DNA of 35,679 bases from Sandarakinorhabdus oryzae. GTDB lineage: Bacteria > Pseudomonadota > Alphaproteobacteria > Sphingomonadales > Sphingomonadaceae. The notes beneath the pieces were generated by a model that was not told the DNA's origin, made no database searches, and worked only from the letters and a program-made list of their open reading frames with translations. Of this stretch, positions 1 to 35,679 are shown piece by piece (within the stretch, counting starts at the first letter, position 1; each line of letters opens with the position of its first letter). The translations under genes were made by a program, and so were the position numbers. The stretch spans positions 1 to 35,679 of the forward strand of contig NZ_WNJP01000012.1 in the NCBI RefSeq assembly GCF_009733735.1, in the 5' to 3' direction.

Positions 1-1039
1 CGCCCCATTGCAAGCCGGTGGCCGGCGGCACTGGCAGGCTGGCGGCAGCAATCTGCGCCACGGCGGCCGGCGTGGCGGCGCCGATGGCCAAGCCGATCAG
101 CACGGCGCCGGCCGACACCAACGCCAATTGCCAGAGATAGACGGCGCGCACGGTGGCACTGTCAGCCCCCAGCACTTTCAGCGTGGCGATGGTGCGGGTG
201 CGGGCGCCAAGATAGGCCGAGACGCCGCCGGCAACGCCAACGCCGGCCACCACCAGGGCGGTGAGGCCGACCAGACTGAGGAACTGGCCGAGTTGGCTGA
301 TGAAATTGCGGGTGCCGGGCGCGCCGTTGCTGCGATCGCGCACACGCCCGCCGCCGTTGACGCCTGTGCCTGCCACCGCTTCCAGCGCGGCCCGCGCCGT
401 GTCCACCGACACGCCGGGCTTCAGCTTCACGCGCAGCTCGCTGGTGTAAAGACTGCCCGGCGCAATCAGATCGGCGCGGTCGAGATCGCGGCGGTCCACC
501 ACCAGGCCGGGGCCGAAGCCGAAGCCATCGCCCGCCCGGTCCGGCTCCTCGGCCAGCGTGCCGGCATAGGTGAGCGTGGCCTGGCCAAGCTGGAGCCGGT
601 CGCCGGGCTTCAGGCCCAGCTTGTCGGCCAGCGCCGGTTGCGCGGCGGCCATGCCGGGGCCGACCCGCCCGCCGTTTTCCAGCACGACGCGGCCATAGAG
701 CGGCCAGGTCGCATCGACGGCCTTTACCTCAGCGAGGACGGAGTCGCCGCCATCTGTGCGGCTGACCATCCCGCGCAGCTTCACCACCTCGCCCACTTGG
801 CCAAGCCCGGCGGCGGCGGCGCGTTGTTCAGCCGTGGGCATCCGGCCCGACAGGCGCAGCGCGACATCGCCGCCCATCAGAAACTGGCCGCGCTCCGCCA
901 GGCCGGCGTTGATGGCGCTCGACAGGCTGCCGACGCCGGCCAGCGCCGCCACGCCGAGCACCAGGCACACGGCGAGGATGCGCAGGCCCGCGAGGCCACC
1001 GCGCAATTCCCGCAACGCGAGGCGAAGGGGCAGGTTCAG
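1..1039 (-). CDS. ABC transporter permease, YbbP/FtsX-like family (C-terminus cut by window edge)
   Basis: Reading the minus strand from 1039 gives an uninterrupted protein of about 346 residues that leaves the window at base 1. It begins LNLPLRLALRELRGG, followed by a first membrane segment (about residues 18-35), a periplasmic domain of roughly 200 residues, and an FtsX-type membrane domain with the pattern GARTRTIATLKVLGA near residue 290. This order is typical of the large permease partner of YbbA-type ATPases, which are usually around 800 residues, so more than half is missing. No ATG, GTG or TTG lies at the expected start. The best position is a CTG at 1039-1037 overlapping the TGA of the upstream hydrolase gene; the first in-frame TTG is about nine codons further in. 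The ATPase gene lies one gene upstream in the same direction. The family is thought to move lipids or lipoproteins or peptides out of the inner membrane, but the substrate here is unknown. Confidence 0.85.
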   Translation of the reverse strand, partial: MNLPLRLALRELRGGLAGLRILAVCLVLGVAALAGVGSLSSAINAGLAERGQFLMGGDVALRLSGRMPTAEQRAAAAGLGQVGEVVKLRGMVSRTDGGDSVLAEVKAVDATWPLYGRVVLENGGRVGPGMAAAQPALADKLGLKPGDRLQLGQATLTYAGTLAEEPDRAGDGFGFGPGLVVDRRDLDRADLIAPGSLYTSELRVKLKPGVSVDTARAALEAVAGTGVNGGGRVRDRSNGAPGTRNFISQLGQFLSLVGLTALVVAGVGVAGGVSAYLGARTRTIATLKVLGADSATVRAVYLWQLALVSAGAVLIGLAIGAATPAAVAQIAAASLPVPPATGLQWG

Positions 1040-1734
1040 AGCACTTCTGCCAACAGGCCGGTCATCGCGGTCCAGCTGCGCTTGTCGGCAGCCGCGTTGT
1101 AGAGCGCGGTGCCGGGCGCATTGGCATGTTCGTTGGTGAAGCTGTGATAGGTGTGGCCATAGGCATGGATCTGCCAGTCGGCACCGGCCGCGGTCATTTC
1201 GGCGGCAAGCGCATGGTGATCCTGCGGCGGCGTATAGGGATCTTCCCAGCCGTGCAGCGCCATCACCTTGGCGGTGATCGGGCCGGCGGCGCCAATGCCG
1301 GGATTGTAGATGCCGTGGAAGCTGATGGCGGCCTTGATGCGCGGATCGGCGGCGCGGGCCACGTCGAGCGCGCACAGGCCGCCAAAGCAATAGCCGATGA
1401 TCGCCATGCGGTTTGAATCGACCTGCGACAGCCCGGCAGCGGCATCGACAGCGGCGAGCAGACGGCGGCGCAGCGCGGCGCGGTCAGCCACCCATGGGCC
1501 CATCAGCGCGCTGTTGTCCCCGGCCGGATCGCCGCGCCGGCCCTTGCCGTAAACGTCGATCGCCATGGCGGCATAACCAAGCGCGGCCAGCTTGTCGGCG
1601 ACTTTGTTGTCCCACAGCGTCTGCCCCACCCAGTTGGGGGCGATCAGCACGCAGGCAAAGGGGCCGTTGCCGGCGGGCAGCGCCAGATAGGCTTCCAGTT
1701 CGTCGGTGCCGTCGAAATAGCTGAAAACAGTCAT
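1036..1734 (-). CDS. Dienelactone hydrolase family protein
   Basis: This is a 232-residue alpha/beta hydrolase of the dienelactone hydrolase family, about the usual family length. The catalytic triad can be read directly: nucleophile Cys116 in GYCFGG, Asp165 in HGWEDPYTPP and His197 in GHTYHSF. It has no signal peptide, so it should act in the cytoplasm. Family members hydrolyse lactones or small esters; nothing here suggests an aromatic catabolic pathway, so the substrate is open. The gene starts 10 bases after the ybbA-like stop, with AGGGGAAG as ribosome binding site, and overlaps the permease start, so it appears to be translated as the middle gene of the ABC exporter operon. That position is unusual. 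Confidence 0.9.
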   Translation of the reverse strand: MTVFSYFDGTDELEAYLALPAGNGPFACVLIAPNWVGQTLWDNKVADKLAALGYAAMAIDVYGKGRRGDPAGDNSALMGPWVADRAALRRRLLAAVDAAAGLSQVDSNRMAIIGYCFGGLCALDVARAADPRIKAAISFHGIYNPGIGAAGPITAKVMALHGWEDPYTPPQDHHALAAEMTAAGADWQIHAYGHTYHSFTNEHANAPGTALYNAAADKRSWTAMTGLLAEVL

Positions 1735-1744
1735 GGTCTTCCCC

Positions 1745-2449
1745 TCATTCGGCCGCCTGGGCCAGGTTCATCCGGTCATCAACGATCAGGCCGTCGCGCA
1801 TGGTGATGATGCGGTCGCACAAGGGCGCGAGTTCGGCATCGTGGGTGATCAGCACCAGCGTTGCGCCGGTTTCGGCAAGGCGGCCGAACAGCAGATCGAT
1901 GATGGCAGCGCCAGTGGCGGCATCGAGATTGCCGGTCGGTTCATCGGCAAAGATCAGCGCCGGGCGGCCGACGAGCGCGCGGGCGATGGCGACGCGCTGC
2001 TGCTCCCCGCCCGAAAGTTGGGTGGGATAATGGTTGAGGCGATGGCCAAGGCCGACGGCTTCCAGTTCGGCGCGCGCCCGGGCCTGCACATCGGCGTCGC
2101 CGGCCAGTTCCAGCGGCACAGCGACATTTTCCAGCGCGGTCATCGTCGGGATCAGGTGGAAGGCCTGCAGCACGATGCCGATGCGGCCGCGGCGGGCACG
2201 GGCGAGACCATCCTCATCCATGCGGGTGAAATCGGCGCCGGCCACGGTCACCTGGCCACTGCTGGCGCGTTCCATGCCCGACAGCACGGCCATCGCCGAG
2301 GATTTGCCGGAGCCAGACGGCCCAAGGATGGCGAGGCGCTGGCCAGCCGGCACCTGCAGCGACACGCCGCGCAGCACATCGACTGCGGCATCGCCGCTGC
2401 CCAGCCGCAGGGTGACATCGCGGGCTTCAATGACCATATGGCTGTGCAT
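1745..2449 (-). CDS. ABC transporter ATP-binding protein, YbbA/LolD-like
   Basis: This is the ATPase of an MacB/LolD/YbbA-type ABC exporter. Numbered from an upstream in-frame TTG at 2464, Walker A is GPSGSGKS at 48-55, the Q-loop glutamine is at 100, the signature LSGGEQQR is at 150-157, Walker B IFADEP is at 171-176 and the switch histidine is His208. I place the start at the ATG at 2449 because a GGGA element precedes it at suitable spacing; ATG 2437 is also possible. The gene is divergent from tesA with only about 26 bases between start codons. A ybbA homologue next to tesA is a common arrangement in proteobacteria. The cognate permease is two genes downstream. Confidence 0.92.
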   Translation of the reverse strand: MHSHMVIEARDVTLRLGSGDAAVDVLRGVSLQVPAGQRLAILGPSGSGKSSAMAVLSGMERASSGQVTVAGADFTRMDEDGLARARRGRIGIVLQAFHLIPTMTALENVAVPLELAGDADVQARARAELEAVGLGHRLNHYPTQLSGGEQQRVAIARALVGRPALIFADEPTGNLDAATGAAIIDLLFGRLAETGATLVLITHDAELAPLCDRIITMRDGLIVDDRMNLAQAAE

Positions 2450-2462
2450 CCGAGTCCCGCCC

Positions 2463-2468
2463 AAGGAG
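2463..2468 (+). promoter_or_regulatory. Shine-Dalgarno AAGGAG fixing the TTG start of tesA
   Basis: AAGGAG lies seven bases before the TTG at 2476. No ATG occurs in frame until codon 13, inside the signal peptide, so this strong site supports a TTG start. Confidence 0.75.
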
Positions 2469-2475
2469 TTGAGTC

Positions 2476-3126
2476 TTGCCCGAATTAGGCATTCGCCGGT
2501 CGCTTTACCAGATGGCGCTGATGATTGGCGCGCTGTTCATGTCGCAGGCGGCAATCGCGCGGCCGCTGGTCGTGCTGGCCTATGGTGACAGCCTGACCGC
2601 CGGCTACCAGTTGCCGCCCGGCCAAGGCTTTGCGCCGCAGCTGGAAAAGGCGCTGCGGGCGAAAGGCCGCGAGGTGACCGTGGTGGGCGCCGGCGTGTCG
2701 GGCGACACCAGCACGCAGGGCCGCGCGAGGCTGAACTGGGTGCTGGCCGGCATGAAGCAGAAGCCCGACCTGGTGGTGCTGGAACTGGGTGCCAACGACA
2801 TGCTGCGCGGCCAGAGTCCGAAGACGGCGAAGGACAATCTCGATGCGATGGTGAAGGCGTTCAAGGCGAAGGGCGCCCGCGTGCTGCTTGCCGGCATGCG
2901 CGCCAACCCGACGCTCGGCAAGGCCTATGTGACGCAGTTCGAGGCGATGTTCCCGGCGGTGGCCAAGGCCAATGGCGTGGCGCTCTATCCCTTCTTCCTG
3001 GATGGCGTCGCTGCCCAGCCCGGCCTGCAACTTGCCGATGGCATGCACCCCAATCCCAGAGGCGTTGCCGTGATGGTGAAGCGCATCCTGCCGGCGGTGG
3101 AGAAGGAACTTGCACAGGTGAAGTGA
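2476..3126 (+). CDS. tesA: Arylesterase / lysophospholipase TesA (SGNH hydrolase)
   Basis: This is a 216-residue GDSL-type esterase. Residues 1-28 look like a signal peptide with a hydrophobic stretch around 13-25 and probable cleavage after AIA, so the enzyme should be periplasmic. All SGNH blocks are present: the nucleophile Ser39 in YGDSLTAG, Gly in GAGVSGDT (71-78), Asn107 in GAND, and Asp188/His191 in DGMH. Family members hydrolyse thioesters, aryl esters and lysophospholipids. Translation begins at TTG 2476, supported by AAGGAG seven bases upstream. It is divergent from the YbbA-like ATPase and 13 bases ahead of thpR. Confidence 0.93.
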   Translation: MPELGIRRSLYQMALMIGALFMSQAAIARPLVVLAYGDSLTAGYQLPPGQGFAPQLEKALRAKGREVTVVGAGVSGDTSTQGRARLNWVLAGMKQKPDLVVLELGANDMLRGQSPKTAKDNLDAMVKAFKAKGARVLLAGMRANPTLGKAYVTQFEAMFPAVAKANGVALYPFFLDGVAAQPGLQLADGMHPNPRGVAVMVKRILPAVEKELAQVK

Positions 3127-3139
3127 TGCGGCTGCCAGA

Positions 3140-3694
3140 ATGAGACTTTTTGTCGGCCTCGATCTGCCCGACAGCATCAAGACCGCGCTGCTGGCCAGCA
3201 TGGGCGGCGTTGCCAATGCGCGCTGGCAGACGGCGGCGCAGCTGCACCTCACCCTGCGCTTCATTGGCGAGGTCGATCGCCACCAGGCGGCCGACATCGC
3301 CGCCGCGCTGGGCCGGGTGAACATCCGGCCATTCGCGGCCGAACTTGGCGAGCCTGGCCTGTTTGACCATCGCGGCCGCATCGACGCGCTGTGGGTGGGC
3401 GTGCGCCCGGCCGAGGCGCTGGCTGGGCTGGCCAAATCCGTCAATGCAGCGCTGACCAGCATTGGTCTGCCACCCGAAAGCCGCGCCTTCCTGCCCCACA
3501 TCACCGTGGCGCGCGGCCGCAGCATGATCGGCGCGACCGGCTGGCCGCAGTCGCCGATCCCCCGCCTCAGCTGGCCGGTGGACGGCTTTGCCCTGTTCGA
3601 AAGCCGAATGGGCAAGAATGGCAGCGACTATGCCGTGCTCGCCACCTGGCCACCAATAGTCGGCAACCACGCCAATCCGGACACAGCGCGTTAA
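3140..3694 (+). CDS. thpR: RNA 2',3'-cyclic phosphodiesterase (2'-5' RNA ligase family)
   Basis: This is a 184-residue member of the 2H phosphoesterase superfamily, close to the usual family length. The two defining HxTx motifs are His36-Leu-Thr38 (HLTL) and His120-Ile-Thr122 (HITV); together they form the active site that opens 2',3'-cyclic phosphates on RNA ends and can ligate 2'-5' bonds in vitro. The N-terminus MRLFVGLDLP is typical. No signal peptide is present, so it is cytoplasmic. It follows tesA by 13 bases and probably shares its transcript. The true in vivo substrate of this family is not settled. Confidence 0.92.
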   Translation: MRLFVGLDLPDSIKTALLASMGGVANARWQTAAQLHLTLRFIGEVDRHQAADIAAALGRVNIRPFAAELGEPGLFDHRGRIDALWVGVRPAEALAGLAKSVNAALTSIGLPPESRAFLPHITVARGRSMIGATGWPQSPIPRLSWPVDGFALFESRMGKNGSDYAVLATWPPIVGNHANPDTAR

Positions 3695-3790
3695 CATTTA
3701 ATTAGCTTTCTCTACAGCCGCACCTGTGTTAGCCAATCATCAACCTTGTGTTCAGCAAGGCTGGATTGTGCTTTTTCTACGGGGGTTGTG

Positions 3791-4543
3791 ATGTCGCTTC
3801 GTCTTGTTCTGGCTGGGGCCCTTGTGCTTGCCGGCTCCGCTGCCAACGCTGCGGTCGTGGTCACCGCGGAAGCGCCGGGTGTCCAGAATTCCACCGCCGG
3901 CTTCTCCGCCATCGGGGTTGAAACCTTTGATTCGCGCGCCACCGGCGCCGGCCAGACCTTTGGCACGACCTTTGGCGGGTCGGCCTTCACCGGCACCTAC
4001 ACCAACGTGCAGGTTGATGCTGCCAATCAATATGGCGGCGCCGGCGGCAACACCAATCATGCCGTCACCTTCAGTGGCACCGGCTACACGCTCGACATCG
4101 CCACCAACCTGGCCGGCGGCGTGACCTATTTCGGCTTCTGGCTGTCGGCGCTTGATGGACAGAACCAGCTGAAATTCTTCAAGGGCGCCACGGAAGTGTT
4201 CAGCTTCAGCGCCAGCGATGCGCTGGCCTTCATCAACAGCCGGCCCAATGCCAGCGCCTATTATTGCAACCCCAACCCGGGTCGCACCACGCAGAACTGC
4301 GGGGAGCCTTATGCCTTCCTGAATTTCTTCGGCACCAACGGGACGAGCTTTGACCGGATCCAGTTCTTCCAGGATCCCGTGGCCGGTGGTTATGAGAGCG
4401 ACAACCACAGTGTCGGCCAGTGGACCAGCATCACCGGCGATCCGCTCGGTGGCGTGCCGGAACCGTCGAGCTGGGCGATGCTGATCGCCGGCTTCGGCCT
4501 GGTTGGCGCGTCCATGCGCCGGCGCCGGCCTGCGATGGCCTGA
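3791..4543 (+). CDS. PEPxxWA-CTERM sorting domain protein
   Basis: This is a 250-residue exported protein. It has a signal peptide (MSLRLVLAGALVLAGSAANA, cleavage near residue 20), a beta-rich Gly/Thr/Asn-rich middle region, and a C-terminal sorting signal: PEPSSWA at 223-229, a hydrophobic segment LIAGFGLVGA, and a basic RRRR end. Such tails are processed by exosortase and are linked to exopolysaccharide and cell-surface display. The start ATG at 3791 is chosen because the signal peptide begins there, with GGGG a few bases upstream; an ATG at 3746 would add 15 non-signal residues. Two cysteines at 159 and 170 could form a disulfide. The middle domain is not recognised. No exosortase gene is in the window. 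Confidence 0.9.
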   Translation: MSLRLVLAGALVLAGSAANAAVVVTAEAPGVQNSTAGFSAIGVETFDSRATGAGQTFGTTFGGSAFTGTYTNVQVDAANQYGGAGGNTNHAVTFSGTGYTLDIATNLAGGVTYFGFWLSALDGQNQLKFFKGATEVFSFSASDALAFINSRPNASAYYCNPNPGRTTQNCGEPYAFLNFFGTNGTSFDRIQFFQDPVAGGYESDNHSVGQWTSITGDPLGGVPEPSSWAMLIAGFGLVGASMRRRRPAMA

Positions 4544-4561
4544 GCGTCGACCTCAGCGCAA

Positions 4562-4597
4562 AAAAGGGGCCGGCGGAACCATCCGCCGGCCCCTTTT
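4562..4597. terminator. Bidirectional intrinsic terminator
   Basis: A perfect 16-base-pair inverted repeat (arms 4562-4577 and 4582-4597, loop ACCA) has AAAA at one end and TTTT at the other, so it can end transcription of the PEP-CTERM gene on the plus strand and of the gcv operon on the minus strand. It lies 18 bases after one stop and 12 bases after the other. Confidence 0.93.
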
Positions 4598-4609
4598 GCT
4601 TTGGGGACT

Positions 4610-6163
4610 TCAGGCGGCTTCGTCCTTGTAACCCAGCACTGGCCGCCTCGCGGCCAGCGTCTCGTCGAGCCGGCGGCGCGGCGCGAAGTGCGGGGCGGCG
4701 CGCCAGGCATCGGGATCGGCCAGCATCTGCGTTGCGACATGGCGCATTGCGCCGATCAGCTGATCGAGATTGGCCTTGCTCTCGGTCTCGGTGGGTTCGA
4801 CCAGCATGGCGCCGTGGACGACGAGCGGGAAATACATCGTCATCGGGTGGAAGCCCTCGTCGATCAGCGCCTTGGCCAGATCGAGCGTGGTGAGGCCGGT
4901 ACCGTCGAGGAAATCATCCGAGAACAGGGCCTCGTGCATGCACGGGCCGCTGTCCGCGAACGGCGCGGTGTAGAGGTCCTTCAGGCTGGCCAGCACATAA
5001 TTGGCGTTGAGCACGGCGTCTTCGGCCACCTGGCGCAGGCCATCGGCGCCATGGCTCATCATGTAGGCAAGCGCGCGCACGAACATGCCCATCTGGCCGT
5101 GGAAGGCGACCATGCGGCCGAAGCTGTCGGCGGCGTGGGTGGCGGCGGTGTCTTCCTCAACCAGTTCCAGGCCATTGGCGGTCTTGCGCACGAACGGGAT
5201 CGGAGCGAACGGCGCCAGCGCGGCCGACAGCACCACCGGGCCGGAGCCGGGGCCGCCGCCGCCGTGGGGCGTCGAGAACGTCTTGTGCAAATTGATGTGC
5301 ATGGCATCGACGCCGAGATCGCCGGGGCGCACGCGGCCGACGATGGCGTTGAAATTGGCACCATCACAATAGACATAGCCGCCGGCGGCGTGGACGGCAT
5401 CGGCGATGGTCTTCAGGTCCGGCTCGAACAGGCCGCAGGTGTTGGGGTTGGTGATCATCACCGCCGCCACGTCCGGGCCCAGCCGGGCCAGCAGCGCATC
5501 CAGGTCAACGCGGCCGCGGGCGTTGGCGGGGATATTCTCCACGGTGAAGCCGCAGAAGGCGGCCGTCGCGGGGTTGGTGCCGTGGGCCGATTCCGGCACC
5601 AGCACGACGCGGCGTTCATCGCCGCGCGCATCCAGCGCAGCGCGGATCGCCAGCATGCCGCACAATTCGCCGTGGGCGCCGGCCTTGGGGCTCATGGCAA
5701 CCGCCGGCATGCCGGTCAGCTTCATCAGCCAATCGGCCAGCACGTCGATCAGTTCCAGCGCGCCCTGCACGGTGGATTGCGGCTGCAGCGGGTGGATGTC
5801 GGCAAAGCCGGGCAGCCGCGCCATCTTTTCATTGAGGCGCGGGTTGTGCTTCATCGTGCACGAGCCCAGCGGGAAGATGCCAAGATCGATGGCATAATTC
5901 TGTCGCGAAAGGCGGGTGTAGTGGCGGACGGCTTCCGGTTCGGAGAAGCCCGGCAGGCCGATGACGCCGTCGCGTGCCAGGCCGCCGAGGCGATCCGGAA
6001 CCGGCGGAACGGGGGGCAAGTCAACGCCCGAGGTGTCGAGCGAGCCGCGCTCGAACAGCAATGGCTCTTCCAGCATCAGCGCCCGATTGCCGGTGAAGGT
6101 TTCGGCAACGGCACCGGTGCCCGCCACCAGCCGCGTCGGGCGGCCCACATCGTTCATCGCCAT
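4610..6163 (-). CDS. gcvPB: Glycine dehydrogenase (decarboxylating) subunit 2
   Basis: This is a 517-residue second half of the split P-protein of the glycine cleavage system. The pyridoxal-phosphate lysine is Lys294 in NLHKTFSTPHGGGGPG, with the glycine-rich loop directly after. With GcvPA it decarboxylates glycine and passes the aminomethyl group to lipoyl-GcvH. The start ATG overlaps the gcvPA stop by one base (TAATG), implying coupled translation and 1:1 production. It is the last gene of the operon, followed by the shared terminator. The two-gene form of GcvP is common in many alphaproteobacteria and Gram-positives, in contrast to the single-chain E. coli enzyme. Confidence 0.97.
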   Translation of the reverse strand: MAMNDVGRPTRLVAGTGAVAETFTGNRALMLEEPLLFERGSLDTSGVDLPPVPPVPDRLGGLARDGVIGLPGFSEPEAVRHYTRLSRQNYAIDLGIFPLGSCTMKHNPRLNEKMARLPGFADIHPLQPQSTVQGALELIDVLADWLMKLTGMPAVAMSPKAGAHGELCGMLAIRAALDARGDERRVVLVPESAHGTNPATAAFCGFTVENIPANARGRVDLDALLARLGPDVAAVMITNPNTCGLFEPDLKTIADAVHAAGGYVYCDGANFNAIVGRVRPGDLGVDAMHINLHKTFSTPHGGGGPGSGPVVLSAALAPFAPIPFVRKTANGLELVEEDTAATHAADSFGRMVAFHGQMGMFVRALAYMMSHGADGLRQVAEDAVLNANYVLASLKDLYTAPFADSGPCMHEALFSDDFLDGTGLTTLDLAKALIDEGFHPMTMYFPLVVHGAMLVEPTETESKANLDQLIGAMRHVATQMLADPDAWRAAPHFAPRRRLDETLAARRPVLGYKDEAA

Positions 6164-7530
6164 TACGCCATCACCTCATCAAGCGCGTCCTCAAACGCGT
6201 CAAAATCCTCGTCGGTCGCGGTTTCGGTCACCGCGACGATCAGGCCGTTCTGCAGGGCCTTCTCGCCCGGCCACAGCCGGCCCAGCGAGACGCCGCCGAG
6301 CACGCCCTTTTCGGCGAGCTTGCGCACCACCGGCCGGGCTTCACGGCCCAGATCCAGGGTGAACTCGTTGAAGAACGGCCCGTTCAGCAGCGTCACGCCC
6401 GGCACCCGGCCCAACCGCTCCGCCAGTTGCACGGCGCGGGCGTGGTTGAGGGCGGCCAAATGGCGAAGGCCCTTCTCGCCGAGCAGGGACAGGTGCGCCG
6501 AGAAGGCCAGCGCGATCAGCCCGCTATTGGTGCAGATGTTGCTGGTCGCCTTCTCGCGGCGGATATGCTGTTCGCGGGTGGAGAGCGTCAGCACGAAGCC
6601 GCGCTTGCCGCTGGCGTCCACCGTCTCGCCGCACAGCCGCCCCGGCATCTGGCGGACATGCTTTTCACGGCAGGCGAACAGGCCGAGATAGGGCCCGCCG
6701 AACAGCAGGCCGGCGCCCAGCGACTGGCCTTCGCCCACAACGATATCGGCGCCCATCTCGCCCGGCGACTTCATCACGCCCAACGAGACAATCTCGGTGA
6801 CCACCACGATCAGCAGCGCGCCGGCCTTGTGGCAGGCGTCGGCGAGCGGAGTCAGGTCGGCGATGTGGCCGAAGAGATTGGGGTTCTGCACGACAACGCA
6901 GCTGGTTTCGGCGTCGATCTGCGCAATCAGGCTGGCCAGGTCATCGCCGGGGGCGCCCCTGGTGAAGCTTGGAGTGCCGGCCTCCACCACATCTCCGGTG
7001 AAACGGGTCAGCGTCTTCAGCACCGATGTGTAGTGCGGGTGGACGCCGGCCGACACGATGCACTTGGGCCGCCGTGTGATGCGCCGCGCCATGAACACCG
7101 CTTCGGTCATCGCGGTGGAACCGTCGTACATCGAGGCGTTGGCCACCTCCATGCCGGTCAGGCGGGCAACCTGGGTCTGGAACTCGAACAGCACCTGCAG
7201 CGTGCCCTGGGCGATTTCCGGCTGATAGGGGGTGTAGGCGGTGAGGAACTCGCCGCGCTGGATCACCATGTCCACGCTGGCCGGCACATGATGCTTGTAG
7301 GCACCGCAGCCGACGAAGAACGGTGTGGTGCTGGCGGTGAGATTCTTGCCCGCCATCTTCACCAGCGCGCGTTCCACCGCCATTTCGCTGGCGTGATTGG
7401 GCAGGCCGGCAATCGGGCCGTCGAGCACGGCCTCGGCCGGCACATCGGCGAACAGCGCATCGATATCAGCCGCGCCGATGGTGGCCAGCATGGCTGACCG
7501 GTCAGCGTCGGAAAGGGGCAGGTAGCGCAA
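6163..7530 (-). CDS. gcvPA: Glycine dehydrogenase (decarboxylating) subunit 1
   Basis: This is the first half of the split P-protein, 455 residues from the start chosen here, matching the usual length. It starts [14 protein letters not shown] and contains the typical segments [14 protein letters not shown] and [14 protein letters not shown] choose a TTG start at 7530: it lies six bases after the stop of the methyltransferase gene and is preceded by GGAG eight bases upstream. An ATG at 7587 would add 19 residues unlike the family and run back into the methyltransferase. It forms the heterotetrameric P-protein with GcvPB. Confidence 0.95.
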
Positions 7531-7535
7531 GAGGC

Positions 7536-8300
7536 TTACTCCGGCTGGTGAGCGGAAAAACGAATGCGGACATAATCGGCCGTCCACTTGCCATCGGCGG
7601 CCTGCAGGGCCGGTGCGAGCAGGGCGACGGTTTCGGCGATGATCTGGTCCTTCAGCGCGTCGGGCACGCCGGCGGCATCGATGAAGCCGCCGCGGAAGGT
7701 TTCAAGCCAGCCGGCCATGCCGCTTTCCGGCAGCGGCGTTGGCCGCGGGATGATGACGCAACTCTCCACCACAAAGCCGGCGCCTTCGAGAACGGCGCGG
7801 AAGGCCTCGGCAGTCGGGTAGTAGCTCGTCTCGCTGCCGGCCGGCGGGAAGCCGTGGCGAGCGAGCACGGCAATCAGTGCAGTGCGGATGGCTGCGATAT
7901 TGGCATGGCCGCCGAACTCGCCGACATAGCGGCCGCCGGGCTTGAGGGCGCGCTTGACGCCGGCGGTCACCACCTCCGGCTGGCCCACCCAGTGCAGGGC
8001 GGCATTGGTGAACACCGCATCAAATTCGCTATCGAAATCCAGCGCGCGCGCGTCGCCGATCCGCGCATTGATGCCCTTGGCCTGCGCTGCGGCCACCATC
8101 GCTGGATCGGCATCGACGCCGACCACGCTGCAACCGGCGTCGATCAGCTTGCGCGTCAGCACGCCATCGCCGCAGCCGAGATCAAGGATATGCTCCCCGG
8201 CCTTCGGGGCCAGCAGGTCGAGCACCGGCGCCCCCAGCGCCGGCACGAAGGCCGCGTTGCTGGCATAGAGGGACGGATCCCAGCGGTGGATCGAGGTCAT
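7536..8300 (-). CDS. Class I SAM-dependent methyltransferase (trans-aconitate methyltransferase-like)
   Basis: This is a 254-residue Rossmann-fold methyltransferase. Motif I is ILDLGCGDG at 38-46, the acidic ribose-binding end of strand 2 is GVDADP around 61-66, and FTNAALHWV near 97-105 resembles the post-II region of trans-aconitate methyltransferase-like proteins. Its ATG follows the gcvH TAA with no gap, and its stop lies six bases before the gcvPA start, so it is embedded in the glycine cleavage operon and under the riboswitch. The substrate is unknown. A role tied to one-carbon or SAM balance is an inference from position only. Confidence 0.88.
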
Positions 8301-8684
8301 TTACAGGCTGGCGACGAAGGCGTCGTAGGCGGCCTTGTCCATCAGCCCGTCCAGTTCCGAAGCGTCGGAGAGGGTAAGCTTGAAGAACCAGCCATCGCCT
8401 TCCGGCGCACTGTTGACCAGGCTCGGATCGTCGGCCAACGCCGGATTGCTTTCGGTGACGGTGCCCGACACCGGGGCATAGACATCAGACGCGGCCTTCA
8501 CCGATTCGACCACGGCGGCTTCTCCGCCCTTGGTGACGGCACGACCGGCGTCAGGCAGATCGACGAACACCACGTCGCCCAGCTGGCCTTGCGCATAATC
8601 AGTAATGCCCACGGTCGCTTCAGCACCGGATCCCTTGGCGGCAACATCGATCCATTCATGATCCTGGGTGTAAAGACGGCTCAT
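8301..8684 (-). CDS. gcvH: Glycine cleavage system H protein
   Basis: This is a 127-residue lipoyl carrier protein of normal length. The lipoylated lysine is Lys63 in [17 protein letters not shown], the conserved site. It shuttles the aminomethyl group between the P-protein and GcvT and is then reoxidised by lipoamide dehydrogenase, which is not in this window. The gene overlaps the end of gcvT by four bases (ATGA) and abuts the methyltransferase gene, so the operon is read as one coupled unit. Confidence 0.97.
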
Positions 8685-9820
8685 TTCTTGTCCCCTTCCC
8701 TCACATAATTCTTCTGCTTGAATGGCATCGGCACCACGGTGGCGGCGATGCGCTTGCCGCGCACTTCAATTTCCAGCGCCGTGCCATCGGCGCTGTGGGC
8801 GGTGGCCACATACGCCATGGCGATCGGTACGTTCAGGCTGGGCGCGAACCCGCCCGAGGTGAGCACGCCGACCTGGGTTTCGCCGGCCCACACGGTTGCG
8901 CCCTCGCGCGCCGGCATGCGGCCTTCGACGGCCAGGCCAACCCGCTTGCGCGGAGCGCCATTGAACAATTGATCGAGAATGCGGTCCGCCCCCGGGAAGC
9001 CGCCTTCGATCTTGCGGCGCTTCGAAATGGCGAAGCTCAGATCGGCTTCGACCGGCGTCGTCTCCGGATCAAGATCATGGCCATAGAGCGGCAGACCAGC
9101 TTCGAGGCGCAGCGAATCGCGCGCACCCAGCCCGATCGGCTTCACCTCGGCATGGGCCAACAGCGCCTCGGCCAGCGCTTCGGCATGGCTGTTCGGCACC
9201 GAGATTTCGTAGCCATCCTCGCCGGTGTAGCCGGAGCGGGTGATGCCCAGCTTCACCCCGTTCCACAGCCAGCGCGCGCCGGCCATGAACTTCAGATCGG
9301 CAAAGGCCGGCTGGTCGGCGCTTTCGGGGATGAGGTCGAAGCGGCTCATCACCGCAACCGCCGCCGGTCCCTGCAGCGCCAGCAGCGCGTGGTCTTCCAT
9401 ATGATGCAGCGAAAGCCCGGCCGGCAGTCTCGCCCGCATGTGGGCGATGTCGGCGTGCTTGGTGGCGCCGTTGACGACCAGGTAAAAGCCCTTGCCGGTG
9501 TTGGTGACCATCAGGTCGTCGAGGATTCCGCCATTGTCTGCCAGCAGCAGCGAGTAGCGCACGCGGTGCGGCTGCAGCGCCTTGAAGTCGCCCGGCGCCA
9601 GGCTTTCCAGCCACGCGGCGGCGCCGTCACCTTCGACCAGCAGCTGGCCCATGTGCGACACGTCGAACAGGCCGGCCTTTTCGCGGGTCCACAGATGTTC
9701 GGCGATGATGCCGTCATACTGGATCGGCATGGCATAACCGGCGAACGGCACCATCCGCGCACCCAGGCGGCGGTGCAGGGCATCGAGTGGCAGTGCTTTC
9801 AGATCGGCGTCATCAGCCAT
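8681..9820 (-). CDS. gcvT: Aminomethyltransferase (glycine cleavage T protein)
   Basis: This is a 379-residue T-protein, close to the usual length. It shows the folate-binding fold start [25 protein letters not shown], the catalytic acidic pair Asp101/Asp102 in GILDDLMVT, and [12 protein letters not shown] in the second domain. It releases ammonia from the aminomethyl-lipoyl group and makes 5,10-methylenetetrahydrofolate. It is the first gene of the operon and its ATG at 9820 lies about 45 bases downstream of the second riboswitch aptamer; GGGG upstream of the ATG can serve as ribosome binding site and is close enough to be controlled by the riboswitch. Confidence 0.97.
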
Positions 9821-9864
9821 AAGGGCCCCGGCAACAGTTCACGGTTCGGCCGTCTGCCAAACCT

Positions 9865-10058
9865 GGTTCCCCCACTGTCGCCAGACCTGAGAGCTTTGAC
9901 CGGAACAGATCCCGGCTTACCCCTTCGGTGGGGTGCAGTTGCCTGCACCCGCTTTCCAGAGTGTCGCTGATACGCCGGCGCGGTCCTTGGGCCTGAGAGA
10001 TTCCGGGGGCGGCTTGCTCCTTCGGCGGTGACCGGTTGCCCTGCCACACTCTCCCGCG
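9865..10058 (-). promoter_or_regulatory. Tandem glycine riboswitch upstream of gcvT
   Basis: On the minus strand two glycine aptamers follow each other. Aptamer 1 (about 10055-9964) has GGGAGAGTGTGGCAGG, the core CACCG...GAAGGAGCAA, and AATCTCTCAGGCCCAAGGAC. Aptamer 2 (about 9963-9868) has ACACTCTGGAAAGC, CACCGAAGGGGTAAGCC, and AAAGCTCTCAGGT followed by GACAGTGGGGGAA. These are the standard conserved blocks of the family, in the right order, and the downstream operon is glycine cleavage. Glycine binding normally turns such operons on. The expression platform must lie in the short stretch between 9865 and the gcvT ATG; I see no clear U-rich terminator there, so control of translation start is the more likely mechanism. 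Confidence 0.95.
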
Positions 10059-10183
10059 CGCGGCGCCGGAGTTGCCCCCGGCGACCCCTGCCGATTGGGC
10101 GAAGCGGGCGCCTGAGTCAACTGCCCGAATGACCACCAGCGCGGCCAGCGCAACCCTGCCGCGCCGGCGCCGTAACTGCAGCC

Positions 10184-10312
10184 GTGATCGCCCGCCGCCT
10201 GTCCCTGCTTGTCCTGCTGCTCGGCCTGGCGATGGCGGTCAGTGTGGACCGCGCGCAGCCGACGCCGCTGCGGGGTCAGCCCACCACGACCCGGATCGAT
10301 TCGCTGCCCTGA
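10184..10312 (+). CDS. Possible small secreted peptide (42 aa, uncertain)
   Basis: A GTG-initiated frame encodes 42 residues beginning MIARRLSLLVLLLGLAMA, which looks like a signal peptide (basic start, leucine-rich core, AMA-type end) followed by a short polar tail. Codon third positions are mostly G or C, as in real genes here. It ends seven bases before the stop of the opposing lipoprotein gene. I see no convincing ribosome binding site, and the GTG is the only reason to start there. It could be real or chance coding in GC-rich DNA. Confidence 0.35.
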   Translation: MIARRLSLLVLLLGLAMAVSVDRAQPTPLRGQPTTTRIDSLP

Positions 10313-10318
10313 GGCGGC

Positions 10319-10954
10319 TTATTTGGCGATGTTGTAGGCGAGGCTGCGATCGTCGAGCTGGAAGCCCAGCACAACCTCGAAACTGGCGGCGCGCAGGGCG
10401 GCGCGCACTTCCGGATCAGCCATCGGATCGGTGGCGGCGTCGAGTTCGCCGGGCCGGCGCAGACGGTTGATCTTGTCGAGGATCGCCTGCGGCACGGAGG
10501 CCGCACTGCGCGCCACACTGGCCGTGGCGGTGCCGCTGGCAAGGGCGCGCTCCTGGCCGGCGGCGAAATTCACGGCCACGCTGGAAATCTGCTTGGCGTT
10601 GATGATGTTGCCGGCCTGCACAACAGCCGAAAACACCGGCAGCACGATCTGGCGCGCCTGGGCCGTGTCGGTGCGGCGCACGATCACGTCATAGCGGATG
10701 CGCGAGACATATTGATCGGCCGTTTCCGTGCACTCGTCGCGCACATTGGTGATGGTCGCCACCGCGTCGAGGTTGGCCACATCCTGCCCGCCCGGTTTGA
10801 ACAGGGTGGCATCACTGGCATAGGCGGCCACGGCCACGGCCGGACAGGCCGAGCGCTTGACGATAAGCGGGTTGCGTTCACAGCCGGCCAGCAGCAGCGC
10901 CGGAACGGCGACCAGGGCCAGGGCGGCAGAACGGCGAATGGGGGCGCGCATCAT
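10319..10954 (-). CDS. Conserved hypothetical lipoprotein
   Basis: This protein of 211 residues has a basic N-terminus and a hydrophobic stretch ending in the lipobox LLLAGC, so Cys25 should be lipidated and the protein anchored in the envelope. No known domain is recognised in the mature part; it is mixed alpha/beta with an Ala/Asn-rich centre and two cysteines. The ATG at 10954 (or the one next to it at 10951) is chosen because AGGAGAG lies five bases before it; an upstream in-frame start would add residues before the signal. It faces away from ispH, so 10955-11053 holds divergent promoters. Confidence 0.82.
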   Translation of the reverse strand: MMRAPIRRSAALALVAVPALLLAGCERNPLIVKRSACPAVAVAAYASDATLFKPGGQDVANLDAVATITNVRDECTETADQYVSRIRYDVIVRRTDTAQARQIVLPVFSAVVQAGNIINAKQISSVAVNFAAGQERALASGTATASVARSAASVPQAILDKINRLRRPGELDAATDPMADPEVRAALRAASFEVVLGFQLDDRSLAYNIAK

Positions 10955-11053
10955 GGCCTCTCTCCTATGGGGCAAAAGGCGTCACGGCAAGCGGCAAGCG
11001 GGGGGTGGGGTTTGGGGTAGCGTGGGCCGGCCCAATCGCGTATCAGCCGCCCC

Positions 11054-12031
11054 ATGAGCAACGTCGCACCCGCCATGGATGTCTCCCTTTCCGGCAAACC
11101 TGATCTGAAGGTGCTGGTCGCCGCGCCGCGCGGTTTCTGCGCCGGGGTCGATCGCGCCATCCATATCGTCGAGCTGGCGCTCGAACGCTGGGGCGCGCCT
11201 GTCTATGTTCGCCACGAGATCGTGCACAACAAGTTCGTGGTGGACAGTCTGAAGTCCAAGGGTGCCATCTTCGTCGAGGAACTGGACGAAGTGCCCGATG
11301 GCGTGCCGGTGGTGTTTTCCGCACACGGCGTGCCCAAGGCAGTGCCGGCCAAGGCCGAAGAGCGCGGGCTCACCTATGTCGATGCCACCTGTCCGCTGGT
11401 CTCCAAGGTCCACCGGCAGGCCGAGCGGCTGGTCGCTGCGGGCTGCCACATCCTGTTCATCGGCCACCAGGGCCACCCGGAAGTGATCGGCACCTTCGGC
11501 CAAGTGCCGGAAGGCGCCATGACCCTGATCGAGACGCTGGAAGATGCCCAGAACGTGCAGCCGCCCGATACCGGCAAGCTCGGCTTCCTGACCCAGACCA
11601 CGCTGAGCGTGGACGACACCGCCGACATGGTGACCGAACTCAAGCGCCGCTTCCCCGCCATCGAAGGCCCGCGCGGCGATGACATCTGCTACGCCACCTC
11701 CAACCGCCAGGCCGCGGTCAAGGCGATGGCGCCGCGTTGCGATCTGGTGCTGGTGATCGGCGCCGCCAACAGCAGCAACAGCCAGCGCCTGCGCGAAGTC
11801 GCCGAGCGCGAGGGTGCGCGCAGCTGGCTGATCCAGCGCGCCGCCGAGATCGACTGGGCCTGGTTTGATGGCGTCGAAACCGTCGGCGTCACCGCCGGCG
11901 CTTCGGCCCCGGAAGTGCTGGTGCAGGAAGTGCTGGCGGCGATGGCGGCCCGCTTTGCCGTGACCAGCGAGAATATCACCACCGCTGTTGAAGAGGTGGT
12001 GTTCAAGCTGCCGCGCGCGCTGACCGCCTGA
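11054..12031 (+). CDS. ispH: 4-hydroxy-3-methylbut-2-enyl diphosphate reductase
   Basis: This is a 325-residue IspH, the last enzyme of the MEP isoprenoid pathway, which converts HMBPP to IPP and DMAPP. The three [4Fe-4S] cluster cysteines are Cys29 (APRGFCAGV), Cys113 (DATCPLV) and Cys212 ([10 protein letters not shown]), and the substrate-site TQTTLS is at 180-185. The first 16 residues are a variable extension before the conserved core. It is the first gene of a run with thrB and rnhA. IspH supplies precursors for carotenoids, quinones and the bacteriochlorophyll tail, which suits the neighbouring antenna genes. Confidence 0.97.
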
Positions 12032-12042
12032 GGGGCGGGCGC

Positions 12043-13014
12043 ATGGCGGTCTATACTCCGGTGAGCGCCGCCGATCTGGCGGGCTTTCTGGCCGGCTATG
12101 ACGTGGGCAGCGCCACCAGCTTCAAGGGCATCGCCGAAGGGGTGGAAAACAGCAATTTCCTGCTGGAAACCAAAGGTGGTTCAAGCGGGGGCGGCCGCTT
12201 CATCCTCACCCTCTATGAAAAGCGCGTCGATGAACGCGATCTGCCCTGGTTCCTGGCGCTGATGGGGCATCTGGCCGCCAAGGGCCTGCCCGTCCCCGGC
12301 CCGGTGGCCGACCGCGGCGGCGCGGTGCTGCAGGTGCTCAACAGCCGCCCGGCCTGCCTGATCGAGTTCCTGCCCGGTGTCAGTGTCACTGAAGCCACAC
12401 CGGCGGCAGCGCATGCCGTGGGTGCGGCGCTGGGCCGGATGCACAACGCACTGGCCGATTTCACCGCGCCGCGCCCCAATGCCCTCGGCCCCGTGTCGTG
12501 GCCGCCGCTGGCGGCGCGTTGCAATGGCCGATTGGGCGAGATTGATGCCGGTCTGCCCGACGCGGTGGCGCGCGGCCTTGCGGCGGCCGCCGATTGGCCG
12601 CGCGGCCTGCCGCAATCGACCATCCACGCCGATCTCTTCCCTGACAATGTGCTGATGCTCGACGGCCAGGTGACAGGCCTCATCGATTTCTATTTCGCCT
12701 GCACCGATGCCCGCGCCTATGATGTGGCAGTCACGCATGCGGCCTGGTGCTTTTCCGCCGACGGCCGTCAGTTTTTCCCCGAGCGTGCCGAAGGGCTGAT
12801 GAGCGGCTATCTAGACGAAGTCGCGTTGAGCCCGGCCGAACGCGCCGCCCTGCCCCGCCTGGCGGCCGGCGCTGCGCTGCGCTTCACCCTCACCCGCGCT
12901 TATGACTGGCTCAACACGCCGGCGGATGCGCTGGTCACCCGCAAGGACCCGATGGCCTTTGCCCGCCGGCTGAGCTGGTATCTGGATGCGACCGCGGAGA
13001 TGATGGGTGGCTGA
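12043..13014 (+). CDS. thrB: Homoserine kinase (ThrB2, choline/aminoglycoside kinase fold)
   Basis: This 323-residue protein belongs to the alphaproteobacterial homoserine kinase type II, unrelated in fold to the GHMP-type E. coli ThrB. It begins [19 protein letters not shown], with a Gly-rich nucleotide region ([12 protein letters not shown]), catalytic loop HADLFPDN at 195-202 and metal-binding IDFYFA at 214-219. It phosphorylates homoserine for threonine synthesis. The start lies 11 bases after ispH, preceded by GAGGGGCGGG. Its end overlaps rnhA by eight bases. The ispH-thrB-rnhA order is widespread in related bacteria. Confidence 0.95.
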
Positions 13015-13462
13015 GCTGCCGCAGGTCGAGATCTTCACCGACGGCGCCTGCAAGGGCAATCCCGGCCCCGGCGGCTGGGGCGCCATCCTGCGCTCTGGCG
13101 GCAAGGAGAAGGAGCTGAACGGAGCCGAGCCGCACACCACCAACAACCGCATGGAATTGCAGGCGGCGATTTCGGCGCTCAATGCCCTGACTCGGCCGTG
13201 CAGCGTCGATCTCACCACCGACAGCGTCTATGTGCGCGACGGCATCTCGAAATGGGTGCACGGCTGGCAGCGGAACGGCTGGAAAACCGCTGACAAGAAG
13301 CCGGTGAAGAATGACGATCTGTGGCAGGCGTTGCTTGCGGCCGCCAAGCCCCACAGCGTGCGCTGGCATTGGGTGAAGGGCCACGCCGGCCACCCGGAAA
13401 ACGAGCGTGCCGACCAGTTGGCGAATGACGCCATCGCTGCGATGCGTGCTGGTGACAACTGA
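13007..13462 (+). CDS. rnhA: Ribonuclease HI
   Basis: This is a 151-residue RNase HI that cuts RNA in RNA-DNA hybrids. The catalytic set is intact: Asp12 ([17 protein letters not shown]), Glu50 (RMEL), Asp72 (TTDSVYV), the His126 loop (KGHAGH) and Asp136 (NERADQLA). It starts at a GTG at 13007, overlapping the thrB stop by eight bases, so translation is probably coupled. Length and motifs match the E. coli enzyme class without an extra domain. Confidence 0.97.
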
Positions 13463-13503
13463 AGCCATTGCCAATTCCCCGCTAATCCGCTTTGAGGCTG
13501 ACC

Positions 13504-14913
13504 ATGGCTTCTGATCCCACCGCAAAGGGCCTCAACGCCCGCCTCGTCAAGGTCTGGATGACCTGGGGCACCCAGTTTTTGCCGTTTGCCGATGTCGCCA
13601 GCCCGGAACTGCCGCTGTCGCGCCTGCTGCGCCTGTCGCTGATCCAGGTCAGCGTCGGCATGAGCCTGGTGCTGCTGGTCGGCACGCTCAATCGCGTGAT
13701 GATCGTCGAACTTGGCGTGCCGGCGACCCTGGTGGGCGTCATGCTGGCGCTGCCGCTGCTCGCCGCGCCGTTCCGCGCCCTGATCGGCCACAAATCCGAT
13801 ACGCACAAATCGGCGTTGGGCTGGCGGCGGGTGCCCTATATCTATCTGGGCACCATGATCCAGTTTGGCGGGCTGGCCATCATGCCGTTCGCGCTTTTGG
13901 TGCTGGCCGGCGCCCAGGAAGCCTATGACGAGCGGATCTGGCTGGGCCAGCCGGCCGCTGCGCTCGCCTTCCTGCTGGTCGGCATCGGCATCCACACCAC
14001 CCAGACCGTGGGGCTGGCGCTTGCCACCGATCTCACCAAGGAAGAGCAGCAGCCCAATGTCGTCGGCCTGATGTATGTGATGCTGCTGATCGGCTCCATC
14101 ATCGCCTCGCTGTTCTTCGGCTGGGCGCTGAAGGATTTCAGCCAGGGCCGGCTGATCCAGGTGATCCAGGGCAGCGCCGTCATCACCATCATCCTGAACT
14201 TCACCGCCTTGTGGAAGCAGGAAACCCGCGTGCCGCATTATCTGCGCACCGAACCGGTGCAGGCCGAACCGACCTTCCGCGAAAGCTGGGACCTGTTTGT
14301 CGGCAAGGACAAGACGGTGCTGCGGCTGCTCGCCGTCGGGCTCGGCACACTGGCCTTTTCCATGTCCGACATCGTGCTCGAGCCCTATGGCGGTGAAGTG
14401 CTCAATCTGGGCGTCGGCACCACCACCCTGCTCACCGCCATCATGTCGTTCGGCAGCCTGCTCGGCTTTGCCTATGCCTCCTACATCCTGTCATTGGGGT
14501 CCGATCCGTTCCGCATGGCGACGCTTGGCACCGTCATCGGCTTGCCGGCCTATGGCCTGATCATCATGGCCGCCGGCTCTGACACGCCGGAATTGTTCAC
14601 GCTGGGCGTGCTGCTGGCGGGCATCGGCACCGGCCTGTTCGGGCATGGCACGCTCACCGCCACGATGCGGCTGGCGCCGCGCAACCAGGTCGGCATTGCC
14701 ATGGGTGCCTGGGGCGCCGTGCAGGCCACCAGCCAGGGCGTCGGCGCCACCATCGGCGGCGTCATCCGCGACACCGCCCGCGGCCTGTCACTCGGGCTGG
14801 ACATCCCGGGCGCGGCCAATGGCTATGTGCTGATCTTCGCGCTTGAGCTGGCGCTGATGGTTGCCACCCTGGCCGCCATGTGGCCGCTGCTGCAACGCGA
14901 CGAGCCGGTTTGA
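13504..14913 (+). CDS. PucC/LhaA-family MFS protein (photosynthetic antenna assembly or pigment transport)
   Basis: This is a 469-residue polytopic membrane protein of the BCD/PucC family within the MFS, with about 12 hydrophobic segments. Family features include the N-terminal amphipathic stretch RLLRLSLIQVSVGM, a GHKSDTHKSALGWRRVPYIYLG loop between early helices (split here only for reference), and DLTKEEQQPNVVGLMYVM. PucC and LhaA help assemble LH2 and LH1; Bch2/G115 relatives may move pigment. I start at ATG 13504 rather than TTG 13492, since the latter lacks a ribosome site. It follows rnhA by 41 bases and is convergent with pucBA, which makes a role in LH2 assembly likely but not proven; I leave the symbol blank because paralogues are hard to tell apart. 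Confidence 0.9.
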   Translation: MASDPTAKGLNARLVKVWMTWGTQFLPFADVASPELPLSRLLRLSLIQVSVGMSLVLLVGTLNRVMIVELGVPATLVGVMLALPLLAAPFRALIGHKSDTHKSALGWRRVPYIYLGTMIQFGGLAIMPFALLVLAGAQEAYDERIWLGQPAAALAFLLVGIGIHTTQTVGLALATDLTKEEQQPNVVGLMYVMLLIGSIIASLFFGWALKDFSQGRLIQVIQGSAVITIILNFTALWKQETRVPHYLRTEPVQAEPTFRESWDLFVGKDKTVLRLLAVGLGTLAFSMSDIVLEPYGGEVLNLGVGTTTLLTAIMSFGSLLGFAYASYILSLGSDPFRMATLGTVIGLPAYGLIIMAAGSDTPELFTLGVLLAGIGTGLFGHGTLTATMRLAPRNQVGIAMGAWGAVQATSQGVGATIGGVIRDTARGLSLGLDIPGAANGYVLIFALELALMVATLAAMWPLLQRDEPV

Positions 14914-15028
14914 TGCGTCGCAGCAGCCGCGCCTGGCGCGCGGCGGCCTGACGCCCCTTCATCAACTTTGCCCATTGCCGGTCGTGCGACCCGCCTGATT
15001 CGTCAGGTGGTTGACCCAAAACGAAAAA

Positions 15029-15057
15029 GGCCGGCGCCCCGCTGGGGGGCGCCGGCC
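15029..15057 (-). terminator. Intrinsic terminator of the pucBA operon
   Basis: A 12-base-pair GC-rich stem (arms 15029-15040 and 15046-15057, loop GCTGG) is followed on the minus strand by TTTTTCGTTTT, a good termination signal for the antenna operon. A smaller hairpin (15069-15084, GCCCGGC/GCCGGGC) lies between it and the pucA stop and may protect the 3' end. On the plus strand the tail after the stem is only CGTTTC, so it is weaker for the PucC-like gene. Confidence 0.85.
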
Positions 15058-15091
15058 CGTTTCAGTCTGCCCGGCAGGCCGGGCGAATGAC

Positions 15092-15352
15092 TTACTTGGC
15101 GGCTTCAGCCGGAGCTTCGGCAGCCGGAGCAGCTTCAGCGGCCGGCGCCATGGCGTCAGCAGCCGGAGCGGCAGCGGCTTCAGCAGCCGGAGCAGCAGCA
15201 GCGGCAGCGCCACCCTGCCAATAGGCGCCAAACCAGGTGGTGTTCATCAGGATCGACGCGTGGACGATCAGGGCCACAGCGGCAACCGCGATGAAGAACA
15301 GCGGGATGCCGACGGACGGGCTGACATAGAGCCAGATACGACCTTCATTCAT
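15092..15352 (-). CDS. pucA: Light-harvesting complex LH2-type alpha subunit with Ala/Pro/Glu-rich tail
   Basis: This 86-residue antenna polypeptide has a short cytoplasmic start MNEGRIW, one membrane helix (about 14-37) with the bacteriochlorophyll ligand His31, then TTWFGAYWQGG. Compared by memory with the LH2 alpha of Rhodoblastus acidophilus, His31, Trp40, Tyr44 and Trp45 fall at the same numbers; Tyr44/Trp45 are the residues that hydrogen-bond B850 pigments. This argues for LH2 rather than LH1. Residues 49-86 form an unusual tail built from Ala, Pro and Glu in PAAEA/PAADA-like units. GGGGAG lies upstream of the ATG, 19 bases after the pucB stop. The tail is probably periplasmic. Confidence 0.92.
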   Translation of the reverse strand: MNEGRIWLYVSPSVGIPLFFIAVAAVALIVHASILMNTTWFGAYWQGGAAAAAAPAAEAAAAPAADAMAPAAEAAPAAEAPAEAAK

Positions 15353-15371
15353 GATAGTGTCTCCCCTGATC

Positions 15372-15524
15372 TCAGTGCAGCCACGGCGTCAAAGCGAACG
15401 CCAGGATGTGCGCCAGGACGGCGATCGCGCCGAAGATCCGGGTGCCCCACTTGAGGCCCTCGTTGATCTCGATCGCTTCCTTCTCGGTCAGCCCAGTCGG
15501 GTAGACCTTGGTATCTTCTGCCAT
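15372..15524 (-). CDS. pucB: Light-harvesting complex LH2-type beta subunit
   Basis: This short gene encodes 50 residues: a polar N-terminus (MAEDTKVYPTGLTEKEAIEI), then one helix with GTRIFGAIAVLAHILAF and the conserved end ALTPWLH. His39 in LAHILAF is the B850 or B870 ligand. Arg29 in GTR matches the LH2 beta arginine near B800. The other conserved beta histidine, expected about 18 residues earlier, is Asn21 here. GAGGAG six bases before the ATG is a strong ribosome site. Together with pucA it forms a two-gene antenna operon away from any visible reaction-centre genes. LH1 is an alternative, but alpha-subunit residues favour LH2. Confidence 0.92.
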   Translation of the reverse strand: MAEDTKVYPTGLTEKEAIEINEGLKWGTRIFGAIAVLAHILAFALTPWLH

Positions 15525-15909
15525 GTTATACTCCTCTCCCATTCGGAAAAGTCGCCGGACCGAACGGCCCCCGCCTCCCCCGCCTGTTTGCCGGAATGGG
15601 CAACGAGCACGTGCGACCCAATCCCTGCTGTGCGCCCCACCGACGGGCCGATCCGAACAGGATCGCGACAGGACGCCGCAGCAGAATCACCCCTTACCCA
15701 AACCGCCGCATGTGTCAATCTGTCGCCGTAACACTGCGTAACAGCGGCCTGACAGTTTTGCAGCGCAGCATCCAAGGGTGCCGCACTGCAGCATGCAACA
15801 AGGGCTTTTCCGGCCTCTGAAAAAGCCTAATCTGCCCTTCATCGCGGTCATTTGTGTATGGCTGGCTTGACACCAGGGCAGGGCCGATTCCGGCCAGAAG
15901 GGGGATTTG
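15525..15909. other. Divergent intergenic region between pucBA and the M20-like gene
   Basis: This 385-base stretch has no gene I can support. On its left it carries the pucB ribosome site and leader, in its middle the candidate puc promoter and direct repeat, and on its right a stem (15803-15809 with 15821-15827, GGCTTTT/AAAAGCC). A second TTGACA on the plus strand at 15867-15872 may belong to a promoter of the M20-like gene, though no good -10 follows at 17 bases. Confidence 0.6.
15713..15743 (-). promoter_or_regulatory. Candidate pucBA promoter with upstream direct repeat
   Basis: On the minus strand a perfect TTGACA (15718-15713) is preceded by two copies of TGTTACG (15743-15737 and 15733-15727), spaced exactly 10 bases apart, one helical turn. 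A -10 sequence at the right distance is weak (TAAGGG after 16 bases), as is common for activated photosynthesis promoters. The leader to pucB would be roughly 160 bases. No experiment supports the start site; this is inferred from sequence alone. Confidence 0.45.
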
Positions 15910-17439
15910 ATGAACCGGTTCGATCGTCGCCAATTGCTGGCCGGCAGCGCTGCGGCCCTGCTGGTGCCACAGCTGGCGCGCGCCGCCACATCATCCACCA
16001 CCGCACCGGCCGCCGCTGCCCAGAAAAAGATCCGCGCGGCCATCGACAGCCAGTTGCCGGACAACATCGCCCGCATCCAGGACTGGATCAAGCATCCCGG
16101 CATCGCGGCGGAAAACTGGCAGATGGAAGAAGCCTGCGCCTACACCATGGGGCTGCTCAAGGACGCCGGCTTCCAGATGATCAAGCGCATGCCGACCAGC
16201 GGCCACCCCGGCATCTTCGCCACGCTCGATGCCGGGGCCAAGCGCACCATGGGCGTCTATTTCATGTATGACGTCAAGCAGGTGAACCCGGCCGAATGGT
16301 CGAGCCCGCCGTTCGAGGCGCGCATTATCGACAAGCCGGGCTGGGGCAAGGCCATCGTCGGCCGCGGCGCCATCAACCAGAAAGGGCCGGAAGCCGCCTT
16401 CCTGGCCGCCCTGCATGCGTTCCGCGCCGCCGGGCAGAAACTGCCGGTGAACCTCGTGCTGGTGGCCGAGGGCGAGGAGGAAATCGCCTCCCCCAATTTC
16501 CACCAGATCGTGCAGGCACCCGAGGTGCTGGCCGCCCTGAAGAAATGCGACGGCATCATCATCCCCAGCGCCTGGCAGGGCAAGGATGGCAGCACGTCGA
16601 TCAACCTCGGCGCCAAGGGGCCGCTGGAATTCCAGCTGATCGCCAGTGGCGAGCGTTGGGGCAAGGGGCCGAAAGGCGACATTCACAGCAGCCTGCACGC
16701 CCAGGTGGATTCACCGGTCTGGCATCTCGTCCAGGCGCTGAACACGCTGGTCGAAGCCGATGGCCACACCCCGGCCATCGACGGCTGGTTCGAGAATGTG
16801 CGGCCGCTGACCGCGCGCGAGAAGGAGCTGATCGCGCAGACCGCCGCCAGCCAGAGCGAGGACCAGGCCAAGGCGGCCTATGGCGTGAAGATGTGGATCA
16901 ACAACGAGCCATGGCAGCAGAGCCTGGAGCGGCTGGCGGCGCAGCCCACCGTCAACATCCAGGGCCTGGTCGCCGGCTATCAGGGGCCTGGCGGCAAGAC
17001 CGTGCTGCCCGGCCGCGCCGAGGCCAAGCTGGAATGCCGCCTGGTGCCCAACCAGACCAAGAAGGAAGCCGAGGCCAAGCTGAAGGCCCACCTCGCCAAG
17101 CGCGGTTTTGGCGATATCGAGGTGGTGGTGAGCGGCGGCTATGACCCGACCGAAACCGCCGAGGACAGCCGCGTGATCCGCGCCCAGCAGGCCGTCTATG
17201 CCCGCTTTGGCGCCCGCGCCACGCTCTACCCGCGCCTCGCCGGCAGCTGGCCAGGCAGCGTCTTCACCCAGCCGCCGGTCTCATTGCCCGCCGGCCAGTT
17301 CGGCCTCGGCCACGGCAGCGGCGCCCACGCGCCTGACGAATATTTCGTCATCGAAAGCAGCAATCCGGCCGTACAGGGCCTGGCCGGGGCGACGGCGGGG
17401 TTTGTTGATTTTCTCTACGAGATGGCAACCGCGCGCTGA
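15910..17439 (+). CDS. Exported M20-family metallopeptidase-like protein with altered metal-site residues
   Basis: This 509-residue protein starts MNRFDRRQLLAGSAAALL, a twin-arginine type signal with probable cleavage near Ala25-Ala26, so it should be folded before export to the periplasm. The M20 fold is recognised from the ordered motifs YFMYDVKQVNP (118-126), GRGAINQKGPE (151-161), EGEEE (187-191), a dimerisation domain and a C-terminal HGSGAHAPDEY. In classical M20 enzymes the first motif carries a metal-binding His (HxD) and the second a bridging Asp; here these positions read Met119 and Asn156. ATG 15910 is preceded by AAGGGGG. It is divergent from pucBA and overlaps the convergent desaturase-like gene by 25 bases. 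Function and metal content are uncertain. Confidence 0.85.
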   Translation: MNRFDRRQLLAGSAAALLVPQLARAATSSTTAPAAAAQKKIRAAIDSQLPDNIARIQDWIKHPGIAAENWQMEEACAYTMGLLKDAGFQMIKRMPTSGHPGIFATLDAGAKRTMGVYFMYDVKQVNPAEWSSPPFEARIIDKPGWGKAIVGRGAINQKGPEAAFLAALHAFRAAGQKLPVNLVLVAEGEEEIASPNFHQIVQAPEVLAALKKCDGIIIPSAWQGKDGSTSINLGAKGPLEFQLIASGERWGKGPKGDIHSSLHAQVDSPVWHLVQALNTLVEADGHTPAIDGWFENVRPLTAREKELIAQTAASQSEDQAKAAYGVKMWINNEPWQQSLERLAAQPTVNIQGLVAGYQGPGGKTVLPGRAEAKLECRLVPNQTKKEAEAKLKAHLAKRGFGDIEVVVSGGYDPTETAEDSRVIRAQQAVYARFGARATLYPRLAGSWPGSVFTQPPVSLPAGQFGLGHGSGAHAPDEYFVIESSNPAVQGLAGATAGFVDFLYEMATAR

Positions 17440-18341
17440 ACAAGGGTCAGGCCGGCGCGCTCGCCCAAAGTCTCCGGCGTCCGGATATCCCAGGCCAGGC
17501 CCAGCCACCAGAGCAGCTGGATGAAGCCGAAGCCGATGTCGCTCTGCCCCGGATGCAGGCCGATGCGCGCCGATCCGGGGTAAGCATGATGATTATTGTG
17601 CCAGGCCTCGCCCATTGTGGGCAACGCCGCCCACGGCACGTCAAACGCCTGCACGCCAGACGCTTCAACCAGCCAGTGCTGCGGCCCACGATTATGGGCG
17701 AACCAGCCGACGAGCCAATGGCCGGTGGCTGATACGCTGATGCGCACGGCCACACCCCACAGCAGCCAGGGCAGACCGCCCCACCACCAGAACAGCGCCG
17801 CCAGTGGCAGTTGCTGCCAGCGCCAACTCGCCTCCAGCCAGCGATTGAAGCCGTTGTCGTCCTGACCAAGGTTGATCGCTGGCGGCTGGGCCAGCACAAG
17901 CCGGCAATGCAGCTGCCACCAGCCATCCCGCCACCACGGATTATGCTGTGACAGATAGGGGTGACATTCGGGTTGGCGCTGTGCCCAGTCGCGCAGATCA
18001 TGCTGGCGGATGATGCCAAGCGGCCCCGCCATGCCGACAAGGGCGCCCACCAACAGCAGCACGCACTCCAGCCAGCGCGGGCAGGCAAAGCTGCGGTGGA
18101 TGAGCAGGCGATGATAGCCAACCGAATGACCAAGCAGCAGCCCAGCTGCCGTGGTGCCGAGCCCCAGCAGCAGCGCACCCGGCGTGGCATGGAACGGTGC
18201 CAGCAGCGCGGCCGCCAGCATTAAGCCATTCCACAGGCTGTTGGCCGGGGACCAGCGCACCTGGCCGGCCAGGGCATCAGACCCGGCGCCGTCGACACGG
18301 TGCACGGCGTGGGGATCGTCTGCATGGACATCGTGGTGCAC
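17415..18341 (-). CDS. Membrane fatty-acid desaturase family protein with degenerate second His box
   Basis: This 308-residue polytopic protein resembles delta-9 acyl-CoA desaturases, which place a double bond in membrane acyl chains using a di-iron site. Box 1 is GYHRLLIH (His77 and His82) and box 3 is WHNNHH (His248, His251, His252). The middle box, usually HRxHH, reads HDLRD at 114-118, keeping only the first His, though further histidines (127, 133, 145) follow. Four or more hydrophobic segments are seen. A GTG start at 18341 has AGAGG six bases before it. It is divergent from an ArsR-type regulator and two operators lie between them, so it is probably repressed by that protein. Confidence 0.82.
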   Translation of the reverse strand: MHHDVHADDPHAVHRVDGAGSDALAGQVRWSPANSLWNGLMLAAALLAPFHATPGALLLGLGTTAAGLLLGHSVGYHRLLIHRSFACPRWLECVLLLVGALVGMAGPLGIIRQHDLRDWAQRQPECHPYLSQHNPWWRDGWWQLHCRLVLAQPPAINLGQDDNGFNRWLEASWRWQQLPLAALFWWWGGLPWLLWGVAVRISVSATGHWLVGWFAHNRGPQHWLVEASGVQAFDVPWAALPTMGEAWHNNHHAYPGSARIGLHPGQSDIGFGFIQLLWWLGLAWDIRTPETLGERAGLTLVQRAVAIS

Positions 18342-18359
18342 GACTCACCTCTTCAGTAT

Positions 18360-18375
18360 TTAAGTGATCGCTTAA
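18360..18375. promoter_or_regulatory. Operator 1 for the ArsR-type regulator (TTAAGTGATCGCTTAA)
   Basis: This 16-base palindrome has one mismatched pair. Its sequence recurs in inverted form at 18403-18418. It lies 18 bases upstream of the desaturase-like start codon, where binding would block its promoter. ArsR/SmtB dimers bind such A/T-flanked palindromes. Confidence 0.75.
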
Positions 18376-18402
18376 TTCATTTATGGCCTCGCTTGCAAGT
18401 GC

Positions 18403-18418
18403 TGAAGCGATCACTTAA
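18403..18418. promoter_or_regulatory. Operator 2 for the ArsR-type regulator, abutting its start codon
   Basis: TGAAGCGATCACTTAA is the inverse of operator 1 with few changes; bases 18405-18419 are a perfect inverted copy of 18359-18373. It ends at the base before the regulator ATG, leaving no room for a ribosome site, which suggests a leaderless transcript and autoregulation. Confidence 0.75.
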
Positions 18419-18745
18419 ATGCAGGGGATGATCGAGAAGGTTTTCGAAGCGCTGGCCTCAACCCCGCGCCGCAGGATCCTGGCCTATCTGGCCCACAGCG
18501 AGCTCACCGCCGGCCAGATCGCCGAGCGCTTTGCCATGTCGAAATCGGCCATATCGCAGCATCTGAACGTGCTGGAGAATGCCGGTCTTGTCCGCTCTGA
18601 AAAGCGTGGCCAGTTCGTGCATTATGCGATCGTGCAGGAAAATCTGGCGACCACGCTCAATAGTTATCTACAGCAGGTCTGCCCCGTCTCACGTCCGTTG
18701 ATGGCCGAAAGCCGCGCAATCGCTGAAACGAAGGCCAAGGGTTAG
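18419..18745 (+). CDS. ArsR/SmtB-family winged-helix transcriptional regulator
   Basis: This 108-residue regulator has the ArsR winged-helix domain at about 5-80: FEALASTPRRRILAYL, then the recognition helix AMSKSAISQHLNVLENAGLV and the wing RSEKRGQFVHYAI. It has only one cysteine, in VCPVS, and lacks the CxC or HxH metal sites, so it is closer to SdpR-like, non-metal repressors. The ATG at 18419 directly follows operator 2. Its stop overlaps that of the convergent MBL gene (TTAG). The natural signal is unknown; the divergent desaturase-like gene is the likely target. Confidence 0.92.
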   Translation: MQGMIEKVFEALASTPRRRILAYLAHSELTAGQIAERFAMSKSAISQHLNVLENAGLVRSEKRGQFVHYAIVQENLATTLNSYLQQVCPVSRPLMAESRAIAETKAKG

Positions 18746-19836
18746 GCCCGCACAAAGCGGTCCACGCCGCTGCCATCCTTCAATCGCTTCACCCGGCCGC
18801 GTTCTTCCAGCCAATGCAGATGGGCGACGGTCTCGCCGGTGGCCAGGCCATAATCCGCCTCGCCGATCGGGCGGCGGAACAGGGCGGCGAAGCAATCGAC
18901 GGCGGTGCGGGGTTCGGCGCAGAAGGCTTCCAGCTTCTCCAGCTTGCCGTGGTGATCGGCGGCGAGTTGGTCGAGGCGGGCGTGAAGGCCGTAGAAGGGC
19001 TCGTTGTGGGCGGGCAGCACCAGCACATGATCGGGAATGGCGCGCAGCCGCTCGATGCTCTCCAGCCAGTCGCCGAGCGGATCGGCATAAGGCTCGGTGG
19101 GATAGACGCTCACGTTGGAGGTGATGCGCGGCAGCACCTGGTCGCCGCTGATCATCACGTCGTCGGCCACCAGGCAGGCATGTTCGGGCGCATGGCCGCG
19201 GCCGACCACCACCGTGAACTGGCGCGGGCCGATGCTCAGCACATCGCCATCGCGCAGCCGCTTGAATCCGGCCGGCATCTTGGAAATGATCTTGCCGAAA
19301 CTGCCCCAGGCCTTGGCCTTCATCGCCGCGACCTGCTCCTCGCTCCAGCCGGCGCGCACCGAAAAGGCGATGGCTTCATCGGGCGGCGCGTCGCGCACAT
19401 CGAGGATCAGCGTGCGCGCCAGCAGATATTCGGTGCGGGTGATTTCCAGCGGCACGTCCCACTTGCGGCACAACCAGCCGGCCATGCCGAGATGATCGGG
19501 GTGATAATGGGTGACGATCACACGGCTGACCGGCTTGCCTTTCAGCGCGCCGGCGAACAGCGCTTCCCAGGCCGCCTTGCTGGCCGGCAGGCCCACGCCG
19601 GTGTCGACGATCGCCCAGCCGTCTCCGGCATCAAGCACCCACAGATTGATGTGATCCAGACCGAACGGCAGCCCCATGCGCACCCAGAAGATGCCCGGCG
19701 CCACTTCTTCGGCCTCGCCTGGCCCCGGCACCCAGCGGCCCAGCGGATAACGCAGGCCCTTGATTTCATCAGCGTCGCGTGGCGCCGTGCTGATCGCGCC
19801 GGCAGGGATGGGCAGCAAAGGGGGCGGATCGGTCAT
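18742..19836 (-). CDS. MBL-fold metallo-hydrolase
   Basis: This 364-residue metallo-beta-lactamase-fold hydrolase shows the binuclear metal motif THYHPDHLGM (His110, His112, Asp114, His115), then His215 in GRGHAPEH, Asp232 in ISGDQV and a final histidine in LPAHNEP. The C-terminal part resembles a small winged-helix tail (GETVAHLHWLEERGRVKR), as in LACTB2-like and glyoxalase-II-like proteins. No signal peptide. The substrate is unknown, though thioesters of acyl-CoA type are possible. The start lies 15 bases from a LiuR-like palindrome, which suggests co-regulation with branched-chain amino acid or fatty acid breakdown. Confidence 0.9.
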   Translation of the reverse strand: MTDPPPLLPIPAGAISTAPRDADEIKGLRYPLGRWVPGPGEAEEVAPGIFWVRMGLPFGLDHINLWVLDAGDGWAIVDTGVGLPASKAAWEALFAGALKGKPVSRVIVTHYHPDHLGMAGWLCRKWDVPLEITRTEYLLARTLILDVRDAPPDEAIAFSVRAGWSEEQVAAMKAKAWGSFGKIISKMPAGFKRLRDGDVLSIGPRQFTVVVGRGHAPEHACLVADDVMISGDQVLPRITSNVSVYPTEPYADPLGDWLESIERLRAIPDHVLVLPAHNEPFYGLHARLDQLAADHHGKLEKLEAFCAEPRTAVDCFAALFRRPIGEADYGLATGETVAHLHWLEERGRVKRLKDGSGVDRFVRA

Positions 19837-19850
19837 TTCACCACGCTAGG

Positions 19851-19866
19851 TTGACGTAAACGTAAA
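19851..19866. promoter_or_regulatory. LiuR/MerR-like operator (TTGACGTAAACGTAAA)
   Basis: This near-perfect palindrome of ACGT half sites resembles the operators of MerR-family LiuR regulators of leucine, isovalerate and fatty acid breakdown. It lies 15 bases upstream of the MBL gene and 36 bases before the PaiB-like gene, so it could control either or both. No MerR gene is in the window. Confidence 0.5.
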
Positions 19867-19902
19867 GTCGACTCCCGCTGCTGATAGGCTATGGGGCGGC
19901 GC

Positions 19903-20511
19903 ATGCATCCCAATGCTGCCTTTCGCCATGACGAGGACGCGCTGGCCTTCGTTGCCGCGTACGGCTTTGCGCATATCTTCGGGGCGACGCCCGACGGCCC
20001 GCGTGTGGCCCACGCGCCGGTGCTGGTAACGGCGGCCGGCACGCTGATGTTCCACCTGTCCAATGGCAATGCGCTGGCGAAGCATCTCGATGGCCTCGCC
20101 GCGCTCGTCAGTGTGGGCGGGCCTGGCCATTATGTCTCGCCCAACTGGTATGAGGCGCCGGCCAACAACGTGCCGACCTGGAATTACCAGGCGGTCGAGG
20201 TGGAAGGCCCGGTGCGGGCCATGGACATGGTGGAACTGGAAGCACTGCTCAATCTCGCCTCCGCCACCTTCGAGCCGCGCGTGGGGGAGGACTGGACCAT
20301 GGCCAAGATGGAGCGCCCCCGCGCCGAGGCGATGATGCGCGCCATCACCGGCTATGAACTCACCCCCGCCGCCATCCGCACGACCTTGAAGGCCAGCCAG
20401 AACCGCAGCGAAGCCGATGCGGCCGGCGTGATCGCGGCGCTGGAGCGGCTGGGCGAGACGGCCGGCGCCGAGGCCATCCGGAAGGCAAGACACGGAAAGA
20501 CTCTGGCATGA
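19903..20511 (+). CDS. PaiB-like FMN-binding protein (putative negative transcriptional regulator family)
   Basis: This 202-residue protein is a PaiB-family split-barrel flavoprotein. It begins MHPNAAFRHDEDALAFVAAYGFAHI and contains the family hallmarks HLSNGNALAKHL, YVSPNWY and VPTWNYQAVEVEG. Bacillus PaiB was described as a repressor of sporulation and protease genes, but in most bacteria the family may instead act as a flavin-dependent enzyme. I start at ATG 19903, since family members begin with MxxPxxF and GGGGCGG lies upstream; ATG 19891 is less likely. It overlaps the phosphatase gene by four bases (ATGA). Confidence 0.9.
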   Translation: MHPNAAFRHDEDALAFVAAYGFAHIFGATPDGPRVAHAPVLVTAAGTLMFHLSNGNALAKHLDGLAALVSVGGPGHYVSPNWYEAPANNVPTWNYQAVEVEGPVRAMDMVELEALLNLASATFEPRVGEDWTMAKMERPRAEAMMRAITGYELTPAAIRTTLKASQNRSEADAAGVIAALERLGETAGAEAIRKARHGKTLA

Positions 20512-21161
20512 AACTCGCCGTCTTCGATTGCGATGGCACGCTGATCGACAGCCAAGTCAACATCATCCGGGCGATGGAATCGAGCTTCCAGCGCCACGGA
20601 CTTGCCCCGCCCGACAGCCACGCCACCCGCCGCATCGTCGGCCTGTCGCTGGTGGAGGCCATGCAGGCCCTGCTGCCGGAGGCCGAGCCTGATCTGCATC
20701 TCAGCCTGGCCGAGGATTACAAGACCGCCTTCCAGCGCCTGCGCGCCGACAAGGCGCTGGATGCCGAGCCGCTTTACCCCGGCATCCGCCGTCTGCTCGA
20801 TGCGCTCGACGGCGATGGCTGGCTGCTGGCGGTGGCCACCGGCAAGTCGGACCGTGGCCTGAAGCTGGCGCTCGAACATCACGGCATCCACCATCTGTTC
20901 GTTTCGCTGCAGACTGCCGATCGGCATCCGTCCAAGCCGCACCCATCGATGCTGCGCGCTGCGCTGGCGGAGGCTGGGGCGCAGGCGACCCAGGCAGTGA
21001 TGATCGGCGACACGATTTTCGATATCGCCATGGGCCAGGCCGCCGGCGTGCGCAGCATCGGTGTCGATTGGGGCTATCACGATGCGCACGAGCTGCTCGA
21101 TGCCGGCGCTGCCGATGTCGCCGATGATGCCGATCACCTGCTGGCGCTGCTGAATGGCTGA
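20508..21161 (+). CDS. HAD-superfamily hydrolase, phosphoglycolate phosphatase-like
   Basis: This 217-residue HAD subfamily IA phosphatase has motif 1 FDCDGTLID with nucleophile Asp7 and acid/base Asp9, motif 2 Thr111 (ATGKS), motif 3 Lys143 (SKPHP) and motif 4 GDTIFD with Asp168 and Asp172. The helical cap lies at about 15-85. Members dephosphorylate phosphoglycolate or other small phosphates; a precise substrate cannot be given. It overlaps PaiB upstream by four bases and the small membrane protein downstream by eight. Confidence 0.93.
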   Translation: MKLAVFDCDGTLIDSQVNIIRAMESSFQRHGLAPPDSHATRRIVGLSLVEAMQALLPEAEPDLHLSLAEDYKTAFQRLRADKALDAEPLYPGIRRLLDALDGDGWLLAVATGKSDRGLKLALEHHGIHHLFVSLQTADRHPSKPHPSMLRAALAEAGAQATQAVMIGDTIFDIAMGQAAGVRSIGVDWGYHDAHELLDAGAADVADDADHLLALLNG

Positions 21162-21384
21162 GGACGAGCCGCCCGGTTCCGGCGAAATGATCGCCCGGCT
21201 GCGGCGACTGGGCCGGATCATGGCGATCCTGTCACTGGCGTTCGGCGGCGTGTTTGTCGTGCTGGCGCGGCGCAGCGCGGCGGCGGGCGACAACGGGCAG
21301 GTTGCCAGCGGCCTGTTCTGGGTGGCCGCCGTGCTGCAGTTCGGCCTGGCCTTCGTCTTGCTGTGGCGCGGCAGGCGGGGGTAG
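21154..21384 (+). CDS. Small two-helix membrane protein, hypothetical
   Basis: This 76-residue protein has a charged N-terminal region, then two hydrophobic helices (about 22-40 and 50-70) and a basic RGRRG end. The ATG lies inside the end of the phosphatase gene, an eight-base overlap, which argues for a real gene with coupled translation. No domain is recognised. Confidence 0.78.
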   Translation: MAEDEPPGSGEMIARLRRLGRIMAILSLAFGGVFVVLARRSAAAGDNGQVASGLFWVAAVLQFGLAFVLLWRGRRG

Positions 21385-21393
21385 AGCAAAGCC

Positions 21394-21597
21394 ATGAGCA
21401 ACGCCCCCCTGCCCGCCGAAGACGCCAAGAGACGCTATCTCGTCTATCTCGCCGTGCGGCTGACCGGCCTGGCCGTGATGGCGGCCGGCGTCTGGATGAT
21501 CCGCGAAGTCGGCCAGGCGCCGGGGCTGGCGGTGGTGCTGGTCGGCGGCTGTTCGCTGCTGGTGCGGCCGCGGCACCTGGGGCTGACGCGCAAGTGA
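21394..21597 (+). CDS. Small two-helix membrane protein, hypothetical
   Basis: This 67-residue protein has a charged start (MSNAPLPAEDAKRRYL), two hydrophobic segments (15-35 and 40-57) and a basic tail. It begins nine bases after the previous gene and overlaps the ATP12 gene by four bases (GTGA). Such a small protein ahead of the ATP12 gene recurs in sphingomonads by my recollection, which would hint at a link to ATP synthase assembly or membrane work, but this is inference. Confidence 0.8.
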   Translation: MSNAPLPAEDAKRRYLVYLAVRLTGLAVMAAGVWMIREVGQAPGLAVVLVGGCSLLVRPRHLGLTRK

Positions 21598-22286
21598 AGC
21601 GATTCTACCGGCAAGCCAGCGTCACCGGCGAAGGACCGTTTTGCATCGCACTCGATGGCCGGGCCGTCCGCACACCGGCACGGGCACTGCTCGAGCTGCC
21701 GTCACGGGCGCTGGCCGCAGCGGTTGCAGGCGAATGGCAGGGCCAGGGCGAAACGATCGACCCGCGCACGATGCCGCTCACCGGCACGGCCAATGCCGCC
21801 ATCGACCGGGTGGCGCCTGACCCAACGGGTTTTGCCCGCCGGTTGGCCGCCTACGCCGAAAGCGAGCTGATCGCCTATCGCGCCGATGGGCCGGCCTCGC
21901 TGCTGGCCGCGCAGGCCGAGGCCTGGGATCCCTGGGTGGAATGGCTCTCCCGCCGCTATGACGTGGGGCTGACCATCACCAGCGGGGTGATGCACGTCGC
22001 CCAGCCGCCGGCGACGCTGGCGCGCATCCAGGCGGCCTTTGCCGCGTTCACGCCGTTCCAGCTGGCCCCGCTCGATGCCATCGTCTCCATCACCGGCTCT
22101 GCCGTGCTTGGCCTGGCAGTGGCGGCCGGCGAACTCGAGTCCGACGCCGCCTATGACATCGCGCATGTCGATGCGCGCTGGCAGGAAATACATTGGGGCC
22201 GCGACGCGCTGGCCGCGAAGGCCGAAAGCGCCCGGCGTGCCGATCTGGCGGGTGCCGTCACCTTCCTGCGCCTGTTAGCAGGGTGA
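21594..22286 (+). CDS. ATP12-family F1-ATPase assembly chaperone
   Basis: This 230-residue protein belongs to the ATP12 family known from mitochondria and alphaproteobacteria. It begins [29 protein letters not shown] and has the diagnostic patterns [14 protein letters not shown] and [14 protein letters not shown], near the C-terminus [12 protein letters not shown]. In mitochondria ATP12 binds the F1 alpha subunit and prevents its aggregation before assembly. The GTG start at 21594 overlaps the preceding stop; an upstream in-frame start would run into other genes. It closes the operon starting at 19903. Confidence 0.93.
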
Positions 22287-22359
22287 CCAATCGCCTCTTG
22301 CCCCCATCGCGGCAATTGCTAGGGGGATGGGCAACGCCGCCCTTGGGGGAGAGCCACCC

Positions 22360-23892
22360 ATGCTGAAGCAACTGGAAGAACTCGAACGTCGCCGCGCTGC
22401 CGCCCGCATGGGTGGCGGGGAAAAGCGCATCGCCGCCCAGCATGCCAAGGGCCGGCTCACGGCGCGCGAGCGGCTCGATATCCTGCTCGATCCCGGCAGC
22501 TTCGAAGAGCTCGACATGTATGTCGAACACAACTGCACCGATTTCGGCATGCAGGACACGGTCATTCCCGGTGACGGCGTGGTGACCGGCAGCGGCACCA
22601 TCAACGGCCGGCTGGTGTTCGTCTTCTCCCAGGATTTCACCGTGTTCGGCGGCTCGCTGTCGGAACGCCACGCCCAGAAGATCTGCAAGGTCATGGACAT
22701 GGCCATGAAGGTTGGCGCGCCGGTGATCGGCCTCAACGATTCAGGCGGCGCGCGCATCCAGGAAGGCGTCGCGTCGCTGGGCGGTTATGCCGAAGTGTTT
22801 CAGCGCAATGTGCTGGCCTCGGGCGTGGTGCCGCAGATCAGCCTGATCATGGGCCCGTGCGCCGGCGGCGCTGTGTACAGCCCGGCGATGACCGACTTCA
22901 TCTTCATGGTGAAGGATTCAAGCTACATGTTCGTCACCGGCCCCGACGTGGTGAAGACGGTGACCAACGAAGTGGTCACCCAGGAGGAACTGGGCGGCGC
23001 CATCACCCACAGCACCAAATCCGGCGTGGCCGACCTGGCGCTGGAGGATGACATCGACGCGCTGCTGCGCACCCGCCAGTTCTTCGATTTCCTGCCCCTC
23101 AACAACCGCGAGGACGCGCCGTTCCGGCCGACCAGCGATGATCCGCTGCGGGTGGACAACAGCCTGGACACGCTGATCCCCGACAGCGCCGCCAAGCCCT
23201 ATGACATGCACGAGCTGATCCAGAAGGTCGCCGACGACGGTGAATTCTTCGAGCTGCAGCCCGGCCATGCCGGCAACATCATCATCGGTTTCGCCCGCAT
23301 CGAAGGCCACACGGTGGGCATCGTCGCCAACCAGCCGATGGTGCTGGCCGGCTGCCTTGACATCAATGCCAGCAAGAAGGCCGGGCGTTTCGTGCGCTTC
23401 TGCGACGCCTTCAACATCCCGATCGTGACGTTCGTCGATGTGCCCGGCTTCCTGCCTGGCGTGGCGCAGGAATATGGCGGCATCATCAAGCATGGCGCCA
23501 AACTGCTGTTCGCCTATGCCGAAGCCACCGTGCCAAAAATCACTGTCATCACCCGCAAGGCCTATGGCGGCGCCTATGACGTGATGGCCTCCAAGCATTT
23601 GCGCGGCGACCTGAACTATGCCTGGCCCACCGCCGAAATCGCCGTGATGGGCGCCAAGGGCGCGGTGGAGATCATCTTCCGCCAGGACATCGGCGACAAG
23701 GAGAAGATCGCGGCGCGCACGGCCGAATATGAGGCCCGCTTTGCCAACCCGTTCGTGGCGGCATCGAAGGGCTTCATCGATGAAGTGATCATGCCGCATT
23801 CGACGCGGCGGCGGATTGCGCTGGGGCTGCGCAAGTTGCGCAACAAGACCTTGGAAAATCCTTGGAAAAAGCATGACAATATCCCCCTCTGA
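22360..23892 (+). CDS. pccB: Propionyl-CoA carboxylase beta subunit (carboxyltransferase)
   Basis: This 510-residue carboxyltransferase is of the usual PccB length. It shows the N-terminal signature [13 protein letters not shown] and [14 protein letters not shown], and C-terminal [31 protein letters not shown] and [16 protein letters not shown] patterns, quoted here in pieces. It moves the carboxyl group from biotin on PccA to propionyl-CoA, giving methylmalonyl-CoA. I start at ATG 22360, preceded by GGGGGAGAG at good spacing; ATG 22327 has its purine run directly against it and adds 11 atypical residues. Its stop lies inside a hairpin that covers the next gene's ribosome site. Confidence 0.96.
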
Positions 23893-23900
23893 ACAGGGGG
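23883..23900 (+). promoter_or_regulatory. Hairpin spanning the pccB stop and the ribosome site of the next gene
   Basis: CCCCCT and AGGGGG pair perfectly across the six-base loop CTGAAC, which contains the pccB TGA. The AGGGGG arm is the ribosome site of the DUF2269 gene, four bases before its ATG. Ribosomes finishing pccB would open it, a simple means of translational coupling. Confidence 0.55.
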
Positions 23901-23904
23901 CGTG

Positions 23905-24372
23905 ATGCCCGACACCTATCTCGTCTGGAAATTCCTGCACATCACCGGGGTGGTGATGCTGATGGGCAACATCACCGTCACCGCGATATGGAAATATTTC
24001 GCCGATCGTGACGGCCGGCCGGCGGTGCTGGCCTTTGCCCAGAAATTGATCACCTACACCGATTGGTCGATGACGGTGTGGGGTGTCATCCTCACCATGA
24101 TCGGCGGCTATGGCCTTGCGATTGAAGGCGGATTCGATTTGTTCGGTGGCTGGCTGCTGTGGGCCCAGGTCTGTTTCTTCGCGGCCGGGCTGATCTGGAT
24201 GGGGCTGATCGTGCCGATCCAGATCAAGGCCGCCCGCCTGGCCCGCGAATTCGACGATGCGCCTGTGCCTGATGCCTATAAAGCCTTGTCCAGAAAGTGG
24301 ATTTTCTGGGGCCTCATTTCCACAGTGCCGCTGCTGGCGGCGCTGTGGCTGATGATCGCCCAGCCAGGATGA
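23905..24372 (+). CDS. DUF2269 family integral membrane protein
   Basis: This 155-residue inner membrane protein has about four helices and the family start YLVWKFLHITGVVMLMGN, with WSMTVWGVILTMIGGYG in the second helix region and a final hydrophobic segment. The function of DUF2269 is unknown. I choose ATG 23905 over the adjacent GTG 23902 because of spacing from AGGGGG. It lies 12 bases after pccB, so it is probably expressed with it. Confidence 0.88.
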   Translation: MPDTYLVWKFLHITGVVMLMGNITVTAIWKYFADRDGRPAVLAFAQKLITYTDWSMTVWGVILTMIGGYGLAIEGGFDLFGGWLLWAQVCFFAAGLIWMGLIVPIQIKAARLAREFDDAPVPDAYKALSRKWIFWGLISTVPLLAALWLMIAQPG

Positions 24373-24390
24373 CGGTCTTGTTACGGCAAA

Positions 24391-24419
24391 ATGACGTATC
24401 AATGACAGTTTGATGACAT
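24391..24419 (-). promoter_or_regulatory. Pho-box-like triple repeat (11-bp phased)
   Basis: On the minus strand ATGTCAT-CAAA-CTGTCAT-TGAT-ACGTCAT places three heptamers at 11-base steps, the layout of PhoB operators (CTGTCAT repeats separated by four A/T-rich bases). It lies between the DUF2269 gene and the urcA-like gene. Its orientation is opposite to both flanking genes, unlike typical PhoB sites, so its target is unclear. Confidence 0.45.
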
Positions 24420-24483
24420 TCTTGTTGCATTGACGTGACAATCGCCGCATCATGCCTCCATCAAGTGTTATGGGAGGTTCGAG

Positions 24484-24795
24484 ATGCGCGTGATGATGGC
24501 TCTGGTTGTTGCAGCGACTCTGGCGGTGCCGGCTGTGGCGGCGGAACGCGGTTATGAACAATCGCAGGTGCGGGTGCAGATCGCCGATCTCGATCTCGCC
24601 ACCGCCGCTGGCCAGCGCGCGCTCGAAAAGCGGATGTCGGTGGCGATGGTGCGCCTGTGCGGTATGCCGGTGATGTTCAGCCGCGATGAGCTCGCCGATC
24701 TCGATGCCTGCCGCGCCGACGCGATGAAGGCCGCTGCGCCGCAGCTCGAAGCCGCCCGCGCACAGCGTGCAGTTGCCGTCGCCTCAACCCGCTGA
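24484..24795 (+). CDS. UrcA family protein, exported
   Basis: This 103-residue protein has a signal peptide ending in AVAA (cleavage near residue 20) and a mature part with the UrcA pattern VQIADLDLATAAGQRALEKR followed by a pair of cysteines (Cys59 and Cys76), which probably form a disulfide in the periplasm. UrcA proteins occur mainly in Sphingomonadales and Caulobacterales, often in many copies; their role is unknown. GGGAGG lies six bases before the ATG. A terminator follows the stop by about 24 bases. Confidence 0.9.
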   Translation: MRVMMALVVAATLAVPAVAAERGYEQSQVRVQIADLDLATAAGQRALEKRMSVAMVRLCGMPVMFSRDELADLDACRADAMKAAAPQLEAARAQRAVAVASTR

Positions 24796-24819
24796 CACCA
24801 GGTTTCTGGTCTGAACCCG

Positions 24820-24849
24820 AAAGGGCCGGTGCCATGCGCCGGCCCTTTT
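24820..24849 (+). terminator. Intrinsic terminator of the urcA-like gene
   Basis: A stem pairs AAAGGGCCGG with CCGGCCCTTT (plus a G-T and two inner GC pairs, loop CAT) and ends in TTTT. The run CCCTTTTGCTTTGGGG after it is the same as after the terminator at 4562-4597. Confidence 0.9.
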
Positions 24850-24855
24850 GCTTTG

Positions 24856-25120
24856 GGGTCTGAGCTCAATAAATCCAACTGCCGGCATGGGCTGGAGAAG
24901 CAACATGGCTAGGCGCGGGCGCGCAGGCGGGGCTTCGCCCCCCGGCAAGCGACCGCAACGACGCCATATTGTCTCTCCAGCCCACCCGGAGGGCGAAGCC
25001 ATGAGGGCCGATGGCGCGCTCGCTCGATTGCCGGGTAGCGCTGCTACCCGGCTGCACTCGCTCACTCCCATCGGCCCTCATGGCTTCGTGACGGCGTTTG
25101 GACTCATTGAGTTCAGACCC
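24856..25120. repeat. Large branched inverted-repeat element (three-way junction)
   Basis: These 265 bases fold on paper into an outer stem with two long side arms. The outer arms are 24856-24878 and 25098-25120 (20 of 23 pairs identical, one more a wobble). Arm A pairs 24888-24909 with 24963-24984 (19 of 22) and carries a tip hairpin at 24929-24941. Arm B pairs 24994-25014 with 25068-25088 (21 of 21, perfect) and is capped by a 10-base-pair hairpin at 25030-25052. No codon pattern of a gene fits it. It could be a structured RNA, an extragenic palindromic repeat, or a non-autonomous mobile element. It sits between the urcA terminator and pccA. Confidence 0.8.
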
Positions 25121-25385
25121 AGAGGGAAGCCGGCGCCGCCCTGCGGGGGAGAGCGGGCAGCGCCGGCCGGGAACGATGCGCTGGCGGCCGGGGTGGGGGA
25201 AGAGGCCAGCCGCGCATGTCGAAACTGCATCGGGGGGCAGATTTCGATGTCACCGTGATGCCCCAGACGGCCACGTGTGGGAAACAAAGCCTCTTTGTCG
25301 CGGTCATCGCCAAAATCGATATGTTGCATGGCCGCGCCGCACCGCTATGGAGCAGGCAGGACCTTGTCACCGAAAGGCGTGCGTC
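25121..25385 (+). other. pccA leader region
   Basis: No gene is supported here. A further hairpin at 25129-25167 pairs GCCGGCGC-c-GCCC with GGGC-a-GCGCCGGC. The frame of pccA stays open through this region back to about 25098, but that part has no resemblance to carboxylases and overlaps the repeat, so it is untranslated leader. A promoter for pccA must lie in or before this stretch; TTGTCG near 25298 with GATATG 17 bases later is only a weak candidate. Confidence 0.5.
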
Positions 25386-27392
25386 TTGTTCAAGAAGATC
25401 CTGATTGCCAACCGTGGTGAAATTGCCTGCCGGGTCATCCGCACGGCGCGGGCGATGGGCATCAAGACGGTGGCGGTCTATTCCGATGCCGACGCCCAGG
25501 CGCTGCATGTGCGCGAAGCGGATGAAGCGGTGCACATCGGCCCATCCCCGGCGGCCGAATCCTATCTGATTGCAGACAAGATCATCGCCGCCTGCAAGGC
25601 CACCGGCGCCGAAGCCGTTCACCCCGGTTATGGCTTCCTGTCGGAACGCGCCAGCTTCGTCGAAGCGCTGTCAGCCGCCGGCATCGCCTTCATCGGGCCG
25701 CCAGCCGGCGCCATCGCCGCCATGGGCGACAAGATCGAATCCAAGCGCCGCGCCAAGGCCGCCGGGGTGAGCGTGGTTCCCGGCTTCGTCGGTGAGATCA
25801 ACGGCACCGATCATGCGGTCGAGATTGCCAATGGCATCGGCTACCCGGTGATGATGAAGGCCAGTGCCGGTGGTGGCGGCAAAGGCATGCGCCTGGCCTG
25901 GAGCGAAGCCGACGTGCGCGAAGGCTTTGACTCGGTCCGCCGCGAAGCGCTCGCCAGCTTCGGCGATGACCGCGTGTTCATCGAGAAGTTCGTCGAACAG
26001 CCGCGCCACATCGAGATCCAGCTGATTGGCGATCAACAGGGCAATATCATCTATTTGAACGAACGCGACTGCTCGATCCAGCGCCGCCACCAGAAGGTCG
26101 TCGAAGAAGCTCCCTCCCCGTTCGTCACGCCGGAAATGCGCAAGGCAATGGGCGAACAGGCCGTCGCCCTGGCGCGCAACGTCGGCTATTTCAGCGCCGG
26201 CACGGTGGAGTTCATCGCCGGCGCCGATCGCAGCTTCTACTTCCTCGAAATGAACACCCGCCTGCAGGTGGAGCATCCGGTCACCGAGTGCATCACCGGC
26301 CTCGACCTGGTCGAGCTGATGATCCGCGTCGCTGCCGGCGAGCAACTGCCCTTCAGCCAGGCCGATGTGCAGCTGAATGGCCACGCCATCGAAACCCGCA
26401 TCTATGCCGAAGACCCGTATCGCGGCTTCCTGCCCTCCATCGGCCGCCTGTCGCGCTGCCAGCCGCCGGAAGCCGGGCACGACGAGGAAGGCCGCCTGGT
26501 CCGCATCGATACCGGCGTCGTCGAAGGCGCTGAAATCTCGATGTTCTATGATCCGATGATCGCCAAGCTGATCACCTGGGGCCCGACCCGCGATGCCGCC
26601 ATCGCCGCGCAAGGCCAGGCGCTGGATCGCTATCTGATCAAGGGCATCAATCACAACATCGATTTCCTGTCGGCGATCATGCAGCACGGCCGATTCCAGG
26701 CCGGCAGCAACGTCACCACCGGCTTCATCGCCGAGGAATATCCCGACGGCTTCCACGGCGCCCCGGTCGCGCCCGAAACCCGTGATGCGCTGATCGCCGC
26801 TGCCGCCATCATCCAGGCCGAGACGGTTGCGCGCGAGCAGCTGATCGACGGGCAATTGTCGGGCGACGGCGCCATCTATGGCATCAACTGGGTCGTCGAA
26901 CTCGATGGCGAGCAGGTGCCGGTGGAAGTGACCGGCGAGGCCGGCAGCCATGAAGTGCTGATCGATGGCCGTGATCTGGTCGTGCAATCGGGCTGGCGCG
27001 TGGGAGACAGCCTGTTCACCGGCACCATCAACGCCGCACCCGTTGCCATCGGCGTCGCCCGGAAGGGCAGCTTCACGCTGCTCACCACCCGCGGCGCCAG
27101 CCACAAGGCCCGCGTGCTCACCCCGCGCGCCGCCGAACTCGCCCGCTTCATGATCCCCAAGGTGCCGCCCGACCTGAGCAAATATCTGCTCTGCCCGATG
27201 CCGGGCCTGGTCGTCTCCATCGCGGTGGCCGAAGGCGACAAGGTCGAAGCCGGCCAGCCGCTGGCGACGGTGGAAGCCATGAAGATGGAGAACATCCTGC
27301 GCGCCGAAAAGGCCGGCACGGTGGCGAAACTGCTGGCCAAGCCGGGGGATAGCCTGGCCGTGGATGCGGTAATCATGGAATTCGAAGGCTGA
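25386..27392 (+). CDS. pccA: Propionyl-CoA carboxylase alpha subunit (biotin carboxylase and carrier)
   Basis: This 668-residue protein has the usual PccA layout: biotin carboxylase domain (1-445) starting FKKILIANRGEIACRVI, ATP-grasp glycine-rich loop KASAGGGGKGM, catalytic EMNTRLQVEHPVTE, a BT linker domain, and a C-terminal biotinyl domain with EAMKMEN, where Lys633 carries biotin. It carboxylates biotin with bicarbonate and ATP and hands the group to PccB. I start at TTG 25386, with AAAGG about eight bases upstream; this gives the standard N-terminus. Methylcrotonyl- or acetyl-CoA carboxylase alternatives are less likely given the partner pccB. Confidence 0.95.
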   Translation: MFKKILIANRGEIACRVIRTARAMGIKTVAVYSDADAQALHVREADEAVHIGPSPAAESYLIADKIIAACKATGAEAVHPGYGFLSERASFVEALSAAGIAFIGPPAGAIAAMGDKIESKRRAKAAGVSVVPGFVGEINGTDHAVEIANGIGYPVMMKASAGGGGKGMRLAWSEADVREGFDSVRREALASFGDDRVFIEKFVEQPRHIEIQLIGDQQGNIIYLNERDCSIQRRHQKVVEEAPSPFVTPEMRKAMGEQAVALARNVGYFSAGTVEFIAGADRSFYFLEMNTRLQVEHPVTECITGLDLVELMIRVAAGEQLPFSQADVQLNGHAIETRIYAEDPYRGFLPSIGRLSRCQPPEAGHDEEGRLVRIDTGVVEGAEISMFYDPMIAKLITWGPTRDAAIAAQGQALDRYLIKGINHNIDFLSAIMQHGRFQAGSNVTTGFIAEEYPDGFHGAPVAPETRDALIAAAAIIQAETVAREQLIDGQLSGDGAIYGINWVVELDGEQVPVEVTGEAGSHEVLIDGRDLVVQSGWRVGDSLFTGTINAAPVAIGVARKGSFTLLTTRGASHKARVLTPRAAELARFMIPKVPPDLSKYLLCPMPGLVVSIAVAEGDKVEAGQPLATVEAMKMENILRAEKAGTVAKLLAKPGDSLAVDAVIMEFEG

Positions 27393-27500
27393 GCCTCAGC
27401 CGGCCAGCACCGCAAGTGATGACCGACAGGGGCGGCGCGGCAAGGGGATGTCAGTGGTCGGCGTGGCCCAGCGCTGCTATGGCCGGGCGTTGAGGCCCTT

Positions 27501-28013
27501 TCAGGCCAGCAGCGGGGCCAACGCCCCTTCATGCCTGAGCAGCCAGGCCTTGCGTTCCACGCCGCCGGCATAGCCGGTCAATGCGCCGCTGGTGCCGATC
27601 ACCCGGTGGCAGGGCACGACGATGCCGATCGGATTGGCGCCGTTGGCCAGGCCGACAGCGCGGCTGGCGGACGGCTGGCCGATGGCGGCGGCGAGCTGGC
27701 CATAGCTGCGGGTTTCTCCGGCCGGAATCTGGCGCAGGGCGGCCCAGACGCGGCGCTGGAAGGTGCTGCCGATGCCGGCCACCGGCACGGCATCAAGCGC
27801 GGCCATGTCGCCGGCGAAATAGGCGGTGACGGCGGCGCTGAGTGCGGCAGGGGCCGGCCCTTCGGTCAGCGTGGCGCCCCGGTGGTGGCGGACGAACAGG
27901 CGGTGCAACCGCTCGGCATAGTCGGCGAAATCCAGCGCGTGCAGCGTGCCGTCGGCAGCGGTGATGGCAAGCAGATCGGCCAGCGGACTGGACAGGCGGG
28001 AGAGGGTGAACAT
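27501..28013 (-). CDS. ogt: Methylated-DNA-[protein]-cysteine S-methyltransferase
   Basis: This 170-residue DNA repair protein takes alkyl groups from O6-alkylguanine onto its own cysteine. The active site is IVVPCHRVIG with Cys135, and the helix-turn-helix has SYGQLAAAIGQPSASRAVG with the arginine finger. The N-terminal domain is short and lacks the Ada zinc site, so it is of Ogt type. I start at ATG 28013, preceded by GAAGAG; ATG 28028 and 28052 are further upstream but less well placed. The 108 bases between pccA and this convergent stop hold no clear terminator. Confidence 0.93.
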   Translation of the reverse strand: MFTLSRLSSPLADLLAITAADGTLHALDFADYAERLHRLFVRHHRGATLTEGPAPAALSAAVTAYFAGDMAALDAVPVAGIGSTFQRRVWAALRQIPAGETRSYGQLAAAIGQPSASRAVGLANGANPIGIVVPCHRVIGTSGALTGYAGGVERKAWLLRHEGALAPLLA

Positions 28014-28109
28014 GGCGTGTCTCTTCATCGGAAGGGCTGTCATGCCCTGCAACTACACGCCTTCACCCTCTGTCGCTGGCGGAAATCCGCCATCATGTCC
28101 GGCAGGTGA

Positions 28110-29597
28110 TCAGCTGCGGCAGGACAGGCCACCCAGATTGTTGACCCCACATTCGGCGCGCTGGTCACCCACGGCAAAGCGCACCAGCAGTGCGCCCGCC
28201 CCCGACAGGCGCACGACATCGGCCACCGATCGGACCGGCTGGCCGCCCAGCGTTTCGATCAGCGCGCCGGGGCGCAGGAACTGCGCGGCCGGGGCGCCCT
28301 GGTCGATCGCCACCACCACCACGCCTTGTTCGGGCAGGCCCGCACCCAATTCCTGGGCATAGGCCGGGGACAGGTTGGCCACGGTCACGCCGGTCAGGAT
28401 CGAGCGGCCAGCGATGCGGGTGATGGTGCGCGGCGGATTTTCGGGCGGCGGCGCAAGCGTCACCGGCACCTGGGTGTTGGCGCCGTTCCGCCACAATTGC
28501 ACGGACAGCGTCTTGCCCACGCCTTCAGTGGCAAGGCTGTACCGCAGCTGGCCGCCATTGGCGACTTCCTTGCCATCAACACTGCGCAGCACATCGCCGG
28601 GCTTGATGCCGGCGCGCGCACCGGGGCTGCCCGGCACCACCGCCGTCACCAGCAGGCCGCCCGGCCGGTCGAGACCGAGCTGCTTGGCCGTATCGGCGGT
28701 CAACGCCTCACCTTCGACGCCGATCCAGCCCGAAACCAGCTTGCCCTTTTCGGCCGCATTCAGGAACACGCGCACCATCTTCGACGGAATGGCAAAGCCG
28801 ATGCCGTTCGATCCGCCATCGCGGCTGTAGATCGCCGTGGGCACGCCGATCAGCCGCCCGCGCGCATCGAGCAGCGCACCGCCCGAATTGCCGGGATTGA
28901 TCGCGGCATCGGTCTGGATGAAGAACTGCCAATCCGAAACACCGATGCCGGTGCGGGCCAGGGCCGAAACGATGCCGGTCGTCACCGTCTGGCCGACGCC
29001 GAACGGGTTGCCGATGGCCACCGTGACGTCGCCCACTTCCACCCGGTCACTGTCGGCCATGCGGATCACCGGCAGCACGGCACCGCCGGTATCCACCTTC
29101 AGCAACGCCAGGTCGAGGCGCGGATCGGCAAACAGCACCCTGGCCTTGAACTCGCGACGGTCAGCGAGCGCGACCAGGATCTGGTCGGCGCCATCGACGA
29201 CGTGGTTGTTGGTGATGATCAGGCCATCGGCGCCAACGATGACGCCCGATCCCAATGATTGCGAGACGCGCGGCTGCACGGGGGCACCGCCAAAGAATTG
29301 CTGGATGAAGGCTTCATTGGCGCTGCGCGGGCGGCGATCGACCTTGGCGGTATAGACGTTGACGACGGCCGGCGCGGCGGCCTTGACCACCGGGGCAAAG
29401 CTCAGGGCGACCTGGCCGGCGGCCGGCACGGCACGCGGCACGTCGGTCGTGTCCATCGGCGGAATCTGGGCCGCCACATGCCCGGTGTCGGAAATGCGGG
29501 CGACACCCACCGCCAGGCCGACGCCGGCCAGCAGCCCGAGCGCGACACCACCGGCCAGTTTCAGCTTTTCGACCATGGAGAAGACAATCCTGTTCAT
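28110..29597 (-). CDS. DegP/DegQ-like periplasmic serine protease (two PDZ domains)
   Basis: This 495-residue HtrA-family protease has a membrane-anchoring or signal segment at 14-34, a trypsin-like domain with triad His132 (TNNHVVD), Asp162 (DPRLDLALLKVD) and Ser238 (NPGNSGGAL), then two PDZ domains at about 285-375 and 400-480. Such proteins degrade or refold damaged envelope proteins. Unlike DegP, the N-terminus may remain as an anchor, as in DegS. A C-terminal pair of cysteines in AECGVNNLGGLSC is uncommon. ATG 29597 is chosen; ATG 29576 is an option. It is divergent from the GST gene. Confidence 0.93.
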   Translation of the reverse strand: MNRIVFSMVEKLKLAGGVALGLLAGVGLAVGVARISDTGHVAAQIPPMDTTDVPRAVPAAGQVALSFAPVVKAAAPAVVNVYTAKVDRRPRSANEAFIQQFFGGAPVQPRVSQSLGSGVIVGADGLIITNNHVVDGADQILVALADRREFKARVLFADPRLDLALLKVDTGGAVLPVIRMADSDRVEVGDVTVAIGNPFGVGQTVTTGIVSALARTGIGVSDWQFFIQTDAAINPGNSGGALLDARGRLIGVPTAIYSRDGGSNGIGFAIPSKMVRVFLNAAEKGKLVSGWIGVEGEALTADTAKQLGLDRPGGLLVTAVVPGSPGARAGIKPGDVLRSVDGKEVANGGQLRYSLATEGVGKTLSVQLWRNGANTQVPVTLAPPPENPPRTITRIAGRSILTGVTVANLSPAYAQELGAGLPEQGVVVVAIDQGAPAAQFLRPGALIETLGGQPVRSVADVVRLSGAGALLVRFAVGDQRAECGVNNLGGLSCRS

Positions 29598-29672
29598 TAT
29601 GCCGAGATTGCTGGGCGAAGTTTAAGCAGTCATGAATATGGGAGCCATTTCGGCTTTGCGAAGGGGGGCGAG

Positions 29673-30299
29673 ATGAAACTCTGGCACTGCCGCGATGCGC
29701 GCAGCTTCCGGCCGCTGTGGGCGCTCGAAGAACTCGGCCTGCCCTATGAGCTGGTGCTGCTGCCCTTCCCGCCGCGCTGGATGGAGCCGGGCTGGCTCGA
29801 CATCAACCCGCTCGGCACCATCCCCTTTTTCACCGATGGTGACGTGCAGATGACCGAGAGCGCTGCCATCTGCCAGTATCTGGCGGAACGCTATGGGCGG
29901 GATGGGGCGGGCCGCCTGCATGTGCTGCCGGATGACTCGCGCTATGGCGCCTATCTCAACTTCCTGCACCAGTCCGACGCGACGCTCACCTTTCCGCAGA
30001 CTTTGGTGTTCCGCTATGCCGTGCTGGAAAAGCCGGAAAACCGCATCCCCAAGGTTGCCGAGGATTACAAGCGCTGGTTCCTGGCCCGCACGGTCTGGGC
30101 CGAACGCACATTGTCGGATGGGCGGCCATGGCTGTGCGGCGATGATTTCACCATGGCCGATATCGCGGTCGCCTATGCGCTGCTGTTTGCCGGCAATCTC
30201 GGCCACCTGGGCGAAGTTGGCCCACATCTCCTGTCATTCTGGGAGCGAGCCCAAGCCCGCGACGGCTTCCAGCGCGCCAAGGCGGCGCAGCGGGGCTAG
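29673..30299 (+). CDS. Glutathione S-transferase family protein
   Basis: This 208-residue cytosolic GST has a thioredoxin-like N-terminal domain (1-80) with RSFRPLWALEELGLPYELV, the cis-proline region GTIPFF, and the glutathione-binding TESAAICQYLAERY. The all-helical C-terminal domain ends with DFTMADIAVAYAL, the capping-box helix. Substrates of this class are varied. AAGGGGGG lies about five bases before the ATG. Its TAG stop overlaps the stop of the opposing DUF952 gene (CTAG). Confidence 0.92.
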   Translation: MKLWHCRDARSFRPLWALEELGLPYELVLLPFPPRWMEPGWLDINPLGTIPFFTDGDVQMTESAAICQYLAERYGRDGAGRLHVLPDDSRYGAYLNFLHQSDATLTFPQTLVFRYAVLEKPENRIPKVAEDYKRWFLARTVWAERTLSDGRPWLCGDDFTMADIAVAYALLFAGNLGHLGEVGPHLLSFWERAQARDGFQRAKAAQRG

Positions 30300-30595
30300 G
30301 CCGGCTTCACGGCCACCACCTCGTCCAGCCTGAGCGGCCGATAGAGGTGTGGGAACAATTGCCCGCCACGGCTTTCCTCCCACTTCAGGTCCGCTGCCAG
30401 CGCATCGGCATCGACCGTCAACGCCACCACGCCCGCCTCTGCGGCAAACCACTTCGCCAGCGTGCCCGGCGCCTGTCCGGGCGTTGAAAGATGGATGAAA
30501 CCATCGCGCAAATCGTCAGGCGACCCGGCAAAGACGCCGTCCGCCTGGAACTGCAACCATTCGCTGGCGCGCAGCAGCTTGATGATCGGGGTCAT
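30296..30595 (-). CDS. DUF952 domain protein
   Basis: This 99-residue protein begins MTPIIKLLRASEWLQFQADG and contains DGFIHLSTPGQAPGTLAKWF and the end GGQLFPHLYRPL, the DUF952 pattern (fold related to glutathione S-transferase neighbours or ADP-ribosyl transferase-like proteins in some databases; function unknown). ATG 30595 is supported by GAGAGG four bases upstream and overlaps the cyclophilin-like stop by four bases (ATGA). It is the last gene of the minus-strand chain starting at 33534. Confidence 0.87.
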   Translation of the reverse strand: MTPIIKLLRASEWLQFQADGVFAGSPDDLRDGFIHLSTPGQAPGTLAKWFAAEAGVVALTVDADALAADLKWEESRGGQLFPHLYRPLRLDEVVAVKPA

Positions 30596-31509
30596 CTTGC
30601 CTCTCGAACCGGCACCTTCAGCGTGCACAGATCGGCGGCGCCGGCCGGGCGGACGAAGAAGCCGGTGCGGTTGGCGCGGGCCTGCACCACGGCAGCAAAG
30701 CTGGGCGAGGCCGTGTCCATCATCTGCCAGCGTGGGAAACCGGGGATCTGGCTGGCGAGCCGGACCTGGGTGATCTTCACCCGGCTGCTCTCGTCCTTGT
30801 AGAAGCCCAGCGCCTCGGTGCCGCGCGGCAGGGCAGCGTGCGGCTCGATACCGGCGAGCACGCGGCCGACATTGGCGATGTTGCGATCAAGATGGCGCGG
30901 GCCGTGGCCAATCACCGTGTAAAGTTCGGCGCCGTCGCCGGTGTCGGGCGGCATGTCGCGGCCGACACCCACCGTGCCGTAACAATGCGCCAGCCAGGCG
31001 GTGCCGGCCTTGGCGTCGCGCGCCGCCTGCCAGCCGGAAATCCAGCCGGCTTCGGCATATGTGTCCTTGTACGGCGACGGCGTGAAGGCGAGGCCCCTGG
31101 CGCTGCGCTCATATTCCGCCGGCAGCCGCTCAGGCCGCACACGTTGTTCGCGCACATCCGGCGGCTGGCTCACCACCGCCTTGCCGTCCAGCGGTTTCGC
31201 CGCCCACTGCACGACATAATTGTCCTGCACGCGCACAATGCGGCCATCATCGAAGCGGCCGGCCTTCACCAGCGCCTTGATCGCGGCGACGTGCTGCGGC
31301 GCGAATTGCGGGGCGAGCTGCACCACCATGCGGCCCACCGCGGTGTCCATCACCATGATGTCATCCGGGTCGATCGCCAACCAGTGCGCGGCCGGAGACG
31401 CGTCGATGATCTGGTCAGCCGACGTGTTGGCCAGCGCCGCAGGGACTTGGGGTGGCGGCGCCTGCGCCATCAGCAGCGGCGCGGCGAGCGGGGGAAGCAA
31501 TTTCTTCAT
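30592..31509 (-). CDS. Cyclophilin-type peptidyl-prolyl isomerase, exported
   Basis: This 305-residue protein has a short N-terminal export signal (MKKLLPPLAAPLLMAQA) and a cyclophilin-like domain with TAVGRMVVQLAPQFAPQHVAAIKALVKAG, then DDGRIVRVQDNYVVQW. It is longer than a basic cyclophilin and contains an inserted segment with several Pro and Asp residues around 110-185. Isomerase activity towards prolines in the periplasm is likely but key residues of the classical cyclophilin pocket are only partly visible. It overlaps DUF952 and msrB by four and one bases. Confidence 0.82.
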   Translation of the reverse strand: MKKLLPPLAAPLLMAQAPPPQVPAALANTSADQIIDASPAAHWLAIDPDDIMVMDTAVGRMVVQLAPQFAPQHVAAIKALVKAGRFDDGRIVRVQDNYVVQWAAKPLDGKAVVSQPPDVREQRVRPERLPAEYERSARGLAFTPSPYKDTYAEAGWISGWQAARDAKAGTAWLAHCYGTVGVGRDMPPDTGDGAELYTVIGHGPRHLDRNIANVGRVLAGIEPHAALPRGTEALGFYKDESSRVKITQVRLASQIPGFPRWQMMDTASPSFAAVVQARANRTGFFVRPAGAADLCTLKVPVREAR

Positions 31510-31871
31510 CAGGCTTCATCCGCCACGAAATCGAGTGCCAGGCCGTTGATGCAGTGCCGCAGCCCAGTCGGCGGCGGACCGTCCGGAAACACATGGCCCA
31601 GGTGTCCGCCACAGCCGGCGCAATGGACTTCGGTACGGATCATGCCGTGGCTCACGTCGGTCTTGGTCCCGACCGCGCCTTCCACCGCATCCCAGAAGCT
31701 CGGCCAGCCGGAGCCGGAGTTGTATTTCGTGCTCGAATGATAGAGCAGCGCACCGCAGCCGGCGCAGTGATAATCGCCGCTGCGCTTTTCATCATTCAGC
31801 GGCGAGGTGAACGGCCGCTCGGTGGCATGTTCGAACAGCACGGCGCGGGCTTCGGGACTAAGGCAGCTCAT
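31509..31871 (-). CDS. msrB: Peptide-methionine (R)-S-oxide reductase
   Basis: This 120-residue MsrB repairs oxidised methionine of R configuration. Zinc is held by Cys36/Cys39 (CAGC) and Cys84/Cys87 (CAGC), and the catalytic cysteine is Cys107 in RHCINGLALDF. The recognition stretch NSGSGWPSFW is present. No signal peptide, so it acts in the cytoplasm. The usual resolving cysteine near the N-terminus is uncertain here. It overlaps ruvX by one base (TGATG) and lies ahead of the cyclophilin-like gene. Confidence 0.95.
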   Translation of the reverse strand: MSCLSPEARAVLFEHATERPFTSPLNDEKRSGDYHCAGCGALLYHSSTKYNSGSGWPSFWDAVEGAVGTKTDVSHGMIRTEVHCAGCGGHLGHVFPDGPPPTGLRHCINGLALDFVADEA

Positions 31872-32353
31872 CAGACTCTCCAGCGTGCTAACGCATCAAT
31901 CGCGCCTTGCAGGATATAGCTCGCGGCCAGCCTGTCCACCCGTTCCGCCCGCCGCGCGCGCGACAGATCCTCGGCGATCATGGCGCGCTCCACCGCGGCG
32001 GTGGACCAGCGTTCATCCCACAGCAGCACCGGCAGGCCGAGCACGGCGACATTGCGCGCAAAGGCCCGCACCGATTGGGTGCGCGACGAGTCCGTGCCGT
32101 CCATGTTGAGCGGCAGGCCGATCACCAGGCCCCGCAACCGCTCCTTGTCCACCCAGGCCTTGAGTTCGGCGAGGTCGGCCGCAAATTTGCTGCGCGCGAT
32201 GGTGTGGGCCGGGCTGGCAAAGCTCCAGCTGGCGTCGCAGGTGGCGAGCCCGATGGTCTTGGTGCCCACGTCCAGCCCGCCCAGCCGGCCACCGTCAGGC
32301 AGCACGGCCGCATAGTCCGGCGCCGAGGCCGTGATCAGCGTTCCGCCTTCCAT
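31871..32353 (-). CDS. ruvX: Holliday junction resolvase-like / pre-16S rRNA nuclease (YqgF)
   Basis: This 160-residue RNase H-fold protein has [12 protein letters not shown] with the catalytic Asp28, the [12 protein letters not shown] motif and LLWDERWST with a second acidic cluster, then a conserved Asp in [11 protein letters not shown]. YqgF matures 16S rRNA 5' ends; the Holliday junction role is less secure. The ATG at 32353 overlaps the DUF3089 gene by 19 bases; an in-frame ATG far upstream would lie within that gene and is rejected. Confidence 0.92.
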
Positions 32354-33534
32354 GCCGCCACCCGCGCTGCCGCATCCAGCCGCACCGCCTGCCAGAACAG
32401 GGGATAATCGAAAACGTGGAAATTGTTGCCCGGCAGCACGAACGCCGGATAGCCGCTGGGCGCCTCGCCGATCAGCAGCAGTCCGCGCGGATCGCATTTG
32501 GCGGGCACACCCGGCGTCACCAACTGGCCGGCGGTGAGCGTGGCCGAAGGCACCAGGCTGCCCGGGTTGGCGCTGGCCGGCGCCGCATCGCCGACGCTGC
32601 CGGTCAGGGGATTGCTGCACAGCATGGCGGTGCCGGCACGGGGCCGGCCGGCCATGCCAGTGCCCTGGTAATAAATGTCGATGATCGCCTGCGCGTCGGC
32701 CGGTTCGGCAAAGCTCTGCCAGCTGAGCAGACAGCGCGCCTGATCACGGCGCTCGCACGCTGGCAGGCCCAATGCGGGCAGATCGGCGGTGATCGACACC
32801 GGCCAGCCGACGGCATAGGCGGCGACAATGCGGGCGGCGAGCGGCCGGCCGGCGATCTCCTCCTTCAACAGGCGCAGCAGGTGCAGCGCACCCTGGCTGT
32901 GGCCGGCCAGGATGATCGGGCTGCCCGGCGGCTGCTTGTCCAGAAAGCGGCGGAAGGCAACGAGCACATCGCCATAGGCGAGGTCTTGTGCGGCTTGCGC
33001 CTTCGCCCGCGTCTCCGGCGTGTCGGCCAGGAAACTGCCCAGCACTGCCTGCCGGTAATGCGGGGCCCACAGCGGCCCGGCATCGGCCAGCGCGCTGGCT
33101 TCGGTGCGCAGGAAGCCGGCCAGGCGCGTCGCGGTCAGGCCATCGGCGGAATTCCCGTTCCAGTGGCGGTTGTCGAGCGCGGCCGTCGGCGGAATGAAGA
33201 ACACCGCCACGTCGCCCTTGGGCTGCGCTGGCGCGCCCTGTGGCCGCCAGGCGGTGGGATCATTGGCCATGCCGGGCATCGCCGCCCAGCCTGAGGCCTT
33301 GTAATAATCGGGCGCCACCCCGGCGGCCGTCGCCTCATAGTCGCCCGACGGCACCAAGGCCGCGCTCAGTAGCCGGTTGCCGGCCAAGCGCCAGGCAAAG
33401 CCAAGGATGATGACGGTGATGATGGCGATGGCGACCAGCCACAGGAACAGCCGCGGCAGGCGCGCTGGCCGCTCGACCCGGCGCGGCCGGGCGGGCTCGG
33501 GCGGTGGTGCATCGTCGGGCAGTTGGTCAGACAC
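32335..33534 (-). CDS. DUF3089 family alpha/beta hydrolase, membrane-anchored
   Basis: This 399-residue protein has a proline-rich cytoplasmic start, one transmembrane helix at about 29-48 and an extracytoplasmic alpha/beta hydrolase domain with nucleophile Ser213 in the elbow GHSQG, typical of DUF3089. A C-terminal His in NNFHVFDY may complete the triad. Substrate unknown; esterase or lipase activity is likely. It heads the minus-strand chain DUF3089-ruvX-msrB-cyclophilin-DUF952, with every junction overlapping. Confidence 0.9.
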
Positions 33535-33663
33535 GCAGGGCCAGTCTCGTCATTTGATGGTCGCCGCTGACTAGCAGCGCTCTCGCTGCACTGCGAAGAA
33601 AAACGCGCGTCGCCGGGGTCACCCCCTTGAGTTTTCGTATTTGAGCGGCATAAAGTCACAGCT
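33535..33663 (+). promoter_or_regulatory. Divergent promoter region between DUF3089 gene and response regulator
   Basis: A weak -35/-10 pair TTGAGT and CATAAA, about 16 bases apart, points towards the response regulator. No strong ribosome site precedes the ATG at 33664. Nothing else is clear here. Confidence 0.35.
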
Positions 33664-34353
33664 ATGAGCAGCATCCTGTGCGTCGAAGATGACGCCACCA
33701 TGGCCGAACATATCGCGCAGGGTCTGCGGGAAGCCGGCTATCATGTCGATGTGGCTGGGAACGGGGCGCTGGGGCTGGAGCTGGCCATGGCCGGCCATTA
33801 TGCCGCCATCGTGCTGGATCGCATGCTGCCTGAACTCGATGGGCTCACCCTGCTGGCCCGCCTGCGCGAAGCCGGCAACCGCACGCCGGTGGTGATGCTG
33901 TCCGCCCTGGCCAGCCTGGATGAACGCGTGCGCGGCCTGCGCGCCGGCTCCGACGATTATCTCACCAAGCCGTTCGAGCTGGCCGAACTGCTGGCCCGCC
34001 TGGAAGCGGTGCAGCGCCGCGGCCCGCCCACCGGCGAAGTCACCCGCCTGGTCGAAGGCGAGCTTGAGCTCGATCTGCTTGCCCGCCGCGTGTTCTGGGG
34101 CGGCAAGCGCATCGATCTGCAGCCGCGCGAATTTCGCCTGCTCGAATATCTTGTCCGCCACCGCGGCCAGGTCGTCACCCGCTCCATGCTGCTGGAAGGC
34201 GTGTGGGATTATCATTTCGATCCCGGCACCAACGTCATCGACGTGCATGTCAGCCGCCTGCGCAAGAAGCTGGATGAAGGCGGCGCCGGCAACATCGTGC
34301 AGACCGTGCGCGGCACCGGCTATCGCGTCGGCGGCGAAACCGTCACGGCCTGA
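33664..34353 (+). CDS. OmpR-family two-component response regulator
   Basis: This 229-residue regulator has a receiver domain with the acidic pocket Glu8/Asp9, phosphorylated Asp52 (VLDRMLPELDG), Ser80 and Lys102 (LTKPFE), and an OmpR-type winged helix from about residue 130 with LQPREFRLLEYLVRHRGQVVTR and NVIDVHVSRLRKKLDEG. It binds DNA when phosphorylated by the kinase encoded next, whose start overlaps its stop by one base (TGATG). Targets are unknown. Confidence 0.95.
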   Translation: MSSILCVEDDATMAEHIAQGLREAGYHVDVAGNGALGLELAMAGHYAAIVLDRMLPELDGLTLLARLREAGNRTPVVMLSALASLDERVRGLRAGSDDYLTKPFELAELLARLEAVQRRGPPTGEVTRLVEGELELDLLARRVFWGGKRIDLQPREFRLLEYLVRHRGQVVTRSMLLEGVWDYHFDPGTNVIDVHVSRLRKKLDEGGAGNIVQTVRGTGYRVGGETVTA

Positions 34354-35679
34354 TGCCCCGGCTGGGGCAGTCCAGCTGGAGACCATCCGGCTTTCGCCTG
34401 CTGTTTGCCCAGTTCCTGCCGCGCACCACCACGGCGCGGATCAGCCTCGTGCTGTTCCTCGTGCTGGTCGCCGGATCGGCGCTGCTGCTGCTGCTGCTGG
34501 AACGCGCCACCCAGAGCCAGCTCGACGCCGAAGGCCGCGCCCGCATCACCGCCATTGCCGATGCCGCCGAACAGGCCTGGCGCCGCAAGGGCATCGAAGC
34601 CGGCGTCACTATCCTTGATGGCGAACTGGCGGTGCCGGGGCCGCTGGTGATCCACCTCGCCAGCAGCGACGGCACGCTGCTGCTCGGCAATCTGGCGCGC
34701 TGGCCGGCCAAGGTGCCCACCGATCGACGCTTTTACCGGGTGCCGGCGATGCACGCCGAACATGGCGATATCGAACCCTATGTGGTGACGGCGCGTGCGC
34801 TGCCCGATGGCTATCGCCTGCTGGTCGGCCGCAGCCTGGAAGCCGAAGTGCAGTTGCAGTCCACGCTCACCACCATGCTGCTGGCGGCACTGCCACTGGC
34901 GGCGCTGCTGGCCTGGCTGACCAGCCGGCTGATCACCCGCATCATCGCCGATCGCGCCCGCGGCATCGCCAGCGTGGTGGGCGAGGTGACCGCCGGCAAG
35001 CTGCATGCCCGCGTGGACCTGCCGCCTGGCCCGCCGGCCGACGCCTTCGATGCCATGGGCCAGGCCTTCAACATCATGCTGGCGCGCATTGAGGGCCTGC
35101 TCGATGAACTGCGTGCCGTCACCGACGGGCTGGCGCATGATCTGCGCTCGCCGCTCACCCGGCTGAAGGCGCGCATCGAGAAGCTGAAACAGGGCAGCGT
35201 CGTCGATGCCGCCGATCTCGATGCGGTGTCGGCCGAGGCGCAGTCCCTGCTCGCCATGCTCGACAACAGCCTGGAGATCAGCCGCGCCGAAGCCGGCATC
35301 GGCCGTGACCGGTTTGAAGAGGTCGATCTGTCGAAGATGGTGGAAGATCTTGCCGACATGTACGAGCCACTGGCCGAAGATGGCGGCGTGGAACTGAAGG
35401 TGCGGCCCAACCTGTCACGGGTGATGGCCCACGCCCATCGCCAGTTGCTGGGCCGGGCGCTGGCCAATCTGATCGACAATGCGCTGCGCTATGGCGCGCA
35501 AGGGCATGTGATTGAACTGGCCGCCGAAATGACCGACCATGGTGCGCGGCTGGTGGTGGGCGATCATGGCCCTGGCATCCCGCCGAGCCAACGCCGCGAA
35601 GCCTTGCGCCGCTTTGGCCGGCTTGATGCGGCGCGCGGGGCGCAGAAGGGCCGGGGCGGCCGCCGCGTCCAGGGCGCCG
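34353..35679 (+). CDS. Sensor histidine kinase (3' end cut by window edge)
   Basis: About 442 residues are visible. The kinase has a first membrane helix near 29-49, a periplasmic sensor region, a second helix near 170-190, a HAMP linker, the H-box LAHDLRSPLTRL with phospho-accepting His262, an N-box LANLIDNALRYGA and the G1 box GDHGPGIPP. The last visible residues RLDAARGAQKGRGGRRVQGA do not show the expected glycine-rich G2 box (GxGLGL). Because this is at the window end, it may be a real difference or a sequence problem. It pairs with the preceding regulator. Confidence 0.9.
   Translation, partial: MPRLGQSSWRPSGFRLLFAQFLPRTTTARISLVLFLVLVAGSALLLLLLERATQSQLDAEGRARITAIADAAEQAWRRKGIEAGVTILDGELAVPGPLVIHLASSDGTLLLGNLARWPAKVPTDRRFYRVPAMHAEHGDIEPYVVTARALPDGYRLLVGRSLEAEVQLQSTLTTMLLAALPLAALLAWLTSRLITRIIADRARGIASVVGEVTAGKLHARVDLPPGPPADAFDAMGQAFNIMLARIEGLLDELRAVTDGLAHDLRSPLTRLKARIEKLKQGSVVDAADLDAVSAEAQSLLAMLDNSLEISRAEAGIGRDRFEEVDLSKMVEDLADMYEPLAEDGGVELKVRPNLSRVMAHAHRQLLGRALANLIDNALRYGAQGHVIELAAEMTDHGARLVVGDHGPGIPPSQRREALRRFGRLDAARGAQKGRGGRRVQGA

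Follow-up and report, generated by a model that had tools for sequence, protein, structure and literature searches.

Within the 35,679-nucleotide stretch of Sandarakinorhabdus oryzae DNA that we analysed (hereinafter the window; contig 24 among the 431 of a 3.27 Mb draft genome), a 265 bp palindromic element occupies the interval between a gene for a protein of the UrcA family (TIGR04433; no Pfam match) and pccA, whose product is a biotin carboxylase with PCC_BT and biotin domains. The carboxyl transferase gene pccB and a DUF2269 gene are found upstream, and behind the UrcA gene stand an inverted repeat and a T run (24820-24852), which a simple scan did not call as a terminator. Elsewhere in the window, a pair of glycine riboswitch aptamers (RF00504; 56 and 45.5 bits) lies side by side on the minus strand at 9865-10066, apparently as a tandem riboswitch. 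The element has no transposase gene, and thus does not itself code for the DDE transposase of an IS5-family insertion sequence; the long reading frames across it are overlapping chance frames. Its parts are the following:

24856..25120, plus strand: whole element, GGG...CCC, arm A first (from the fold against shuffles, boundaries in 30 full-length copies, and flanks)
24856..24887, plus strand: outer stem, 5' side, pairing with 25089-25120; its opening bases, GGGTCTGAGCTCAAT, form a terminal-repeat-like end
24888..24984, plus strand: arm A, with a lower stem free in sequence and a conserved upper part
24910..24917, plus strand: conserved motif TAGGCGCG, 5' side of the arm A internal loop (module alignment)
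24955..24965, plus strand: conserved motif GCAACGACGCC, 3' side of the arm A internal loop (module alignment)
24985..24993, plus strand: linker hairpin CCC GGA GGG, three pairs
24994..25088, minus strand: arm B, the same hairpin module as arm A, inverted
25089..25120, plus strand: outer stem, 3' side, with the second terminal-repeat-like end, TGAGTTCAGACCC

Folding predictions for both strands lie far beyond those of shuffled sequences: as RNA the plus strand reaches -170.9 kcal/mol (mean of 200 shuffles -110.2, sd 4.9; z -12.4; 0 shuffles as good) and the minus strand -183.3 kcal/mol (z -13.0; none of 200 shuffles as good). The inverted repeats are where an earlier note on this DNA had put them, namely in the outer stem, in arm B (24994-25014 with 25068-25088, 21/21) and in arm A (positions 33-129 in element numbering; 24888-24909 with 24963-24984, 86% of 22). 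That note had joined them in a three-way junction; the strongly folded, branched form stands, but the linker hairpin (24985-24993) sits between arms A and B, so that four helices meet at the junction. Across 27 aligned copies the three linker pairs are invariant, setting one gap aside, and 26/31 outer-stem pairs vary on both sides.

The possibility, raised in the same note, that the palindrome has no other copy anywhere was dispelled by searches of the host genome and its relatives. A blastn search of the host genome gave 18 matches, among which are several self-matches on the reverse strand or fragments of one copy; taken together with a covariance model and the fetched stretches, it places 13 two-armed copies on contigs 24, 323, 377, 32, 401, 113, 412, 406, 426, 21, 346, 399 and 410, and by our reading a further 192 bp form on contig 124 (L258) has one arm. 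Matches were recovered in 18 of 98 genomes (own included), a few of them over 26-63 bases only. From 45 loci, 30 were retained as full-length with at least 14/16 end pairs, a rule that favours well-paired outer stems; left out were L010 (the same copy as L012), L011 (a partial match), L014-L018 (reverse-strand self-matches), and L025, L033, L034, L035, L040, L041, L043 and L044 (cut, degenerate or chance matches). The 27-copy alignment (A3) additionally omits L005 and L012, which have arm A insertions, and L032, in which most of arm B is missing. The inserts in L005 (contig 401) and L012 (contig 21) measure 13 and 36 bases, the larger being palindromic. The copies are thus multiple, dispersed and devoid of coding capacity: an ATG-led frame in arm A is not conserved, as judged by eye. 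A coding reading of arm A was likewise dropped by eye, given frame-breaking lengths, for example in L043. The window copy (L001) and L002 are 98% alike with different flanks, and are products of a recent duplication. The window copy had no match in plasmid and phage collections, and three of four queries from other subfamilies had none among plasmids; the fourth matched, at 69.6% over 62% of its length, a plasmid of Agrobacterium sp. MA01. This plasmid stretch (L302, 1501-1698) is a distant relative of one subfamily and is intergenic, with no listed feature beneath it.

Comparison with relatives also recovered sites that lack the element. At the window site it is absent in 9/9 aligned relatives, in which the order of the UrcA gene and pccA is the same and the DNA between them is variable. 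The suggestion that the element splits pccA from pccB is to be refined: these nine element-free relatives already have an UrcA-type gene and pccA in this order, and nothing was newly parted. In several relatives (L091-L096 and L098) the UrcA-pccA interval holds a stretch missing from the window, which may be a short reverse-strand gene. Of 18 copies for which an empty site was sought, the fetched loci included a relative spanning the site for 10 and none for 8. At the L003 site the element is absent in 22/22 relatives aligning across it (a 23rd matched only partly), and relatives with 93-98% flank identity also have no element where L019, L021, L038 and L039 sit. The relatives' junctions are often CTGA or TCAG, a few bases off the filled site, so that no clean TA duplication can be read directly. 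At the L003, L007, L019 and L038 junctions, we observed that the first G of several copies completes a TAG stop codon for the gene upstream of it; in relatives that gene ends with TGA or another stop.

The copies differ in their letters far more than in their pairing. In the 27 aligned copies, 96.9% of 2746 stem cells hold standard pairs, against 76.7% after shuffling and 35.6-42.1% when the partner is slid by 1-3 columns. The covarying changes that the earlier note had proposed to look for are abundant: both partners have changed in 77/102 pairs (47.0 in shuffles), involving 521 cells (137.2 in shuffles), and 0/500 shuffles reach the observed figure for pairing, two-sided pairs or cells, with the proviso that shuffling ignores relatedness and that copies were accepted only with well-paired ends, a selection that did not extend to arms A and B. 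Over the 1992 cells of the outer stem and lower arms we counted 467 compensated pairs, 20 G-T, 25 A-C and 17 other mismatches.

Close pairs of copies give a view of how such changes arise. Among four copies that are 97-98% alike in one genome of another genus, two outer-stem pairs (14/256 and 19/251) differ on both sides in concert, and at least two stem positions differ on one side only; the concordant changes hint, in this small sample, that one arm is copied from the other. L001 and L002 differ by five one-sided changes and no two-sided one, and hence such rewriting is not constant. At four of these five positions L001 agrees with L003, and three of the four fall within 18 bases, in arm A and the linker. 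This points to an exchange of sequence between copies as a simple source of the arm A mismatches. The earlier contrast between a perfect arm B, recent or selected, and an imperfect arm A therefore holds in part, as the arm A mismatches can be explained by such exchange. Elsewhere, within one genus, L194 and L198 agree at 87/99 columns of arm A, 70/102 of arm B and 20/35 of the outer stem, and L190 and L198 at 29/33 of the outer stem, 81/101 of arm A and 92/100 of arm B. From these alignments, ends and arms seem to have been exchanged between elements, either direction being conceivable.

The two arms are versions of one module in opposite orientation. Arm A aligns better with the reversed arm B in 44/53 copies (1 tie, 8 the other way), and in both an internal loop below the apical hairpin is bordered by AGG.GCG on one side and by C.ACG on the other. 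Short one-armed forms of 175-182 bp with the same ends are present in one genome of another genus (L259, L260 and L261). A covariance model of arm A recovered 15/199 genomes of the family (11/96 genera) and 11/385 genomes of the class, 9 of the latter outside the family. The element's length is nearly constant across these lineages: 20/22 loci outside the genus have an outer palindrome of 17-20 of 20 and a total of 252-279 bp (68 control windows gave 12-15), and among 11 loci outside the family, from a slightly wider search, 6, each in another genome, have the whole architecture in 264-276 bp. The other five are L300, which has the architecture plus an insertion, L299, a lone hairpin of 132 bp, and three loci that are cut or unclear (L293, L294 and L301). 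From lineage to lineage the ends of the element differ. A plain sequence search reaches near subfamilies only and the structure-aware model finds the architecture in other alphaproteobacterial families, so such elements may be overlooked.

The flanks and ends connect the element to a known family of transposases. Over 50 copies the bases before the element are Y in 48, T in 38 and A in 45, and those after it T in 47, A in 25 and R in 41, giving Y-TA...TA-R; in 20 of the 50 the A at -1 is fixed, and T at +1 favoured, by the boundary rule itself; of the 30 that remain, 25 have A at -1. Those 20 comprise 13 loci outside the genus and 7 further loci; the 22 loci outside the genus were reduced to these 13 since L169 and L177 are without an outer palindrome and 7 repeat the copies of other loci. 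Exact TA is present on both sides in 17/50 copies, 15 of them Y-TA...TA-R; in the window copy these positions hold TG and AG. An IS200/IS605-like insertion after T without duplication had been a candidate and was dropped once the 50 copies gave Y-TA...TA-R on both sides. YTAR is the duplication motif of IS5, as stated in an excerpt of PMC10359306. A 19-base end pattern retrieved 26/199 family genomes (a reversed control gave zero among the matches listed). In 30 loci drawn from these matches, the partner end lies at 268-271 bp in 8, at 834-1232 bp in 6 and at 204, 244, 249 or 305 bp in 4, with none within reach in 12. All six long loci have Y-TA...TA-R flanks and IS5-type reading frames, and of four proteins from three of them two match PF13340 and two PF01609; six insertion sequences of related genomes thus have terminal inverted repeats in common with the short element. 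The ends of the window's own subfamily (GGGTCTGAACTCA and similar) match the IS ends only partly. A search for PF13340 (IS5 orfA) found none in the host genome, and within the genus it is present in 10/24 genomes and absent from 14/24; ends of this kind border 2 (L271 and L278) of 24 orfA loci in the genus.

Taken together, we put the probability at about three in four that the element is a non-autonomous MITE of the IS5 type, moved in trans by an IS5-type transposase, and as such a new and unusually built one. The mobile palindromic element that the earlier note had offered as one option is borne out by the further copies, the element-free sites, the Y-TA...TA-R flanks and the terminal repeats common with IS5-family insertion sequences. 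We infer a mechanism in which the ends of the outer stem would serve as terminal inverted repeats for an IS5-family transposase, insertion would occur at Y-TA-R sites with duplication of TA, and the enzyme would be supplied in trans by insertion sequences of the IS5 family that have matching ends. The element's body is an inverted pair of one module, whose lower stems stay complementary as their sequence drifts and whose upper parts keep their motifs. The hairpins most likely matter as DNA: the palindrome could extrude during replication or repair, one arm would occasionally be rewritten from the other, and copies that no longer fold would drop from the mobile pool. The conserved upper parts of the arms may be a protein-recognised repeat, another of the options in that note. 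Counting against the MITE are the window copy's want of a TA pair and the presence of TA on both sides in no more than 17 of 50 copies, the absence of a helper from the host genome and of a clean TA duplication at the empty sites, the small share of orfA loci with such ends and the partial likeness of the ends in the window's own subfamily.

The principal alternative in functional terms is a repeated structured RNA, small or cis-acting, in which pairing would be kept so that a transcript or a single-stranded hairpin folds. The very strong covariation is what such an RNA would show, and when the arms are read in the module's own direction, 25 G-T types exceed 11 A-C types (sign test p 0.03, uncorrected and with copies that are related and not independent), an excess that a pure duplex-DNA constraint does not predict. 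In the columns of A3 this excess is seen in both arms. Each hairpin may therefore also matter as a single strand, DNA or RNA. On the element's plus strand, however, there are 24 distinct G-T against 29 A-C types, and in 47 copies one strand folds about as well as the other (-190.4 and -191.3 kcal/mol). As G-T and A-C are equally rare in the outer and lower stems, the whole element is unlikely to be kept as a one-strand RNA, and that part of the earlier proposal finds no support. Against Rfam the element yielded sub-threshold matches (24700-25300) and nothing that reached a family's cut-off, the two glycine riboswitches elsewhere in the window being the only hits of that kind, and a simple scan, blind to other promoter types, found no sigma-70-like or terminator-like site in 24700-25400. 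Given also the many lineage-specific insertion sites, we regard a structured RNA as improbable.

A slightly poorer candidate is a giant element of the REP/REPIN type moved by a Y1 (RAYT) transposase, for which the IS5-like ends would be a coincidence or a secondary capture. Its two inverted hairpin modules have a REPIN-like layout, and some copies open arm A with CGTCAT, recalling the CGTC-tagged REPs that, in the portion of PMC3733652 cited here, are frequent in alphaproteobacteria and have no dedicated transposase. Against this, the flanks and ends fit IS5, and a search for Y1_Tnp (PF01797) gave 0 matches in the host genome, with the control positive in 5/14 known genomes. The adjacency of several copies to gene ends would also suit a bidirectional transcription terminator or an mRNA 3'-end protector, maintained by the host and spread by copying. 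Long GC-rich hairpins can indeed stop or stabilise transcripts. Nevertheless, the scan that found no terminator-like site in 24700-25400 (and that also missed the inverted repeat after the UrcA gene), the lineage specificity of the copies, which a host function would not call for, and the two-armed inverted design and IS-shared ends, which it leaves unexplained, make this quite implausible. A one-off local palindrome without biological meaning has nothing in its favour but the want of a plasmid or phage match to the window copy, and is practically refuted by the copies in the host genome and its relatives.

Returning to the IS5-type MITE, a wider and more tentative proposal, which we consider less likely than not, though far from negligible, and which falls well short of the MITE reading itself, is that of selfish DNA forming a class-wide family whose members are united by shape and not by sequence. 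An inverted hairpin pair would couple to different IS5-type ends in different lineages, its stems would be rewritten in concert as one arm is copied from the other, and only the upper motifs, recognised when folded, would be under selection. The copies form a natural record of how long palindromes evolve, in which paired changes abound and mismatched intermediates are few. For an element known by its shape there is now a concrete candidate helper, the IS5 family. As the element's ends and targets are known, one can test directly whether it is mobilised, whether it needs pairing and whether its arms are rewritten. A literature search by title and abstract start found no description of this element.

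RIME, Bru-RS, ERIC, Correia and Rickettsia palindromic elements are short intergenic palindromic repeats, several of which are MITE-like. To our knowledge none has two mirrored arms within an IS5-type outer stem, a distinction made on architecture. With REPs and REPINs, including the CGTC-tagged REPs as characterized in part of PMC3733652, the element shares its palindromic and intergenic nature, its inverted pairs and its frequency in alphaproteobacteria; unlike them, it has modules of ~96 bases with an internal loop, its pair is enclosed by IS5-type ends, and its host genome has no Y1 enzyme. The IS427 group of the IS5 family, for which an extract of PMC3281130 gives a characteristic size, two frames and mostly 2-bp duplications, resembles it in ends of the kind TAGGGTCAGGACCC / TAGGCCGTGAACTCAT, in a putative TA duplication in YTAR and in occurring in the same bacterial family, but differs in being 0.8-1.2 kb long and coding for a transposase, the group name resting here on size, two frames and Pfam. 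Also close in kind are the IS-derived MITEs, as outlined in the quoted part of a review (PMC10969869) that also names the Rickettsia palindromic elements (RPE): like the element, they are short, non-coding and intergenic, have ends in common with a full IS and can fold as single strands; their short target duplication is one that the element would probably share. The element stands apart from them in its inverted pair of modules, its near-constant length and a shape that outlasts its sequence across families.
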